DNA of 64,000 bases, from the NCBI GenBank assembly GCA_020161395.1, contig JAIUOE010000004.1, positions 248,001 through 312,000 of the forward strand. The letters are read 5' to 3'. A program made the position numbers and the translations under genes. Below are positions 1-64,000 of the stretch, one piece after another; position 1 is the stretch's first letter; the number at the start of each line of letters is the position of its first letter. The notes beneath the pieces were generated by a model, which searched no databases, was not told the DNA's origin, and worked only from the letters and a program-made list of their open reading frames with translations. This DNA is from Bacteroidota bacterium. Lineage in GTDB: Bacteria > Bacteroidota > Ignavibacteria > Ignavibacteriales > Ignavibacteriaceae.

Positions 1-97
1 AAATTTTAACATGAACAATTTCGCTTTCAATAATTTTTTAATATTCTCGTAATTACTATTTGTTTATAGTATTTATGAGCGACAACTTTGTTAACAT

Positions 98-286
98 TTA
101 ACTATTCTCTTCTTCAATTATTGGGATTGATCTAAATGAAAATATATTGGAAGCAATCCAAATCGTTACAGCCAGAATACAGTCCCAAAATATGTTTCTG
201 CCCCGAACCTCGGGTTGATCGTAGGTTGAGAGTTTTATGAGCACCGGAATTCCATAGATATATCCTTGCTTTTCAATCTCCATCAT
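98..286 (-). CDS. Small hypothetical protein with one possible membrane segment
   Basis: This 62-residue product has a hydrophobic stretch around residues 32-50 (CILAVTIWIASNIF region) and an acidic C-terminus. Its ATG overlaps the stop codon of the DUF1874-like gene upstream (ATGA-type overlap at 283-286), which suggests translational coupling. I recognise no family. Because its partner resembles anti-CRISPR ring nucleases, it could be a companion accessory gene, but that is inference from position only. It is the leftmost gene I can support in the window. Confidence 0.5.
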   Translation of the reverse strand: MMEIEKQGYIYGIPVLIKLSTYDQPEVRGRNIFWDCILAVTIWIASNIFSFRSIPIIEEENS

Positions 287-630
287 GCCATCTGCTTTTG
301 TTTAGCCTTAAAACTTACTTCCATAAATTCGTAATCGTTTTCCTGAAGATTTTCCCCCAATCTAAAGAATCGCCCTTCGATATATTTCTTCTTCAATACC
401 AGAATTTGATCTCCTTCCTGATAACTGACAGCCTTTTTATTAATTCGAATTTTAACCCCGGAGTGTTTTTCGACATACTTGCAGACATCGGGATAACCGA
501 TATAACTCCTTAAGGTTTGATTCTGTGCTGCTTCCTTTATCCGTTCGATCATATCGTGTTTGGATAACGATTTTACTTCGTACTGGCCTTCCTGATTAAA
601 AAGCATGGTGTTAAGGATTATTACTCTCAT
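283..630 (-). CDS. DUF1874 family protein (STIV B116 / YddF / AcrIII-1-like)
   Basis: The 115-residue protein follows the DUF1874 pattern along its length. It opens with a short strand (MRVIILNT), then has SYIGY at residues 42-46, a G-x(5)-N segment (GVKIRIN) near 58-64, EGD at 72-74, a hydrophobic strand (ILVL) and KYIEG at 82-86. Family members include AcrIII-1, a viral ring nuclease that degrades cyclic tetra-adenylate (cA4) to block type III CRISPR, and its cellular relative Crn2. In AcrIII-1 the catalytic histidine sits in an IGH motif near residue 47, with Arg and Glu in an R-x-x-E-G motif. Here the histidine position is Tyr46, the Arg position is Lys82, and the Glu (Glu85) is kept. The fold assignment is good. 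Whether it is active is doubtful. It is coupled to the small membrane gene downstream. Confidence 0.75.
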   Translation of the reverse strand: MRVIILNTMLFNQEGQYEVKSLSKHDMIERIKEAAQNQTLRSYIGYPDVCKYVEKHSGVKIRINKKAVSYQEGDQILVLKKKYIEGRFFRLGENLQENDYEFMEVSFKAKQKQMA

Positions 631-707
631 TGTTATTTTTGCTCGTTAGTTTATGAATTGTAATGTTAATTGATTATTTGTTTTGTGTCGTAAATGGAAC
701 TTCAGAC

Positions 708-1172
708 TTAAAATTTTAATGAGTTATCACAATACTTGCTTGCTTCTTTGATTACCTTACTTGCAAGTTTGAATTCTTTTGTCCCTTTTGTCTGTAGCAT
801 CACAAGTTGAAATAGAATATCAGGTTCTTGCTCCGGTTCAATCCGGGTATAACCCAATTTTTCGGATTTATATAAATGGTAAGCTGCAACTGCAACATCC
901 ATGGCCTCACTACTTCTGCCCTCAGAGTGATTGTTCCTGATAGCTTTGATCAATTCAAATACTTCCTCCGCGATAATTCCATATCCTTCATGCGGTGATG
1001 CGAATGCTTTGACTCCATGCCTATGATTTCGTCTCGATACAGCCAAAAGAAAATCTACAAGGAAAGGATCTGCAAATATTTGGAGATCTTCAAACTGTGG
1101 GGGTGAACTCTCACCTTCAACCTCTGTCACTTGTTTAATTGAGACAACGTAAATAGGTTGCTCATTATTCAT
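708..1172 (-). CDS. MazG-like all-alpha nucleotide pyrophosphohydrolase-type protein
   Basis: The 154-residue protein contains HEGYGIIAEEVFELIKAI around residues 61-78 and EAMDVAVAAYHLYKS further on. This is the E-E-x-x-E plus E-x-x-D arrangement by which MazG/HisE-type NTP pyrophosphohydrolases bind magnesium. Phage versions often carry the His-E-G-Y lead-in and probably sanitise or remodel nucleotide pools during infection. The N-terminal 60 residues match nothing I know. A strong GAGGAGA ribosome site precedes the ATG. Its stop is 78 nt from the DUF1874 gene. Exact substrate cannot be told from sequence. Confidence 0.65.
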   Translation of the reverse strand: MNNEQPIYVVSIKQVTEVEGESSPPQFEDLQIFADPFLVDFLLAVSRRNHRHGVKAFASPHEGYGIIAEEVFELIKAIRNNHSEGRSSEAMDVAVAAYHLYKSEKLGYTRIEPEQEPDILFQLVMLQTKGTKEFKLASKVIKEASKYCDNSLKF

Positions 1173-1522
1173 ATCTCCTTCTCCTCTATTCCGATTTCAT
1201 ACTTGCCTGCGACTAACTTTATTGATTCGACAACATCAGCGATTAACGAATTGTCAATTATTCCTTTATTCAGAACGATTATACCCATCCCGTTTTCTTG
1301 TATTGTCAGAATCACTTTCTTTTCATCTTCACATTCTAATGTTACATTTCTGATTTTTAGTGAATCACCCACCAGATTCATACCTTCGAAAAAGAAGTTC
1401 ACACGATGATCCTGAAAGGTATTGGGTGTGATTTCTGTTTTGGGTTTCTGTATTTCGTCAACTTCCGACTTAATGTTCCGAACCATCGATAATATGTTTT
1501 CGAGTTTGTTTTCATCTTTCAT
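1169..1522 (-). CDS. Hypothetical phage early protein
   Basis: This 117-residue protein is unrecognised. The first 35 residues are charged and probably helical, and the rest alternates hydrophobic and polar residues as in a small beta-rich domain (VTLECEDEKKVILTIQENGMGIIVL region). The ATG has an AAGGAA ribosome site and overlaps the end of the preceding gene by 11 nt. Its stop overlaps the MazG-like start by 4 nt. It therefore belongs to the same coupled early operon. Confidence 0.6.
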   Translation of the reverse strand: MKDENKLENILSMVRNIKSEVDEIQKPKTEITPNTFQDHRVNFFFEGMNLVGDSLKIRNVTLECEDEKKVILTIQENGMGIIVLNKGIIDNSLIADVVESIKLVAGKYEIGIEEKEI

Positions 1523-1826
1523 TTTTCGTTCCTTTTAGTGTTCTTGATTTTTGAATCTCCCGGTATCTGTCTGATTCCAAAAGATTCCGGGCTTCTGATT
1601 TTATTTCTTTAATCCCAAGATTACTTGTCAATTGAGGAGGCAATCGTTGATAATCTCCAAAAAAGTTGTTAAAGCATTCGAGTAGTTCCTTTGGATCCGC
1701 TTCCTTCAAATTGGTTGCTAATCTTCTTAGAATATTGATTTTGCTTTTCATTAGCAGAGAGTTGCTTTTCTGCCCCTCGAGTTCTGTAATGTGTTTTTCG
1801 AGCCGCTCGATACCTTTAATGTTCAT
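1512..1826 (-). CDS. Hypothetical helical phage early protein
   Basis: The 104-residue product is charged and predicted mostly helical, beginning with a heptad-like stretch (residues 1-40) that could form a coiled coil. No family is recognised. A GGAGTAAG ribosome site precedes the ATG. The gene begins 3 nt after the HAD phosphatase gene and overlaps the next gene by 11 nt, so it is part of the early operon. Confidence 0.6.
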   Translation of the reverse strand: MNIKGIERLEKHITELEGQKSNSLLMKSKINILRRLATNLKEADPKELLECFNNFFGDYQRLPPQLTSNLGIKEIKSEARNLLESDRYREIQKSRTLKGTKNER

Positions 1827-1829
1827 TTC

Positions 1830-2501
1830 TTACTCCGAATCAATTTTATTAATTTTCTTTTTTTCTCTTTTTAGCACGGAAATTGCCTCTCCTCTATTGG
1901 TGCATTTATGAATTACTTGCAGATTCGAATCTGTTAATAGGAAACTTTTATTTGTGTGGTTTGAGACAACAACTTCCCAAAATGGTTTGCTGAATCTTAT
2001 CCCAATTCTTCGGAAATATTTTTTATCGACTCCAGTCAATATTGTAATCGCCTTTTCCATGTCTGCCTTTGTAAACCCTTTTTCCGGATCGGGACAAACA
2101 AGTCTTTCCCTTTGGTCACTGGAGTAAACTTCACAGCTATCATCTATTATTATAAACTTTTCCAGCTCATCAATAGCTAAGAAATTCGCTATTTCATCAC
2201 CCCGGTCGCGCTCATCGGCAAAAAAATCGTTGGTATTGAGAATCATATCCCCGTACTTGAATCCCGCCATAACAAGTACCCCTTTGATTTCACCAAGAGA
2301 CATTGTTCTTCTCCACTGTGAAGTAATTACGATCTTGGCTTTTGTTTTATCAATCAGTTCGTTAAGATTTTTCATTGACTCGCCATCTATCAACCTGAAT
2401 AATGATGTAGGACTAAATCCTATTGATTTAAAGGTATTGTAAATCAATAAAGAACTGTTCGTGACCAGCACCCCATCAAAGTCAAGGAATATCAGTTTCA
2501 T
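1830..2501 (-). CDS. HAD-superfamily phosphatase-like protein (HAD_SAK_2 type)
   Basis: The 223-residue protein opens with FLDFDGVLV (residues 5-13), the DxD motif I of HAD hydrolases. KIVITSQWR follows as the Thr/Ser motif II, and FIIIDDS is the acidic motif IV. The motif II wording ITSQWR and the RGDEIANFL segment match the HAD family linked to the 'Swiss army knife' RNA-repair proteins, whose members are thought to act on nucleic-acid ends. Residues about 150-223 form an extra C-terminal region I do not recognise. It overlaps the next small membrane gene by 4 nt. A role as a nucleic-acid end-processing phosphatase is inference. Confidence 0.7.
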   Translation of the reverse strand: MKLIFLDFDGVLVTNSSLLIYNTFKSIGFSPTSLFRLIDGESMKNLNELIDKTKAKIVITSQWRRTMSLGEIKGVLVMAGFKYGDMILNTNDFFADERDRGDEIANFLAIDELEKFIIIDDSCEVYSSDQRERLVCPDPEKGFTKADMEKAITILTGVDKKYFRRIGIRFSKPFWEVVVSNHTNKSFLLTDSNLQVIHKCTNRGEAISVLKREKKKINKIDSE

Positions 2502-2704
2502 TTATTTGCTCCATTGTTTGTCGGATCAATTCTTTTTAGAGTTCTTCTTCTAAGTCTTGCGGCGGGTGTGTGTCCCGGATATTCTTTCCACTCTGATATG
2601 TCTATCATATATTGTTTCCAACCATGTACATAACCCGCTATGAACATTACAATAGATACAACCATGCCAAGTAAGATGAGAAAGCCAAGTGTTTCGTTAC
2701 TCAT
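2498..2704 (-). CDS. Small single-pass membrane protein
   Basis: The 68-residue protein has one strong transmembrane segment (about residues 6-26, GFLILLGMVVSIVMFIAGY) and an Arg/Lys-rich C-terminal tail, which predicts the tail on the cytoplasmic side. It is coupled on both sides: its ATG overlaps the previous stop by 1 nt and its stop overlaps the HAD gene start by 4 nt. The function is unknown; small membrane proteins in early operons can serve superinfection exclusion. Confidence 0.6.
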   Translation of the reverse strand: MSNETLGFLILLGMVVSIVMFIAGYVHGWKQYMIDISEWKEYPGHTPAARLRRRTLKRIDPTNNGANK

Positions 2705-3000
2705 TATTTCACATCCTCCATTTTCCTGATTATTTCAAAAATGCTGTGAGAGTGATAGAAAAAATCACTCATTACCGAGGCTGATTGAAGAGGGAAAGTA
2801 ACCTCCTTGAACTCGACCAAATAAGTGTTATTTCTACCGTAATGCTGCAATAAGAGGAACTCGGCGGAGTCTGCGCTTGCTTGGTGATATAGATTGATTA
2901 TGTATAAGAAACCGTTCTGGCTAACTTCCATTCTGAAACCGTATATCTTATGCCGGTCGTTAAAAATTTTGACCTTTTTGGTTACTTTAGAGAAACTCAT
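2704..3000 (-). CDS. Hypothetical phage early protein
   Basis: The 98-residue protein is unrecognised. It is predicted to be a small mixed alpha/beta domain: several strands (KVKIF, FRMEV, YLVEF) are followed by a C-terminal helix. The start overlaps the end of the zinc-finger gene by 4 nt. Nothing in it points to a function. Confidence 0.55.
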   Translation of the reverse strand: MSFSKVTKKVKIFNDRHKIYGFRMEVSQNGFLYIINLYHQASADSAEFLLLQHYGRNNTYLVEFKEVTFPLQSASVMSDFFYHSHSIFEIIRKMEDVK

Positions 3001-3242
3001 TTTTTCACCTTTCTAAATTCTTTCGCTTGTGGACAGTCTGAAAAATGGGCAACATGCACCCCGGGATAGAATTCTGATTCACCACCATAAGATTCAAGAT
3101 TTACAGGGATGTACTTCCCTTTTGAAGTTGGAAGAAATACAATTGCTTTTCCACATGCCTTACATGTTTTTGGTTTATTATCATTTTCAACGGGCCGGGT
3201 GAATGTGCCGAAAATGGATTTGTAAGTTGTCTCGTTATTCAA
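2997..3242 (-). CDS. Small zinc-ribbon-like phage protein
   Basis: The 81-residue protein carries CKACGKAIVFLPTSKGKYIP (residues about 27-46) and, further on, HVAHFSDC, giving a C-x2-C plus H-x4-C set of likely zinc ligands. This layout is common in small phage proteins, and the beta-hairpin between the ligand pairs resembles a treble-clef or ribbon finger. The function is unknown. It overlaps both neighbours by 4 nt. Confidence 0.65.
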   Translation of the reverse strand: MNNETTYKSIFGTFTRPVENDNKPKTCKACGKAIVFLPTSKGKYIPVNLESYGGESEFYPGVHVAHFSDCPQAKEFRKVKK

Positions 3243-3517
3243 TTGATCACCTCAGTTTTTGCCGTAAAAAGTAAGTCAATTGCCTCGAAATAGTACCCGA
3301 TTTGATTAGTTGTTTTCAAGAGTCTTCCGTTCAAACTTTCGTTTACCTTGTCGATTTTGATCAAGAGAGCGAGAGCATAAATCAAAGTCCCTAATGGATG
3401 TTCAAAAGGATGTTTCGGGTCAATTTCTAATATGTTATAATCTTTTTTGTACTCGGGATGATTGTTCAAGTATTGCTGAATTGTCTGCATATCTTGCTTG
3501 TATAATCTGTCTTCCAT
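3239..3517 (-). CDS. Hypothetical phage early protein
   Basis: I place the start at the ATG ending at 3517, giving 92 residues. It has GAGGAAATCCGGA upstream as a ribosome site; a TTG five codons earlier would be the alternative (3532). The product is helical, with a hydrophobic central helix (LGTLIYALALLIKI) that looks amphipathic rather than membrane-spanning. No family is recognised. It is coupled to the zinc-ribbon gene by a 4-nt overlap. Confidence 0.55.
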   Translation of the reverse strand: MEDRLYKQDMQTIQQYLNNHPEYKKDYNILEIDPKHPFEHPLGTLIYALALLIKIDKVNESLNGRLLKTTNQIGYYFEAIDLLFTAKTEVIN

Positions 3518-3555
3518 TCCGGATTTCCTCAATTGGTTTTGATTCTAAAAGTAAT

Positions 3556-3584
3556 TTTGGGGCAGGCGCTTAACCCGCCCCAAA
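3556..3584 (-). terminator. GC-rich hairpin between early genes
   Basis: TTTGGGGC at 3556-3563 pairs with GCCCCAAA at 3577-3584, and the stem can extend by GG/CC past one mismatch. On the minus strand it follows the stop of the 107-residue membrane gene and precedes the 92-residue gene. The downstream T content is modest, so it may be a weak terminator or attenuator that tunes expression within the operon. Confidence 0.5.
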
Positions 3585-3606
3585 TGCAAAATAGTCGGCT
3601 GATTTA

Positions 3607-3930
3607 TTAAGTTTTTTCTTTTGGTAATTCTACATAAGAATCCTCCTTACTCCCCACTTCCGGTGGAGTTTGATCGGATGTGAAAACATCACTTTGAGTT
3701 GGAATAAACTTGTAGTTTCTCGTAAATTTATGGGTAGCAAACCAAGCACAAAGAAAGGCAAAATTGGTCATGAACCCAAATGCAAAAAACATCTTTGGAG
3801 CTGTTGCTTTTTCATCAAGAAACATCATTGCGACAATGATTGAAAGGGCTATGCCCCAAAGAAAAACGACAAAGAAAAGATCAATCAGGATGTTACTTTC
3901 TTTTGGATTATTATTGAAAAGAGTTACCAT
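3607..3930 (-). CDS. Two-pass membrane protein
   Basis: The 107-residue protein has two hydrophobic segments (about residues 16-37, and 46-66 with FGFMTNFAFLCAWF) and an acidic, Pro/Thr-rich C-terminal tail. The start has an excellent AAGGAGG ribosome site. It overlaps the upstream membrane gene by 7 nt, so the two may form a membrane pair. No family is recognised. Confidence 0.6.
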   Translation of the reverse strand: MVTLFNNNPKESNILIDLFFVVFLWGIALSIIVAMMFLDEKATAPKMFFAFGFMTNFAFLCAWFATHKFTRNYKFIPTQSDVFTSDQTPPEVGSKEDSYVELPKEKT

Positions 3931-4235
3931 TTTAGCCTCCTTTTACTTGTTGAATTGTGATTTATTGCTTTTTTGCTTGTGTGGTCTGATATACCCGAAT
4001 TTCGACGGGAAACAGGGCGAGAATCGATTTTTATATCGGATTCGACCAAAGTTTCATTACCCGTTTTTATCGACGCTCTAAGAGCTTTATTTTTAATTTC
4101 AAATTCATAAATCTGCTCGTCATCAGTGTCAATGCAATTAACCTTCAGAAGGGCGTATGCCAAGACTCCGATTATCAAAAACAGAACCAATGCTCCGGCA
4201 TAAATCAAGTCTCCGGTTGTGATAATCAGTTCCAT
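3924..4235 (-). CDS. Single-pass membrane protein with basic tail
   Basis: The 103-residue protein has one N-terminal transmembrane segment (about residues 10-30, YAGALVLFLIIGVLAYALL) followed by a soluble, basic Ser/Arg/Lys-rich tail that should be cytoplasmic. The ATG has an AAGGAG ribosome site nine bases upstream. It overlaps the previous gene by 10 nt. The function is unknown. Confidence 0.55.
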   Translation of the reverse strand: MELIITTGDLIYAGALVLFLIIGVLAYALLKVNCIDTDDEQIYEFEIKNKALRASIKTGNETLVESDIKIDSRPVSRRNSGISDHTSKKAINHNSTSKRRLKW

Positions 4236-4867
4236 GTTGGGTAGCTCCTTACATTTTCAATCACTTTGGGTTCTCGTCCTTCGTTGATCGCATTTATCCC
4301 TTCCCGAAGGTTGTAAGCAATCACTTCACTGGCTTTCATGTCAGGACGATAAACCGGCTGAATACTTGCTGTGAATTCTTTCGCCGGCAGTTCAGGAATA
4401 TCATATTTTTTCATCTCCGTGATATGAGTGAAATAGGTAATCCCCTTTTCGATTTTTACAACCCTGAAATCTTTTTGCAGTGCAAGATTCTTCCTGACCA
4501 AATCATCAATCTGAACCCCGGTGTAAAGCTTCACTCGATTGTCCTCATCGGATAGTACATCCGCGATTGTGATCTTTGGGTACCTGTGGTTGTCAATAAC
4601 AAAATCAACCCTCTGCTTCAACTGATCGTAAGACAGTTTTTTTGCTCTCAATCTCTCACTGAAATCAAAAATCCAACTCTCATCGATGTCAAAGTTTCGC
4701 TTCAATCTTTCAATTTGTTCATTCGCTTCTCTGCGGACGAGAACTTTTCCGTTCGTTACTCGAATTTCCATAGCTGTTAAATCAAAGTGAAATTCATTCC
4801 GGGAAGTGATGATTAACGATTTCTGTGGTTCGCTCTGAACTAACTTGTTTTTTTGTTCGTTTTCCAT
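4226..4867 (-). CDS. Hypothetical phage protein next to the replication gene
   Basis: The 213-residue protein is unrecognised. Its middle (residues about 50-130) is charged and helical with DIDESWIFDF and KITIADVLS segments, and the C-terminus includes VIAYNLREGINAINEG. I keep the start at 4867 because AAGAGCAAGG lies just upstream. That overlaps the replication gene by 74 nt, and an ATG ending at 4771 would avoid the overlap. Its position directly after a DnaD-like gene suggests a helper role in replication, such as a helicase loader, but no motif supports this. Confidence 0.55.
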   Translation of the reverse strand: MENEQKNKLVQSEPQKSLIITSRNEFHFDLTAMEIRVTNGKVLVRREANEQIERLKRNFDIDESWIFDFSERLRAKKLSYDQLKQRVDFVIDNHRYPKITIADVLSDEDNRVKLYTGVQIDDLVRKNLALQKDFRVVKIEKGITYFTHITEMKKYDIPELPAKEFTASIQPVYRPDMKASEVIAYNLREGINAINEGREPKVIENVRSYPTWN

Positions 4868-5825
4868 TGCCTTGCTCTTTGATTTTGGTTAAAATTACTG
4901 AAAATTTACTGTCGAGGATTGACGGACTCAAGTTGTCGTAAATCCAATTGTCGCTCGTCAGGTTCATACTTTCACGAAATAGAATTCTCATTTCATCGTA
5001 AACCTGTTCTGTGTTTGGGGTCTCTCCCCGGCTTTTTTTCAGGACCATGTATTGCCGGTAGATGTTGTTCATGTGTTGGGAATCTCGTCTTTTGTGAGTC
5101 AGAGGAAATGGGAACTCTCTGCTCTCTTCGAATTCTTCAGCGAATATCTCAAGAAGTTTCTCGTTGAAATTAGTTTTTGGGGGTTGTCCCGGGGGTTTTG
5201 GGGGATCTCCCCCAGTATGCTTTACTCTACTTTCCTTTACTTTACTTTCCTTTACTTTACTTTGTTTTAAAATGTTATCATTTTCAGTGTTTGAGTCAAT
5301 TGAATGTTTACAGTCTGTATTCATCGTGTCAACATTTTCAATTAAAATGTTAACATCTTCATCACTTGAATCACTTTCAATGTTTGCATTTTCATCTAAA
5401 ATGTCATCAACAATTCTGATATTTTGAGGTTTATTTGTTCGAAAATTTATGAGTAAATAATCTGATTTCATCTCAACAATCTTCCTTCTGCTGATGGCTT
5501 CCACATACCTTTTTTGGATGCCGGCACTCGTAAGAATCTGATAATTTTCGAACAAAGATTGATCAAATATTCGACGCTTAATCGCTGCCAAAATGATCTC
5601 TCTCACATCGCTTGCTCTGCTTCCGTCACCGATACTCCGAGCTAATAATGCTATCTCATCATCAGTACATTTGTAGTAATAACCATGCTGATATATCTTA
5701 CAAAGCAATCGAATAATAACTATCTCACCTCTGGTTTGAAACTCAGCACTGATTAGTTGTATTTTATCGTCCTGAAAGAAATCAATGTCAAATGGGAAGT
5801 AGCTAAGTCCTGTTTTTGTGTGCAT
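4794..5825 (-). CDS. Phage replication protein, Lin1244/Lin1753-like N-terminus (DnaD-type)
   Basis: The start is the ATG ending at 5825 (343 residues), with GGAGTG seven bases upstream and directly after the RusA stop; the longer reading frame to 5891 overlaps rusA and lacks a site. Residues 1-110 match the winged-helix domain common in phage replication initiators (KTGLSYFPFDIDFFQDDKIQ, then RGEIVIIRLLCKIYQHGYYY). A linker follows, very acidic and then KVKES-repeated and Pro/Gly-rich, before a C-terminal helical domain of DnaD type. Such proteins bind the phage origin and help load the helicase. The repeated linker DNA (5160-5420) is a candidate origin. Confidence 0.75.
   Translation of the reverse strand: MHTKTGLSYFPFDIDFFQDDKIQLISAEFQTRGEIVIIRLLCKIYQHGYYYKCTDDEIALLARSIGDGSRASDVREIILAAIKRRIFDQSLFENYQILTSAGIQKRYVEAISRRKIVEMKSDYLLINFRTNKPQNIRIVDDILDENANIESDSSDEDVNILIENVDTMNTDCKHSIDSNTENDNILKQSKVKESKVKESRVKHTGGDPPKPPGQPPKTNFNEKLLEIFAEEFEESREFPFPLTHKRRDSQHMNNIYRQYMVLKKSRGETPNTEQVYDEMRILFRESMNLTSDNWIYDNLSPSILDSKFSVILTKIKEQGNGKRTKKQVSSERTTEIVNHHFPE
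5231..5260. repeat. Perfect 15-bp tandem repeat in the replication gene
   Basis: TTTCCTTTACTTTAC occurs at 5231-5245 and again at 5246-5260, with degenerate partial units on both sides. It encodes the K-V-K-E-S repeats of the replication protein linker. Just beyond it (5166-5205) are three runs of five G and a run of five C. This repeat-rich block may be the phage origin, by analogy with origins inside initiator genes. Confidence 0.8.
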
Positions 5826-5826
5826 A

Positions 5827-6342
5827 TTAATACACTCCAAATTCAGATAGAAGCCACGGTAATCTGAGATTGATGTAGTCATATTTAACATCTACACGAT
5901 TGGTCTCAACCTTAAAAAATATCCCAGGTTTGCTTCCGTATGCCTTTGCTTTATCCACACAGCGATAAGCTCTGCTATCGTTGGTGAATACAAGTCCTTC
6001 AGCAGCATCCATCACCATTTTCTCAAGATTATCCAGGTCTGGTTTTGTATCTTTTATCAAGAGTTTACCCATCCGGATATCTTCAAGTGCATATTTTGGC
6101 ATACCTCTTAAAGGTGTGAAAATAAACATCAGACTGTAAACAAATGGTGTATCTATTAGTTGAAATCCTGTCGGTAATTGGCTATAAATAAATGTCTTAA
6201 TGCTCTTAACTTCATTTACAATCTTCTTGGGTTGATAATGATGGATAAAGGCTCCTCCGGCTTTGTTCTTCATAAGATGGCTTTTATCACCTTGTTTAGG
6301 GATGGCATCTCCGGGAATAAAAAATCTATATGTTTCAATCAT
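5827..6342 (-). CDS. rusA: RusA-family Holliday junction resolvase
   Basis: The 171-residue protein carries the RusA signature. KPDLDNLEKMVMDAAEG sits at about residues 100-116, and TNDSRAY follows. Asp102, Asp104 and Asp122 fit the metal-binding aspartates that cut four-way junctions symmetrically. The opening (FFIPGDAIPKQG) matches the usual strand with a conserved Pro/Lys. In phages RusA resolves recombination intermediates before packaging and usually sits beside the recombinase genes, as here. It is slightly longer than E. coli RusA (120 residues), with extra residues in the middle and at the C-terminus. Confidence 0.88.
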   Translation of the reverse strand: MIETYRFFIPGDAIPKQGDKSHLMKNKAGGAFIHHYQPKKIVNEVKSIKTFIYSQLPTGFQLIDTPFVYSLMFIFTPLRGMPKYALEDIRMGKLLIKDTKPDLDNLEKMVMDAAEGLVFTNDSRAYRCVDKAKAYGSKPGIFFKVETNRVDVKYDYINLRLPWLLSEFGVY

Positions 6343-6358
6343 GGTCTTTCCAAAATTT

Positions 6359-6392
6359 GCCGGGAGGAGTACGGGAGAAATATCCTCCCGGC
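6359..6392 (-). terminator. Perfect 10-bp hairpin upstream of rusA
   Basis: GCCGGGAGGA at 6359-6368 pairs perfectly with TCCTCCCGGC at 6383-6392 around a 14-nt loop. On the minus strand it sits between the metallopeptidase-like gene and rusA and is followed by AAATTTT, so it may terminate part of the transcripts. Because it ends only 16 nt before the rusA ATG, it could also influence rusA translation. Confidence 0.55.
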
Positions 6393-6420
6393 TGGTTTAC
6401 GCGAATTCAATATGTGTGTG

Positions 6421-6924
6421 TTATAGTTTAAAACTGTCTTCTTGTAATGGTGTCAGATTATAAAGTGAACTCAAGCTTAGTTTTATCTGATCTTTCCAGT
6501 CTGTACCATATTTGTTCAGGATTGTTTTGAATGCAATAAAATCAGGTTTGCGCAACTTGAAATCATAATCCCCGGATCGCTCATTCATTAAGGGTAAAAT
6601 GTGAAGCAACAAATGATGAACCAGAATTTCCCGCAAGTCTGGATCAAGAGCTGTCCAAATGTCAATACTAACTTCGATCAGATAATTGAATCCTGAAAAA
6701 TGGGTAAGTTCTTGACTACATAGCATAACACGGCAAGGATTTGTTTTGCTTATGTAGGGGCTAACCAACATGTAACCGACCTGTGCCGGAGCTATCAGTA
6801 ACATCTGTGAAGCAATTATTCTTTCGGCCATTTCTTTGAGTTCCGGGCTTTCTTCCAATTCTCGTTTTACCGGTTTTTTATCAGAGGTATCACTGAAATC
6901 GAAAAATTTGTTCTTTTTACTCAT
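6421..6924 (-). CDS. Putative phage metallopeptidase-like protein with altered zinc motif
   Basis: The start is the ATG ending at 6924 (167 residues), preceded by a perfect AGGAGG eight bases upstream; longer starts overlap the RecT-like gene and lack a site. The layout matches the phage putative-metallopeptidase family: a core strand (YLIEVSIDIW), a helix with paired histidines (VHHLLLHILPL), and a C-terminal DFIAFKTILNKYG helix. In active members the helix reads H-E-x-x-H, but here the Glu position is Leu. Zinc could still be held, but hydrolysis looks unlikely. The family function in phages is unknown. Confidence 0.55.
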   Translation of the reverse strand: MSKKNKFFDFSDTSDKKPVKRELEESPELKEMAERIIASQMLLIAPAQVGYMLVSPYISKTNPCRVMLCSQELTHFSGFNYLIEVSIDIWTALDPDLREILVHHLLLHILPLMNERSGDYDFKLRKPDFIAFKTILNKYGTDWKDQIKLSLSSLYNLTPLQEDSFKL

Positions 6925-8134
6925 TTGCGGATCCTCCTTCAAAAGATGCTTTAATTCTGTTTGCTTCCTCGGCAACTCGATCTTTGTCTGCCTTGCTTAG
7001 CGTGTTGTAAGATTCGGCAATTCCTTTTTTCCGTTGTTGAAAATCTTTTAAATTTTCAGCCATTTGCAAATCCCAAATCAACTGTGTAGCTAGGCTTGGT
7101 TCATCTGAATCAGGAGCGTTATCTTGCCCAGGATCGAACAAACTGCCTGATGCTGAATCATCTATCACATCTACAGGAGATTGAGCCGTAGAGCGCATAG
7201 AATTCGTTTTAACGGGAACTTTAGATGTTGCCACTTCCGCAAATTTCGCTTCGACCTCTGCCTTTGTCATATTAACAGGTGTACCTATTTCCGGGACTGG
7301 CAATTCGGTTTTAACCAGCAACAGTTTTTGTTCCGTTCTCTCTATTGGTGTGGGTACAGATACTATTTCAGCCTCGGTGGTATTTTCGATTACAACCGGT
7401 TCTGAAACTTTTGGAATCTCTAACTCCGGCATCGGTTTTACCTCTGTGAATTGAGCATCTTCAATTTCATCAGTAGATGACATTCCCATCAGAATATCAG
7501 GAGCATAGAACCGCCCGAAGAATGCTGCGGCTCGATACCTTAACATCACCTTGGGCATTGTCTGCCACTTGCTACCTTCTTTGCTATACCAACCTTCTCG
7601 CACAGCCATCTCTATAGAGACTTCTGGACCCTGAACTATTGTTCCGGATGATTTCTCTACAGCTGATGCAACACATTCCCAATCCTCAATTTCGAATGTG
7701 TATTCTTTTCTTGATTTCTGACGAGTCTGTTCATCATAAAATGATTGAACATATGTAACTGTTTTCTTCCCCTTTTCGATAAGCGTAAATTTGAGGGATG
7801 AGAATCTTCCACAACTGTTTATCGCGGCAATTATGAACTGACTACTCCAACTCGGTCGCCCTTGAATCACGAATAAATTTTGCATGATCATGGGAACACT
7901 GGCGCCTAACCTGTTAGCCATCTCAAGTGCAACAAGTACATTGGCGATGTTACCTTGGTAAGCCTTTGGAATGAGATTCGAAGCTGCCAATGCTTTGGCT
8001 ATTCTTTGAGCATTATCAAAGTTTGTGATGTTCGTAAACACCTCCAGTGCAGCATTATCATTATCTCTTGTCCCCTGTGATCTTATCACAGGTTGAAGAT
8101 CCATCATTTGTCCGGGGTTTGAAATTGGATTCAT
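6917..8134 (-). CDS. RecT-like single-strand annealing recombination protein
   Basis: The 405-residue protein's first 230 residues follow the RecT-like pattern seen in Bacteroidetes prophages. AKALAASNLIPKAYQGNIAN comes first, then a helix, MIMQNLFVIQGRPSW, SSQFIIAAINSCGRF, and later KVMLRYRAAAFFGRFYAPD. Such proteins pair complementary single strands during phage recombination and replication, using ends made by a partner exonuclease, here the downstream PD-(D/E)XK gene. The C-terminal third is Pro/Glu/Val-rich and ends in a charged helical tail, probably a tether for partners. A clear AAGGA site precedes the start. Confidence 0.72.
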   Translation of the reverse strand: MNPISNPGQMMDLQPVIRSQGTRDNDNAALEVFTNITNFDNAQRIAKALAASNLIPKAYQGNIANVLVALEMANRLGASVPMIMQNLFVIQGRPSWSSQFIIAAINSCGRFSSLKFTLIEKGKKTVTYVQSFYDEQTRQKSRKEYTFEIEDWECVASAVEKSSGTIVQGPEVSIEMAVREGWYSKEGSKWQTMPKVMLRYRAAAFFGRFYAPDILMGMSSTDEIEDAQFTEVKPMPELEIPKVSEPVVIENTTEAEIVSVPTPIERTEQKLLLVKTELPVPEIGTPVNMTKAEVEAKFAEVATSKVPVKTNSMRSTAQSPVDVIDDSASGSLFDPGQDNAPDSDEPSLATQLIWDLQMAENLKDFQQRKKGIAESYNTLSKADKDRVAEEANRIKASFEGGSANE

Positions 8135-8167
8135 TGATTTATTCCTTATTGGTTTTTTTGAATTGTG

Positions 8168-8950
8168 TTAGTCTTTTACTCTTCCGCCGTATTTCTGCTC
8201 ACATACCATCCAAAACGAGCACCATTTCCGACTACAAAGCATGCTTGTACGGTTTGGTACATAGGTCTCATTTTTCACGGACTGGATTAAGACAGCGAGA
8301 ATATTGAACAGGAAAGGCTTTTGAGGTTCAACGCGGAAACTTTTTATTTCGGGTTGTTTCTTCTTTATCAGGTAGTCTATCCGGTTATCAACAATTTCAA
8401 TTCCATGCGTCTCAGCCAGTAGCTTGTAACTTGTCTGTTGCAATACATAGCCTTCACTAATTGAACTGGGGGTTCTGCTTGTTGTCTTATGATCAATGAG
8501 TGTATGAGAAGAATCAATAAGATCTATTTGACCGCTTAGTGTCACTTCTAAATCTGTTTCCCCTCCATCATTGAGCTTTCCTTCAAAGCGTAACTCTGTA
8601 TGAAGTGGTTGAATCCTCGGACTCATGGTATTGTGATAAACAGATATCATTCTTACTCCCAAATCTTTTGTTTCACCTTTGTCGGTTTCAAAAAATGCAG
8701 TGGGCTCAACTTCTTGTGTCTCTACCTCAAATGCAGCAGAGAATTCATCTATCATTTGTTCGGTGGGAAGATCCTGACGGGTATTTACTTTCTGTTTGAA
8801 ATTCACTTCAAGAGGTCTGTGAATAGCAGACCCAAAAGCCAGTGCAAGGGCTTTTGGTACCGCGATCCTATCAATTGATTGAAAACGGAATTTAGCGCTA
8901 CAATCCAGAAAGGTGCCTATCGAACTTGGTCGTATTATGAGCTTTTCCAT
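8168..8950 (-). CDS. PD-(D/E)XK nuclease, Cas4/AddB-like with Fe-S cysteines
   Basis: The 260-residue protein contains SGQIDLID (Asp143) and LIDHKTT (Asp153, Lys155), the catalytic core of PD-(D/E)XK nucleases. The conserved His44 lies upstream in GSAIH, and a QTSYKL helix follows the core. Cys17 near the N-terminus and Cys239, Cys244 and Cys250 near the C-terminus are spaced like the four ligands of the Cas4/AddB 4Fe-4S cluster. It lies between a coiled-coil protein and the RecT-like gene, so it likely resects DNA ends to feed annealing. Its ATG overlaps the upstream stop region, consistent with coupling. Confidence 0.82.
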   Translation of the reverse strand: MEKLIIRPSSIGTFLDCSAKFRFQSIDRIAVPKALALAFGSAIHRPLEVNFKQKVNTRQDLPTEQMIDEFSAAFEVETQEVEPTAFFETDKGETKDLGVRMISVYHNTMSPRIQPLHTELRFEGKLNDGGETDLEVTLSGQIDLIDSSHTLIDHKTTSRTPSSISEGYVLQQTSYKLLAETHGIEIVDNRIDYLIKKKQPEIKSFRVEPQKPFLFNILAVLIQSVKNETYVPNRTSMLCSRKWCSFWMVCEQKYGGRVKD

Positions 8951-8951
8951 T

Positions 8952-9680
8952 TTAAACCCTTACTGATTCAGTGAATTCAAATTTGATCCCCGGGATGGGC
9001 TGGCTTGTTGTTTCAAAATCAAATTCGGCACGAAGTTTGTCAATACGAGCAGAATCGACTTGAAGATATTCACGGGGTATCAGATTGAAGTCAGTTATCG
9101 ACCATGTTTTCTTACGGGTAATATTAACTCCTGTAATCGGTTTCCTTGGTACCACTTCAACTTTGTAATCAGCAGAATCCAATCCTGTTTGCGGAAGTGT
9201 AATCAGACTGTCTTGAGCTGTGAATCCATTCCTTGCAATTTCGCTTCTTTCCTCAGCTCTTCTTCTTTCCTGTTCTTCCTCAAGTGCTTTTTGAGCAGCT
9301 CTTTGTTCCTCTTGAGCTTTCAACCTTTCACGCTTTTCAAATTCCATCAACTGTGACTTCAACCGTAAAATTTCTGTGTCAACGAGTGAAGTGATTGACT
9401 TGAATTCTGCGATGATGCGTTTCTTTTGAGTCTCGAGCGGTTCGGTAAATTTCTTCCGTGTTTCTTCGATCTCTTTGTTCGCTTTGTTCAGAATCTTAAG
9501 ATGATGATTTGCGAGTGCGACATCATCACTATCGAATACAATCAATTCTTTCGAATTAGTAATTGCCTTCTCTACTACTGACCTTGAATCTGCTACTGCA
9601 ATTGCTACATTGTATGCCGGTGAAATGGTATCGACCATATCTGAACGATCTGCATCCATCCGTTCTATTTCTGCGCCCAT
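8952..9680 (-). CDS. Coiled-coil phage recombination-associated protein
   Basis: The 242-residue protein has a long charged coiled coil (residues about 60-150, rich in Glu, Lys, Arg and Gln). A compact C-terminal domain follows with WSITDFNLIPREYLQVD and IPGIKFEFTES. I recall the IPREYL/PGI-F ending from uncharacterised phage proteins encoded next to RecT-like genes and end nucleases. A strong AAGGAG site precedes the ATG. It may assist the annealing or nuclease complex; no catalytic motif is visible. Confidence 0.6.
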   Translation of the reverse strand: MGAEIERMDADRSDMVDTISPAYNVAIAVADSRSVVEKAITNSKELIVFDSDDVALANHHLKILNKANKEIEETRKKFTEPLETQKKRIIAEFKSITSLVDTEILRLKSQLMEFEKRERLKAQEEQRAAQKALEEEQERRRAEERSEIARNGFTAQDSLITLPQTGLDSADYKVEVVPRKPITGVNITRKKTWSITDFNLIPREYLQVDSARIDKLRAEFDFETTSQPIPGIKFEFTESVRV

Positions 9681-9808
9681 TTTTTGCTCCTTGGTTTTTG
9701 GGTTTAATTGGTTTTTTACTTCTCTTTACTTTTCAAATAATTGCCGGCTACTAATCCTCCGGGAGTCTATCGGGATTTTCACCGGACTTACTTTATCCAG
9801 CCTCTTAG

Positions 9809-10093
9809 CTACATTCCGGCTGGCTCAGGATCATCTTGTAAAATTGTTTTATGCCTCTTGATCCATATCCTCGCAGCCTCTGGAGTCCAGTACTTCGCTT
9901 TTTTGCTAATCAGGTCTTCTATGTCACGGATCCAAAAAAGGAAGTGATCCTGATGTTCGTCTAAGAATACAACTCTTATCTCTTTTGTCTCTACAAACCT
10001 TTTCATAAAGGTATTGCGGGAAACTTTTAATAGATTTGCTGCTTCCTCCATAGTGAGGAGTTGTTTCTCGATTGGTTCAAATTTTGTTTTCAT
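9809..10093 (-). CDS. Excisionase-type helix-turn-helix protein
   Basis: The 94-residue protein has LLTMEEAANLLKVSRNTFMK (residues about 12-31), a MerR/Xis-like winged HTH. The FWIRDIEDLI wing and helix follow. Proteins of this type act as recombination directionality factors or small transcription regulators. It overlaps the antirepressor-like gene by 4 nt. The 128 nt between it and the next gene (9681-9808) contain no convincing gene. Confidence 0.65.
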   Translation of the reverse strand: MKTKFEPIEKQLLTMEEAANLLKVSRNTFMKRFVETKEIRVVFLDEHQDHFLFWIRDIEDLISKKAKYWTPEAARIWIKRHKTILQDDPEPAGM

Positions 10094-10692
10094 TGTATGT
10101 CACACCAGTTATCGATGAATGAATGCAGTTCACTTGTTGTTTTAATGCTTTTGAATCCTGTCAGTAAACCGGCTTCTTTGAGCTTTCTGTCTATAAGCTT
10201 CCAAGCTCTTTCAGCGTGGTACAGATAGTACAGATACTCATATCCATGTCCGTTTACCCCTTTCTGTTGTTGCACGAGTGGTTCTTTACCCTGTAAATAA
10301 TTCTGGTATGGGATATGCTCATTCTGCTGTAGAATTCCTGCCCACCGAAGTAACTTTTTAGTTCTGATATTGCTGATATTCGGGATAATTTTTCTGCCAA
10401 GGTTAGTTAGATTTACATATTCCTGACTCTGGCGAATTTGATAGAAGTAGTTTGACTTTTCAATAAAATCATCCTGTGCTTTCTGCATCTGTTCAATCTT
10501 AGCAGTACTTGTTTCAAGCTCTTGTTGTATATCATGAATTTTTGTTTCATGTATTTTAACCTGCATGAGAGCACGGGTTGCAGCTTCCCGGGTCACGGTT
10601 TCAATTAACTGTTTTAGTTGCTCATCAGTAGCACTTGAGATAATCGAAAGAATGTCAGTTGTCGGTTCTTGTTTTTGTATGTTTGCTTCCAT
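10090..10692 (-). CDS. Antirepressor-like (KilA-C type) phage protein
   Basis: I choose the ATG ending at 10692 (200 residues) because AGGTGG lies five bases upstream; the GTG three codons earlier sits inside that site. Residues 30-90 form a helical or coiled region. The C-terminal 110 residues resemble the KilA-C/antirepressor domain: LTNLGRKIIPNISNIRTKKL, LLRWAGILQQNEHIPYQNYL, then HGYEYLYYLYHAERAWKLID. Such proteins often modulate repressor activity or early phage transcription. The match is by pattern only. Confidence 0.55.
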   Translation of the reverse strand: MEANIQKQEPTTDILSIISSATDEQLKQLIETVTREAATRALMQVKIHETKIHDIQQELETSTAKIEQMQKAQDDFIEKSNYFYQIRQSQEYVNLTNLGRKIIPNISNIRTKKLLRWAGILQQNEHIPYQNYLQGKEPLVQQQKGVNGHGYEYLYYLYHAERAWKLIDRKLKEAGLLTGFKSIKTTSELHSFIDNWCDIQ

Positions 10693-10701
10693 CGTCCCCA
10701 C

Positions 10702-11724
10702 CTATTTATTTAGTTTGAACTTTTCGGTAGTGGCAAACATGAAATTCTTCATACTCTCGTGAATATTCCTTATTTCACTTTTCATGTTTTCACTTATTGT
10801 TTCAGGGATTCGGGTAATTGTGGCGAGCACGAGAATATCACGGTGAAGCGTCTCACGGGCTACTCTAAGAGCTTTATACACATCCATGTCAAGGTTTATT
10901 ACTCTAAGTTCAGCCTGTCGCTTATCAAGCTCTTTTTTGATTCGCTCGATCTCTTCGGCTTTGTTTTTAAGAGGTTCTAACCGGCTTAATTCTGTATTCA
11001 GTTTATCGATTTGGCTTTCGCTCTTCTTAACTTTTTCAGATAATGTCCTGATTGCATTTTCTTTGTCGTCGAGCAGATCATTTGCCATCTTCAATTCTGC
11101 AAGTGTTTTTGGGTCTTGCATCTCGATAACTACCTCTTTTACGGTGGTTGATCCTGATTCCTGAAGTTCTTGAATCTCTTCGTTTTTGGCTGTTAATTCA
11201 TTGTTGAGTTCTATCACCCGAAGTGTTTGTTCACGGTATTTTCTTTTCCAGTCATCAAGTTCTTTTAGTGTACTCACTTCACCGGCAAGAACTGCTTGAG
11301 TTAATTGTGCCGGAGCTTTTTTACTTCCGGCAGCAGTTAAAACACGAGTTGGGAGGGATTCGAGGTAATTTGAGTTGTCCGCATTGCGGACAACTAAATT
11401 GTAACGATTTATAAGTTTGTAAACATTATCATGACCGTACCCACAATCTTCTATAAATTTCCTAAAAAAACCTTTGTGATGATTAGCGAGTATCTCTTGA
11501 GCTTCTTTGAAATAAGCTCCAATATCCGTCAGGAAATTTTCTGTAGTTGAAGTGATCTGATGTTTTAGGGTGTTCAACCTTAAATTCTCATCAGAGGTTA
11601 AACCGGTTTCACCGACCGGTATCATCCCGATACTTTGATCCAAATCTTTGATGTCATCGAAAAAAGAATCATCCGGTAATTGATCATCATATTCAGAATG
11701 ATCGATTGTTCGTTCTAATTGCAT
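10702..11724 (-). CDS. DUF3102-like coiled-coil phage regulator
   Basis: The ATG ending at 11724 (340 residues) has AAAGGA seven bases upstream; an in-frame ATG at 11757 overlaps the neighbour and lacks a site. Residues about 60-115 (FLTDIGAYFKEAQEIL, then FIEDCGYGHDNVYKLINRYN) resemble the DUF3102 type of DNA-binding region, with a likely HTH. Residues 160-280 form a long coiled coil. The C-terminus is helical. It probably dimerises and binds DNA, but its target is unknown. Confidence 0.6.
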   Translation of the reverse strand: MQLERTIDHSEYDDQLPDDSFFDDIKDLDQSIGMIPVGETGLTSDENLRLNTLKHQITSTTENFLTDIGAYFKEAQEILANHHKGFFRKFIEDCGYGHDNVYKLINRYNLVVRNADNSNYLESLPTRVLTAAGSKKAPAQLTQAVLAGEVSTLKELDDWKRKYREQTLRVIELNNELTAKNEEIQELQESGSTTVKEVVIEMQDPKTLAELKMANDLLDDKENAIRTLSEKVKKSESQIDKLNTELSRLEPLKNKAEEIERIKKELDKRQAELRVINLDMDVYKALRVARETLHRDILVLATITRIPETISENMKSEIRNIHESMKNFMFATTEKFKLNK

Positions 11725-11740
11725 TGGTTTTTCCTTTAGA

Positions 11741-12007
11741 TTAATATGCGTTTGCAAAGCTGACTACCCTTTTGAGTGAGCCCAGTCTGTGAAGATTTTT
11801 ACAGATGTCCCCGAGTCGCCCGATAAGAACTATTTTTTCACACTCAATCCTTTTTGTTTCTGGATTATAATTGATGCTGGCATTGTAAAGGATTACATTG
11901 TTTTCGCTCAATTCGCATTGAAGTTTTTCGGTTTCCTCGGCAATCTTATCTGCCATCCATTGGTCTTTTTCGTCCGTGATTTTTTGGTGTATAGCTTCCG
12001 TGAACAT
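11741..12007 (-). CDS. Hypothetical phage early protein
   Basis: The 88-residue protein is unrecognised. It has a charged N-terminal helix (residues 1-33) and a beta-rich remainder with VILYNASINYNPET and KIVLIGRLGDICKNL. The ATG overlaps the stop of the upstream gene by one base (TAATG), so the two are translationally coupled. Confidence 0.5.
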   Translation of the reverse strand: MFTEAIHQKITDEKDQWMADKIAEETEKLQCELSENNVILYNASINYNPETKRIECEKIVLIGRLGDICKNLHRLGSLKRVVSFANAY

Positions 12008-12306
12008 TAGTTTTTTTCCTCGATAGTGTGTTTAAGATCGTTTAGAATTCTCTCCAATAGATTTTGGTTTTGTGTGATTCTTAGGATAATCCATAACTCT
12101 GCATATCCGATTTTAATCCTTGTTTCACTTTTGAACCAATCATAAAGAATGTTTTTGCTTTTGAATCCAAGAACCTCTGCGAAATACCAGTAGGCATTTC
12201 CCTTATTGTTTGTGTGGCAATAGTCCAGTATGGCTGATTCAAGAGCATCCAGTAAGTCTAAACTCACTCGCATTGAATCCACTATGCGTTCCATATCGTT
12301 TTCCAC
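12007..12306 (-). CDS. Small phage regulatory-type protein (GTG start)
   Basis: I place the start at the GTG ending at 12306 (99 residues): GGAGGG lies six bases upstream, and the duplicated leader before the next gene also ends in GTG-GAA-AA. A TTG six codons earlier would overlap that ribosome site. The protein is helical, with AYWYFAEVLGFKSKNILYDW as a possible HTH. Size and position between the Cro-like gene and the early operon resemble phage CII-type regulators, but I cannot confirm the family. Confidence 0.5.
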   Translation of the reverse strand: MENDMERIVDSMRVSLDLLDALESAILDYCHTNNKGNAYWYFAEVLGFKSKNILYDWFKSETRIKIGYAELWIILRITQNQNLLERILNDLKHTIEEKN

Positions 12307-12360
12307 TTTCTTCCCTCCGTTCAACCCGGTTAAGGGTTATTTCCAGTTGACTGAAATGAT
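12299..12360. repeat. Duplicated leader element, copy 1
   Basis: This segment is an imperfect direct repeat of 12619-12682. Shared parts are the TTTCCACTT block holding the GTG start, an ACCCGGTT block, and the identical 18-mer TTTCCAGTTGACTGAAAT (here at 12341-12358). The 18-mer contains the palindrome CAGT-TG-ACTG. On the minus strand this copy also holds a vestigial FQSTGN coding tail ending in a stop, matching the true C-terminus of the Cro-like gene in copy 2. Confidence 0.8.
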
Positions 12361-12373
12361 TCGAATATTTGAG

Positions 12374-12625
12374 TTACTCATAGTAGCTCTCACCGATAGC
12401 ATTCATTTTCTTTACAGCGGCAACAAGTTCACTTTCAAGAAATATATGCCAGCCTGATTCACCCATGCACTTGTACAAGATTACTTTTGAGTCGACTGTT
12501 ACCAGTCGTTGACGAACTGTATATAGTTCACTATGCCCCTTAAATTTTACCTCCTGTTTTTCTTCAAACTTGGGTTTTACATACAGAGCAATTTCTTTCG
12601 GTTTCCTTCTCATTCTTTTTTCCAC
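12374..12625 (-). CDS. Small hypothetical phage protein (GTG start)
   Basis: The 83-residue protein begins at a GTG with GGGAAAG upstream; this start lies inside the duplicated leader, like that of the next gene. The sequence is basic at the N-terminus, then beta-rich (EVKFKGHSELYTVRQRLVTV, then VILYKCMGESGWHIFLESEL). It resembles a small SH3-like or binding fold. No family is recognised. Confidence 0.5.
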   Translation of the reverse strand: MEKRMRRKPKEIALYVKPKFEEKQEVKFKGHSELYTVRQRLVTVDSKVILYKCMGESGWHIFLESELVAAVKKMNAIGESYYE

Positions 12626-12682
12626 TTGCTTTCCCGTTGTTTTCCACCCGGTTTACAGGTCGTTTCCAGTTGACTGAAATAC
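12619..12682. repeat. Duplicated leader element, copy 2
   Basis: This is the partner of 12299-12360. It contains the same 18-mer at 12663-12680 with the CAGT-TG-ACTG palindrome and ends at a GTG start. Here the 18-mer is part of the genuine coding end of the Cro-like gene, so this copy is the likely source of the duplication. Confidence 0.8.
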
Positions 12683-12889
12683 TTCTTTTTGTTTAGGTTG
12701 CTTTTGACTTATATAGGAAGTGCAGTCGCCGAATAGCGATTCTAATTTTCGCAAAGTTTTCATATTGATTCTACCTCGATGTTTTATCGAGGAAATTAAC
12801 TGTGGCGTGACTCCCATTTTCTCGGCAAGTTCCGTCGCTGTGATTCTTTTTTCTAAAAGAAATGTTGTGAGGTCAAAGATGATTATCAT
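12653..12889 (-). CDS. Cro-like helix-turn-helix regulator
   Basis: The 78-residue protein has a classical XRE/Cro HTH: ITATELAEKMGVTPQLISSI (residues about 16-35), then INMKTLRKLESLFG. It is the first gene of the minus-strand early operon and is divergent from the S24 repressor, the normal place for a Cro or early-lytic regulator. No Shine-Dalgarno precedes the ATG, so it may have a short leader. It probably binds the operators in the 12,890-13,040 gap. Confidence 0.75.
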   Translation of the reverse strand: MIIIFDLTTFLLEKRITATELAEKMGVTPQLISSIKHRGRINMKTLRKLESLFGDCTSYISQKQPKQKEVFQSTGNDL

Positions 12890-12912
12890 GTCTGTTGTTT
12901 ATTTCTGTTTAT

Positions 12913-12949
12913 TAACTAACACAAATATACAACACTAATTAACACAAGT
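12913..12949. promoter_or_regulatory. Candidate phage operators in the cro/cI divergent gap
   Basis: TAACTAACACAAAT at 12913-12926 and TAATTAACACAAGT at 12936-12949 share 12 of 14 bases and are 23 bp apart, about two helical turns. TGTTTATTAACTAACA, overlapping the first copy, is an imperfect palindrome. They lie in the 151-bp AT-rich gap between the Cro-like gene and the S24 repressor, where both regulators should bind. Assignment is by position and repetition only. Confidence 0.45.
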
Positions 12950-13040
12950 CAATAGTTTGTTAAAATATTTTTTCATATTTAAACATCTATTCAACAAAAT
13001 TAGACAACAGTATTACAATTTTTGTTTATTTATTTGATTT

Positions 13041-13706
13041 ATGAATTGGAAAGATTTTATTGTAGAGTTAGAAAATGGTCTCTTTGGCGAGAGATTCAGC
13101 GATGCCGAATTAGCAAATAAGATTGGTGTCGATAGAGTTACGATCTGGCAAATACGTAATGGGAAGAAGCAATATATCCAACAAAATACTAAAGGCAAAT
13201 TTGAAAAAGCATTTAGTATTCGGATCAACGATGATGATTTTGAAAATCTTCAGATCATACAACGAACCGATTTGCCTTCTAACCATGAACTAACTTCGAC
13301 CAAAAGTCGTATTGAGGTAAGAGGTAACTACCTTCTGGGAGCTGTCTCTGCCGGTCGAGCTCAACTGCTGGATTATGAAGATAAGGCAATAGAGGATATT
13401 GATTACCCAATTGACACTTGCTTCTGGTACAGTATTGATAAGCAAAATGGTGATAGCATGTATCCCCTTCTTTGTGAGAATGACAAGGTGCTAATTGACA
13501 GAAATCTATCAAAACGATCAATTAAAGAAATGGACATAGTGGTTGTTTTTTGGGGAAATAGTTATGCAGCAGTCAAACTATTTGGACGATCTGAAACTGA
13601 TGCAAATATCTTGGTTTTTCATTCTGCAAATATTATGGTCCCTCCAATTATTCTTCATAAAGACAAATGTGAGTATTTTAAGGTAGTACTAATTAAAAAA
13701 GTTTGA
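13041..13706 (+). CDS. CI/LexA-like phage repressor with S24 peptidase domain
   Basis: The 221-residue protein has an N-terminal HTH (FSDAELANKIGVDRVTIWQI, residues 19-38) and a C-terminal S24 self-cleavage domain. Ser139 lies in GDSMYP and Lys179 in YAAVKLF, the catalytic dyad. A likely Ala-Gly cleavage site is at 104-105 (VSAGRA). Such repressors hold the prophage silent and cleave themselves when RecA filaments form after DNA damage. It is divergent from the Cro-like gene and heads the plus-strand block. Its C-terminal domain is clearly related to the inactive stand-alone copy at 16014. Confidence 0.9.
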   Translation: MNWKDFIVELENGLFGERFSDAELANKIGVDRVTIWQIRNGKKQYIQQNTKGKFEKAFSIRINDDDFENLQIIQRTDLPSNHELTSTKSRIEVRGNYLLGAVSAGRAQLLDYEDKAIEDIDYPIDTCFWYSIDKQNGDSMYPLLCENDKVLIDRNLSKRSIKEMDIVVVFWGNSYAAVKLFGRSETDANILVFHSANIMVPPIILHKDKCEYFKVVLIKKV

Positions 13707-13713
13707 GAACTCA

Positions 13714-14622
13714 ATGACTCGCTTATTTATAATCCTTGTTCTGGCTCTCCCCTTACTCGCCCAGAATTATAAACCAACCTCCCAAACCAATCCCAGTCTA
13801 AATTTTGATAGTGTTTTAGCTGGAGTTAAAGGGGTAAGAGTATTCTTTGGAGATGTGTGGCAAAAAAAAGTTGATGAGGGTGAGCGAGAGAGCCTTACCA
13901 ACGCAATAAAACAATATCTTAATTACTTAGGTTTTAACACTATCGCAATGACATCAAATCAAAAAAAGAAATTGAACCAGTCATTTTGCGATGAAATATC
14001 CTTTCAATGTTGGTGGGAACATGATAATGTGAAATTAATAAAACTTGGCATCACATTTGGAACCTGTTTGGGCGATTTTTTTGAATTTGAGATTTCTAAA
14101 CCTACACTAATGGACTCTTTACAGACAGACGAAGAGTTTACAGACTACATGTTGAATGAATGGAAGCAACTGTATACGCGAAAGAAGATTTATTATAATG
14201 TGAAGCAGCGACTCTCTCTCCCGAAACTTCCAACAAATTGGACTGAAAAGAGTGTTATGAGTTATTTGGATTCCGCAAGGATAGATTCGATAGAAGGAAT
14301 TTACGAGATTATTTTAGACGGAAGTGAGACAATCACTTTCGCTAAATATAAGATTGCTGTGATTAAATCCGACAAAACTACCTATAATGTGATCTACTTA
14401 GCCGGAGCTACAAATAAAGATGATTGGGACGAAGGTGAAATAAAAGCAGTACTTAGAAAAACCGCTATCCCCGGTAACTTCAAAGTTCAGTGGTATATGG
14501 CAACTAAATTTCTTAATGAAGATGTTCACATGGAGCATGACCCAAGAGGAATATTAATAGTTAAAATTGGGACTCCTCCCGAAACAAACAGATATATTAA
14601 GCTTTATCCAATTAGATGGTGA
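13714..14622 (+). CDS. Secreted protein of unknown function, prophage cargo
   Basis: The 302-residue protein has a clean Sec signal peptide (FIILVLALPLLAQ within residues 1-17). The mature part is mixed alpha/beta with Trp-rich patches (VWQKK, FQCWWEHDN) and two cysteines close together (Cys-x(4)-Cys, about residues 93-98). It starts 7 nt after the repressor stop, so it is probably co-transcribed with cI and made during lysogeny, which fits a lysogenic-conversion gene. I recognise no family; it could act at the envelope, for example against superinfection. Confidence 0.65.
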   Translation: MTRLFIILVLALPLLAQNYKPTSQTNPSLNFDSVLAGVKGVRVFFGDVWQKKVDEGERESLTNAIKQYLNYLGFNTIAMTSNQKKKLNQSFCDEISFQCWWEHDNVKLIKLGITFGTCLGDFFEFEISKPTLMDSLQTDEEFTDYMLNEWKQLYTRKKIYYNVKQRLSLPKLPTNWTEKSVMSYLDSARIDSIEGIYEIILDGSETITFAKYKIAVIKSDKTTYNVIYLAGATNKDDWDEGEIKAVLRKTAIPGNFKVQWYMATKFLNEDVHMEHDPRGILIVKIGTPPETNRYIKLYPIRW

Positions 14623-14731
14623 AAAGCAATAGCAAGAACAAATGGACAAAAATATCAATAAATCAACTAAAATGCTATTATGAAACTCTATTACGAATTA
14701 CCTTGTTTACAATTATCATATAAGATAACTT

Positions 14732-15130
14732 GTGGAACTAAATAATTTTAAATTACTTACAGACGGAATTGGACTAATCTATCTTCCGGATAATTCAAGT
14801 TTAGTACATGATTATGAGAAACATGTTACCAATAATATGGCTGAGGGAAGTGAGATGCGCATACTTTTTGAGAAATTTCAAGATGAAGGATGGATACATT
14901 CCTATAAAAAGTTCAATGACGAAAAGGAAGGATTTTTTTCATTTAAAACTAAAAATATTAGAGTGTATGGTCTTCTAATCAAAGGTACAAACAAAAATTA
15001 TTTTATCATTTCAGAAGTTTTTATAAAACAGAATAAGCCAAAAGAACACAACAACGCTATAAAAAATTCAAAAAAAAGATTACAAAACTATGAATATAAT
15101 ATCCAACGAATCTATGACAATAAAGGATAA
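14732..15130 (+). CDS. HigB/Gp49-like putative toxin
   Basis: The 132-residue protein begins at a GTG. Its core (IRVYGLLIKGTNKNYFIISE, then FIKQNKPKEHNNAIKNSKKR) resembles the RelE-fold HigB/Gp49 family, where a strand pair is followed by a Lys-rich F-x-K-K/Q-T-P-x-x-E-I-x-x-A-like helix. Such toxins cut mRNA on the ribosome. The gene is followed by an HTH gene in the toxin-before-antitoxin order typical of HigBA, with a 41-nt overlap. The N-terminal half is less typical, so the call is moderate. Confidence 0.55.
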   Translation: MELNNFKLLTDGIGLIYLPDNSSLVHDYEKHVTNNMAEGSEMRILFEKFQDEGWIHSYKKFNDEKEGFFSFKTKNIRVYGLLIKGTNKNYFIISEVFIKQNKPKEHNNAIKNSKKRLQNYEYNIQRIYDNKG

Positions 15131-15434
15131 AACCTTTCGATTGACATTTAGGATTTTTGAAGTTATTCTTAAGTTGCTAAAACAAAGAGGAATCCAAAAT
15201 TACAATTCTTATTTGTCAGAGAAAATGGGCACCCCTCGACCAAATATTTCAAGAATGTTAAATTGTGACGGTAATATCACTATTAAGACACTACTTAAAG
15301 CGCTTGATGCTGCTGATCTTGAGATGGAAGTTAAGTTCTATACTAAAGATACTTTGAAACCAATCGATCACATTTCAGTGGCAACAGTAAGATTACCTGA
15401 AATTTCAAAGGTTGAACACGAAAAAAAAATGTAA
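15090..15434 (+). CDS. HigA-like XRE-family putative antitoxin
   Basis: The 114-residue protein has an HTH (YLSEKMGTPRPNISRMLN, then GNITIKTLLKALDAADLEME) and a short C-terminal tail that could mask a toxin. It overlaps the putative toxin by 41 nt. An internal ATG at 15114 is an alternative start; neither has a clear ribosome site. Its HTH region is clearly similar to that of the gene at 18535 (shared spacing of YL-x(5)-G-T, IS, N-x(4)-GN-T-KT), so the element carries two related regulators. Confidence 0.65.
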   Translation: MNIISNESMTIKDKTFRLTFRIFEVILKLLKQRGIQNYNSYLSEKMGTPRPNISRMLNCDGNITIKTLLKALDAADLEMEVKFYTKDTLKPIDHISVATVRLPEISKVEHEKKM

Positions 15435-15455
15435 CAACCCGTTCAATATATGTAT

Positions 15456-15587
15456 ATGACTAATATTCTTACGAACGATCTTGATTCAACTTTGTTTAGA
15501 ACAACTGGCAATACTGTGGATTTTCAGTTATGTGAAATTAAAAATTCCATGATATATAGAAATCAGAAAATTGGAGGTGTCTCGTAG
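15456..15587 (+). CDS. Possible small ORF coupled to the SecB-like gene
   Basis: An ATG at 15456 (or in-frame at 15450) opens a 43-codon frame that ends in TAG exactly overlapping the GTG of the next gene (TAGTG). The product is polar, with LDSTLFRTTGNTVDF in its middle. The GGAGGTG ribosome site of the next gene lies inside it. The stop-start overlap is what a coupled leader peptide would show, but there is no ribosome site for this frame and it may be chance. Confidence 0.3.
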   Translation: MTNILTNDLDSTLFRTTGNTVDFQLCEIKNSMIYRNQKIGGVS

Positions 15588-16030
15588 TGAATCTTGAGTA
15601 TACACTAAAAATGATGAATTTGATGAAAAACAACATTGATATGTTTGTGTTTAATGAGGCATTTCTCAATAAATGGAAGGATTTGCAAATATCTGTTTTA
15701 AATGTTGTCAGATTTACTCGCACTCACAAGATGCTAAGTATCTTAACTACTCTTGAGTTATTCTTCAACGAGGAGCCGAATAAGTCCCGATTTCTTGAAA
15801 TAAGTATTTCAGCCGATTTTGAATTAGAGAATTTCGAATATTTAGAAACTGATGGACGAATCGAATTCCCTCATGATTTTATTTCCATGCTGTTAGGTAT
15901 AATGTACTCTACAATTAGAGGGGTAGTCTTAGACAAACCCATATTATCAGGTCTTGTATTATTACCATTAATGGATACGGATAAACTGCATAGAGAAGTA
16001 ATAATCACACAAGATGAGCCAGAACGATAA
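15587..16030 (+). CDS. Possible SecB-like chaperone of a toxin-antitoxin-chaperone set
   Basis: The 147-residue protein starts at GTG with a near-perfect GGAGGTG eight bases upstream. Its length is that of SecB. The middle alternates strands (FLEISISADFELENFEYL), and the C-terminal part has an acidic helix, then MLLGIMYSTIRGVVLDKP and VLLPLMDTDKL. I associate this S-T-x-RG plus LP ending with SecB-like proteins of Bacteroidetes. Following a HigBA-like pair it could be a tripartite TAC chaperone. The similarity is weak by eye. It overlaps the next gene by 17 nt. Confidence 0.4.
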   Translation: MNLEYTLKMMNLMKNNIDMFVFNEAFLNKWKDLQISVLNVVRFTRTHKMLSILTTLELFFNEEPNKSRFLEISISADFELENFEYLETDGRIEFPHDFISMLLGIMYSTIRGVVLDKPILSGLVLLPLMDTDKLHREVIITQDEPER

Positions 16031-16364
16031 AGATCAAAAGAGTCTGATTGATACAATCAATAGTCTTGAATACGATCCAGACCTGTATTTCTACCTAAAA
16101 CTAAATCCGTCACATACCTGGGGAATCGAACCTTTCTTTAAGCCCGGGGAATATGTTTTACTCTCGATCCTTCCGAGTGAGAATATCGTGAAGGAAAATG
16201 ATCTCTGTATAGTCAGTTACAACGAAATAGATGTGATCAGGATTTGCTCTCGTTCGGACAATCCAGACTATTATATCTTTACTGCCGGGAACATGAAGAT
16301 ACCTCCCCTCGCACTGAAGAAATCAGAGTGTAAAGTTTATAAGATAATCAAACATGAGAAGTGA
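16014..16364 (+). CDS. Stand-alone inactive S24 (LexA/CI C-terminal) domain protein
   Basis: The 116-residue protein aligns end to end with the C-terminal domain of the prophage repressor: WGIEPFFKPGEYVLL against GDSMYPLLCENDKVLI, VIRICSRSD against AVKLFGRSE, and GNMKIPPLALKKSECKVYK against ANIMVPPIILHKDKCEYFK. The catalytic Ser is replaced by Gly37 and the Lys by Arg76, and there is no HTH. It therefore cannot self-cleave but could pair with the repressor dimer interface or act as a ligand sensor. It lies between the SecB-like gene (17-nt overlap) and the ATPase gene (9 nt), inside one operon. Confidence 0.7.
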   Translation: MSQNDKDQKSLIDTINSLEYDPDLYFYLKLNPSHTWGIEPFFKPGEYVLLSILPSENIVKENDLCIVSYNEIDVIRICSRSDNPDYYIFTAGNMKIPPLALKKSECKVYKIIKHEK

Positions 16365-16373
16365 GGGAAAGTT

Positions 16374-17483
16374 TTGAAGAAATTATTTACAACAACTGAA
16401 TATAAAAAGCGGAACCAACGACATGCAGACTTATCTTTTTTTGTTAGAAATAAACGAAAGAAGAAATACTATAGCGCGCCGATTCTTCCTGTAAATAAAA
16501 TACACGATTATGAAGAGAGTTTAAAAAAGGATTTCCCCGGTTATGAGATTGTAATCCCTCCCGAAGAATTCTCGTTTATTGACAATACTGAGTCAGTTGT
16601 GATATTTATTAATCAAATCATGGTATGTTACGAGAATCGAAAGAAAGTTTTTGTGAAGCTTCTTAGAGTACAGAAGATCACATACGATGCAATAATTGTG
16701 TTACTATCAATAATGGTAAAGTTCAGAGAAGCCGGAATAGATTTTAATGGAGATAAACCTCTTGGACATTCACCAAGAGAACTTTTGGATAAATCTGGAT
16801 TTTTCAGTGAACTATTTACGAGGAAATTTGTAAAAAGTGAGATATATGAGTTTACCCACTCGGATAATTTAATTTGTACTCATGGTGATAAAAATGTGGC
16901 ATCAGATTTATCCACACAATTAACAAAAACAGCTTCAAATTATTTGACTGACTACAAAGTGTCTAAAGCACAAGGAGTACAGCGATTAATGATTGAATTG
17001 ATGCAGAATACGAATAATCATGCATCTGAAACACCAGGAGAAAAGCACTGGTGGTTATCTATGAGTAGAAATGATAAAAATAAGACTATTTATTTCTCGT
17101 TCGTAGATTTTGGGGTGGGCATTTTAAGTAGTTTGGAAAAGAAGCCAGATGATAATTCTTTTAAAAGTTACTATAAAAAATTGGTTAATTTGTTTGGAAT
17201 TGAAAATCAACACAAACATCTCAAAGAAATTTTTTCCGGAGCCCTTTACGCTGAAACAGTAACAGGAGAGCATTTTAGAGGGAAAGGACTGCCGGGAATT
17301 GGTGCAGTTGTAAAGAGAGGTCAAATTAGTAATCTTCACATTATAACAAACAGAGTCAAAGGAAGTGTAAAAGATAATGTATATGAAAAATTGTCTTGTA
17401 ATTTCTCAGGAACATTTTATCATTGGGAATTAAAAACGGAGTGTTTAAGCAAGTATGGAAAAGATAGTATTCAGAATAGCTAA
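16374..17483 (+). CDS. GHKL (histidine kinase-like) ATPase, STAS-partnered
   Basis: The 369-residue protein starts at TTG with GTGAGGG upstream. The C-terminal half is a GHKL ATP-binding domain: N-box MIELMQNTNNHA (206-217), G1 box DFGVGI (245-250) and G2 box RGKGLPGIG (302-310). There is no dimerisation/phospho-acceptor helix of a normal sensor kinase, so it is more like an anti-sigma-kinase or MORC/Hsp90-type ATPase. Residues about 55-130 (VVIFINQIMVCYENRKKVFV, then a helix) look STAS-like. It overlaps the DUF4325 gene by 29 nt, a strong sign the two act together. Role unknown; regulation or anti-phage defence is possible. Confidence 0.75.
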   Translation: MKKLFTTTEYKKRNQRHADLSFFVRNKRKKKYYSAPILPVNKIHDYEESLKKDFPGYEIVIPPEEFSFIDNTESVVIFINQIMVCYENRKKVFVKLLRVQKITYDAIIVLLSIMVKFREAGIDFNGDKPLGHSPRELLDKSGFFSELFTRKFVKSEIYEFTHSDNLICTHGDKNVASDLSTQLTKTASNYLTDYKVSKAQGVQRLMIELMQNTNNHASETPGEKHWWLSMSRNDKNKTIYFSFVDFGVGILSSLEKKPDDNSFKSYYKKLVNLFGIENQHKHLKEIFSGALYAETVTGEHFRGKGLPGIGAVVKRGQISNLHIITNRVKGSVKDNVYEKLSCNFSGTFYHWELKTECLSKYGKDSIQNS

Positions 17484-17808
17484 AGAGTTTAGTGAGAGTC
17501 CCGGACCAAGATACATCAGGGAGGGGATCAATTCAGGTGAATTATTTCGTACCACCATTTTTTCACCTTTGGTTAAAAAATGTATCGAAGATGGTGTTAA
17601 AATTTTAGTCGACCTCGACGGAACATATGGATATGGTACATCGTTCTTGGAAGAGACTTTTGGTGGACTTATCAGAAATGACAAATTTAGGTTGGATGAG
17701 CTCAATAGTCTTTTTGAGTTTAAGTCGGAAGAGGAGCCTTATCTGATTGATGAAATTAAACAGTATATGGAGGATGAATGGCAAAAACAAAAAGGGCAAA
17801 AAAATTAA
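17455..17808 (+). CDS. STAS-like DUF4325 protein
   Basis: The 117-residue protein matches the DUF4325 pattern: GPRYIREG, NSGELFRTTIFSPLV (about 26-40), ILVDLDGTYGYGTSFLEETF (about 50-69) and GGLIR. STAS folds often bind and regulate GHKL ATPases, as with SpoIIAA and the SpoIIAB kinase, and DUF4325 genes often accompany GHKL genes. Here it overlaps the ATPase by 29 nt and the membrane gene by 31 nt. A phosphorylatable Ser or Thr could lie in GTSF, but that is a guess. Confidence 0.8.
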   Translation: MEKIVFRIAKEFSESPGPRYIREGINSGELFRTTIFSPLVKKCIEDGVKILVDLDGTYGYGTSFLEETFGGLIRNDKFRLDELNSLFEFKSEEEPYLIDEIKQYMEDEWQKQKGQKN

Positions 17809-18392
17809 ATTTTCCTTATCTCTTTTTTTGGGTTTCTATAGCAATTCTTGCAAGTCAATTGATAGGATTGATTTATACGAAATCTCAATTCCAAATAGAA
17901 AATAAAATTGATCTACTTGATATTTTGTCTCTGACGATCACATTAATTTTAGCGATCGTCATCTCAATGGTGTTTGACAAGAACAAATCAGATCACAGAG
18001 TTCTGAAAGATATTTTTATCAATAGAATTAGTAATATCGAAAAATTACTTTTTGAGTTCGATCGTTTGGTAAACTTACCAAGAGTTCCAATGACAGATGT
18101 TACTTATCAATCAAAAAAAATCAGTATGAGTTTCTCATTACTTGTCAAGAATTTAAGAAGTTCAACTGTTTACAATGGTAATGTTTCAAATGATGTCAAC
18201 CCGGATAAAATCAAAGAAGAGCTGAGAGATTTTATTAAAGAATTTACTGAGGATTCCAATTACGAAATTATTATTGAAGAAACTGAAAGTTTTTATGTAT
18301 ACCATAAAGCCTTTTTAAAGCGACAAAGTACGGGGTTTACTAAACAATATAACCAACTGCTTAAACTCCAGATATTAATTAATAATGCATGA
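17778..18392 (+). CDS. Two-TM membrane protein, third gene of the ATPase operon
   Basis: The 204-residue protein has a basic start (KTKRAKK), two membrane segments (about residues 13-33 and 46-65, ILSLTITLILAIVISMVF) and a 135-residue cytoplasmic helical part. The inside-positive rule puts both ends in the cytoplasm. It overlaps DUF4325 by 31 nt. A membrane protein behind an ATPase and a regulatory protein suggests a sensor or an effector such as a depolarising component, but there is no motif for either. Confidence 0.65.
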   Translation: MAKTKRAKKLNFPYLFFWVSIAILASQLIGLIYTKSQFQIENKIDLLDILSLTITLILAIVISMVFDKNKSDHRVLKDIFINRISNIEKLLFEFDRLVNLPRVPMTDVTYQSKKISMSFSLLVKNLRSSTVYNGNVSNDVNPDKIKEELRDFIKEFTEDSNYEIIIEETESFYVYHKAFLKRQSTGFTKQYNQLLKLQILINNA

Positions 18393-18405
18393 ATTTAAAT
18401 CTCAT

Positions 18406-18489
18406 GAATTCCGAATTAGTGAAAGTAATGTGAGCAGCCATGATCTCTGGATAGTCAGTTACAAATCAGTAGTTACTGCAATGAACTTG
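18406..18489 (+). pseudogene. Remnant of a second S24-like domain gene
   Basis: Read in frame from 18406, the sequence encodes SESNVSSHDLWIVSYK, matching SENIVKENDLCIVSYN of the inactive S24 protein. At DNA level 18440-18464 matches 16198-16222 with one mismatch in 25 bases. The similarity stops on both sides, there is no start codon or ribosome site in this frame, and it lies in the gap after the membrane-protein gene. It is a decayed fragment left by duplication or recombination. Confidence 0.65.
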
Positions 18490-18495
18490 TTTAGT

Positions 18496-18527
18496 TTTGA
18501 TTTTGTTAACATATAAGTTACATTTTG
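18496..18527 (+). promoter_or_regulatory. Bacteroidota-type promoter before the HTH gene at 18535
   Basis: TTTG at 18496-18499 and TACATTTTG at 18519-18527 resemble the -33 (TTG) and -7 (TAnnTTTG) elements of Bacteroidota promoters, with 19 nt between and one extra base in the -7 box. The ATG follows seven bases later, so the transcript would be nearly leaderless. Confidence 0.35.
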
Positions 18528-18534
18528 TTAGGAA

Positions 18535-18870
18535 ATGACTTTGAAGAAATCAGATGAAATTGAAATTAAGTCTTTCAATTTGGTATTTTCCTTCCTTGAA
18601 TCAATTTTGGCGAGGTTCAAAAGCAAAAACATTCAGAAACCGACGACTTATCTTGCCGGTGAATTGGGAACATATAGAGCTTATATCTCTAAAACATTTA
18701 ATAGTGAGGGAAATTTGACCGTTAAAACTATGATCTCATTAGCCAACGCAGCTGGTCTTGAGATAGAAATACTACTGAAGGACAAAAAAACATCAGAAGT
18801 TTTCAACTATATGGAAATTGCCACTTTTGACACCGATGATCAGAGCAGAGCGGCGTTAAAGAGGATATAG
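18535..18870 (+). CDS. XRE-family HTH regulator, paralogue of the gene at 15090
   Basis: The 111-residue protein has an HTH (YLAGELGTYRAYISKTFN, then GNLTVKTMISLANAAGLEIE) and a short C-terminal tail. It is similar throughout to the HigA-like protein at 15090. It heads a four-gene module (18535-20587) and has its own likely promoter. It may be an antitoxin or autoregulator for the downstream genes. Confidence 0.7.
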   Translation: MTLKKSDEIEIKSFNLVFSFLESILARFKSKNIQKPTTYLAGELGTYRAYISKTFNSEGNLTVKTMISLANAAGLEIEILLKDKKTSEVFNYMEIATFDTDDQSRAALKRI

Positions 18871-18919
18871 TTTATTCGAATCAAAGATTTATAAAAGACA
18901 GATAAAACAGATCACCATC

Positions 18920-19645
18920 ATGAAGATCAACAAATTTAACAAAGGATTCAAAATCCTGCTATACATCGATAAAGTTATTAATCTTGAAGCTCGTTTTCAA
19001 GAGGTTAATAATATTATCCAAAGATTTAATCCATCAGGAAAAGCCATTTTATGGAAGTATGAGACACCAATTGGAGATGAAGATCCAGTTATGACATCTG
19101 ATTTCTATTCTCGGGACAAATCATTCCAAATTAGAATCAAAATTACTCATGCGTATGTTGGGTTAGGGATAGCATTTCATAAGGAAATTAGTGAAGTCTC
19201 TTCGATTAAATTGTGCGAACAATATTATATATTGATTAAGGAAATCGCTGAATCTCTAAGCTACATTTGTTTTGTTAAGTATCTTGGTGAAATTGAGTAT
19301 AGAATTCCCAGAGAAAACGAATTAAAAGAGTTCCTATTAAATGAATGCCCGGGTATTCTAAATGATCCGAGATTTATATCTTTTGCTTTTAATTATAAAT
19401 TTTTATTCCTTGACTCCTATTACCTTCAAGTTCATAATGATCTGAGAGTGATAATTGTTGAGGATAAGCTGAAAGAATTGAAATCTGAAAATGTCTTTGT
19501 AGTTTTAATTGAGCTAAGCTCTATTCCCCTTTTTGAAAAGAAGGTTATTCACAATGATAACAAACTTAATTCGATCTGGGATCTGTTTTTCGAGACTATT
19601 GAAAAAAATAATTTGGTAAACTATCTTAACGCCGAGATACAATAA
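18920..19645 (+). CDS. Unknown protein, possibly TIGR04255-like
   Basis: The 241-residue protein has no clear motif. The last 90 residues (strands YYLQVHNDLRVIIVED, then VFVVLIELSS, then IWDLFFETIEKNNLVNYLNA) recall the end of TIGR04255 proteins, which also end in a pair of strands and a helix. TIGR04255 proteins are often found with HTH genes on mobile elements. The similarity is weak. It lies 49 nt after the HTH gene and 11 nt before the next, so it is in one operon. Confidence 0.5.
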   Translation: MKINKFNKGFKILLYIDKVINLEARFQEVNNIIQRFNPSGKAILWKYETPIGDEDPVMTSDFYSRDKSFQIRIKITHAYVGLGIAFHKEISEVSSIKLCEQYYILIKEIAESLSYICFVKYLGEIEYRIPRENELKEFLLNECPGILNDPRFISFAFNYKFLFLDSYYLQVHNDLRVIIVEDKLKELKSENVFVVLIELSSIPLFEKKVIHNDNKLNSIWDLFFETIEKNNLVNYLNAEIQ

Positions 19646-19656
19646 TTGGTACTTTA

Positions 19657-20238
19657 ATGAGCACAGCAATTGCATTAGATATAGAACTCAGTAAGCATAT
19701 ACTTTACACACCCGCTGCCAGTCCACAGGTGAGTAATGATACAAGTTTCATTTCTGGAAGTCTTTACGAAGAGATTGTTAAAGTCAGTTCCCGAAATTCA
19801 GCAATGTCCTATAATGAAGTTATTGGATCACAGTATTTAATTGGATATTTCGATAAAGTGGATTTCATCAACAGTGTAGAGAGTCTAAGAAAATATGATA
19901 ACATAAAAAAGTTGATTGAATTTGGTGCACTCGAACACGACTGGGATAATGAAGGTGGAAAAAAAATTCCTAAAACCACTATTCGAACCGTTTACAATAT
20001 TGTAAAAAGTGATAAATTGATCAAACAACCTTTTATTGCACCATTACCAACCGGTGGAATTCTTTTGACTTTGAGAATATCAAAAACTCAACACATGAAT
20101 ATATTCCTCCGGGATGAATCCACATACAATGTGGTAGAAATTGTTAAACGTGATGGAAACATAGAATCAAAAGAATACAAGATTAATCACAATACTCTGC
20201 TCCAACAAATCAATATGTATTATGCGAATAACCGATAA
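19657..20238 (+). CDS. Unknown protein with a WDNEGG-type motif
   Basis: The 193-residue protein has a disordered N-terminus (about 75 residues) and then a recognisable core: LIEFGALEHDWDNEGGKKIP (about residues 87-106), a helix, and FIAPLPTGGILLTLRI. I have seen this W-D-x-x-G/A plus P-x-P-x-G-G arrangement in uncharacterised genes on mobile elements. It overlaps the next gene by 17 nt. Function unknown. Confidence 0.55.
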   Translation: MSTAIALDIELSKHILYTPAASPQVSNDTSFISGSLYEEIVKVSSRNSAMSYNEVIGSQYLIGYFDKVDFINSVESLRKYDNIKKLIEFGALEHDWDNEGGKKIPKTTIRTVYNIVKSDKLIKQPFIAPLPTGGILLTLRISKTQHMNIFLRDESTYNVVEIVKRDGNIESKEYKINHNTLLQQINMYYANNR

Positions 20239-20587
20239 AAGCGAACAGGTATTTAGAGCTAAAATTAGTTTTGATGAGGTGGGAGCGGTATCTGCGGCAT
20301 CATTTGATACAATGGGGAAAGGGTGTAGCATACATCTCTCCATAGGTAGGCCAATCGAGGAAATTCTTGCACTGTTATCAAAAACGGTTATTAATTCGAG
20401 TGATAAACCAGTCGGAAGATTAACTGTTGAAAATGTTGAAAAATCTAATTGTGAAGTGCATCAGGACGAAAAGGAAGAAAAAAATTTCCACGGAAATATT
20501 ACGGGACCTAATCAAGCCCGCTCTCTTAGTGATATTCAAAAATCTCTTCTTGCAGCGTATTGTCAGCCAGTTGAGAGCTTTATCTAG
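20222..20587 (+). CDS. Hypothetical protein, last gene of the HTH-led module
   Basis: The 121-residue protein is unrecognised. Residues 1-60 are alternating strands (FRAKISFDEVGAVSAASFDT), and the second half is charged and probably flexible. It overlaps the preceding gene by 17 nt, so its product is likely made with it. It ends 62 nt before the integrase start. Confidence 0.5.
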   Translation: MRITDKSEQVFRAKISFDEVGAVSAASFDTMGKGCSIHLSIGRPIEEILALLSKTVINSSDKPVGRLTVENVEKSNCEVHQDEKEEKNFHGNITGPNQARSLSDIQKSLLAAYCQPVESFI

Positions 20588-20649
20588 TGTACATGCAAAT
20601 GTAAGATCATAACCTTGCAATCTGATTGTAATTAAAAGGATTAAATTCC

Positions 20650-21681
20650 GTGGGAAAAAGTAAATACCCTAAAGGGGTATATTCGAAAGCTGGCTATCTT
20701 TATGTGAGTGTCTGGAATCCATTGACTCAAACTTCGGCACAAAAAGCAACAAAATTAAAGGATGTTCAGAAAAACTACAAAGCCGCCCGGGAGTTTAAAG
20801 AAGAGCTTCAGCAAACATTGAATAAAAAATGTTTCCTTGACACCCTCTGTTCTGACAATTCAAAACCGGTCAATTTTTCTAGTGCTGTTGAAGACTATAT
20901 TTCAGCAAGAGATCTTTCAGCAAGCTCTATTACATCGATTAAATTCTGGAGTAAAGTTTGGCAGGAAGTCTCTGGGGATAAAATTATTTCTGATTTTACT
21001 GATCGAGATTACCATGCCTTTCTAGTTTATCTCAAGAAGAAAGATTATAGTATCTATACCAAAGGGATGGCAACTCGAACTCTGTATGCGATATTCAACT
21101 ATTTCGTCAAACAGGAGCAGATAAAAAAGAATGTGATAGTAAAGATCAAACCTCCGGCGAAAGCGCCTCAAGCCATCCCCCAGCTCGATCTGGTAGACTT
21201 TCTTTACTTATTGGAGCAAATTGATATTGATTATTACTACATCGTCAACTTTATGTACTTAACCGGTTTTAGAATCGGGGAAACCATCCGACTTGAATGG
21301 AAAGATGTTGACCTCAAAAAAATGGTGATCAGGGTTAGGAATGAAAAGGGAAAACGATTTGAAGAATTCCCTATTCATAATGATTTGTTCGATCTTCTGG
21401 GTGAGATACCAAATAAAGATTTAAGGATCTTTCCAAAATTCTCAAGAATTGATAGTCTCAAAAACTATTACAAGTACCAAAGGGATCTATGGGGAGAAAA
21501 ACGGTATACCATACACCAGCTGCGCAAGACCTTCATTACTAAGTTAACTCGCTTTGATTTGGGGGTCTATAAAGTTCAAGCGTTGGCCAGACATAAGGAT
21601 ATCAGAACAACTCAAGCTTATTACATCGATGTTGAAATGGAAAAATTGAGAGAAGATATCAATGATAGAATTAAATTTTAA
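20650..21681 (+). CDS. int: Tyrosine recombinase (phage integrase)
   Basis: The 343-residue protein begins at GTG with AAAAGGA upstream. It has an N-terminal arm-binding-like region (about 1-60), a SAM-like core-binding domain (about 75-165) and a catalytic domain. The catalytic domain shows TGFRIGETIRLEW (Arg of box I), HQLRKTFITKL (His-x-x-Arg), LARHKDIRTTQAYY (His near the end) and the nucleophile in TQAYY at the C-terminus. It lies next to the tRNA-Arg fragment, as expected for an integrase that targets a tRNA gene. It is phage/Bacteroidetes type in length. Confidence 0.92.
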   Translation: MGKSKYPKGVYSKAGYLYVSVWNPLTQTSAQKATKLKDVQKNYKAAREFKEELQQTLNKKCFLDTLCSDNSKPVNFSSAVEDYISARDLSASSITSIKFWSKVWQEVSGDKIISDFTDRDYHAFLVYLKKKDYSIYTKGMATRTLYAIFNYFVKQEQIKKNVIVKIKPPAKAPQAIPQLDLVDFLYLLEQIDIDYYYIVNFMYLTGFRIGETIRLEWKDVDLKKMVIRVRNEKGKRFEEFPIHNDLFDLLGEIPNKDLRIFPKFSRIDSLKNYYKYQRDLWGEKRYTIHQLRKTFITKLTRFDLGVYKVQALARHKDIRTTQAYYIDVEMEKLREDINDRIKF

Positions 21682-21709
21682 GAGTAATTGGAAAGTAACA
21701 GTAATAGTA

Positions 21710-21778
21710 AAAATGCGGTGCTTTTGAGTGCACATAAAATGCGTTTTTAGCCTATTTATAGCATATTCGGTCTATAAA
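21710..21778. repeat. Short repeats next to attR (possible integrase or Xis sites)
   Basis: AAAATGCG occurs at 21710-21717 and 21736-21743, 26 bp apart. TTTATAG at 21755-21761 and CTATAAA at 21772-21778 form a 7-bp inverted repeat with a 10-bp spacer, just upstream of the tRNA fragment. Integrase arm and core sites lie in such positions, but this is not proven. Confidence 0.35.
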
Positions 21779-21793
21779 CACAGTACCTTAAGC

Positions 21794-21837
21794 GACTACG
21801 GATCAAAAGGTTGAGGGTTCGATTCCTTCCGGGTGTA
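21794..21837 (+). other. attR: 3' fragment of tRNA-Arg(ACG)
   Basis: From the anticodon loop (CTACGGA, anticodon ACG) on, the sequence is a tRNA: GAGGG-TTCGATT-CCTTC is a proper T arm, and CGGGTGT plus discriminator A ends the acceptor. Upstream, the anticodon 5' stem pairs only in part and no D arm follows the tRNA pattern, so this is not a full gene. It is the target repeat left when an element integrates in the 3' part of a tRNA gene. The full tRNA-Arg should lie at the left end, outside the window. Confidence 0.82.
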
Positions 21838-21842
21838 CTTCA

Positions 21843-21870
21843 AAGTCCGTTTCTCCAAACGGACTTTTTT
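21843..21870 (+). terminator. Rho-independent terminator after the tRNA fragment
   Basis: AAGTCCGTTT (21843-21852) pairs with AAACGGACTT (21857-21866) around CTCC, followed by a run of T. It is probably the original terminator of the tRNA-Arg gene, now separated from its gene by the element, and it shields tadA from element transcription. Confidence 0.85.
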
Positions 21871-21937
21871 TATTTCCCCTTTTTATTCGTAAATTTTAAC
21901 CATTATTTCTTAATTTTTCAAAAATTTAAAACGCTTT

Positions 21938-22399
21938 ATGATATTCTCAGAAGATGACTACAGGTTTATGTATGCAGCACTTCAGGAAGCTTCTCTCGCC
22001 CTCGAAGAGGAAGAGGTACCGGTTGGCTGTGTGGTTGTACACGACAACCGTATCATCGGGAGAGGTTACAATCAGAACATAAAGTTGAATGATCCTACTG
22101 CTCATGCTGAAATGATCGCTATTACTGCAGCGTCAAATCATCTTCACTCATCCAGATTGAATGAATGTACACTTTATTGCACTCTGGAGCCATGTTTGAT
22201 GTGCACCGGTGCGATCATTCATTCCAGAATAAAAAAACTGATTTTTGCGGCATTTGATCCAAAAGCAGGTTGCTGTGGTTCAGTATGCAATCATGCCGGT
22301 GATGGCAGGTTCAATCACAAGGTCGAGGTTTACTCCGGGTTAATGGAGACAGAGAGTTTGTTTTTGCTCAAGAACTTTTTTGAAAAGTTAAGAAATTAA
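21938..22399 (+). CDS. tadA: tRNA-specific adenosine deaminase
   Basis: The 153-residue protein is a cytidine-deaminase-fold enzyme with the zinc site H56-A-E58 (TAHAEMIAI) and PCLMC (Cys86, Cys89). It converts A34 to inosine in tRNA-Arg(ACG), which lets the tRNA read CGU, CGC and CGA. Length is normal. It lies beside the tRNA-Arg fragment of the same isoacceptor, which may be chance. It is the first core gene after the element. Confidence 0.93.
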   Translation: MIFSEDDYRFMYAALQEASLALEEEEVPVGCVVVHDNRIIGRGYNQNIKLNDPTAHAEMIAITAASNHLHSSRLNECTLYCTLEPCLMCTGAIIHSRIKKLIFAAFDPKAGCCGSVCNHAGDGRFNHKVEVYSGLMETESLFLLKNFFEKLRN

Positions 22400-22410
22400 T
22401 ATTTATTTAG

Positions 22411-22418
22411 TAGTTTTG
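22411..22418 (+). promoter_or_regulatory. Bacteroidota -7 element upstream of adk
   Basis: TAGTTTTG matches the TAnnTTTG -7 consensus and lies in the 66-bp gap between tadA and adk. The -33 TTG box is not clear, so confidence is low. Confidence 0.3.
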
Positions 22419-22465
22419 CTTTGTATTAATTTTAGTCTTTTAACAGAGATACAACAAGGAAGATC

Positions 22466-23125
22466 ATGTATTTAATTCTATTCGGTGCTCCTGGTGCGGG
22501 AAAAGGAACGCAAGCCAAAATAATCAGTGATAAATATGGCTTCGAACACATCTCGACCGGCGACATTTTAAGAGAATCTGTTAGAAAAGGAACACCTTTA
22601 GGAAAAAAGGCTCACGAAATTATGTCGAGTGGACAACTCCTCCCTGATGATATCATGATCGGTATCATAAGGGAAAAGTTATCTGAACCACAGCTTCGTG
22701 ACGGTTTTATTCTTGACGGTTTTCCAAGAACAGTTTCACAAGCCGAAGCACTGGATAAGCTGTTCGGTGAGCTAAATTTCGGTGTCGGTGCTGTACTTGT
22801 TTTTCAGGTGGACGAGGAAGCCCTCGTTGAAAGACTGGCGAGAAGGCGAGCCTGCAAAAATTGTAATAATATTTTCAGCAATAATGAAATTGCCAATCTG
22901 ACCGAGTGTCCGAAATGTGGCGCGCAGTACTCATTCTTTCAAAGACCCGATGATGATGAATCGGTTATCAGAAAACGACTTAAAATATTTAACGACACGA
23001 CTTTACCTGTTGTTAAATATTACGATGGATTAACCGATCTTCACTATATCAACGGTCTGCAACCCATCAATGTCGTAAGTAAACTGATTTCAGATATTGT
23101 GGATGAGCTAAAAGAACGGGTTTAA
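22466..23125 (+). CDS. adk: Adenylate kinase, zinc-LID type
   Basis: The 219-residue enzyme balances ATP, ADP and AMP. It has the P-loop GAPGAGKGTQ (7-16), DGFPRT, and a long LID whose CKNCNN and CPKCG motifs give four zinc cysteines. The zinc LID is usual in Gram-positive and many other lineages but not in E. coli. An AAGGA site precedes the ATG. Confidence 0.96.
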   Translation: MYLILFGAPGAGKGTQAKIISDKYGFEHISTGDILRESVRKGTPLGKKAHEIMSSGQLLPDDIMIGIIREKLSEPQLRDGFILDGFPRTVSQAEALDKLFGELNFGVGAVLVFQVDEEALVERLARRRACKNCNNIFSNNEIANLTECPKCGAQYSFFQRPDDDESVIRKRLKIFNDTTLPVVKYYDGLTDLHYINGLQPINVVSKLISDIVDELKERV

Positions 23126-23161
23126 GCTGGGGAGTAACTGCCACAAAGTAGTGGCGATAAT

Positions 23162-23827
23162 CTAATTTTTTATTTTTACTCTGGTAATTTTACCCGAATC
23201 GAGTTTGTAGATTGCTCCTGAAGTATCGATGATATCATAATTGTGTGTAGCCAGCAGAATGGCTGTACCTTTTCTGTTGATATCCTGAAATATTTTTATT
23301 ATTTCGCCGGAGGTCTCAGGATCAAGATTCCCGGTCGGTTCATCCGCAATAACTAACAACGGTTCGTTAACTATTGCTCTTCCTATCGCGGTCCTTTGCT
23401 GTTCCCCGCCCGAAAGACTTTTGGGAAAAGCATTTTTCAAGTGCAGTATCCCCAAATCACTTAGGACTGATTCGACTCGACCCCGAATCTTTTTTTGAGG
23501 ATAATTGTTTATCTCAAGAATATAGGAAAGATTTCCAAAGACCGTTCTGTCAGAGAGCAGTTTGAAATCCTGAAAGACAATTCCCAGCTTCTGTCTCAGT
23601 TTAGGGATGTTTTTCTGGTCAGCTTTTAATGAAGAGAATCCGGCAATATCTATACTCCCCTTTTGAGGCAGAATATTAAAATAACAGAGTTGCATCAGGG
23701 TCGATTTCCCGCAGCCGCTTTTTCCGACCAGATAGGCAAAAGCACCATGGGCGAGAGAAAAATCGCAGTCATCCAGGATTTTATGATTCCCGTAGGCAAA
23801 TTCCACACCTTTAAATTCCAGTATCAT
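23162..23827 (-). CDS. ftsE: FtsE-like ABC transporter ATPase
   Basis: The start is the ATG ending at 23827 (221 residues), with AGGAGA upstream; a longer frame to 23845 overlaps the methyltransferase. Walker A is GKSGCGKST, signature LSGGEQQR, Walker B LLVIADEPT. The size and sequence (FQDFKLLSDRTVFGNL) fit FtsE/LolD-class ATPases, and FtsE is my best guess. FtsX, its usual membrane partner and a controller of peptidoglycan hydrolases at division, is not adjacent. A LolD-type ATPase is the alternative. Confidence 0.8.
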   Translation of the reverse strand: MILEFKGVEFAYGNHKILDDCDFSLAHGAFAYLVGKSGCGKSTLMQLCYFNILPQKGSIDIAGFSSLKADQKNIPKLRQKLGIVFQDFKLLSDRTVFGNLSYILEINNYPQKKIRGRVESVLSDLGILHLKNAFPKSLSGGEQQRTAIGRAIVNEPLLVIADEPTGNLDPETSGEIIKIFQDINRKGTAILLATHNYDIIDTSGAIYKLDSGKITRVKIKN

Positions 23828-24545
23828 CCATTCTCCTAACCACATATTGAATTCGAAATGTCTTCTGACTCACTCCCTTTAGTGTAAATGCTTCAAATTT
23901 CTTCATAATTGCAAATTTGCACTCCTTAAGTAATTCATCTATCATCTCAGTCGGATATATGTACTCGTAGTTATCTTCTTCAATTTTTGTGTTGTCCGGA
24001 AGAGTAATGATAAAGGAATTTTTGTGAATCTTTCTTACAGGATCGTAATTTGAAGCCTGCTGATAGATAAGATTCCCCTGTTTCCTCTTTTTGCTGTAAG
24101 AACCTACATAAGCATAAGAATTTTGTTCGGTAACTATGTCGAACAACAAATAACCCCCTAAGACCAAAACCCTTTTAACTTCGTCAAAGAATTTTATTAG
24201 AGCCCCCCGCGTTGGAAGGTGGTTAACGCTGTCGAAACATGAAATCACCAGATCAAATTTTTGTTTGAATGGTATTTCAGTCATATCTATACACATTTTA
24301 ACCGTATCCGCTGGTGCCTGATCGATCATTTTATAAGATATATCGCTCAATACTGTCATTTTAGATGAAAGCTCCATAGCCGGCAGCATCCTGCCTGTTC
24401 CCGAAGCCAGCTCAAGTACAAAATCAGTTTTTATATTATACTTTGCGATCAACTCGTTAAGATAATCAGCCCAACCGGCATAATTCACATGCCTTACGAG
24501 ATCGTTGTAAATCGTGGAAATGTTCGAATAGGAATCACTTCCCAT
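23811..24545 (-). CDS. Class I SAM-dependent methyltransferase
   Basis: The 244-residue protein has the SAM-binding motif LELASGTGRML (about 42-52) and the post-motif FDLVISCFDSVNHL, typical of small-molecule or unknown-substrate methyltransferases. It overlaps ftsE's region by 17 nt and pdxA by 11 nt, so it belongs to the same operon. The substrate cannot be read from sequence. Confidence 0.8.
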   Translation of the reverse strand: MGSDSYSNISTIYNDLVRHVNYAGWADYLNELIAKYNIKTDFVLELASGTGRMLPAMELSSKMTVLSDISYKMIDQAPADTVKMCIDMTEIPFKQKFDLVISCFDSVNHLPTRGALIKFFDEVKRVLVLGGYLLFDIVTEQNSYAYVGSYSKKRKQGNLIYQQASNYDPVRKIHKNSFIITLPDNTKIEEDNYEYIYPTEMIDELLKECKFAIMKKFEAFTLKGVSQKTFRIQYVVRRMDDTGI

Positions 24546-25497
24546 AGATGAAACGGCGGTTGGTGGATATCCTGTGTCCCCAGTCTATAGCTTCAATCAT
24601 GGAGCTGAAATCAGCTTTGTTTTGCCATGCGATATCATGTGCGGTGCCGTGGTCGGGCGATGTCCGTATAATGTTTAATCCGGCAGTAAAATTTACACCT
24701 GATCCGGCGGTAAGCAGTTTAAACGGGATAAGCCCCTGATCGTGGTAGAGCGCTACAAATATATCGAAGTTAAGATATTGCTTTCGTGCAAAAAAAGCAT
24801 CCGCCGGAAATGGACCTTCCACAGTACCGGAAAACTCCCTCAAGAGAGGAATAATCGTGTCGTTCTCTTCACTTCCTAAAAGCCCGTTTTCCCCGGCGTG
24901 GGGATTCAAGCCAAGTACCGCAATCCTGGGTTGATGGATGCTGAAATCATATCTGAGAGAATTGCTGATTGTCTCGAGACACATTCTTAGTTTCTCAGTT
25001 GTCAGATCCCTGCTGACTTTTGAAAGCGGGATGTGAATGGTAGCGAGAGCACACTTTAATTGATTCGACAAAAAAGTCATAACAAAGCCGGTGGAATTAT
25101 CCCATTCAGCCAGTAATTCGGTATGACCCGGAAAATCGACGCCCGCCAGACTGAATGCATACTTGGAAATGGGAGCAGTTACAAGAAATGCTGTATCGTC
25201 CTTTGAAACGATCTCAAATGCTTTTTCGAGTGCGCGGTATGATGCTTCGCCGGAGTCGGCAGTCGGTTCCCCTTTGCTAAGTTCAAAGGTTCCGATATCC
25301 ACAATCTCCACATTCGGTTTCCCTGACAGGTCTATTTTTGTCAGTTCAACAGCCTGTGAAAATACATTTCCGGGTATAACAATTTTATAGTTAATATCCT
25401 TTACCTGAAGAAGTTTATCAATCGCCTTCAGGGTAATTTCCGGACCGATGCCATTGATGTCACCACAGGATATTACTCCCGTCATTTTGTGAATCAT
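24535..25497 (-). CDS. pdxA: 4-hydroxythreonine-4-phosphate dehydrogenase
   Basis: The 320-residue protein matches PdxA of the DXP-dependent vitamin B6 route. It has GDINGIGPEITLKA, FPGHTELLAEW (metal His), GLNPHAGENGLLG, YHDQGLIPFK and SPDHGTAHDIA. It turns 4-phosphohydroxy-L-threonine into an aminoacetone phosphate precursor of pyridoxine 5'-phosphate. The ATG at 25497 follows rho's stop by one base; an ATG four codons later is also possible. Confidence 0.93.
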   Translation of the reverse strand: MIHKMTGVISCGDINGIGPEITLKAIDKLLQVKDINYKIVIPGNVFSQAVELTKIDLSGKPNVEIVDIGTFELSKGEPTADSGEASYRALEKAFEIVSKDDTAFLVTAPISKYAFSLAGVDFPGHTELLAEWDNSTGFVMTFLSNQLKCALATIHIPLSKVSRDLTTEKLRMCLETISNSLRYDFSIHQPRIAVLGLNPHAGENGLLGSEENDTIIPLLREFSGTVEGPFPADAFFARKQYLNFDIFVALYHDQGLIPFKLLTAGSGVNFTAGLNIIRTSPDHGTAHDIAWQNKADFSSMIEAIDWGHRISTNRRFIYGK

Positions 25498-25498
25498 T

Positions 25499-26746
25499 TC
25501 AGCTGTTCATCATGTGAAGGAATTCTTTGTTATTCTTTGTTCCTCTCATTTTGTCAAGTATTTCTTCCATTGCCTCGACTGGGGTAAAGTCGCTAAGGAA
25601 TTTCCTCAGAATATAGATTCTCTGGAGCTCTTCTTCTTTAAGGAGAAGTTCTTCACGACGGGTACCTGAACGGTTAATGTCGATGGCAGGGAAAATTCTT
25701 CTGTCACTGAGATCGCGATTAAGAACGATTTCCATGTTTCCGGTACCTTTAAACTCTTCGAAAATTACATCATCCATTCTTGAACCGGTATCGATAAGCG
25801 CGGTTGCGATGATGGTAAGTGAACCGCCGTCTTCAGTGTTTCTTGCAGCTCCAAAAAATCTCTTCGGTTTGTGAAGTGCATTCGAATCAAGACCGCCGGA
25901 AAGGATTTTCCCTGAATGAGGCACCACGAGGTTATGAGCTCTTCCAAGTCTCGTGATTGAGTCGAGAAGGATGACTACATCATGTTTAGCTTCGACAAGT
26001 CTTTTTGCTTTCTCTATGACCATATCGGCTACCTGAACATGTCTTTCAGCGGGTTCATCGAAAGTTGAACTGATTACCTCAGCATTCACGCTTCTTTCCA
26101 TGTCGGTTACTTCCTCAGGTCGCTCGTCAATGAGGAGGATTATTAATTTGACTTCCGGATGGTTTCTTGTGATAGAGTTTGCGATTTTTTGTAGTAATAC
26201 AGTTTTACCGCTTTTTGGGGGAGATACTATAAGACCTCTTTGACCCTTGCCGATAGGAGTAAGCATATCCATTATTCTCATGGCATACTCGCCGGGAGCT
26301 GACTCAAGAACGAGTTTTCTGGTCGGGTATACAGGAATAAGGTTATCGAAAAGGGTTCTTTCTCTTATTTCGATCGGGTCCATTCCGTTGACGGCTTCCA
26401 CGCGGAGAAGAGCAAAAAATCTCTCCCCTTCTTTAGGCGGTCTGACCTGTCCGCTTACGAAATCACCTGTTCTGAGAAAGAATTTTTTGATTTGAGAAGG
26501 TGAGATATAAATGTCGTCGGGTGAAGGAAGGTAGTTATATGCTGCCGATCTGAGGAATCCGTATCCATCCGGCAGCACTTCAAGAACTCCTTTGGAAAAA
26601 GTAAGTCCATCCTTTGCTGTTTGTGCTTCAAGAATCTTAAAAATTAGTTCCTGTTTCCTGAGGTCAGTAAAACCGGTGATTTTAAGTTCTTTCGCAATTT
26701 CGTTTAATTCAACGATTTTTTTTGATTTCAGTTCTGAAATATCCAT
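25499..26746 (-). CDS. rho: Transcription termination factor Rho
   Basis: The 415-residue protein is Rho in compact form. It has an N-terminal helical domain (1-45), an RNA-binding OB domain (about 48-120, [20 protein letters not shown]) and a RecA-like motor with P-loop SPPKSGKT and [12 protein letters not shown]. It is a hexameric helicase that ends transcription. It lacks the long insert found in some Bacteroidota. pdxA follows by one base. Confidence 0.97.
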
Positions 26747-26769
26747 TTGATTACCTTGTTATTAAAACT

Positions 26770-28071
26770 TTACAAAATGTTACTGTAATATTTTTTTTCA
26801 AATACTTTTTTTACTTCGGCGATAAGATACATACTGCCGTAAATTACAAGACATTCTTTATCTGCGGCACTCAAAAATTTCTTAATGAATACAGGGATAT
26901 CGTCGATTTTCTTGTATTTTATTTCGTGTTTCTCTGCAATTTTTATAAACTCCTCCATCTTCACCGCTCTTTCGTTATCCTTCAGTTCGAACAGATAAAT
27001 TAAATCGAAATGCGGTTTACTCTGAATCAGCATTTCTTCGAGACTTTTATCGTTAAGACATGAAAACAAAAGATAGCGCTCCCTGAATTTCTTTTCCTCC
27101 TTCGAGAATTCCTTCAGGAAATTTTGAATTCCATCAAGATTATGCGCAGAATCGAGAATAATTCTTGGATTATCGTGTACTTTTTCATACCTGCCCTGAA
27201 TTCCGGTATTTGTCACAACATTCTTAATTCCTGCGAGTATTTTTTTTGAATCACTAAATTTTATTGTTTTGTTCAGGGTTAAGATTGCGAGGGCGGCATT
27301 AAGTTGCTGGTAGGAGCCTTTTAGAGGGGTAACAAAATTGTCGAAAAAAAGCTCACTTGAATAGAATTCGAAGCTGTGTTCCCTCTTGTTAATGTAGTCT
27401 TTCAGCTTGTAATATTTGCATCCCTTTTCTTCGGATATCCTGATCAGGGTTTCCTGAGCCGGTTTTTCTAAAAAACCCAGGAAAACGGGTACCTTTTCCT
27501 TAATTATTCCCCCCTTTTCCTCAGCTATCTGTTCGAGGCTGTGTCCAAGGATATGGGTGTGCTCCAAACTGATCGAGGTGATGACTGAAGCCAAAGGTTT
27601 GATAACATTAGTTGCATCGAGTCTTCCACCAAGTCCCGTCTCGATCACTGCGTAATCCACTTCCTTATCGGCAAAATATTTGAAAGCGAGTGCAGTGGTA
27701 ACTTCAAAAAATGTCAGGTTTGTCTCATAAATGACACTCTCATACTCAGCCATAAATTCGATGACATATTTATCGGGGATTATCTGCCCGTTGATTCTGA
27801 TCCGTTCATTATACTTTATGAAATGCGGCGATGTATATAACCCGGTTTTGTAGCCTGCTTCTGTCAGAATACTGGCAATAAAAGAGGAGGTACTCCCTTT
27901 TCCATTTGACCCGGCAACATGAAAGCATTTTAACTTTCGTTGTGGATTCCCAAGGAGATCGAGAAAATTCATGGTATTCTCCAAGCCCAACTTCACTCCA
28001 CGATTGTGGAGGTTGAAAAGTATCTGGAGATAGTGGTCTATGGCAGGATTAGTTAAACTCATAAGAAGCAA
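26770..28071 (-). CDS. folC: Folylpolyglutamate/dihydrofolate synthase
   Basis: The 433-residue protein has the Mur-ligase-like ATP loop GSNGKGSTSSFI and the following LYTSPH, then GLGGRLDATNVI, SLEHTHILG and DSAHN. It joins glutamate to dihydropteroate and then extends folates with polyglutamate. An internal ATG at 28062 may be the true start. It overlaps pyrD by 23 nt. Confidence 0.95.
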   Translation of the reverse strand: MLLMSLTNPAIDHYLQILFNLHNRGVKLGLENTMNFLDLLGNPQRKLKCFHVAGSNGKGSTSSFIASILTEAGYKTGLYTSPHFIKYNERIRINGQIIPDKYVIEFMAEYESVIYETNLTFFEVTTALAFKYFADKEVDYAVIETGLGGRLDATNVIKPLASVITSISLEHTHILGHSLEQIAEEKGGIIKEKVPVFLGFLEKPAQETLIRISEEKGCKYYKLKDYINKREHSFEFYSSELFFDNFVTPLKGSYQQLNAALAILTLNKTIKFSDSKKILAGIKNVVTNTGIQGRYEKVHDNPRIILDSAHNLDGIQNFLKEFSKEEKKFRERYLLFSCLNDKSLEEMLIQSKPHFDLIYLFELKDNERAVKMEEFIKIAEKHEIKYKKIDDIPVFIKKFLSAADKECLVIYGSMYLIAEVKKVFEKKYYSNIL

Positions 28072-28969
28072 TGATTGAATTAATTTTAGTTCTCTTTGTT
28101 TTTAGACAGTAATCTTCTAGTGATGGTATAATCTTTTCGGCGGTATCCGGATTTACAAAATTTACTGTACCGAGTTGAATCAGTGATGCTCCCGCTATCA
28201 TAAATTCAACAACATCTTCCCAGCCTGCAATACCTCCAATTCCGATTATCGGGATATCACATTTTCTGCTTATTTCGAGTACCTTTGCAAGTGCAACAGG
28301 TTTGATTGCCGGACCAGACAAACCACCCGTAACATTGTACAGTTTCGGTTTGCGTGTCCAAATGTCGAACGCTGTTCCAACTAAAGTATTGATCGCAGAC
28401 ACTGCATCAGCACCATTTTCTCTGGCTATCCTTGCGAACAATCCAATATCGGCATTATTAGGAGACAGTTTGATTATAACAGGTTTCGATGAGACGCCTT
28501 TAACCTTATCAGTAATTTCGCCAACATAACCCGGATCGTTTCCAAAAATCAGTCCGCCATCCTTAACATTCGGGCATGAAACATTTATTTCGAAGGCATC
28601 GATAGTTTGTTCCTTCGTAAGAATTCGTACGCATTCAACATATTCTTCAACTGACGACGCTGCAATATTGCAAATAACACGGGTATCGTACTTTGATAGA
28701 AAAGGAAGTTTCTCGAGGATAAATTCTTCCACTCCAACATTTGCCAGCCCGATGGCGTTAAGCATTCCGGAGGCTGTCTCGACTATTCTCTGAGGTGGAT
28801 TCCCTTTTCGCGGTTTTAAACTTATCGATTTTGTTACAATTCCACCAATTTTATTCAAATCGGTAAAATTTGAGATTTCGTAACCGTAACCAACTGTACC
28901 GGATGCCAGAAGTACAGGATTTTTGAAGGTCAAACCGGCAATTTCAACGCCAAGATCAGGCTTGTTCAT
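28049..28969 (-). CDS. pyrD: Dihydroorotate dehydrogenase B, catalytic subunit
   Basis: The 306-residue FMN enzyme is a class 1B PyrD: LASGTVGYGYE, NVSCPN (catalytic Cys loop in EINVSCPNVKDGG), KLSPN, NTLVG, GGLSGPAIKP and IGIGGI. It makes orotate for pyrimidines and passes electrons through PyrK to NAD. The start overlaps pyrK by 4 nt, and the pair forms the heterotetramer. Confidence 0.96.
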   Translation of the reverse strand: MNKPDLGVEIAGLTFKNPVLLASGTVGYGYEISNFTDLNKIGGIVTKSISLKPRKGNPPQRIVETASGMLNAIGLANVGVEEFILEKLPFLSKYDTRVICNIAASSVEEYVECVRILTKEQTIDAFEINVSCPNVKDGGLIFGNDPGYVGEITDKVKGVSSKPVIIKLSPNNADIGLFARIARENGADAVSAINTLVGTAFDIWTRKPKLYNVTGGLSGPAIKPVALAKVLEISRKCDIPIIGIGGIAGWEDVVEFMIAGASLIQLGTVNFVNPDTAEKIIPSLEDYCLKTKRTKINSIIASYEFN

Positions 28970-29724
28970 ATCACTACATCTTTCACATTGAAGACCGGAC
29001 CGTCCTTACAAACAAGAAGATATTTCGTTTCATCATGGCTGTTTTCAACGGGACATCCCTGACAGATTCCAAAACCACAAGCCATTGCACACTCAGTTGA
29101 AATTTCGCCGTTTATATTCTCCCCTAGCAATAATTGTTGCAAAACCCTTAACATCGGCGAAGGTCCGCAGGCAAAAACTTTGATTTTCTCATCTCGGAAT
29201 TCATCAAGGTGTGCTGAAAACAGATCAACAACAGTTCCCTTGACTCCCAATGAGCCATCGTCAGTTGCCGTTATTACATTTTCAAGTCCGTATGTTACGA
29301 TATCAGTTGCACTTCTCCCCCCTAAAAAAGTCGTTACCTTTTTTCCGGTCAGTCTTTTTGTAAGAAGAGGAAACGGAGCCACGCCTATTCCACCGGCAAT
29401 TATTATGGCGTGGTCGAAATCTTCATCGATTCTGAATCCTTTTCCCAAAGGTGCAATAATATCAAGCATGTCGCCCGGTTTCTTGTCAGAAAGGTTTCTG
29501 GTTCCTTCACCGTGTACATTGAACATAAAACAGATGTTATCCTGCTCAATATCGCAGATGGAAAAAGGGCGGCGTAATAAGGGAAAGGAAGAATCGCTGA
29601 CCTTGATATTTGCGAACTGCCCGGCTTTAAATTCGCTGCTTAGCCGGGGAGAATTACATTTTAGAAGGAATATGTGATTTTTTAACTGTGCTACAGATGT
29701 GACAGAAACTTTAGTAATAATCAA
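28966..29724 (-). CDS. pyrK: Dihydroorotate dehydrogenase B, electron-transfer subunit
   Basis: The 252-residue protein has a ferredoxin-reductase FAD domain (RRPFSICDIE, about 50-60), an NAD domain (IIIAGGIGVAPF) and four cysteines for a [2Fe-2S] cluster near the end (CAMACGFGICQGC and a later Cys in LLVCKDG). It carries electrons from PyrD's FMN to NAD. It is the first gene of the pyrK-pyrD-folC-rho block. Confidence 0.95.
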   Translation of the reverse strand: MIITKVSVTSVAQLKNHIFLLKCNSPRLSSEFKAGQFANIKVSDSSFPLLRRPFSICDIEQDNICFMFNVHGEGTRNLSDKKPGDMLDIIAPLGKGFRIDEDFDHAIIIAGGIGVAPFPLLTKRLTGKKVTTFLGGRSATDIVTYGLENVITATDDGSLGVKGTVVDLFSAHLDEFRDEKIKVFACGPSPMLRVLQQLLLGENINGEISTECAMACGFGICQGCPVENSHDETKYLLVCKDGPVFNVKDVVI

Positions 29725-29834
29725 GTTATTTCCCGCAAGAAACTACAGAACGGGTGGAATTGTGAAAAGAATTATTTATTGTAAACTGGGAGAACTTACC
29801 GGGGGTAAATTCAAGAACGGATTATTCTGATATC

Positions 29835-29862
29835 CAAAAATAGTAATAAAATATCAAAACAA
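29835..29862 (-). promoter_or_regulatory. Candidate promoter upstream of pyrK
   Basis: On the minus strand TATTTTTG (29842-29835) fits the TAnnTTTG -7 box exactly, and TTG at 29862-29860 lies 17 nt upstream as a -33 box. It stands in the 191-bp gap upstream of pyrK, which holds no other feature I can support. Confidence 0.35.
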
Positions 29863-29915
29863 CATTCGAAATATATAATTTATTGCATGGTTTGGCAAAA
29901 ATTTGACAGTTTTTT

Positions 29916-30551
29916 TCAGGAACGGAAATTAAGTTCCTCAATTTTGCTTATTTTATCCAATCTTTTTTGGTGCCGGTCACCCAGAAATTCAGCTGACAAC
30001 CAGGTATTTAAAATTGATTTAATCGTCTCTTCTCCAAGGGTTTTTGCCCCGAGTGCCAGGATATTCGCATTATTATGCTCTCTGGCACTTCTCGCGGAAA
30101 ATTCATTATAACATGTGGCAGCTCTGATACCTTTGAATTTGTTTGCAGTTATACAGGATGGAATTCCGGTTGCATCCACCACGATTCCGAAATCAAATCC
30201 TTTGGTTTTTACTGCCCGGGCGACCTCTTTTGCAAAATCAGGGTAATCGCAGGCATCTTCAGAATAGGAGCCTGCATCCTCTACTACAATCCCCTTTTCT
30301 TTAAGAAAATTTGAAATGATTTTGCGAACGGCGAAACCGGTATGATCGCCACCAATAATTACTCGAAGATTATAGAGCGGTGCCACGGTCGATCCGGTCG
30401 TTTTTTGCGACTCGTCGACAATTGCCATACCGAGAGATTTGATTTTATCATGTGCCAATGGAGTGATAACACAATTCTTGCACACAACGAGTTCTTTCTC
30501 ACCCCGTTTTGCGGCGGCAATTACAAAATCTTCCGTAATAAGCTTTTTCAT
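29916..30551 (-). CDS. RpiB/LacAB-family isomerase with N-terminal extension and altered active site
   Basis: The 211-residue protein has a standard RpiB/LacA domain from about residue 62: VIIGGDHTGFAVRKII, DAGSYSEDACDYPD, ANKFKGIRAATCYNEFSAR and HNNANILALGAKTLG. The first 60 residues (ITEDFVIAAAKRG, then VITPLAHD) resemble the EutQ/BMC-linked N-terminal motif, an unusual fusion. In E. coli RpiB the loop is CGTGIG with the catalytic Cys66; here it is DATGIP, so the Cys is Asp. It may isomerise another sugar phosphate, or be inactive. It overlaps manC by one base. Confidence 0.78.
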   Translation of the reverse strand: MKKLITEDFVIAAAKRGEKELVVCKNCVITPLAHDKIKSLGMAIVDESQKTTGSTVAPLYNLRVIIGGDHTGFAVRKIISNFLKEKGIVVEDAGSYSEDACDYPDFAKEVARAVKTKGFDFGIVVDATGIPSCITANKFKGIRAATCYNEFSARSAREHNNANILALGAKTLGEETIKSILNTWLSAEFLGDRHQKRLDKISKIEELNFRS

Positions 30552-31618
30552 CAGAGCAGTTCTGTTTTGTTATTGTGTTTAAGGTAATCGACTATTTGCT
30601 TAACTTCCTGAGCCTGATCTCTTCTGCAAACGAGAAGTGAATCCTCGGTATTAATGATTATCAGGTTATCCACCCCAATCACAGAAGTGAATTTATTTGG
30701 AGAGTAAATATAGGAATCGTGAGTCATATTGGTAAACACTTCTCCAACGGCGGCATTACCTCTCTCATCTTTTTCGCTAAGTTGATAGACTTCTTCCCAA
30801 CTCCCGACATCACTCCAGTCGAATGACGATTTGATCAGAAACACCCGGTGCGATTTTTCCATTATCCCGTAGTCAATCGAGATACTTTTAATCTGACTGT
30901 ATGCTTTTTCGAGATGTTCGGCAAATTCATCAGTAAAAAGATAATTTGAGAGGTCTTTCATATGTTTGGAAAGTTCAGGAAGGAAAATATTAATCTCTTC
31001 GAGAATCACGGATGCCTTCCATATAAACATACCACTGTTCCACATAAAATCACCCGATTTCAAAAATCTGACAGCAGTGGTATAGTTGGGCTTTTCGGCG
31101 AAAGTCGCCACCTTAAATACTTCCGGGTTTTTCTCGTTATTCTCAATCTGTATGTAGCCATAGCCGGTCTCGGGTCTTGACGGAGGAATTCCCAGTGTTA
31201 CCAGTCCATTACTGTTGAAAGCATAGTTGGCAGCTTTTAACAGATCTTCCTTAAACTTGTCTGTGTTGGTAATCAGATGATCTGCAGGCAAAACAAAACA
31301 AACCGCTTCAGGGTCTTTCTTTGCAACTAAAATCGCACTCAATGCCACACATGCGGCAGTATTTCTGCCGTATGGTTCCGCAATTATGTTTTCTCTCGGA
31401 ATCCATGGAAGCTCTTCTGCTATTGAGTCAGCCTGCACCGTATTTGTAATTACAAGAATATTCCCGGACGGCACCAAACCATCGAGACGGGTAACTGTTT
31501 TCCTGATCAGAGATTCGTCATCGAACAAATTGAGGAGCTGTTTGGGTTTTTTTTCACGACTGCGGGGCCAAAATCTGGAACCGACACCACCAGCCATTAT
31601 AATAGCGTAAATATTCAT
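30551..31618 (-). CDS. manC: Mannose-1-phosphate guanylyltransferase
   Basis: The 355-residue protein has the nucleotidyltransferase motif AGGVGSRFWPRSREKKPKQL (residues 9-28), LPADHLI, GYGYI, FAEKPNY and WNSGMFIW. It makes GDP-mannose for surface glycans and other sugars. The C-terminal isomerase domain of bifunctional forms is absent. It overlaps the unknown gene upstream by 4 nt. Confidence 0.94.
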   Translation of the reverse strand: MNIYAIIMAGGVGSRFWPRSREKKPKQLLNLFDDESLIRKTVTRLDGLVPSGNILVITNTVQADSIAEELPWIPRENIIAEPYGRNTAACVALSAILVAKKDPEAVCFVLPADHLITNTDKFKEDLLKAANYAFNSNGLVTLGIPPSRPETGYGYIQIENNEKNPEVFKVATFAEKPNYTTAVRFLKSGDFMWNSGMFIWKASVILEEINIFLPELSKHMKDLSNYLFTDEFAEHLEKAYSQIKSISIDYGIMEKSHRVFLIKSSFDWSDVGSWEEVYQLSEKDERGNAAVGEVFTNMTHDSYIYSPNKFTSVIGVDNLIIINTEDSLLVCRRDQAQEVKQIVDYLKHNNKTELL

Positions 31619-32517
31619 TTTTGTGATCCTTTATAAACTTTTAAACTTTCGGTGAACAACTGGTTTCTCAATCTGTATTCAGTAATGTCGTGATCAAGTC
31701 CGCGAATTTCGGTTACCACCACAATCATCGCCGCTCTGAAATAATCGAGAATATCTTTATTTACAGTCATTTCCTTATTATATATTAGCAAGAGAGCAAC
31801 GGCAAGGTTGCTGTATGCATCAATCAGCTCTTTCAATCCATGTAGTTTGCAGAATTTCAATCTTTCCTCGAAAATATCGGAAAATCTAAAAACTTCGCTG
31901 CTTCTGAAATCCTCTTTCTTCATTCTTTGCAAAAGTTCTTCCAAATCCTTTAACGGGGCATAAAGGAAGTCCCTTTCCTCTTCGATCAACTTTCTTTTCT
32001 CTTTTTTGGGAGGATCTTCATAGATCAGAGGCAATTCAGGTTCAGATTTCTTTTCTATTTTCATCGATCTTTTACCTGATGCAGCTTTTTGAACCTTTTG
32101 GAATTCTTCTGCCGCCTGGTCAAGCTCAATCTTTAAATTGTGGCTTTGTTCTTCCATCTTAAGACTTTTAAGGGTTTCCACCCTGTTAAGAATTTTTTTG
32201 AATGAAAGAGTATTTACACTCAGCAGAAGAAAATCAAGATCAGCAACGAGAAACAGACTGTGCTCGAGAAACTTTTCAGAAAACTTTTTATAGTCAATTT
32301 TTTCGAAACTCAGATAATTTGTAATGTCCTGGAGTCGTATGGAGAGTTTTGAAGTTTCTGTAATCCGCTTAAGAACCTGAATGTCAGCGTTCAGATTCTC
32401 CCGGCTTGAAATCCATTCCTCAAGACTGTTTAATATCTGAATTTTTTCAGGATTCAGTCTCAGTTTATTTGAGGCTTCGTTAATCGCACTGATTATGTAA
32501 TTTTTAACTATGTCCAT
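31615..32517 (-). CDS. Hypothetical helical protein between alr and manC
   Basis: The start is the ATG ending at 32517 (300 residues), just after the alr stop; the longer frame to 32679 runs inside alr and is implausible. The protein is helical throughout, with a Lys/Glu/Pro-rich linker (about residues 150-180) between two helical domains. No enzyme motif is seen. It is coupled to manC (4-nt overlap). Confidence 0.6.
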   Translation of the reverse strand: MDIVKNYIISAINEASNKLRLNPEKIQILNSLEEWISSRENLNADIQVLKRITETSKLSIRLQDITNYLSFEKIDYKKFSEKFLEHSLFLVADLDFLLLSVNTLSFKKILNRVETLKSLKMEEQSHNLKIELDQAAEEFQKVQKAASGKRSMKIEKKSEPELPLIYEDPPKKEKRKLIEEERDFLYAPLKDLEELLQRMKKEDFRSSEVFRFSDIFEERLKFCKLHGLKELIDAYSNLAVALLLIYNKEMTVNKDILDYFRAAMIVVVTEIRGLDHDITEYRLRNQLFTESLKVYKGSQK

Positions 32518-32518
32518 T

Positions 32519-33631
32519 TTAGCTTTCGTAAACCCTTGGGACACGCTTTGAGATGCCTGCTGTAATCTCATATGGAATCGTATCCAGTGCAGCGCACCAC
32601 TGCCAGCAGCTTGTATCTGATTTCGGATCGTCTGAGAGAATGACCACTTCCTGCCCGATCGGGTACTCGTCATCCTCAAGATCGATCATAATTCTGTCCA
32701 TCGTGATTGTACCTGCCTGAGAATATTTTTTGCCGTTGATGAGGCAACAGATTTTATTGCTCAACGACCTTCTGATCCCATCAGCATAACCAATGGATAT
32801 CGATCCGATCCAACTGTCTTTTTGTAAAATAAATTTTCTCCCGTAACTGATGCTCTCCCCGGCAGCAAACCGTTTTACGGTTGAAAGAGAACCGACAATC
32901 GACATCACCGGTTTCAAACCAAGGTTTGTTGAGGTTTCCTCATCCTTATAGAAACCGTATAACGATATTCCTGGTCTGACCGCATCAAAATGTGCTTGCG
33001 GATAGTCGAATATACCGCCAGAATTTGCTGCGTGTACCAAACCCGTCTCAATACCGGCTGCTTTGAATTTAGAAAGTACTTCTTCGAACCTTTCTATCTG
33101 AAGACCGGTAAACATTCTGTCAGGTTCATCGGATGTAGCAAAATGAGTGTACACACCTTTAATACTTATTATATTAATTGCGGGTAATACCTTTAATAAT
33201 CGATCAACCACATCTGTTTTAAAACCCAACCTGCCCATACCGGTGTCTATTTTAATGTGAACTCCAAGCTTCTCCTGCAATCCTGCCTGTTTAATGTACT
33301 CAAGTTGATCGAACGATGATACAGTAACTTCATAACGGTATTTCTGTATCGATTTTATCATGGTTGCGTTAAAGGGTTCAAAGACCAGAAACTTCGCTTG
33401 GGGGAAGGAAATTGTCAAATCGATGACTTCTTCAACAGTAGCAACGGCATATAGCTCCGGAGGATTCTCTAATGTGATGAGTTTTTCAACAATCTTATGG
33501 GCTCCGTGTCCGTAGGCGTCTGCCTTCACAACCGCAATTATTTTTGCCGGTCGGACACGCCTGGAGATGACCATATAATTATGAGCAAGATTCGAAAGAT
33601 TAATTAAGGCTTTTGTCGGTCTGATTTGCAT
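32519..33631 (-). CDS. alr: Alanine racemase
   Basis: The 370-residue PLP enzyme has the lysine loop AVVKADAYGHG (Lys36), VHIKIDTGMGRLGF, HAANSGG and ISYGRKF. The catalytic Tyr is in SIGYADG. It makes D-alanine for peptidoglycan. Near normal length. It is the first gene of the block read leftwards from 33.6 kb. Confidence 0.95.
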   Translation of the reverse strand: MQIRPTKALINLSNLAHNYMVISRRVRPAKIIAVVKADAYGHGAHKIVEKLITLENPPELYAVATVEEVIDLTISFPQAKFLVFEPFNATMIKSIQKYRYEVTVSSFDQLEYIKQAGLQEKLGVHIKIDTGMGRLGFKTDVVDRLLKVLPAINIISIKGVYTHFATSDEPDRMFTGLQIERFEEVLSKFKAAGIETGLVHAANSGGIFDYPQAHFDAVRPGISLYGFYKDEETSTNLGLKPVMSIVGSLSTVKRFAAGESISYGRKFILQKDSWIGSISIGYADGIRRSLSNKICCLINGKKYSQAGTITMDRIMIDLEDDEYPIGQEVVILSDDPKSDTSCWQWCAALDTIPYEITAGISKRVPRVYES

Positions 33632-33707
33632 AAAATAAAAATTATTCCCTACAATAATACTTAATTAGATTCAGAAAGAGAAAAATCGGAAAAAATGTAA
33701 TTTTTTT

Positions 33708-33740
33708 TTGAACAAGATATTTTATTCTGAATATTTTTTG
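33708..33740 (+). promoter_or_regulatory. Candidate promoter of the nuo operon
   Basis: TTG at 33708-33710 and TATTTTTTG at 33732-33740 resemble Bacteroidota -33 and -7 elements, with 21 bases between and one extra base in the -7 box. The region 33632-33830 between alr and nuoA is AT-rich and must hold promoters for both directions. Confidence 0.35.
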
Positions 33741-33830
33741 TAATTTAGTAAAACAGATTATTAATATTTATTAATTGAGATAGTCTGTTAGTACAAATGA
33801 TGCAAATTTGTTGAAAAAAATCAGAACAAT

Positions 33831-34265
33831 ATGTCTTACGATTTACAATATATTGTAGCTTTTATCCTGATAGCCGTCCTGTTTAGTATTGTGGCTATTT
33901 TTACCGCCTACCTCTTAAGACCCACTCGCCCCACCTTTGAAAAGATGCAGGTATATGAGTGCGGTGAAGAAACCCAAGGTGTACCCTACATTAAATATAA
34001 TGTCAGATTTTATGTGGTTGCACTTTTATACCTCGTTTTCGGTGTTGAACTGGTGCTTGTAATCCCCTGGGTTGCTGCCTATCTGAATTACGGCCTTTTT
34101 GGTCTGCTGCTGGGTCTCTTTTTCCTTATCGTGCTCGGTGTTGGTATCGTGTATGAATGGAGAAAGGGTGACCTCGACTGGTTTACCTATGAAGATGTAG
34201 TAGCCAATCAGAAAGTAAAAGATCCGACTGCAACCGTAAAGAAGATTGAAAAGGAGATGGTATAA
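33831..34265 (+). CDS. nuoA: Complex I subunit A
   Basis: The 144-residue membrane subunit has three TM helices and the conserved YECGEE (about residues 43-48) in the first loop. It lies near the quinone site of the proton-pumping complex. Its stop overlaps nuoB by one base (TAATG). It is the first of the 11-gene nuo operon. Confidence 0.93.
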
Positions 34266-34753
34266 TGGGTGTACTCGACAAAGAATTTCTTCAAGAGAAC
34301 ATAGTTGTTACAAATCTTGAAGCACTATTGAATTGGGCTCGTCTCTCCTCAATTTGGCAAACAACCTTTGGTCTGGCTTGCTGTGCAATTGAAATGATGG
34401 CAACTTCGGCATCACATTACGATTTTGACAGATTTGGTGTGATTCCCAGACCAAGCCCAAGACAATCTGATGTTATTATTATATCAGGAACCGTTACCCT
34501 GAAGATGGCTACCCGAATCAAAAGAATTTACGAACAGATGCCCGATCCAAAATATGTAATTTCGATGGGCAGTTGTTCAAATTGTGGCGGTCCATACTGG
34601 GAACACGGATATCATGTTTTAAAAGGTGTCGACAGAGTTATTCCTGTTGATGTGTATGTCCCCGGCTGTCCCCCAAGACCCGAAGCTCTTCTCGAAGGAT
34701 TGCTTAAGCTTCAGGAAAAAATCAGAAATGAATCTTTGATCAAATCGGCATAA
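34265..34753 (+). CDS. nuoB: Complex I subunit B (N2 cluster)
   Basis: The 162-residue protein carries the tandem cysteines of cluster N2: Cys39, Cys40, Cys104 and Cys135 ([24 protein letters not shown]). This [4Fe-4S] cluster gives electrons to quinone at the junction with NuoD. The gene starts at ATG overlapping the nuoA stop. Confidence 0.97.
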
Positions 34754-34756
34754 CAG

Positions 34757-35287
34757 ATGAAAACATTCGAAGAACTCGTTGAACTATTAAAATCTAAATT
34801 TACCGGGGAATCAGATATTGAAGCCCGCAAAGAAGGCACGGAAGATGTCATTCTTGTGAATCCCCTTATTATAAAAGATGTTTGCAGTTTTCTAGCCACT
34901 GAAGCTGAGTTGAAATTCGACTCACTTGTTCTGCTTTCAGGAGCGGATGATGAGAATGGTGAGAAAATCAAGCATGAAGATGAATCGTTCGATATTCAAG
35001 GTGGCACACTCAGTGTTTACTACCATATCGAATCCACTTCCCTCGTACACAAATTAACCCTTAGAGTTTCCGTCGACCGGGAAAATCCTGTCACTCAGTC
35101 TGTATCCACCGTTTGGAGATGTGCCGACTGGCATGAACGGGAAGCTTTTGACATGTATGGTTTCATTTTCGAGGGCCACCCCAATCTTATCAGAATCTTG
35201 ATGCCTTACGACTGGGAATTTGGATACCCCCTCAGAAAAGATTATAAAAATCCGGAATTTTATCACGGAATGAAAGTGCCTTACTAA
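34757..35287 (+). CDS. nuoC: Complex I subunit C (30 kDa)
   Basis: The 176-residue subunit has the signature [11 protein letters not shown] and GHPNLIRIL, followed by FGYPLRKD. It packs against NuoD in the quinone module. It is separate from nuoD, unlike the NuoCD fusion of E. coli. It begins 3 nt after nuoB. Confidence 0.94.
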
Positions 35288-35295
35288 AAACTGCC

Positions 35296-36429
35296 ATGAC
35301 GAATAAAATAACTTCAAACTTAAAAACTGATGAAATGGTCCTTAACATGGGACCACAACACCCGTCTACTCACGGTGTTCTCCGTGTGGAACTTAAAATA
35401 GATGGTGAAAAGATCATCCATGCGGAACCGCATCTTGGTTATCTGCACAGATGCTTCGAAAAACATTGCGAGGCAATGACATATCCTCAGGTAATTCCCT
35501 ATGTTGACCGTATGGACTACCTTGCCGCCATGAATAACGAGCTCGGTTATGTGATTGCAGTCGAAAAACTCCTGAAAATTGAAATTCCTGAGAGAGTTGA
35601 ATACATTCGTGTAATTATGAGTGAATTACAGCGGATTGCTTCGCACCTTGTGGCTCTCGGAACTTTCGGACTCGATGTCGGAGCTTTCACACCATTTCTG
35701 TTCACATTCCGTGACAGAGAAAAAATCCTCAATCTTTTCGAGATCACCTGCGGTGCAAGACTGCTATACAATTATATATGGGTTGGTGGGGTATCTCATG
35801 ATCTTCATCCTGACTTTTTAAGATTAACAAAAGAATTTATCGAATATTTCAGACCAAAAGTTGAAGAGCTTAACGGTCTGCTGACATATAACAAGATCTT
35901 TATCGAAAGAACCGCCAATATCGGTGTGCTTCCTGATGATCTGGCTGTTAATTATGGAGTTTCGGGTCCGAGCTTAAGAGGTTCCGGATTCAAATGGGAT
36001 ATCCGTAAAAATGATCCTTATTCCATCTACAACAGATTTGATTTTGATGTTCCGGTTGGTCAGGGTCTCGCCGGTACTCTTGGCGACTGTTGGGACAGAT
36101 ACTATGTCCGCGTTCTGGAACTGGAACAGAGTCTCCGGATTCTTGAACAGGCTATCGAACAGATACCCGAAGGTGATGTAACTTCCGCCATTCCCAAAAG
36201 AGTGAAGCCAAATGAAGGAATCGCTTACGCAAGAGTTGAAAACCCTAAAGGTGAGCTCGGCTATTTTATAATCAGTAAAGGCGGACTGCAACCTGCCAGA
36301 GTGAAAGTGCGTCCACCTTCTTTCGTAAATTTAAGCGTATTCTCCGAAATTGCCAAAGGACACATGGTTAGTGATGTCGTAGCAATTCTCGGCAGTCTTG
36401 ATATTGTTTTGGGAGAGATCGACAGATGA
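35296..36429 (+). CDS. nuoD: Complex I subunit D (49 kDa)
   Basis: The 377-residue protein shows [27 protein letters not shown] and [12 protein letters not shown], the quinone-binding face derived from NiFe hydrogenases; the C-terminus is [11 protein letters not shown]. It lacks the hydrogenase cysteines, as expected. It overlaps nuoH by 4 nt. Confidence 0.96.
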
Positions 36430-37481
36430 CAATGTTTAATTTTTGGGACTTTCTTATTATCCTCCTTTACGCCATCGTGCCGCTCGTGTTTATTATTCCT
36501 TTTGCCCTGATGGCAGTTTTTGCAGAACGAAAAATTTCAGCCTGGATTCAGAACCGTGTAGGTCCCAACAGAACAGGTCCCGGTGGCTGGTTTCAGACGA
36601 CTGCGGATATTCTTAAACTGATGCAGAAAGAAGATATTGTTGCCTCAGGAGCAGACAAAAAACTCTTTCTGATAGCACCAATTGTAGTGTTTCTCGGAAG
36701 CTACGCTGCATATGCCGCACTTCCCTTTACATCGGTTTATATTGGCACAAATATCAACCTTGGAGTTCTGTTCATGGTTGCCATATCCGGGTATGTTGTA
36801 GCAGGTATTGTATTCGCCGGATGGGCTTCAGACAACAAATACTCAATTATGGGTTCGATGAGATCGGCTTCACAGCTCGTAAGCTATGAAATTCCGACTC
36901 TCTTTGTTATCATCTCGATTTTTGCAGTTACCCAGCAGTTCAATCTTCATGAGCTGAGCGAAATGCAGACTTCAAATATCTTTAACTGGGGTATTTTTGG
37001 TTTTGCCGATCTCGGGTTCAAAAGGATTCTGCTCATTCCTGCGCTATTTACTTTGATGATTATTCTCTTTATCAGTACTCTTGCCGAAGTAAACCGGACA
37101 CCGTTCGATCTTCCGGAAGCAGAGTCGGAACTGGTTGCGGGCTTTCACACCGAATACAGCGGAATGAAATTTGCACTTTTCTTCCTCTCAGAGTATGCAA
37201 ACATGTTTGCAGTCTCAGCTCTGGTAACCTCATTTTTTCTCGGTGGATATCAATCACCGTTTGGTTACCTCGGTAGACTTTTGGGATGGGAATGGCTTGT
37301 TCCGGTTGAACAGGTTTTCTGGTTCCTGAGTAAAGGTCTGATTCTGGTAGCTGTTCAGATTTGGATGAGATGGTCACTCCCCCGCTTAAGAATGGATCAG
37401 CTTATGAAAGTGTGCTGGAAATATCTGATACCAATAGCTTTTATATGTTTTATTTACATCACGATTGTAATGTATATCTAG
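36426..37481 (+). CDS. nuoH: Complex I subunit H
   Basis: The 351-residue membrane protein has eight or so helices with [19 protein letters not shown] and [19 protein letters not shown]. It builds the quinone chamber and links it to the antiporter subunits. It begins inside the nuoD stop codon region. Confidence 0.96.
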
Positions 37482-37482
37482 T

Positions 37483-38022
37483 ATGATGAACGCAATAACT
37501 ACATATCTCAATGAGATAAAATCAGCAGTAATGACTACTCTTATCGGTATGAAAATTACCTGGAAGAATATGTTTTATGAGTCTGTAACAATACAATATC
37601 CGGAGGTTAAGCCGATTCTTCCCGAAAGGACAAGAAACCGCTTATATGTTAACATGGATGACTGCATCGGTTGCGACCAGTGTGCGAGAGCATGCCCGGT
37701 CAGTTGTATTGATATAGAGACCGTTAAGTGTGTACCCGGGGAAGACCTTGGTAAAACAAGTAACGGCAAGAAGAAAATGCTTTGGGTTACTAAATTCGAT
37801 ATCGATTTCGCGAAGTGCTGCTATTGCCAGCTTTGCGTTTTCCCTTGTCCGACCGATTGCATTTACATGACTGATGTCTATGAATTTTCTGAATACGACC
37901 GGTCAGCACTTATTTACAACTTTGCGACTTTAACACCTGAGGAATCTGCTGAAAAGAAAGAGAACTTCAGGATACTTGCTGAAAGCAAAGCCAAACCTGT
38001 ACAACCAAATACGGCAAGTTAG
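37483..38022 (+). CDS. nuoI: Complex I subunit I (two 4Fe-4S clusters)
   Basis: The 179-residue subunit has two ferredoxin motifs: Cys61, 64, 67 and 71 (CIGCDQCARACP), and Cys112, 115, 118 and 122 (CCYCQLCVFPCP). These hold clusters N6a and N6b, which carry electrons towards N2. With nuoEFG absent, this subunit may be the docking point for a soluble donor such as ferredoxin. Confidence 0.95.
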   Translation: MMNAITTYLNEIKSAVMTTLIGMKITWKNMFYESVTIQYPEVKPILPERTRNRLYVNMDDCIGCDQCARACPVSCIDIETVKCVPGEDLGKTSNGKKKMLWVTKFDIDFAKCCYCQLCVFPCPTDCIYMTDVYEFSEYDRSALIYNFATLTPEESAEKKENFRILAESKAKPVQPNTAS

Positions 38023-38025
38023 TTT

Positions 38026-38523
38026 ATGGAATTATTTGATTTATTCTTCTATATTTTTGCGACCGTTATTGTTATCTCGGGAGCAGTTACTGTTCTGAAT
38101 AAAAACCTTATTTACGCTGCTTTTTCCCTTCTTGTTCTCCTAAGCAGTGTGGCTGCAATGTTTTTTATTCTCGGAGCTGAATTTCTGGCGATGGTCCAGA
38201 TACTGATCTATGTTGGTGGTATTCTTATCCTGGTCGTTTTCGGTATAATGTTGACAGGACAGGTTAAAGCGGTACCAATAAGAGAGAATTTCTTTTATCT
38301 GCTTCTGGCGTCGGTTACGACGGGTTTGCTCTGCGGTCTGCTTGTTACGGGCATTACCTCTCTTCCTTCGAAGATGCTTGGCGCAAATATCGTATCGACT
38401 CCGATAAAGGATTTAGGAAATTTATTAATTGGCAAGTATTATTTAATTTTTGGTGTACTCGGTGTACTGCTGTTGGTCATTCTGATTGCGGCTGCGGGTA
38501 TGGCACGAAACAATAAAGATTAG
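38026..38523 (+). CDS. nuoJ: Complex I subunit J
   Basis: The 165-residue membrane subunit has five helices, including EFLAMVQILIYVGGILILVV with the conserved glycines of the pi-bulge helix. It lies between NuoH and the antiporters and is 3 nt after nuoI. Confidence 0.94.
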   Translation: MELFDLFFYIFATVIVISGAVTVLNKNLIYAAFSLLVLLSSVAAMFFILGAEFLAMVQILIYVGGILILVVFGIMLTGQVKAVPIRENFFYLLLASVTTGLLCGLLVTGITSLPSKMLGANIVSTPIKDLGNLLIGKYYLIFGVLGVLLLVILIAAAGMARNNKD

Positions 38524-38525
38524 TT

Positions 38526-38831
38526 ATGGTTGGTCTAAATCATTTTCTTATACTTTCATCGATTCTTTTTTGCCTCGGAATTTTTGGTGTCATAACCAGA
38601 AAAAATGCCATCACGGTATTAATGGGGCTCGAAATGATACTAAATGCAGCATCTCTGAACTTTGTGGCAATCTCCCGTTTCACTGATATGGCAGCTCACG
38701 GACAGGTAATTTCCCTGTTTATAATTGTGCTTGCAGCATCAGAGGCAGCCATTGCGCTTGCAATAGTTCTGAATCTCTATAAAAATTACTCTAATGTAAA
38801 TGTTGATGAAATTAATACTTTAAAAGATTAA
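38526..38831 (+). CDS. nuoK: Complex I subunit K
   Basis: The 101-residue subunit has three helices, with Glu residues in GLEMILNAASLNFV and the SEAAIALAIVL helix, both essential for proton transfer in known NuoK. Start is 2 nt after nuoJ's stop. Confidence 0.95.
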   Translation: MVGLNHFLILSSILFCLGIFGVITRKNAITVLMGLEMILNAASLNFVAISRFTDMAAHGQVISLFIIVLAASEAAIALAIVLNLYKNYSNVNVDEINTLKD

Positions 38832-38834
38832 AGA

Positions 38835-40889
38835 ATGAATACTCTCACTATTTATCAGATACTGATAGTCTTGTTGCCTCTTTCGGGCTTCCTGGTGGCT
38901 GTTCTTAGTCCCAGGAGCATGAAGAAGTCGTACATCGCAGAAGTAAGCATTATGTTTGTTTCGCTTCTCATGGCAGCATTTCTGTTTATTACCAAAATCC
39001 ACGATTATCCTGATGAAACGATTCGATACTCATTCGTTTTGTTTTCTCTCTCCGGTGCGGGAGAAGGATTCAAATTCATGGTTGACCTCACAATGGACAA
39101 CATGACTGTTTCTCTTCTCTTCATGGTAACCCTGATCAGTTTTCTTGTGCACTTCTTCTCTTTGGAGTATATGCATGATGAGCCACTGAAAAACAGGTAC
39201 TTCGGATATCTTGGACTTTTCACCTTCTCGATGCTCGGTCTTCTAAGTACCGGAAGCATCATGTTCATTTACATCTTTTGGGAACTCGTCGGTCTCTCAT
39301 CATATCTGTTGATCGGATTTTGGGGATTCAAGGATGAAGCTGCAAATGCGTGCAGTAAGGCTTTCATCACTAACCGTGTTGGTGATTTCGGCTTCTTTCT
39401 CGGAATTTTAATGCTTTTCATCACCTACGGTACATTTGACCTTTTTGTCATATTTGATATGATCGGAAAAGGTCAGTATCCACTAGGAAGTGAAATGTGG
39501 CTGACAGTAACGGGCCTGCTCCTTTTTGCCGGAGCGGTTGGCAAATCAGCTCAATTCCCTCTCCATGTGTGGCTTCCCGATGCGATGGCGGGTCCGACTC
39601 CGGTGAGTGCTCTCATCCACGCTGCCACGATGGTTGCTGCCGGTGTTTACATGATCGTTAGACTCTTTCCAATGTTTACAGAGAGTGCGTTCCTTATCAT
39701 CGGAATAATTGGTGGATTTTCGGCTCTTATGGCTGCCACTATAGCTCTCACACAGTTGGATATCAAGAAAATTCTCGCTTACTCAACAGTCAGCCAACTC
39801 GGTTTAATGGTTCTGGCGGTAGGTGTAGGTGCATACCAGGCGGCGATTATTCATCTCCTGTTTCATGCATTTTTCAAAGCAGGTCTCTTTCTCGGATCAG
39901 GTTCCATTATCCATGCAACCCACACACAGGATATCATGGATATGGGCGGATTGAGAAAGAAAATGCCGGTAACTTTCTACACCACCTTGATTTACTCACT
40001 GTCGCTCGTAGGTTTTCCTTTAACGATTGGTTTCCTGAGTAAAGAGATGATACTTACTTCATCTATCACTCTTGGCTCACTTTCCGGCAACTATATCTAT
40101 TTTATCTTTGCCGTTCTCACAAGTACTTTGACATCATTCTACATCTTTAGATATGTCTTTTTGATATTCTTCGGGGAACCAAGAAATCATCACGCCTATG
40201 AGCATGCTCACGATTTCAATATATTCATAAAACTGCCACTCATACTACTCGCGGCACTCTGTTTCTTTTTCCTGTTTACTTTCAATCCGATTACACTTCA
40301 CGGAACCTATCTTACGGAATTGCTTTTTAGATTGCCAAAAATATTGCTTCCTGCCAGTGTAACATATCCATTCCTGACTTCTGCAGGTGAAGGAACAATC
40401 TACTCGGAAGCATATATGCACACTTTGCATGGATCGGAAATAATAGTTACCGTCATTTCCGGGTTGATTATCACCTTTGGAATTGGTACTGCGTGGTACA
40501 TGTATATGAATAAAAAAATGTTGCCAAAAGTCCCAGAAGGATTTCTTGGTAAAATGTACCTTTTCTCACAAAAAGCATGGTACATCGATGCGCTTTATGA
40601 TGCAACAATAATAAGAGTAACTTATCTGACAGCTACTCTAATGACTTTGATTGACAGATATGTTATCGATGGTGCAGTAAATCTTGGTGCAAAAATAACA
40701 ATGATGCTCGGCAGATTTGGTGCAGCTTTCGATCGCTATGTCGTTGACGGGCTCGTTAACCTCGTTGCCTGGATTAATGGCATAGCAAGCATGATAATAA
40801 GAAAATTCCAGACCGGGAAGGTACAGACCTATCTGACTCTCGTTATGGTGTTCATAGTAATTTTTGTAATGTATATTTTTTCTAATTAA
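38835..40889 (+). CDS. nuoL: Complex I subunit L (antiporter-like)
   Basis: The 684-residue protein has the antiporter fold (about 14 helices; WELVGLSSYLLIGFW, FPLHVWLPDAMAGPTPVSAL, STVSQLGLM) followed by the long lateral C-terminal helix. It pumps protons at the distal end of the complex. The C-terminal 60 residues contain repeat-like YVIDGAVNLGAK and YVVDGLVNLVAW segments, a minor oddity. Confidence 0.95.
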   Translation: MNTLTIYQILIVLLPLSGFLVAVLSPRSMKKSYIAEVSIMFVSLLMAAFLFITKIHDYPDETIRYSFVLFSLSGAGEGFKFMVDLTMDNMTVSLLFMVTLISFLVHFFSLEYMHDEPLKNRYFGYLGLFTFSMLGLLSTGSIMFIYIFWELVGLSSYLLIGFWGFKDEAANACSKAFITNRVGDFGFFLGILMLFITYGTFDLFVIFDMIGKGQYPLGSEMWLTVTGLLLFAGAVGKSAQFPLHVWLPDAMAGPTPVSALIHAATMVAAGVYMIVRLFPMFTESAFLIIGIIGGFSALMAATIALTQLDIKKILAYSTVSQLGLMVLAVGVGAYQAAIIHLLFHAFFKAGLFLGSGSIIHATHTQDIMDMGGLRKKMPVTFYTTLIYSLSLVGFPLTIGFLSKEMILTSSITLGSLSGNYIYFIFAVLTSTLTSFYIFRYVFLIFFGEPRNHHAYEHAHDFNIFIKLPLILLAALCFFFLFTFNPITLHGTYLTELLFRLPKILLPASVTYPFLTSAGEGTIYSEAYMHTLHGSEIIVTVISGLIITFGIGTAWYMYMNKKMLPKVPEGFLGKMYLFSQKAWYIDALYDATIIRVTYLTATLMTLIDRYVIDGAVNLGAKITMMLGRFGAAFDRYVVDGLVNLVAWINGIASMIIRKFQTGKVQTYLTLVMVFIVIFVMYIFSN

Positions 40890-40909
40890 AGAAACCGGAA
40901 GAATATAAG

Positions 40910-42496
40910 ATGTCACAATTTCCGTATCTTTCAGTACTGACCTTTCTACCCCTTATTGCGGCACTCGCTTTAATCTTTGTGCCGGCTGAAAAGAAAAACG
41001 CCATTAGATATACCGCTCTGGGTGTGGTTATCGTTCAACTGATCCTGACAGTTTTGTTGTGGATGAACTTTAACTTTGACCTCTCAGGGATTAAAGATAT
41101 AAAAGGATATCAGTTTATCGAGAAGTTTACCTGGATTTACATGACAGGTCTCCCCGTATTCGATACCTTCAAGATTGATTATTTCCTTGCAATCGATGGA
41201 CTCAGTTTGCCGATGGTGATACTGAGCTCAATTATCGCTTTTGTTGCGGTTATATCTTCATGGAATATTGAAGATTCGACCCACAAACCGAATTCGAGCA
41301 AAGGTTATTTCATTCTTCTTCTTATCCTCAACACCGGTACTCTTGGTGTTTTCGTAGCACTCGATTTCTTCTTGTTCTATGTGTTCTGGGAACTCGTACT
41401 ACTACCGATGTACTTCCTGATTGGTATCTGGGGAGGTCCGAGAAGAGAATATGCTGCCATTAAGTTCTTTATTTACACTCTTGCCGGATCAGTGCTGATA
41501 TTGCTTGCAATAATCGGACTTTATCTGAGTGTACAGGAAACGGTTGATGGAAAGACAATTCATACTTTCAACATGCTTGCCATGATGGACAGTACGAATT
41601 TTTCAAAAGACGGCATCATGTCGCTGTTGAATCCAAACAATTTCCGCTTCCTCGCATTTCTCGGTTTGTTTATCGGGTTTGCTATTAAAATCCCTCTTTT
41701 CCCGTTCCATACATGGCTCCCTGATGCGCATGTTGAGGCACCAACTCCAATATCAGTAATTCTTGCTGGTGTTCTCCTGAAAATGGGTGGTTATGCGATC
41801 TTAAGAATAATTTACCCGATTTTCCCCGAGCAGGTTCATCAGTGGGCATACTGGATTGCTTTCCTCGGAATGATTAACATTGTTTATGGTGCTTTCTGCG
41901 CCCTGGGACAAAAGGATTTCAAGAAATTGATCGCCTACTCCTCTGTTTCTCATATGGGTTTTGTGGTTCTTGGAATTGCTGCTTTCAACGAGTTTGGTCT
42001 TGCCGGTGGAGTTCTTCAGATGTTCAACCACGGTACCGTAACAGCAATGTTATTCCTTATCGTGGGGGTAATCTATGAACGCACAGGTAAGAGAGGCCTT
42101 GACGATTTCGGCGGGCTTGCATCCGTTGTACCAATGTACACCGGAATCGTGACCCTTGCTTTCTTCGCGGCATTTGGTTTGCCGGGACTTAGCTCCTTCG
42201 TTTCTGAATTAATGATCTTTATCGGTGCTTTCAGCAACGAATCAATCAGAGTTCTGACAATTGTCTCCGCAATCGGTATTGTAATGGGTGCAGTTTATAT
42301 GCTGAGAGCACTTCAGAAAATTTTCCTTGGCAAAGTAAAGGAAGAGTATAAAAGCCTTAAAGATCTCACCATACGAGAATACATTATGTTTGTTCCTCTT
42401 GCTATCATCGTGATTATCTTTGGTATTTACCCTACTCCGATGCTCGATATCATGAATAAAACGATCAGCAATCTTCTTGTTGCTTTAGGAAAGTAA
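40910..42496 (+). CDS. nuoM: Complex I subunit M (antiporter-like)
   Basis: The 528-residue protein has the antiporter motifs FWELVLLPMYFLIGIWGG, KIPLFPFHTWLPDAHVEAPT and SVSHMGFVVLG. It is one of three proton pumps in the membrane arm. Its start has a GGAAGAATATAAG context and lies 20 nt after nuoL. Confidence 0.95.
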   Translation: MSQFPYLSVLTFLPLIAALALIFVPAEKKNAIRYTALGVVIVQLILTVLLWMNFNFDLSGIKDIKGYQFIEKFTWIYMTGLPVFDTFKIDYFLAIDGLSLPMVILSSIIAFVAVISSWNIEDSTHKPNSSKGYFILLLILNTGTLGVFVALDFFLFYVFWELVLLPMYFLIGIWGGPRREYAAIKFFIYTLAGSVLILLAIIGLYLSVQETVDGKTIHTFNMLAMMDSTNFSKDGIMSLLNPNNFRFLAFLGLFIGFAIKIPLFPFHTWLPDAHVEAPTPISVILAGVLLKMGGYAILRIIYPIFPEQVHQWAYWIAFLGMINIVYGAFCALGQKDFKKLIAYSSVSHMGFVVLGIAAFNEFGLAGGVLQMFNHGTVTAMLFLIVGVIYERTGKRGLDDFGGLASVVPMYTGIVTLAFFAAFGLPGLSSFVSELMIFIGAFSNESIRVLTIVSAIGIVMGAVYMLRALQKIFLGKVKEEYKSLKDLTIREYIMFVPLAIIVIIFGIYPTPMLDIMNKTISNLLVALGK

Positions 42497-42510
42497 ACGG
42501 GACCTAAGAC

Positions 42511-43998
42511 ATGACTAATCAATTAGATTTTTTAGCTACTCTGATCCCTGAATATATCATCATCTTTTCCCTGATGGCGATAGTTTTTATGGACATTAGC
42601 AATGAAAAAGTTTCTGCAAAAATCCCTTTGGTTGCGATGACAGGACTGCTCCTGGCACTCCTCGTTACCATTTTCTTCTCCGGCAGCCTTTTTGGTACCG
42701 AAAAGATTTTGGACCCGAATGCGATTTTTGTGAATGACGGATTCGCATTTATCTTCAAATTTTTGATACTTGCCTCCTCATTTGTAATTCTCTACTTTTT
42801 CAGGCATGACAACGAGATAAACGAATATAAGAGCCGCAGAGGCGAATTTTATATCCTTTTCTATTCAATGGTACTGGGCATGCTTCTCCTTGCCTCGGCA
42901 AGTGATTTGATCGCAGTCTATGTAGCTTTGGAAGTATTGTCACTTCCCTCTTATGTTGCTGCCGGCTTCCTGAAAAGGGATAACAGAAGCAGTGAAGCTT
43001 CGCTTAAGTATCTCCTTTTTGGATCTGTTGCCTCTGGTGTAATGCTATTCGGTATCTCATTACTTTATCTTGGTGTTGGTTCAACCTCCTTCGATGCACT
43101 GAAGGGCATCGGAAATGCAATGCCTAATGGAGTTCTGACCATTTTGTCGAGTATATTCATAATCGGCGGTTTTGGATATAAGATTTCCATGGTTCCTTTC
43201 CATTTCTGGGCTCCTGATGTTTTCGAGGGTTCACCCGTTTCGGTAACTGCATTCCTCTCTGTTTCGTCCAAAATAGCGGGTGTGGCAGTTTTTGTGAGAT
43301 ATGTGGTAGCGTCGTTCGCTCCAGAATTGGAAAACACCGAGTTGGCAGGAATGGGATTGAGTATTAATTCGATACTTGTCTTCCTCTCAATCATTACAAT
43401 GACTGTCGGTAATCTGACAGCCGTTTTTCAGAATAACATTAAAAGACTCCTTGCATATTCCAGTATCGGACATATCGGGTTTATTGTAGCAGCTTTGGCT
43501 GCCCACAACGAAACAGGAATGATTGCAATCGGTTCGTACCTCACAATTTATTCTCTTATGAATTTTGGCGCTTTTTTGATCGTATTGCTGATAAAAAGCA
43601 GGATCAATTCAGAAGACATAAGAGATTACAAGGGATTGGGTTACAAATTGCCGTTTCTCTCAGTGATGCTGGTAATTTTTATGGTCTCCCTTGCCGGTCT
43701 TCCACCCACTGCAGGTTTCTGGGCTAAGTTTTATGTATTCACAGCATTAATGGAGGCTAAGCTTTATCTTGTTGCCTTCGCTGCCATATTTAACACAGTA
43801 ATCGCGGTTTTCTACTATTTTAGAGTCCTCAAAACAATGTACTTTGAGAAATCACCGAATGCTGACATACTTCCTGTTCTTTCGACGGGAAACAAGGCAG
43901 TGCTTCTCGTGCTTGGATTACCAATACTCATTCTGGGTATTTATTTCTCCCCTGTCGTTGATTTGGCGCGAGCGACTTTGAAAATAGCCGGATTTTAG
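42511..43998 (+). CDS. nuoN: Complex I subunit N (antiporter-like)
   Basis: The 495-residue protein is the third antiporter: ALEVLSLPSYVAAGFLKRD, KISMVPFHFWAPDVFEGSPV and AYSSIGHIGFI. It ends the operon; the cysteine desulfurase gene starts 15 nt later and is probably co-transcribed with it. Confidence 0.95.
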   Translation: MTNQLDFLATLIPEYIIIFSLMAIVFMDISNEKVSAKIPLVAMTGLLLALLVTIFFSGSLFGTEKILDPNAIFVNDGFAFIFKFLILASSFVILYFFRHDNEINEYKSRRGEFYILFYSMVLGMLLLASASDLIAVYVALEVLSLPSYVAAGFLKRDNRSSEASLKYLLFGSVASGVMLFGISLLYLGVGSTSFDALKGIGNAMPNGVLTILSSIFIIGGFGYKISMVPFHFWAPDVFEGSPVSVTAFLSVSSKIAGVAVFVRYVVASFAPELENTELAGMGLSINSILVFLSIITMTVGNLTAVFQNNIKRLLAYSSIGHIGFIVAALAAHNETGMIAIGSYLTIYSLMNFGAFLIVLLIKSRINSEDIRDYKGLGYKLPFLSVMLVIFMVSLAGLPPTAGFWAKFYVFTALMEAKLYLVAFAAIFNTVIAVFYYFRVLKTMYFEKSPNADILPVLSTGNKAVLLVLGLPILILGIYFSPVVDLARATLKIAGF

Positions 43999-44013
43999 AT
44001 ATTTTCGAGGTAG

Positions 44014-45165
44014 ATGAAAATACAAAAGTTTATCTACCTCGATAACAACGCAACTACATCCGTCGATCCGACAGTTCTGGAAGAAATGTTACCTTACTTC
44101 TCAGAAGTGTACGGTAACCCTTCTTCGCCGCACCAATACGGAATAAAAGCGTCTGCAGCAATTGAAGCGGCAAGACATAATATTAAGTCACTCTTCAATA
44201 TCCCCGACGGCGACCTCTGTTTTACATCTTCTGCTACAGCTTCCATAAATCTTGCGATTGCCGGACAGGCATACGGTAATTATCCTACTAAAAAGCATCT
44301 GATAACCCAGGCTACTGAACATCCTGCCGTTTTGGGTACCTTCGGTCACCTTGAGTCGCTTGATTTCGATATCACAATTCTCGATGTTGACCACACCGGT
44401 AAAATCGATCCGGATCAATTGCAGCGAGCAATCAGGAAGGATACATTTCTCGTCTCGATAATGGCAGCGAATAATGAGACAGGTACATTACAGGACTTGG
44501 CCCTTATTGGCACTATCTGTAAAAACAATAATGTAGTTTTCCATTCAGATGTCACACAGTACGCCGGCAGGTATGAATTAAACATGAAAGAGTTATGTCT
44601 TGACCTGATTTCAGGCGGAGGACACAAGATTCACGGACCGAAGGGCATTGGCTACCTTGCAATAAATCGAAGTTCCAAGAAGATCAAAATCAATCCCCTC
44701 CTTTTCGGAGGCGGGCAGGAAAACGGGCTTTCACCAGGAACTTTAAACACCCCTTTGATTGTTGGATTAAGTAAAGCATTGTCCCTGATGGACAGCAAAA
44801 AAGAGCGGGAAAAAGAGGAATTAACTGAACTTCGAAACATTTTTACCAGGCAACTGGAAACTCTGGATGTCAATTTCGTGGTTAATGGCAGTTCAGACAG
44901 ACTTTTTAATAATTTGAGTCTGCAATTTCCGGGAATTAATGCCGGTGATATGCTTAATGATTTGAGTCATATCATCTTTTCAACAGGAGCTGCCTGCTCT
45001 TCCGACAACGGATCAAAGAGCCATGTTCTTAGAGCCATTGGATTAAATAATGAGGAAATAGCCTCTACAGCGAGATTCGGTTTCAGTTTTATGAACACAG
45101 TTGACGAGATTCAAGAGGCAGCCACAGCAATAAGTAATTATGCAAAATCAAAGAGAATAAAATGA
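44014..45165 (+). CDS. Cysteine desulfurase (NifS/IscS-like)
   Basis: The 383-residue PLP enzyme has YLDNNATTSVD, GNPSSPH, ANNETGT, the lysine motif SGGGHKIHGPKG and the persulfide Cys in STGAACSSD. The short active-site loop is that of group II or NifS/IscS-type enzymes. It supplies sulfur for Fe-S clusters, needed by the nearby nuoB, nuoI, lipA and pyrK products. It overlaps the next gene by 4 nt. Confidence 0.92.
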   Translation: MKIQKFIYLDNNATTSVDPTVLEEMLPYFSEVYGNPSSPHQYGIKASAAIEAARHNIKSLFNIPDGDLCFTSSATASINLAIAGQAYGNYPTKKHLITQATEHPAVLGTFGHLESLDFDITILDVDHTGKIDPDQLQRAIRKDTFLVSIMAANNETGTLQDLALIGTICKNNNVVFHSDVTQYAGRYELNMKELCLDLISGGGHKIHGPKGIGYLAINRSSKKIKINPLLFGGGQENGLSPGTLNTPLIVGLSKALSLMDSKKEREKEELTELRNIFTRQLETLDVNFVVNGSSDRLFNNLSLQFPGINAGDMLNDLSHIIFSTGAACSSDNGSKSHVLRAIGLNNEEIASTARFGFSFMNTVDEIQEAATAISNYAKSKRIK

Positions 45166-45473
45166 ATAATGCTTTTAACCTTCTGACAAGTGAACAGGAA
45201 AAATTTCTTAACTTTTTCAAATTCAGATTTCCCGTTTTTCACAAATCAAATGTATTTTACAGGGATCTCGAGTATTCAATAAAATATTATTTGAATTCGA
45301 GAAACATTGAACTGTCAAACAAACTTTTAATTCAGACTACAAAGGAATTTATTAAACACCTTGAAGGAAATGGAATACTCGTTTATATGAGTCCCCTGAC
45401 CTGGATGTTAAATTATCCTGAATTTTCAACAGTAATCCCGGTACCCGCTGAGACAGCCGGAGAATCCAAATAA
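45162..45473 (+). CDS. Hypothetical protein between desulfurase and IscA genes
   Basis: The 103-residue protein is helical with aromatic patches (FFKFRFPVFHKSNVFYRDLE). No cysteines are present, so it is not a scaffold. It overlaps the desulfurase gene by 4 nt and precedes the IscA-like gene by 15 nt. A desulfurase accessory role, like IscX or Isd11, is possible on context only. Confidence 0.5.
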   Translation: MNNAFNLLTSEQEKFLNFFKFRFPVFHKSNVFYRDLEYSIKYYLNSRNIELSNKLLIQTTKEFIKHLEGNGILVYMSPLTWMLNYPEFSTVIPVPAETAGESK

Positions 45474-45488
45474 ACAAGAGGTCGAAAC

Positions 45489-45839
45489 ATGAATGATACC
45501 CTTACATCAAGTGAAATAACTATTTCTGACAAAGCTGCTGCGCAAATTCTTAAGATTATGCAGGAAAATTCAATTTCTGAAGGAAGTGGCTTAAGAGTTG
45601 GAGTGAAAGGCGGCGGTTGTTCCGGATTGTCTTACACGATGAATTTCGATAACGGGCCAAAAGAAGTGGACACCGTAATTGAGCAGAAAGGTGTGAGGTT
45701 GTTCGTTGACCCAAAAAGTTTGTTTTATTTGATGGGGACTGAACTTGACTTTTCTGACGGACTTAATGGCAAAGGCTTTACTTTTGACAATCCAAATGCC
45801 TCCAAAACCTGTGGCTGTGGCCAGTCGTTTGGTGTATAA
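45489..45839 (+). CDS. IscA/ErpA-type Fe-S cluster carrier
   Basis: The 116-residue protein has the A-type carrier motif GVKGGGCSGLSY (Cys44) and the CGC pair near the end (Cys108, Cys110). It delivers Fe-S clusters to target enzymes. AGAGGTCG gives a ribosome site. It is IscA, ErpA or SufA; these cannot be told apart here. Confidence 0.93.
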   Translation: MNDTLTSSEITISDKAAAQILKIMQENSISEGSGLRVGVKGGGCSGLSYTMNFDNGPKEVDTVIEQKGVRLFVDPKSLFYLMGTELDFSDGLNGKGFTFDNPNASKTCGCGQSFGV

Positions 45840-46568
45840 ATGAAAAGAAGAAATTTTCTCTCTGCACTCGGAGTACTTTCTGCAGTTGCAACCGTAAAAC
45901 CAATTTCCAACACTATTGAAAAGATTAATCATTTAAACTCAGATACGAGGAGTAAAAACACAATGTCAAAATTTGAATTACCAAAACTTCCATATTCTTA
46001 TGATGCACTTGAACCCGTCATCGACAAAATGACCATGGAGATACATCATACAAAACATCATCAGGCTTATGTTACCAATTTAAATAAAGCCGTTGAAGGT
46101 ACCGAAATGGAAGGAAAAAGCCTTGAAACCTTGATGACCTCCATATCCAAATATCCGGTTGCTGTTAGAAATAATGGTGGTGGTCACTTCAACCACACCT
46201 TATTTTGGAATATTATGAAACAAGGTGGTGGAACCCCTTCAGGTGCTCTTCTCGAAGCAATAAATTCCACATTCAATTCGGTCGACGAAATGAAAGAGAA
46301 ATTTAACAATGCCGCAATGACCCGTTTTGGTTCAGGTTGGGCATGGCTGGTGGTTGCCGGCGGTAAACTCGTAATCTCTTCCACTCCAAATCAGGACAAC
46401 CCGTTGATGGATGTAGCAGATGTAAAAGGCACTCCCATCCTTGGCCTTGATGTTTGGGAACATGCTTATTATCTGAAATATCAAAACAGAAGAAACGAGT
46501 ATGTTGGCAACTGGTGGAATGTTGTGAACTGGGATGAAGTTGCAAAACGATTCTCAGAGGCAAAATAA
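45840..46568 (+). CDS. sodB: Fe/Mn superoxide dismutase, possibly exported
   Basis: The 242-residue frame has an N-terminal [17 protein letters not shown], which fits a Tat signal peptide. The SOD domain starts about residue 42 ([15 protein letters not shown]). [22 protein letters not shown] and [13 protein letters not shown] provide the metal ligands. An internal ATG at 45963 has GAGGAG ten bases upstream, so a cytoplasmic form may also be made. The first ATG directly abuts the IscA stop (TAAATG). Confidence 0.9.
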
Positions 46569-46577
46569 TAAATTTTA

Positions 46578-46601
46578 AGTCCCGGTGTTAAAGCCGGGAC
46601 T
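46578..46601 (+). terminator. Hairpin after the SOD gene
   Basis: AGTCCCGG (46578-46585) pairs with CCGGGACT (46594-46601). There is no good T-run after it, so it may be a weak terminator or mRNA stabiliser at the end of the nuo/Fe-S/SOD transcript. Confidence 0.45.
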
Positions 46602-46620
46602 CACTTAAATCCTTAATACA

Positions 46621-47235
46621 ATGATACCGATTTTTCCCCTCTCTCTCGTGGTCTATCCCGGTTCAAAATATCCTCTTCATATTTTTGAAGAAAGGTACAA
46701 GAACATGGTTAAATATGCAATTAAGTTGGGTGAACCCTTTGGTATAATTGTATATGAGAATAAGACCCTTGGAAGAATTGGCACCAAGGTTAAAGTTGAG
46801 TCAATCACAAAAAATTACCCTGACGGCAGTTTCGACATTGTAATTCGTGGTGAGGAACGGTTTATACTAAAAACCATGCGTGAAAATATCATCGGATATT
46901 TTGAAGCAGAAGTAGACAAGTATGAGGATATGATTACAGGCACTTACAGCGAGTTGGAAGAGGAAATGATAGCTGCTTTCAATATTGTGCTCGAAAAAGC
47001 CAAATATGATCCGGGAGATAACTTTTTCCTGAATCTGAATGAATGCAAATTTAAATCTTTCAAAATTGCCGAAAAAGCCGGTTTGACTCTCGAACAACAA
47101 CAGTCGTTGATAACACTGCAAAATGAGGGTGAAAGAATCTACTTTCTCATTGAACACCTCAAGAAGCTTGCGATTGAGCTGGATGAAAAAGAGAGCATGC
47201 GACAAATCATGCAAAATGACGGATACCTGAATTAA
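46621..47235 (+). CDS. Lon N-terminal substrate-binding domain protein
   Basis: The 204-residue protein has the LON-N pattern at its start: IPIFPLSLVVYPGSKYPLHI, FEERY, then GIIVYE. There is no ATPase or protease domain. It is a stand-alone LON domain protein; relatives may help recognise unfolded or specific proteins, but the function is unknown. Confidence 0.82.
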   Translation: MIPIFPLSLVVYPGSKYPLHIFEERYKNMVKYAIKLGEPFGIIVYENKTLGRIGTKVKVESITKNYPDGSFDIVIRGEERFILKTMRENIIGYFEAEVDKYEDMITGTYSELEEEMIAAFNIVLEKAKYDPGDNFFLNLNECKFKSFKIAEKAGLTLEQQQSLITLQNEGERIYFLIEHLKKLAIELDEKESMRQIMQNDGYLN

Positions 47236-47238
47236 AAA

Positions 47239-47264
47239 AAAATCCCGGTTTGTGCCGGGATTTT
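47239..47264. terminator. Bidirectional terminator between LON-domain gene and atpC
   Basis: AAAATCCCGG (47239-47248) pairs with CCGGGATTTT (47255-47264) around TTTGTG, with A-runs and T-runs on both sides. It can stop transcripts from both converging genes. Confidence 0.9.
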
Positions 47265-47269
47265 TAATT

Positions 47270-47676
47270 TTATAGTGTTGCCTTCAGTTTAAGCCTGTTG
47301 AGAGCCCGCTCCAAAGCAGCTTCTGCACGGGTAAAGTCGATATCAGGATCGGCTTTATCACCTAATCGTTTTCTCGCTCTTTCCGCAGCTTTTTCAGCTC
47401 TCTCAATATCGATATCAGCTACATTCTCTACTGATCTCACCAGAATAAGCACTTTATTTTTTAAGACTTCTGCAACTCCGTTGGAGACAGCGTACACTGT
47501 TTCTTCACCGGCTGCAGTCCTGATTTTCATCCGTCCAACTTCCAAAGTACTTATAATTGGGGCATGATTGAAAAGAATCTGAAATTCACCTGCCGAACCG
47601 GGAAGCGTTACCGAAAGGACATCCCCTTCGTAAGCCTTCTTCGACGGAGTCAAGACCTCCAGATAGAACTCTTTCA

Positions 47677-47677
<1 letters not shown>
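47270..47677 (-). CDS. atpC: ATP synthase F1 epsilon subunit
   Basis: The 135-residue protein has the epsilon beta-sandwich start (LEVLTPSKKAYEGDV, SVTLPGSAGEFQIL) and an Ala/Arg-rich two-helix C-terminus. It couples rotation and inhibits ATP hydrolysis. It shares one base with the atpD stop. Confidence 0.95.
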
Positions 47678-49089
<1,412 letters not shown>

Positions 49090-49178
49090 TTAAAATCCGA
49101 ATTACAAATTTACTATTTTTTTTAATCTTTTTCAATCCGGCATTAGCCGTTCAACAAAAGTTAAAAATAAAATCCAAC

Positions 49179-50252
49179 CTAATTGTCTGTGGATAACCTG
49201 AATCTGACAATTCTATTACCCGGTTTATCAACAACATACAGAATACGATCATAATGTGCCACACCCGCCGGTGATGCAAAATTTTGTGGACCTCCCACCT
49301 TTTGTAAAATACCACCAAAGGAGTTGAATCTGTAGATTGAGTCCTTTCCGGTATCCGCCACATACATGTTCCCTGATCTGTCTATTGCAACATCGGACGG
49401 AGCCGTAAATTTATTGATCTGCATCAGATCCGAACCGCCCTGTGGAGAAAGTTTCAACTCATACTGTTCCCCCAAAGAGCTCACAACATAGGTCAGCCAC
49501 TGTACACGGAAACTGTTCTCACCGGTCAGGGTTAAAATAAAATCGATGTTTCTTTTATCAAAAGCTATAAGAGATGATATTCCGTTCGCAGAGAGAATAC
49601 CAGTTCCGTTAGGATCAATTGCCGGTAGTCTTCCAATCAGTGTATCTTTACCTGAAACTGATTTTTGGAATGACAAAATTGAGTTATCAGGATCAACAAC
49701 ACTTGTATTGTTGGGTCCTCTTCTCGATATATAGAACCAGTTGTTATAGAAGACGGAAATACCTGTATATGAAACTCTGAGATCGGACGAAGAGATGCCA
49801 CTGCCCGGACGGGGTAGCAATCTTGTTACGGGTGCAGATCCGAGATTATGACCTCCTGCCACCATGTTAATCTTGTAAACCGCATCTATTGAACGGTTAA
49901 CACCGTCCAAAACAGTATCCAATTTTGCAATAACAATCAGATTAAGCTGATAGTCCTGTTCTATCTTCAATGGTTTTGGAAGTGTCAGCGTACTGAGCAC
50001 ATCACCATTCAAATTGAGCATAACCACACGATTGTTTTCGGTGTCGGTCACATAAATAAAATAATCTTTTCCGATGATGATGTCGGTAGGTGCATTGAAC
50101 CCGGTCCAGTCCGGAGTAATTTTAATATAGACAGTATCACCGGAAACATTTCCGCCTGTTTTTCCCGAATCAAATATTCCGAGGTCAAGTTTTTCACCGC
50201 ATCCGGTGAAAAGAAATACCAGCAGCAGATTTACAAAAAGTATTTTCTTCAT
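49179..50252 (-). CDS. Lipoprotein with NHL-like beta-propeller
   Basis: The start is the ATG ending at 50252 (357 residues), just beyond the previous stop. The lipoprotein signal is NLLLVFLFTGC. Mature repeats such as PTDIIIGKDYFIYVTDTENN and APSDVAIDRSGNMYVADTGK are NHL-type blades with D-T/K-x-N endings, so it should fold as a propeller. It probably sits in the outer membrane or periplasm and binds a partner protein. Confidence 0.75.
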   Translation of the reverse strand: MKKILFVNLLLVFLFTGCGEKLDLGIFDSGKTGGNVSGDTVYIKITPDWTGFNAPTDIIIGKDYFIYVTDTENNRVVMLNLNGDVLSTLTLPKPLKIEQDYQLNLIVIAKLDTVLDGVNRSIDAVYKINMVAGGHNLGSAPVTRLLPRPGSGISSSDLRVSYTGISVFYNNWFYISRRGPNNTSVVDPDNSILSFQKSVSGKDTLIGRLPAIDPNGTGILSANGISSLIAFDKRNIDFILTLTGENSFRVQWLTYVVSSLGEQYELKLSPQGGSDLMQINKFTAPSDVAIDRSGNMYVADTGKDSIYRFNSFGGILQKVGGPQNFASPAGVAHYDRILYVVDKPGNRIVRFRLSTDN

Positions 50253-50253
50253 C

Positions 50254-51243
50254 TTACAACCCCAATATGATTGAAAGTCTGTGTACTGCACCAAGTCTGT
50301 CAAAATTTACATAAGCATAGTCAAAGGTAAATTTTGCCATCGAGATAGGGAGATTCAATCCGGCACCAAAACTGTAATTCTGTTCTTCAACATTTATCTT
50401 GTAGCCGCCTCTTAAGAGCAGTGAAAATCCGGTCGAGGGCTCCTTAAAGGAATATTCGGCACCCAGCGATAAATTTTCGCTGTTATCATTAGGATGATTC
50501 AATTGAATACTTGTTGTCACTCTGTGTTGTTCAGTCTCGTAAGGCTCAAATGCAAAACCAAGTCTGAACATGGTTGGAGGAGAAAACTCCTGCCAGGTTG
50601 ATTTGGTTATGTTACCCGAAAGGGTCACTTCCCCGCTCGGAGAAAGCTGACTTCCAAAATTGGAAAATGAAACAGCAAATCTGGAAGAGCCAAGCCCGGT
50701 CCAGTAATAAGTTCCAAGATCAACCAACACACCGCGCATTTTCAATTTGTCCAATGTCTCTTCCATATACTTCACTGTTGCACCAAAACTAAATTTATCG
50801 GTCATTTTTCGTGCATAGCTCAGTGAAATTGCCAAATCGGAAAATGTAAAATAGGCACCTGTTCCCATCGGGGCAAACTCAGTGGTAACTTTCATATCTC
50901 CGGCGGAGAGTGAGGTAAGCGAGACTCCGATGGCGTCTTCTCCAGTTATGTGATAGACTGCGCCGGCGAAGTTATGCTTGACACCTACAAGCCAACTGTT
51001 GTGTGAAAACATCACCTGGTTATCATTGAATTGAACCAGCGCAGCAGGATTCCAGTAGAGTGCTGATGCATCATTCGCAACTGCGACAAATGCATCTCCC
51101 ATAGCTGAAGCCCGTCCACCGACACCGATCTTTAAAAATTGAGCTGTCGAGATACCTGCTCTTTGACCACCTAAAACGGGGAAGAGCTGTCCGAATGACT
51201 CGCCAATTAAGAGAATTGTTATGAGTAATAGTGTTTTTTTCAT
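50254..51243 (-). CDS. PorV/PorQ-like outer-membrane beta-barrel
   Basis: The 329-residue protein has a signal peptide and the family start FLKIGVGGRASAMGDAFVAV, then ASALYWNPAAL, followed by barrel strands. PorV is the shuttle component of the type IX secretion system that moves cargo to the attachment complex. It may also be PorQ-like. It lies 1 nt after the TonB receptor gene and before the lipoprotein gene, in one operon. Confidence 0.82.
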   Translation of the reverse strand: MKKTLLLITILLIGESFGQLFPVLGGQRAGISTAQFLKIGVGGRASAMGDAFVAVANDASALYWNPAALVQFNDNQVMFSHNSWLVGVKHNFAGAVYHITGEDAIGVSLTSLSAGDMKVTTEFAPMGTGAYFTFSDLAISLSYARKMTDKFSFGATVKYMEETLDKLKMRGVLVDLGTYYWTGLGSSRFAVSFSNFGSQLSPSGEVTLSGNITKSTWQEFSPPTMFRLGFAFEPYETEQHRVTTSIQLNHPNDNSENLSLGAEYSFKEPSTGFSLLLRGGYKINVEEQNYSFGAGLNLPISMAKFTFDYAYVNFDRLGAVHRLSIILGL

Positions 51244-51244
51244 T

Positions 51245-54070
51245 TTAAAACTTAAAGCTTACACCGAGTTTAATGTTGCGTCTTGTTAAATATCTTGCAG
51301 GGTTGAACGGATAAGGATTCAACGGTGCCTGAAGATCAGGATAAAGAGGATCATTCCATGTACCTGGGGTTGGATCACCATATTCATATGCTTTTCCGGT
51401 TGCAGGGTTTATAATAGCAGAGTTTTTAGTATCCAAGATGTTGTTTACTTCGAGAAATACACTGAACCTGAAAGAACCGATCTTCAAATATTTCTCAAAA
51501 TTCATATCGATATAAAACCAGTTATCGGCGATCATGGTATATCTTTCACCACGAACAGTCTCGTATTGCGGTCTTCCGTCAGCTTCGTAACTTCCGGTGA
51601 AAACCGCCGGTGTATATCTTTTTCCGGACTGGTAAAAAAACCTTACATTGAAGTTATAGTCATCAAGAATACCTTCTCCGAAATCGAAGAGAGGTTCGCC
51701 GGGTGCAACAAAAAAGTTGGCACTTAATGTCGCAGTGATGGGTCTGTCCCATGGAGCATATTGTTCTTTTATCGATTCCTCAAGAGTTCCCTGTGCGATC
51801 AGAATGCCTTCATCGGCTGACGAACTCTTACCCGTCACTTCAGAATATGAGAAGACAGCACTTCCTCTGAACCACTTCCCTATTCTCTTCTGATATTCAA
51901 ACTCCAGTCCTCTCGAACGGGCGTAATCAGCATTCACATAGGTAGTAAATCTTTGAGATGCAAATCTTGGACTTGATATTCTTGCCGTCCTTGTATTTAT
52001 ATAGTCAAAGATATCTTTGTAGTATGCAGTAACGGTAAGCACATCGTCATCAGTAAATTGTGTCTTTACGCCAAGTTCGTATGCCACAGTGGTTTCAGGT
52101 TTAAGATTTGGGTTGCCAAATTTCTGGAACGAGGACTGTGAATTATATGGATCGAGTTTTGCATAAACAAACTGAGGTTTAGGCCACTTACTGAAATGTC
52201 CATATGAGAAAAACAAGGTCTGTGAATTTGTGATCGGGTGCGATATACCCAGGCGAGGGCTTAACCTTGCTTTGAAGTATCTGTCACCAAAAAACTTGAA
52301 GCTGTCGTCACGGTAATTTTGTCTGACCTGATCAGGTATGGTCACAACATCGGGATTTGCAACCGCATCGTCGACATACTTACCGGGGAACCAGAAATCG
52401 AGTCTCAGACCAAAATTGAGGATCATACCACCAAAATTGATGTTGTCCTGTGCGTAAATAGCACCGATCATCGGGTGTACTTTATAAATATCGTTGTTCA
52501 AACCGAGAGTTCCGACCCATGGTTGATAGATATCCACAACCTGCATCTCCTGAAACTGGAGTTTGAAACCGGCTTTGAATTTGTTCTTCTCATCGAAAAA
52601 GCTTGTCAGGTCACCTGTGATTGAGAATTCATCGAGATAGTGATCATGCCATGTATATGGATTACCTACATCCCAGAATCCATCGCCGGGTATAACACCA
52701 ATTGTGTCTCTTCCAAGGTTATAATATTCCACAGGAAAGTTTGGTATGTCTTTGGGCTGACGATACTGAGTCCAGTCCCGTCCATTGGCGTCAGTTCTCA
52801 AATTTGTAAGAAACTTGCTAAACTTGATCTCATAGAATGTTTTGGTATTCAGAGTATGAGTCAAACTAATGGTGTTATAAATGTTTTTATGTGTGAAAAC
52901 ATTTGCATTTTCCAAAATATTCTGGAATTCATACTGATAGCCGGGGCTGGGCTCAACATACTCAAGGTTCGACTGGAGTGACTGAGAATTTTGATTGATC
53001 GAGACTGACTGGTTATATGAGTATGATATTTTGAAAGTTGGAGTAACCTTATATGTCACCTTACCCAAACCATACCAACTGTTTTCCATTTTCGGAGCAA
53101 ACCTTGTTCCGAAAAATGTGCTTGAGTTTAACGGTGCGGTTTTAGGTTTGTAGTATCCCTGTGTAATACCATCAGAAAGACCAACATAAAGATTGGTAAA
53201 AAATGAAATTTCACCCGGAAATTCAATTCCAAGTGCAGGGAGTAAATATTTAGTAATCGGTTCAGGTCCCGAGAGGCTTATTTCAAAAATATCTATATTA
53301 AAGACATGCGGATTTGATTTGTCAGCAAGATTGTCAGTTTTGTAGGAAATGTAGCCATTAAATCTTTTGACACTTCCCTCTTTGGTCTTCACATTGACGA
53401 TACCTGATGTTGCCTGACCAAACTCGGCATTAAATCCACCTGTAATAACTTCAACTTCTTCAAGCGAATTGGCGCTGATCTGGAGTCCAAAGCCTGTTCC
53501 TGCCAGTGGATCCTGCACCGACACACCATCGAGCAAAAAGGCATTTTCATATGAGCGTCCGCCTCTGATATGCAGAGAGTTGTCATTCGAAACCACACCA
53601 GCCTGCTGGGCAATGATGTCAGTTACATTTTCCACTACAGCAAGCTCTATGTCTTCACTGGAAATGGTTTTTTTGCTCTGTGTCTCTTCGACATCCATCA
53701 AAGGCTTGTCACCGATAATAACAACATCCTGTGTAAGCGTCAACGAAGTTTCTTCGAGCTTCACATCCACAGTTGTCTTGTTGTTTGCTGTTACTTTTAT
53801 TCCGGTTATCTGTGTGGTTTTATATCCGATAAAGGAAACTTCAACATTATATGAACCTGGAGGAACATTCTTTATCAGGAAACCGCCATTCACATCAGAT
53901 GCGGCACCAAAGTATGTACCCTTCAGTATCACATTCACACCAGGTAGTGGAGTTTCAGTTCGTTTATCAATTATTTTTCCACCTATGCTGCCATTTTGTG
54001 CAAATGTCGAAAGTGTAAATAACAGAAGAAAAACGGGTATCAGTTTTATCATGCTTGTTCCACTGTTCAT
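51245..54070 (-). CDS. TonB-dependent outer-membrane receptor
   Basis: The 941-residue protein has a signal peptide, a carboxypeptidase-regulatory-like domain (about residues 28-110, GSIGGKIIDKRTETPLPGVN), a plug (SLHIRGGRSYENAFLLDGV) and a 22-strand barrel ending in an aromatic residue (KLGVSFKF). An N-terminal TonB box is not obvious. The substrate is unknown. It overlaps the next lipoprotein gene by 4 nt; an ATG six codons in (54052) is an alternative start. Confidence 0.88.
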   Translation of the reverse strand: MNSGTSMIKLIPVFLLLFTLSTFAQNGSIGGKIIDKRTETPLPGVNVILKGTYFGAASDVNGGFLIKNVPPGSYNVEVSFIGYKTTQITGIKVTANNKTTVDVKLEETSLTLTQDVVIIGDKPLMDVEETQSKKTISSEDIELAVVENVTDIIAQQAGVVSNDNSLHIRGGRSYENAFLLDGVSVQDPLAGTGFGLQISANSLEEVEVITGGFNAEFGQATSGIVNVKTKEGSVKRFNGYISYKTDNLADKSNPHVFNIDIFEISLSGPEPITKYLLPALGIEFPGEISFFTNLYVGLSDGITQGYYKPKTAPLNSSTFFGTRFAPKMENSWYGLGKVTYKVTPTFKISYSYNQSVSINQNSQSLQSNLEYVEPSPGYQYEFQNILENANVFTHKNIYNTISLTHTLNTKTFYEIKFSKFLTNLRTDANGRDWTQYRQPKDIPNFPVEYYNLGRDTIGVIPGDGFWDVGNPYTWHDHYLDEFSITGDLTSFFDEKNKFKAGFKLQFQEMQVVDIYQPWVGTLGLNNDIYKVHPMIGAIYAQDNINFGGMILNFGLRLDFWFPGKYVDDAVANPDVVTIPDQVRQNYRDDSFKFFGDRYFKARLSPRLGISHPITNSQTLFFSYGHFSKWPKPQFVYAKLDPYNSQSSFQKFGNPNLKPETTVAYELGVKTQFTDDDVLTVTAYYKDIFDYINTRTARISSPRFASQRFTTYVNADYARSRGLEFEYQKRIGKWFRGSAVFSYSEVTGKSSSADEGILIAQGTLEESIKEQYAPWDRPITATLSANFFVAPGEPLFDFGEGILDDYNFNVRFFYQSGKRYTPAVFTGSYEADGRPQYETVRGERYTMIADNWFYIDMNFEKYLKIGSFRFSVFLEVNNILDTKNSAIINPATGKAYEYGDPTPGTWNDPLYPDLQAPLNPYPFNPARYLTRRNIKLGVSFKF

Positions 54071-55623
54071 AAATTTAGTCCAAATTCATCGAAAAGAACT
54101 TTTTCAAAGAGCTGACCGGCATTGGAATTGCCATTTAACTTGTTAAGAGGTAGTCCCATAAAAAAGAGGCTTTTGTTACCATTAATAAATCCTGCACTTC
54201 CGGGCAATTGATTTCCTGAGGACCTGTAAATTTGCCTTGCCAGGGTTGGATTGACAAAGAGTCCAAAATTACCAAGTATGGAAGAAGAAGTTTTCAGTAC
54301 GGGGTATCCCGCATTTGCCGGATTCGAGAGATCCACAACAAATTCCAAACCACTTGTAAGGACAGTGACAAGATTTGAAATTGAGTCAACCGGTAAAAAC
54401 TCACTCAGTGCAAGGATATCAGGAGCCGGATTTCTGGGGAACTGCATTGAGATAAACATTTTCCCTCCATTTGCAAGATACTTGTCAACTACATTTTGTG
54501 CAGCCTGAATGGAAGGATTGTTATCGGCGTACCATACAACACAATCAAAAAGCTTGATTGTCAGGAAAAAGTTATAGCTAAAAAACGGAATTTGTTTACC
54601 TGCGATATTCAAAGTATCGAATTTACCGGCGAGTGCTCCACCCCTTACAGTGTTCAACTGACCGGTATAAAATGCCGTTGCGTCATCGTTTGTCACATAA
54701 TCGTCAATCAGCAACATCTTTCCGACCGGTTTTCTTACAAACCAGGTTTTATTTGGACCGGGCATTTCGATGAATGGTGTTTTAGCACCCGAAATATCCA
54801 CTGCCTGAACGAAAACCTTGTTGAAGCCATTCAATACAATCCCTTTAAGCTTTTGGGGGAAAATATTGAATTCAGCGCCGTCAATCAGGATTTCTGTCTC
54901 GGGATTGGCTGAAACAAAGTCTTTTACACGCAAAGTTACTAATCTTGTATTACCCCGGAGTTCAACGAAGTTAGCCTGATTTGTTGTATCGTTTAAAACA
55001 ATATTGATTTTCTGAATTGATTCATCCCCATCGAGATCAGATGCTTTCCACTTGAATGTCATGACTGGCAATGATATTGCCGGCATCACTGTAAGTGTAT
55101 CCCATGAAATCTGGGGAGGTGTATTTTTTATCGGAAATTTAAGCCGTGCGGGAGTTGGATCGATAATCCCGATGTCGAAATATTTTTCTCCGGCATCGTA
55201 TTTCCCGTTTGAGTTAGCATCAATAAAAGGTTCTGGACCGTAATTGATTCCATTTTGAACAACACTGTTATCGTAAACCCCGTTGCCGGAATTATCAACC
55301 GAACTTACCTGGAAAAAATAGGAAGTGTCCGCTGCACCAATCTGAAGAGCGAAAGTACTGTCGTTACGCGTAGTGAATGACCAGTTTCTTTCATCCCAGC
55401 TTATATAGTAACCCACGACCAGTCCATCAGGATCATCGCCCCACCAGTTTACAGTCAACTTGCTGGGTTGTTGTGACACTGTTGAATCCGGATACAGAAA
55501 GATATGAGTGTCAGGAGGCTTGTTTCCTATCAAAACACCAGTCGCAGTGTCGGTACATGACGACAAAGCAAAGAGTGTAAAAACAGAAAATACGGTAATC
55601 AGTATTTTTTTATTGAGCTTCAT
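54067..55623 (-). CDS. Large lipoprotein with fibronectin-like domain
   Basis: The 518-residue lipoprotein has the lipobox LFALSSC. A fibronectin type III-like stretch (WWGDDPDGLVVGYYISWDER) follows, then a likely calcium motif DANSNGKYDAGE (about residues 136-147), and further domains with Asp-rich loops. It is transcribed with the TonB receptor and may be a surface partner. Function unknown. Confidence 0.7.
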   Translation of the reverse strand: MKLNKKILITVFSVFTLFALSSCTDTATGVLIGNKPPDTHIFLYPDSTVSQQPSKLTVNWWGDDPDGLVVGYYISWDERNWSFTTRNDSTFALQIGAADTSYFFQVSSVDNSGNGVYDNSVVQNGINYGPEPFIDANSNGKYDAGEKYFDIGIIDPTPARLKFPIKNTPPQISWDTLTVMPAISLPVMTFKWKASDLDGDESIQKINIVLNDTTNQANFVELRGNTRLVTLRVKDFVSANPETEILIDGAEFNIFPQKLKGIVLNGFNKVFVQAVDISGAKTPFIEMPGPNKTWFVRKPVGKMLLIDDYVTNDDATAFYTGQLNTVRGGALAGKFDTLNIAGKQIPFFSYNFFLTIKLFDCVVWYADNNPSIQAAQNVVDKYLANGGKMFISMQFPRNPAPDILALSEFLPVDSISNLVTVLTSGLEFVVDLSNPANAGYPVLKTSSSILGNFGLFVNPTLARQIYRSSGNQLPGSAGFINGNKSLFFMGLPLNKLNGNSNAGQLFEKVLFDEFGLNL

Positions 55624-55636
55624 ACAAAAAATCCAG

Positions 55637-55661
55637 GGGAGGTCCTTGAACAGGACCTCCC
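55637..55661 (-). terminator. Strong rho-independent terminator
   Basis: GGGAGGTCCT (55637-55646) and AGGACCTCCC (55652-55661) form a perfect 10-bp stem with a 5-nt loop. On the minus strand it is followed by CTGGATTTTTT. It ends the transcript of the T9SS-type genes and separates them from the lipoprotein/TonB operon. Confidence 0.9.
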
Positions 55662-55675
55662 AATGATTGAGAAAT

Positions 55676-57766
55676 TTATTTCATTAAGATCATTTTTTTG
55701 ACGGAAGATTTTACACCTGCGTCAATTCTGTAAATATACATTCCTGAAGGAAGAGCGGAAGCATTGAAATATACTTTATAGTTTCCGGCTTCTTTGTATT
55801 CATTTATTATTGTCTGAACACTTCTTCCAAGAACATCAAAAATTTCCAGTTTCACATTCTCACCTTTTGGCAAACTGAATTCGATAGCCGTTGAAGGATT
55901 GAATGGATTAGGATAGTTCTGGCTGAGTGAAAATTCAGCAGGAGTCAGATTATCTTTAATGTCGGTTGTATATCCAACGAAATCAGCATCTTTTCTCGGT
56001 GTAAGTTTATAATTCGAGAATGAGAAATAAAGCACACCTGTTAAAGAACTGAATCTTGCGAGAGAATCTACCTGGATACCCGAGAGATTTGGTTCCCAGT
56101 TGTTGTGATACTGATGGTTCCCATCCTGGAGTTCCACTCTGGTACCGCCTGAATTGTCATCAACGAGCATTTCACCAAAATTACCGCTGTTGTCTGCGTT
56201 TGGACGGGTAATTACAGGGTTGGTATATTTGATAAGAACACTCTCATATTTTTCAGCATCAACAACTCCACCGGCTTTTGCTCCGATTGTACCTGTTGTT
56301 ACAGCAATCGGTTCAGGAACGGGATTGTTTGTTGAATTAACAACAATGGCAGTAACTGAGTCGAGACAGGTAACATTAAAGTCTTCAACCACCTTGCCAC
56401 TTACTGTAACGAGGTCTCCCCTCTTCAAATTGAGGGCATCAAAACCTTTAACCCAGATACCTGACCATGGTGAGGCACCGTTCTGGATATAAACTCTAAG
56501 AGCTGTGCTTCCGAATCCAGGAATATCAGAAGTGTCAGCGGTAACAACACCACTAACAGTGACTCTGTAATTGTTAACAGCACTGAAACCAGAGCCGTAA
56601 GGACTGTACTGAACATCCTGAATTGTCAGGGGTCTGTTTAGAACAGGATAAAACCATCTGTTTCTCGAAGTGTCTGCAGGATTCAGAGTGATTCTGTTTT
56701 CATTATCCTGTGCCCAGAAGAAATAGTCAACAACCGCGGAGTCTGCATCGACACCCGGAATTGTTACTGAAAATGTGTTTGTATCAGCAGTTCCTCTGAC
56801 AAGTGCGAGTTCGTTGTACGAACCCATGTTAACTCTGTAAAAGAGTTTTCCGGAAGTGATTCTTCCATCAAGATCCACTATTCTGGCTGAAACTTCCACA
56901 GGTACATTTCTTGCGACAAAAGCGTTGTTTCTTGCAATATTCGAAATGCTTGGAGGAGTTGCCCCAACTTTTATGTCACCGGGGTAAAGAGGAACTATAT
57001 AATAGCCGGTAGCTCTGGTATGAACAACACCTCTGATATATTCAAGAAATGTTCCATCTGCTGGAGCATCGTAATCAGTCAAACCTGTCAGACGGTGAGC
57101 TCTTTTTGTAAAATAACCGGACTGGTCATACATTTCCATGTAATTACCGTTACCATCGTTGAAACGAAAAACACCAGAAGAATTGTTTCTGTCACTTGTC
57201 AGTACATTTCTGATAATGACATACATTCCTTCATATTTTTCACCTTCTCCCTTAAGAACGCCACCTTCCATAAATGTGGACATTGGCAGTTCGATCGGAT
57301 CAGGTCTTTTTGTTGCCTGCGAGATAAACTCAACAGGTGTTGGAGGATTCACGAGCAAATTTGCCTGAACCGTGTTTCCTGAAAATATTGAAAGAACCGC
57401 AGTAAACTCCCAAACCTGAGCAGTATCGACGAGGTCGAACCCTGAGTTCTGGTTCACTCCCGTAGTATCATTCTGTATAATTGAAATACCACCAAAAGGA
57501 AGTCCGTTAGGGTCCTGCACATAAGCATACCAGCGTCCACCGGCAGCAATAACTCTTCTACGGTCAGTTGAAGGATCAACAACCGGTTTTACTGTAATCA
57601 AACCTCTAAGTCTTACGGTATCCCCGATGTAAGGAGAATACTCAGACCCTGGTGATAATATAGAATCAGGAGTTGTTGTAATTTCCTGAATTGTCCTCAA
57701 TGGATACTGCTGGCTGAAGCCATATCCGGCGAGAACGAAAACGAAAAGAAAAAGATATCTTTTCAT
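55676..57766 (-). CDS. Secreted protein with T9SS C-terminal sorting domain
   Basis: The 696-residue protein has a signal peptide, OB-fold-like beta domains (about 40-270), further beta-sandwich domains, and a 90-residue sorting domain at the end. That domain shows FSLSQNYPNPFNPSTAIEFS and LEIFDVLGRSV, then SGMYIYRI, the type A T9SS signal. It should cross the outer membrane by T9SS and be attached or released. Function unknown. Confidence 0.85.
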   Translation of the reverse strand: MKRYLFLFVFVLAGYGFSQQYPLRTIQEITTTPDSILSPGSEYSPYIGDTVRLRGLITVKPVVDPSTDRRRVIAAGGRWYAYVQDPNGLPFGGISIIQNDTTGVNQNSGFDLVDTAQVWEFTAVLSIFSGNTVQANLLVNPPTPVEFISQATKRPDPIELPMSTFMEGGVLKGEGEKYEGMYVIIRNVLTSDRNNSSGVFRFNDGNGNYMEMYDQSGYFTKRAHRLTGLTDYDAPADGTFLEYIRGVVHTRATGYYIVPLYPGDIKVGATPPSISNIARNNAFVARNVPVEVSARIVDLDGRITSGKLFYRVNMGSYNELALVRGTADTNTFSVTIPGVDADSAVVDYFFWAQDNENRITLNPADTSRNRWFYPVLNRPLTIQDVQYSPYGSGFSAVNNYRVTVSGVVTADTSDIPGFGSTALRVYIQNGASPWSGIWVKGFDALNLKRGDLVTVSGKVVEDFNVTCLDSVTAIVVNSTNNPVPEPIAVTTGTIGAKAGGVVDAEKYESVLIKYTNPVITRPNADNSGNFGEMLVDDNSGGTRVELQDGNHQYHNNWEPNLSGIQVDSLARFSSLTGVLYFSFSNYKLTPRKDADFVGYTTDIKDNLTPAEFSLSQNYPNPFNPSTAIEFSLPKGENVKLEIFDVLGRSVQTIINEYKEAGNYKVYFNASALPSGMYIYRIDAGVKSSVKKMILMK

Positions 57767-57777
57767 ATGTATTCCTT

Positions 57778-59853
57778 TTATTTTATAACTAAAAACTTGC
57801 CTGTTTTGATTTTACCGGTATCACGATCTTTTACAGAGAAAAGATACAAACCGGTAGCAACTGCCTGATCCCCGTCAGAGATTAGATCCCATGCATGTTC
57901 ACCACCCGACATGGTTTGTGTACCACCGGGCGAAAAATTCTGAAACCATCTTAGATCATCACCATTACTGTTCCCGTCATGATCCATTTTCTTGATAATA
58001 TCTCCTGCAAGAGTGTAGATGACAATTTCTGCTCTCGCGGGTAAATTATAAAAATATATTTTTCTCAATCTTTCGAAAGAACCATCCCAGTATGCATTTC
58101 CATAATAGGGATTTGGATAAACACCGATTTCAACATCCTCTTTAGATGTTGGTGTTGTGCCCGGAATGACTCTGTGGACATTGAAAAGGTAACTTGATTC
58201 AAGACTTTCAATTCTGTTCACAGGATCACCTTTATCAAATGACGAGACATTGAACAGGTATTGCCATCCGTTCAGAAGGTTGTCAATTTCAAATTTGTAC
58301 CAGTACTCAGTATTGTCACCTTCAAATTTGACGGGCTGATCGAGTCTTACACGACTGAATCCCGTATTAAAAAAGAGATCATTACCTGTCGAATCGAATT
58401 CTGCCATCTTAACGAGAGCCTGAGCTTCAGTGGCATTATTCTGAAAATCGAAACCTGCATTCGAGCGATAAATTCTGTATCCTTCAAAATCCTTGTTTCC
58501 GGAGATTGGATCGATACTCTGTTCTGAAGTTTTATCCCAGTAGAGTGTTACCTTGTTGCTTTGCGGAATTGCGACAACCTTCGGTGATACGGGAGGAGCA
58601 GGAAGAATGTAACGGGTAATTTTACCATTGCCATCCAGATCTTCACCCGGATCGAGAACACCATTTCTGTTTTTATCTTCTCCGCTGTAAGCTCTCATTG
58701 CCCAGTCGGCATTGATCACCAGATTTTTCCTCTGTTCGTCGCTGTCAAGTGAGGCTAACTGATCACCAAATTTCTTCGCAGCAACCATTGCAAAAACGAC
58801 ATTTATGGAATCACCCGGAGCAAGCTTCTTGAAACTGCCGGCAGATAGGAGGATAGATCTGTTCGAAGGTACCTTGAGTGTTTGAGGAGTAACGCCGGCA
58901 TTGTAACGGGCATTACCTCCAAAAAAGCCCTGCATCTTAACATAGCGTTCCTGATCGGTTTGCGGAGCAAAGAAAAGCGGGTCAGCAGTATTTCTAAATT
59001 GCCAGTTCACATAATTTACGCTGTCGTGGCGAGTATCTGAACCTAAAAATTGAATACCCAAATAGCTGTCCGTAAAACCAATGTCACCGGTTGCATCGAA
59101 TTCATAAGCTATATTTATGGAATCCATGAACCCGTTTCCACCTTTGTTGAAGAAAGCCGATCCACCGGGCGATGTAATTTTAGTGTTTCTCACGACAGCA
59201 TCTGTCCACATTCCAACATAGACGCTGTCCAGATATTTGTTGCTCACATTTTTGATTGTATAATTGAAGATAACGAAGAAATCAGCGAAGGGAAAGTTCC
59301 AGGCGTAGGTTTCAAGATGTACACCAATACCCAGGGGTGTATGTTCCTGAATTGGTTCTCCATTTTCCCACACGAGATTTGTATCAGAAAAGTCCATTAC
59401 AAAATCCTGATGTGAAACGGCTTCAGGTTTATAATACCGTGAAGTTAAAAGTGATGATCTTTCCACCACTCTTGATTCTTTTGCATTTGTAAATTCAAAT
59501 CCACCACCTCTAGCGGAAACAGAAGCAGCATCCACTGCACCGGTAGTAACAAAAGGACCAACTTTACCCGAACCCAGGGAATCATTGCTGATAAAACCAC
59601 CGACATAAAGACCACCATCAAAAATGTGTTCAATACCGCTTCCCTTGGGATACTCACCGGATGGTTGTTGAGGCCAAAGAGCGAAACCATGGCCGTAAGT
59701 TCCAAAATTTGTTATGGTAATGCCAAAATTTCCGATTGATGTGTATTTTGAATTATCGTCTTTTCTAAATGCGTTCAGTGACGGGATTTCTTGTTGTGCG
59801 AGTGCCACAAATTGGAGCACTATCGTGAGGGATAACAGGTGTTTAATCTTCAT
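57778..59853 (-). CDS. Large secreted protein with T9SS-like C-terminus
   Basis: The 691-residue protein has a signal peptide and a large N-terminal beta-rich region. A probable calcium loop (DKNRNGVLDPGEDLDGNGKI, about 395-415) follows, then a FnIII-like domain (VTLYWDKTSEQSIDP) and an end domain with YPNPYYGNAYWDG, IYTLAGDIIKK and ATGLYLFSV. The end domain is a less typical T9SS sorting tail. It precedes the type A protein by 12 nt, so the two are co-expressed. Confidence 0.78.
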   Translation of the reverse strand: MKIKHLLSLTIVLQFVALAQQEIPSLNAFRKDDNSKYTSIGNFGITITNFGTYGHGFALWPQQPSGEYPKGSGIEHIFDGGLYVGGFISNDSLGSGKVGPFVTTGAVDAASVSARGGGFEFTNAKESRVVERSSLLTSRYYKPEAVSHQDFVMDFSDTNLVWENGEPIQEHTPLGIGVHLETYAWNFPFADFFVIFNYTIKNVSNKYLDSVYVGMWTDAVVRNTKITSPGGSAFFNKGGNGFMDSINIAYEFDATGDIGFTDSYLGIQFLGSDTRHDSVNYVNWQFRNTADPLFFAPQTDQERYVKMQGFFGGNARYNAGVTPQTLKVPSNRSILLSAGSFKKLAPGDSINVVFAMVAAKKFGDQLASLDSDEQRKNLVINADWAMRAYSGEDKNRNGVLDPGEDLDGNGKITRYILPAPPVSPKVVAIPQSNKVTLYWDKTSEQSIDPISGNKDFEGYRIYRSNAGFDFQNNATEAQALVKMAEFDSTGNDLFFNTGFSRVRLDQPVKFEGDNTEYWYKFEIDNLLNGWQYLFNVSSFDKGDPVNRIESLESSYLFNVHRVIPGTTPTSKEDVEIGVYPNPYYGNAYWDGSFERLRKIYFYNLPARAEIVIYTLAGDIIKKMDHDGNSNGDDLRWFQNFSPGGTQTMSGGEHAWDLISDGDQAVATGLYLFSVKDRDTGKIKTGKFLVIK

Positions 59854-59934
59854 ACAATTTCAAAAAAAAATAAAAGTGAGACTTCAAATAAAGTCAATTA
59901 ATGATTCTAAAAAAACTGTTAATTATAATAACAA

Positions 59935-60861
59935 TTAATTAACGAGGGTCACCATTCTTGCCTGCTTGTCAGCATGATATGAGCTTCTTACAAGTGGAGC
60001 CGATTCTACGATTTTGAAGCCCATTTTAAGACCTTCTTCTTTGTAAAAGTTGAATTCATCGGGTGTGACAAAGCGATTTACCGGAAGATGATTTGTTGTT
60101 GGTTGCAGGTATTGACCAATAGTCAAAATATCGCAGTTGTGACTCACGAGGTCACGCATCAGTTCCACCACCTGTTCTTTGGTCTCTCCAATTCCAACCA
60201 TGATACCGCTTTTAGTCTTCAATCCTCTTTCGTGAAACCATTTGATAAGGTCGAGGCTTCTTTGATATTTTGCCTGTGGTCGTACTGCATGGTAGAGTGA
60301 AGGGACAGTTTCGAGGTTATGATTTAATATATCGGGAGGATTTTTCATTATAATTTCGAAAGCGGGTTCATAACCTTTGAAGTCGGGAATCAGTATTTCG
60401 ATTGTACAGTCGGGAGTGGTTTCTCTGATAATTCGAATTGTTTCAGTAAAAATACCTGCGCCACCATCAATCAGTTCATCCCTGTTTACGGAGGTGATAA
60501 CAACATGTCTGAGTTGCAAATTGTTTACAGCTTCCGCCACTCTTCTGGGTTCATCCAGATCAAGTTCATTGGGCATACCTACTTTGATGTTGCAGAATCC
60601 ACAACTTCTCGTACATGTATCACCGAGGATCATAAAAGTTGCAGTCCTGTGATTCCAGCATTCCGCAAGGTTGGGGCATTTAGCCTCTTCACATACAGTG
60701 TTGAGTTTATTGTTCCTCATCAGATTTTTTACATCAACATAGTTCTTCCCTGTTGGAAGTTTAACTTTCAACCATTCGGGTCTTCTGCCGAGTGTGGATT
60801 TGGCATCCTGTACTTTTTCAGCAAAATCTCTTTGATGCTTGTTTATGGTTTTTCTTTCCAA
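59935..60861 (-). CDS. lipA: Lipoyl synthase
   Basis: The 308-residue radical-SAM enzyme has two clusters. Cys57, Cys62 and Cys68 (CEEAKCPNLAECW) hold the auxiliary sulfur-donating cluster, and Cys83, Cys87 and Cys90 (CTRSCGFC) hold the radical-SAM cluster. It inserts sulfur into octanoyl groups on lipoyl domains. It follows the E2 gene, whose product is its substrate. Confidence 0.97.
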   Translation of the reverse strand: MERKTINKHQRDFAEKVQDAKSTLGRRPEWLKVKLPTGKNYVDVKNLMRNNKLNTVCEEAKCPNLAECWNHRTATFMILGDTCTRSCGFCNIKVGMPNELDLDEPRRVAEAVNNLQLRHVVITSVNRDELIDGGAGIFTETIRIIRETTPDCTIEILIPDFKGYEPAFEIIMKNPPDILNHNLETVPSLYHAVRPQAKYQRSLDLIKWFHERGLKTKSGIMVGIGETKEQVVELMRDLVSHNCDILTIGQYLQPTTNHLPVNRFVTPDEFNFYKEEGLKMGFKIVESAPLVRSSYHADKQARMVTLVN

Positions 60862-60876
60862 ATCAATACTTCTCTC

Positions 60877-62574
60877 TTAATAAATCATGTTTTCGTTAAA
60901 GTTTTCAAGATAATCCTTAACCGATTTCAGGAATAAACCGCCGAGCATTCCGTCGACGAGACGATGATCATGTGCCAGTGTAAGATACATCATCGGTTTA
61001 ATTGCGATTGTATCCATACCATCCACTTCGATAACGACGGGTCTCTTCACAACCGCTCCAACTCCGAGTATCGCAACTTCAGGCTGGTTTATTATCGGTG
61101 TTCCGAACAGTGTTCCAAAAACTCCGTAATTTGTTATTGTGAAAGTTCCGTTTGTGATATCATCCGGCGACAGTTTTTTGTTCCGTGCCCGCAAAGCAAT
61201 GTCATTTATTGAACCGGCAAGACCGATAATGTTTTTTTCATGAGCATTTTTAATATTTGGAACTATGAGACCGTTTGGTTGTACTGCCACGGCAATTCCC
61301 AGATTCACGAATCTCTTCTGAACAATGTTATTACCATCAATGCTCGAATTTACAAGCGGGTATTCTCTCAAAGCTCTTATAACCGAATGTGCAATAAAAG
61401 GCATGTAGGTAAGTTTTATTCCATGCTTCTGGGCAGTTTCATCCTTGTTTGATTGGATGTATCTGTAAATTTTGCTCATATCCACTTCAGCAAGCTCAGT
61501 CACATGTACAGAGGTGTCTCTGCTCATCACCATGTGTTGCATAATTTTTCTGCGAATGTTGTCCATGGGTACAATTTCCTGCTCACCCGCATTGAAATTA
61601 TATGCAGGCTGTGGAGCCGGAGTATAAACAGGAGCCTGTTGTGCAGGAACCGGCTGCGGAATTGTTGCAGCAGGGGTTGCTTTTGGAGCTTTTGAACGGT
61701 TGGACAAATAAGAGAGAACATCATTCTTAGTTACTCTGCCGCCGATGCCACTCCCCTTGATTGATTCAAGTTCAGAAATCGATACACCCTCTTTCCTGGC
61801 AATGCTTAATACAAGCGGAGAAAAGAACTTATCGCTGCTCACTTCGTCCTCATTCGAAATGGTTTCAGCCACTGCGGCTTTCCCGATCATATCGTGCATT
61901 GATACCGGTTCGATTGGTGATTCCTCAACTTTTACTTCGGTTTTTGAAGGAGTCGCAGGTTTGGTCGCTATACTTCCTGATCCGGAGATTCTTGCGACTA
62001 CTGTACCAACATCAACGGTTTCCTGTTCCTGAACAAGAATTTCCATAACCACACCGTCTGATGGTGAGGTTACTTCGGTATCCACTTTATCGGTACTGAT
62101 TTCAAAAAATGTTTCATCCTGCTTGACGGATTCCCCGACCTTCTTGTACCACTTTATTATGGTACCTTCCATAACCGATTCACCCATCTTGGGCATTGGA
62201 ATATCTACAAGGTCGGAAGCAACTGCAAGTTCATTTACTTCAACCGGTTCGGGTGCAGTTTGAGCCTGAGTTACAGTCTCTTTTACAACTTCCGGGACAT
62301 CAATAGCTGCAGGCGGGGCTGCTTCCGCATTTTCTCCGGCAGTGGATAACCGCGCAACTACAACACCAGCATCAACGGTTTCCTGCTCCTGGACCAGTAT
62401 TTCGCTCAGAATACCTTCTTCGGGAGACGGTATTTCAGTATCAACTTTATCTGTGCTAATCTCAAAAATAATTTCATCCCGCTTTACACTGTCACCCGGT
62501 TTTTTGTACCATTTAATGATGGTTCCCTCGGTGACACTCTCACCCATTTTAGGCATTACAATGTCAATCTTCAT
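60877..62574 (-). CDS. Dihydrolipoamide acyltransferase (E2) with two lipoyl domains
   Basis: The 565-residue protein has two lipoyl domains with the modified lysine in STDKVDTE (about residues 43 and 171) and an E3-binding domain (FFSPLVLSIARKEGVSISEL). An Ala/Pro linker leads to a catalytic domain with HRLVDG (His537, Asp541). It carries acyl groups between E1 and E3. The substrate (pyruvate, branched-chain or other 2-oxoacid) cannot be set with certainty. It lies between E1 and lipA. Confidence 0.93.
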   Translation of the reverse strand: MKIDIVMPKMGESVTEGTIIKWYKKPGDSVKRDEIIFEISTDKVDTEIPSPEEGILSEILVQEQETVDAGVVVARLSTAGENAEAAPPAAIDVPEVVKETVTQAQTAPEPVEVNELAVASDLVDIPMPKMGESVMEGTIIKWYKKVGESVKQDETFFEISTDKVDTEVTSPSDGVVMEILVQEQETVDVGTVVARISGSGSIATKPATPSKTEVKVEESPIEPVSMHDMIGKAAVAETISNEDEVSSDKFFSPLVLSIARKEGVSISELESIKGSGIGGRVTKNDVLSYLSNRSKAPKATPAATIPQPVPAQQAPVYTPAPQPAYNFNAGEQEIVPMDNIRRKIMQHMVMSRDTSVHVTELAEVDMSKIYRYIQSNKDETAQKHGIKLTYMPFIAHSVIRALREYPLVNSSIDGNNIVQKRFVNLGIAVAVQPNGLIVPNIKNAHEKNIIGLAGSINDIALRARNKKLSPDDITNGTFTITNYGVFGTLFGTPIINQPEVAILGVGAVVKRPVVIEVDGMDTIAIKPMMYLTLAHDHRLVDGMLGGLFLKSVKDYLENFNENMIY

Positions 62575-62588
62575 TCAAAACCTCAATT

Positions 62589-64000
62589 TTAGTATTGTGC
62601 TAAATCTTTAATTGCTTGATAAACGCCTGTTCTCGAAGGCAAAATTACATCCTCCAGAATCGGGCTGTAGGGAATATGTGCATCTTTTGCGGCATATCGT
62701 TTTACGGGACCATCGAGATATTCAAAACAATCGGATGCAATTCTTGCGGAAATTTCCGCACCAAATCCACCGGTAAGAGTATCCTCATGAATAACTATCG
62801 CCTTGCCCGTCTTTTTGATGGATGAGAAGATTGTCTCGATATCCAAAGGAATGATGGTTCTGATGTCGATTACCTCGACACTGTACCCTTCATCTTCCAG
62901 TTTTTTCGCTGCCATTACTGCTTCCCATACAGTGGCTCCCCATGAAACTACAGTAAGGTCTTTTCCTTCCCTTACGACTTTCGCCTTTCCGAAAGGAATC
63001 AGGTACTCTGCATCCGGTTCAGGTGCCATGGCGAATGACTGTCTGTAGAGCCCTTTGTGCTCACAGAAAATCACAGGATCGTTTATCCTGATTGCGGTTT
63101 TGAGCAGTCCTTTTGCATCTGCTGCGTTCGAAGGATATGCAATATAGAGACCCGGAACATGTGCAAAGAATGCCTCGATGTTCTGGCTGTGATACAATCC
63201 ACCATGAATATAACCTCCAACAGCTACTCTCGTGACGAAAGGAGCAGCCCACTCATTATTTGAGCGGTACCTGAATGTTGCGGTTTCGTTTTTGTACTGC
63301 ATGAAAGCGGGCCAGATGTAATCACCAAATTGAATCTCAACTACAGGTTTCATGCCGGCAAGTGCCATACCTGTTGCCACTCCCGCAATGCTCGCTTCAG
63401 CCAAAGGACTGTTAAAAACTCTTCGACTCCCGTATTTAGTCGATAGTCCCTTCGTTGCAGTAAACACTCCACCTTTTCCATCGGCGATATCCTCGCCAAA
63501 TACATAGATCTTATCGTTGATTTCCATCTCTTCGAGCAGTGCATGATTTATGGCATCAACCATAACCACTGATTTTCCATCCGGTGTCGATTTTTCATAT
63601 TCAAGCGATTCCTTAAAGCCACTTTCGTCGAAAACATGATCAACTGCTGTAGCAGGATCAGGATTTGCAGCAGTAAATGCCTCATCAACCGCAGAATTGA
63701 TTGACTCATCCACTTCTTTACGAATCAGTTCAAGTTCATCTTCCGTAAAAATATTTTGAACAAGTACATCGTGACCGAATCTAAAAATCGGATCCCTTTT
63801 CTGATCCTCTTTCAATTCATTTTCCGATCTGTACTTTTTATGGTCATCGGATGATGAGTGAGAATGTAAACGGACCAGATCAGCCTCTATAAGGGCAGGT
63901 CCTTTTCCTGACCTGATATACTCAACTGCTTCCTGAACAGTTTTGTATGACTCGAAAAAGTTTGTTCCATCCACATGGAATCTTTTCAGGTTGGCATATC
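62589..64000 (-). CDS. 2-oxoacid dehydrogenase E1, fused alpha-beta, partial
   Basis: The frame is open to the right edge, so the gene starts outside the window. The visible N-terminal part (HVDGTNFFES, GPALIEADLVRLHSHSSSDD) is the end of an E1 alpha domain. From about residue 150 of the visible part follows a complete beta subunit (DKIYVFGEDIADGKGGVF, SRRVFNSPLAEASIAGVATG, GLYHSQNIEAFFAHVPGL). This alpha-beta fusion is known in Bacteroidota and resembles branched-chain/2-oxoisovalerate E1. It uses thiamine diphosphate and feeds acyl groups to the E2. Confidence 0.9.
   Translation of the reverse strand, partial: YANLKRFHVDGTNFFESYKTVQEAVEYIRSGKGPALIEADLVRLHSHSSSDDHKKYRSENELKEDQKRDPIFRFGHDVLVQNIFTEDELELIRKEVDESINSAVDEAFTAANPDPATAVDHVFDESGFKESLEYEKSTPDGKSVVMVDAINHALLEEMEINDKIYVFGEDIADGKGGVFTATKGLSTKYGSRRVFNSPLAEASIAGVATGMALAGMKPVVEIQFGDYIWPAFMQYKNETATFRYRSNNEWAAPFVTRVAVGGYIHGGLYHSQNIEAFFAHVPGLYIAYPSNAADAKGLLKTAIRINDPVIFCEHKGLYRQSFAMAPEPDAEYLIPFGKAKVVREGKDLTVVSWGATVWEAVMAAKKLEDEGYSVEVIDIRTIIPLDIETIFSSIKKTGKAIVIHEDTLTGGFGAEISARIASDCFEYLDGPVKRYAAKDAHIPYSPILEDVILPSRTGVYQAIKDLAQY

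Follow-up and report, generated by a model that had tools for sequence, protein, structure and literature searches.

The window analyzed here, i.e., the whole stretch of 64,000 nucleotides of DNA, contains a prophage that is composed of leftward early genes (replication initiation, RusA, RecT and exonuclease), a Cro-like gene, a repressor gene whose product is referred to below as the 13041 repressor, an accessory block and an integrase gene (Table 1). The accessory block harbours a small gene, here termed the orphan, which is located between an upstream HTH/SecB-like module and a downstream ATPase-STAS-membrane module. The two repeats found between the divergent Cro-like and repressor genes are likely to be the operators of the 13041 repressor; no such repeats were found upstream of the operon of the orphan or elsewhere in the window outside their own interval.

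Table 1. Features of the prophage and their positions in the window
Feature	Position	Strand	Evidence or remarks
Divergent Cro-like HTH gene, first of leftward early operon	12653..12889	-	phrog_8 transcriptional regulator
Two 20-nt direct repeats, AACACAAATATACAACACTA / AACAAAATTAGACAACAGTA, between divergent genes	12918..13012	+	Candidate repressor operators
CI/LexA-like prophage repressor, HTH + S24, 221 aa, dyad and A-G site intact	13041..13706	+	Peptidase_S24 6e-9; phrog_4 transcriptional repressor 1e-10; alignment
132-aa protein, gene 1 of upstream three-gene module	14732..15130	+	Order as in L036/L037; sequence relation by eye
HTH protein, antitoxin-like, upstream module	15090..15434	+	HTH_3 0.001; PADLOC PDC-M64C 1.1e-5
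147-aa protein, putative SecB-like chaperone	15587..16030	+	PADLOC PDC-M64C 2e-8; relatives L025/L026
Orphan S24 C-terminal domain	16014..16364	+	ATG, 116 aa; Gly37 for Ser, Arg76 for Lys
GHKL-type ATPase, downstream three-gene module	16374..17483	+	phrog_3364 8e-35; relatives L030-L032, L052
DUF4325 STAS-like protein	17455..17808	+	PF14213 3e-11
Membrane protein, gene 3 of ATPase module	17778..18392	+	Sequence; counterpart in L033
Prophage integrase	20650..21681	+	phrog_1 5e-36

The upstream module (14732-16030) resembles toxin-antitoxin-chaperone systems, and a like-ordered trio adjoins restriction genes in L036 and L037; gene order alone would assign the role of toxin to the product of its first gene. 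The SecB-like label of the third product was given by inspection; a PDB profile search and a structure model of low confidence (pLDDT 46) spoke neither for nor against it. The downstream ATPase-STAS-membrane trio (16374-18392) represents a candidate defence or signalling module, to which PADLOC returned no convincing match. Operons that combine such an ATPase with a DUF4325 STAS-like protein and a membrane protein are scattered over genomes, including a Leptospira plasmid (L033, L034, L035, L052 and L074). Beyond this trio, positions 18535-18870 encode a second small HTH protein with similarity to PDC-M64 HTH models, followed by a 241-aa gene without assignment, while the product of 19657-20238, near the integrase gene, matches PADLOC PDC-M32A (3.5e-7) and is a possible defence gene or fragment.

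The reading frame of the orphan, which starts with ATG on the + strand and encodes 116 aa, lies at exactly the coordinates that had been given for it in an earlier note. The prophage is confirmed to carry an intact small gene for the S24 C-terminal half of a LexA/CI-type repressor. The frame is open for just three codons upstream of the ATG (119 codons in total) and therefore leaves no room for an HTH fused in frame, as the earlier note had also stated, while the homology begins at the cleavage-site position. The first residue of the orphan aligns exactly with the Ala of the Ala-Gly cleavage site of its relatives, and the protein is colinear with the nearest of these from residue 1, gap-free for about 50 residues; it thus corresponds in extent to the C-terminal cleavage fragment. 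The start of the gene overlaps the last 17 bases of the preceding 147-aa gene, including the stop codon of the latter, and its end is separated from the ATPase gene by 10 bp. A frameshifted full-length repressor was excluded, as the upstream frame encodes a PDC-M64C-type protein with relatives of its own. It is also unlikely that the repressor was split and that the 15090 HTH protein is its other half, since this protein is matched by PDC-M64 HTH models and L036/L037 contain a gene in the corresponding position.

The orphan was found to be homologous from end to end with the S24 half of LexA/CI-type repressors, including the 13041 repressor, with which it shares 23% identity and 52% positives over 101 residues (E=5e-10 in a single BLASTP comparison). 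The homology to the element's own repressor, as put forward in the earlier note, therefore stands; as its closest relative, however, that repressor is surpassed by the chromosomal XRE-S24 regulator C7:154236 (34% against 23% identity), which is the best match in the same genome (E=6e-14). XRE-S24 proteins of the genus and family match the orphan at E=4e-16 to 1e-13, and relatives with 34-36% identity occur in all three other genomes of the genus; in the one of these that was compared (L039), the regulator adjoins the same cation-efflux gene as C7:154236. All family relatives are full-length HTH-S24 proteins (frames of 206-283 aa), barring one that is cut by a contig end. When used alone, the orphan sequence matched nothing in Pfam, NCBIfam or PHROG, falling below the Pfam S24 threshold, or in a PDB sequence search, and a direct search found no relatives in viral contigs, phages or plasmids; a profile search reached one viral repressor, which is full-length (L051). 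Matches in L023 and L049 were discarded as antisense-frame coincidences, and that in L050 is weak.

The catalytic Ser and Lys, which are invariant in 21/21 other relatives, align with Gly37 and Arg76 of the orphan, so that the loss of the dyad reported earlier is borne out. Furthermore, an active-site Gly has been lost, and Met-Ser occupies the place of the relatives' Ala-Gly, leaving no cleavage site. The orphan keeps the consensus residue at one of six positions in the nucleophile loop and at none of four in the base strand, as compared to five of six in core strand 42-52, which places the loss around the active site and the linker; the 13041 repressor shows the reverse pattern in the same comparison (nucleophile loop 2.49 vs 0.85).

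The S24 fold expected by the earlier note was found to be present in the predicted structure, an AlphaFold2 model of the orphan (pLDDT 69, pTM 0.60) built with three window or viral sequences. Its top PDB matches are the C-terminal domains of LexA, UmuD' and lambda CI (Z 8.0-9.3, rmsd 3.0-4.9, 87-104 residues), while SipA (Z 7.6) and phage 186 CI (Z 6.7) follow at a lower level. Foldseek concurs, returning S24 C-terminal domains with prob 1.00. The orphan thus resembles LexA, lambda CI and UmuD' in fold and in a sequence that is colinear from the cleavage site, but has Gly and Arg in place of Ser and Lys and no HTH. The orphan is therefore S24 by fold and homology, yet lacks the dyad of an active enzyme, the HTH of a repressor and the Ala-Gly site, and represents an unusual form of a known domain, i.e., a dead, stand-alone C-terminal half. 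Its length, its lack of an HTH and the UmuD' match (Z 9.2, rmsd 3.3, 95 aligned) could also suggest a UmuD'-like accessory of an error-prone polymerase. This is highly improbable, given that no polymerase gene was seen nearby, either among the neighbouring ORFs or in the family scans, that the nearest sequences are XRE-S24 regulators, that the NCBIfam UmuD model gave no match and that the dyad is missing.

The last strand of the orphan is probably the dimer strand (for the dimer mode, see PMC12984324). In this strand, the family sequence YKVVLIEK reads YKIIKHEK in the orphan; YK-I-I is kept in kind, while L113K and I114H are changed and, going by the sequence, may abolish the canonical S24 dimer. 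The change from VVLI to IIKH means that a mixed dimer, such as the earlier note proposed with the repressor, is not assured. In addition, the S24 domain is not always the dimer site in this superfamily, as IrvR dimerizes via its N-terminal domain (PMC7101444).

The main rival to a functional reading of the orphan is that it is the 3' half of a repressor gene, left beside the chaperone gene when the accessory block recombined and now decaying without function. No second intact stand-alone copy, of the kind for which the earlier note proposed a search in related prophages, was found among 80 genomes of the family and 341 of the class or in phages and plasmids (leaving aside a few class-search frames of 143-164 aa, which may be UmuD-like), and conservation as an independent gene is thus unproven. 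The nearest thing to a second copy is a pseudogene in another genome, at the end of a contig, in which the S24 repressor domain has decayed and two stops interrupt the frame (L106, G130:C37, 4903-5223). This pseudogene, the single occurrence of the orphan, its very long branch (1.87 substitutions per site) and the joint loss of the dyad, the Ala-Gly site and the active-site Gly are all consistent with decay. Against decay stand the intact frame, the start within the upstream gene and the short gap to the next gene, as well as the result of a neutral simulation in which the DNA of the C7 domain (the nearest relative) was mutated to the identity level of the orphan in 2000 runs. Zero stops were retained in 1.4% of these runs and the observed mean BLOSUM score was reached in 2/2000, indicating that the frame is more constrained than predicted under neutrality and supporting selection, although part of the divergence built up on a constrained regulator lineage and the simulation therefore overstates selection on the orphan. 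Decay is a plausible explanation, if one with clearly less than an even chance.

The position of the orphan raises the question of its relation to the adjacent modules. One of these defence-like modules, SecB-like/HTH or ATPase-STAS-membrane, may have recruited the domain as a component or sensor, to serve as its bait, client or regulator; this would agree with the overlap of the orphan with the SecB-like gene and its close spacing to the ATPase gene. Moreover, the toxin-antitoxin-chaperone system CmdTAC offers a precedent, as infection is sensed there via the SecB-like chaperone, the signal being the binding of a phage protein to it (PMC11618068). A role as module component nevertheless appears unlikely, as the S24 gene is absent from both relatives of the upstream module (0/2; L036 and L037) and does not occur upstream of any of the homologous ATPase-STAS(-membrane) modules (0/5; the five loci listed above). 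The orphan is therefore a conserved part of neither module. The connection with the ATPase operon suggested in the earlier note is weakened accordingly, with adjacency and tight spacing as its sole tie to the orphan.

A role as a non-cleavable decoy or subunit that acts on full-length S24 repressors or on the RecA filament is put forward tentatively, with somewhat less than an even chance. It draws on the full-length alignment, the fold, the erosion of the catalytic elements with the core kept and the constraint beyond neutrality, while the L113K/I114H changes in the likely dimer strand, the lack of a second intact copy and the N-terminal dimer of IrvR count against it. In the proposed mechanism, the orphan, as part of the accessory block that separates the repressor gene from the integrase gene, would probably be expressed in the lysogen and supply the C-terminal half of an S24 repressor as a protein of its own. 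Since the core with its dimer and RecA contacts is kept, without cutting or DNA binding, a binding role is envisaged, if the protein acts at all. Its partner would be the RecA filament or a full-length S24 protein, which could be the 13041 repressor, the XRE-S24 regulator of the chromosome or the repressor of an incoming phage. A mixed dimer with a repressor would bind the operator more weakly, whereas a decoy would blunt RecA-driven cleavage, and by either route the orphan would tune induction or immunity. The fuller proposition, namely that a protease-dead copy of the cleavage fragment has been selected as a stand-alone protein, that it works in trans on S24 regulators of the host or of phages, either as a decoy or as one subunit of a mixed dimer, and that it is wired into the prophage defence block, is more doubtful.

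Other prophage proteins offer precedents for the modulation of CI-type repressors: Hex of phage 434 blocks RecA-driven cleavage of a CI-type repressor (PMC3564112), and the Gifsy antirepressors bind repressor (PMC3121763). The orphan would be comparable in its proposed effect to these prophage modulators of CI-type repressors, i.e., phage 434 Hex and Gifsy GfoA/GftA. To our knowledge, neither Hex nor GfoA/GftA is an S24 domain, unlike the orphan. A precedent for a dead S24 domain is provided, in a full-length repressor, by phage 186 CI, which has the S24 fold without a working dyad and in which, as in the orphan, Arg occupies the place of the base (PMC12984324, section 2.11); this protein is a DNA-binding repressor, whereas the orphan is the C-terminal domain alone. 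SipA of Streptococcus pyogenes, a member of the wider LexA/signal-peptidase superfamily, is likewise peptidase-dead (PMC12984324, section 2.3.2), but belongs to the signal-peptidase family and serves pilus assembly, an unrelated context.

If the orphan is functional, the prophage encodes the self-cleavage product of a repressor as a separate, non-cleavable protein, and would thereby possess a simple means by which SOS signals, prophage induction and the adjacent defence block could be linked to, or disconnected from, one another. Annotators would also be alerted to the fact that S24 domains which stand alone and score below the Pfam threshold escape notice. As a remnant, the orphan would be of little consequence.

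As regards its origin, the orphan is nearest to the genus-wide chromosomal regulators by identity and score. Constrained trees did not favour an origin of the orphan from the 13041 repressor (delta logL 5.5) and did not reject it (AU p=0.25), so that the test rejects neither this repressor nor a chromosomal regulator as its source. The closer sequence of the chromosomal XRE-S24 regulator also renders the 13041 repressor uncertain as the partner of the orphan. C7:154236, which together with its genus counterparts shares 34-36% identity with the orphan over the domain, is a full-length protein with the HTH, the A-G site and the intact dyad, all of which the orphan lacks. Its gene (L002:1186-1821, G000), which has close relatives in other genomes of the genus, overlaps a cation-diffusion-facilitator gene, and its product is possibly a metal-efflux regulator.
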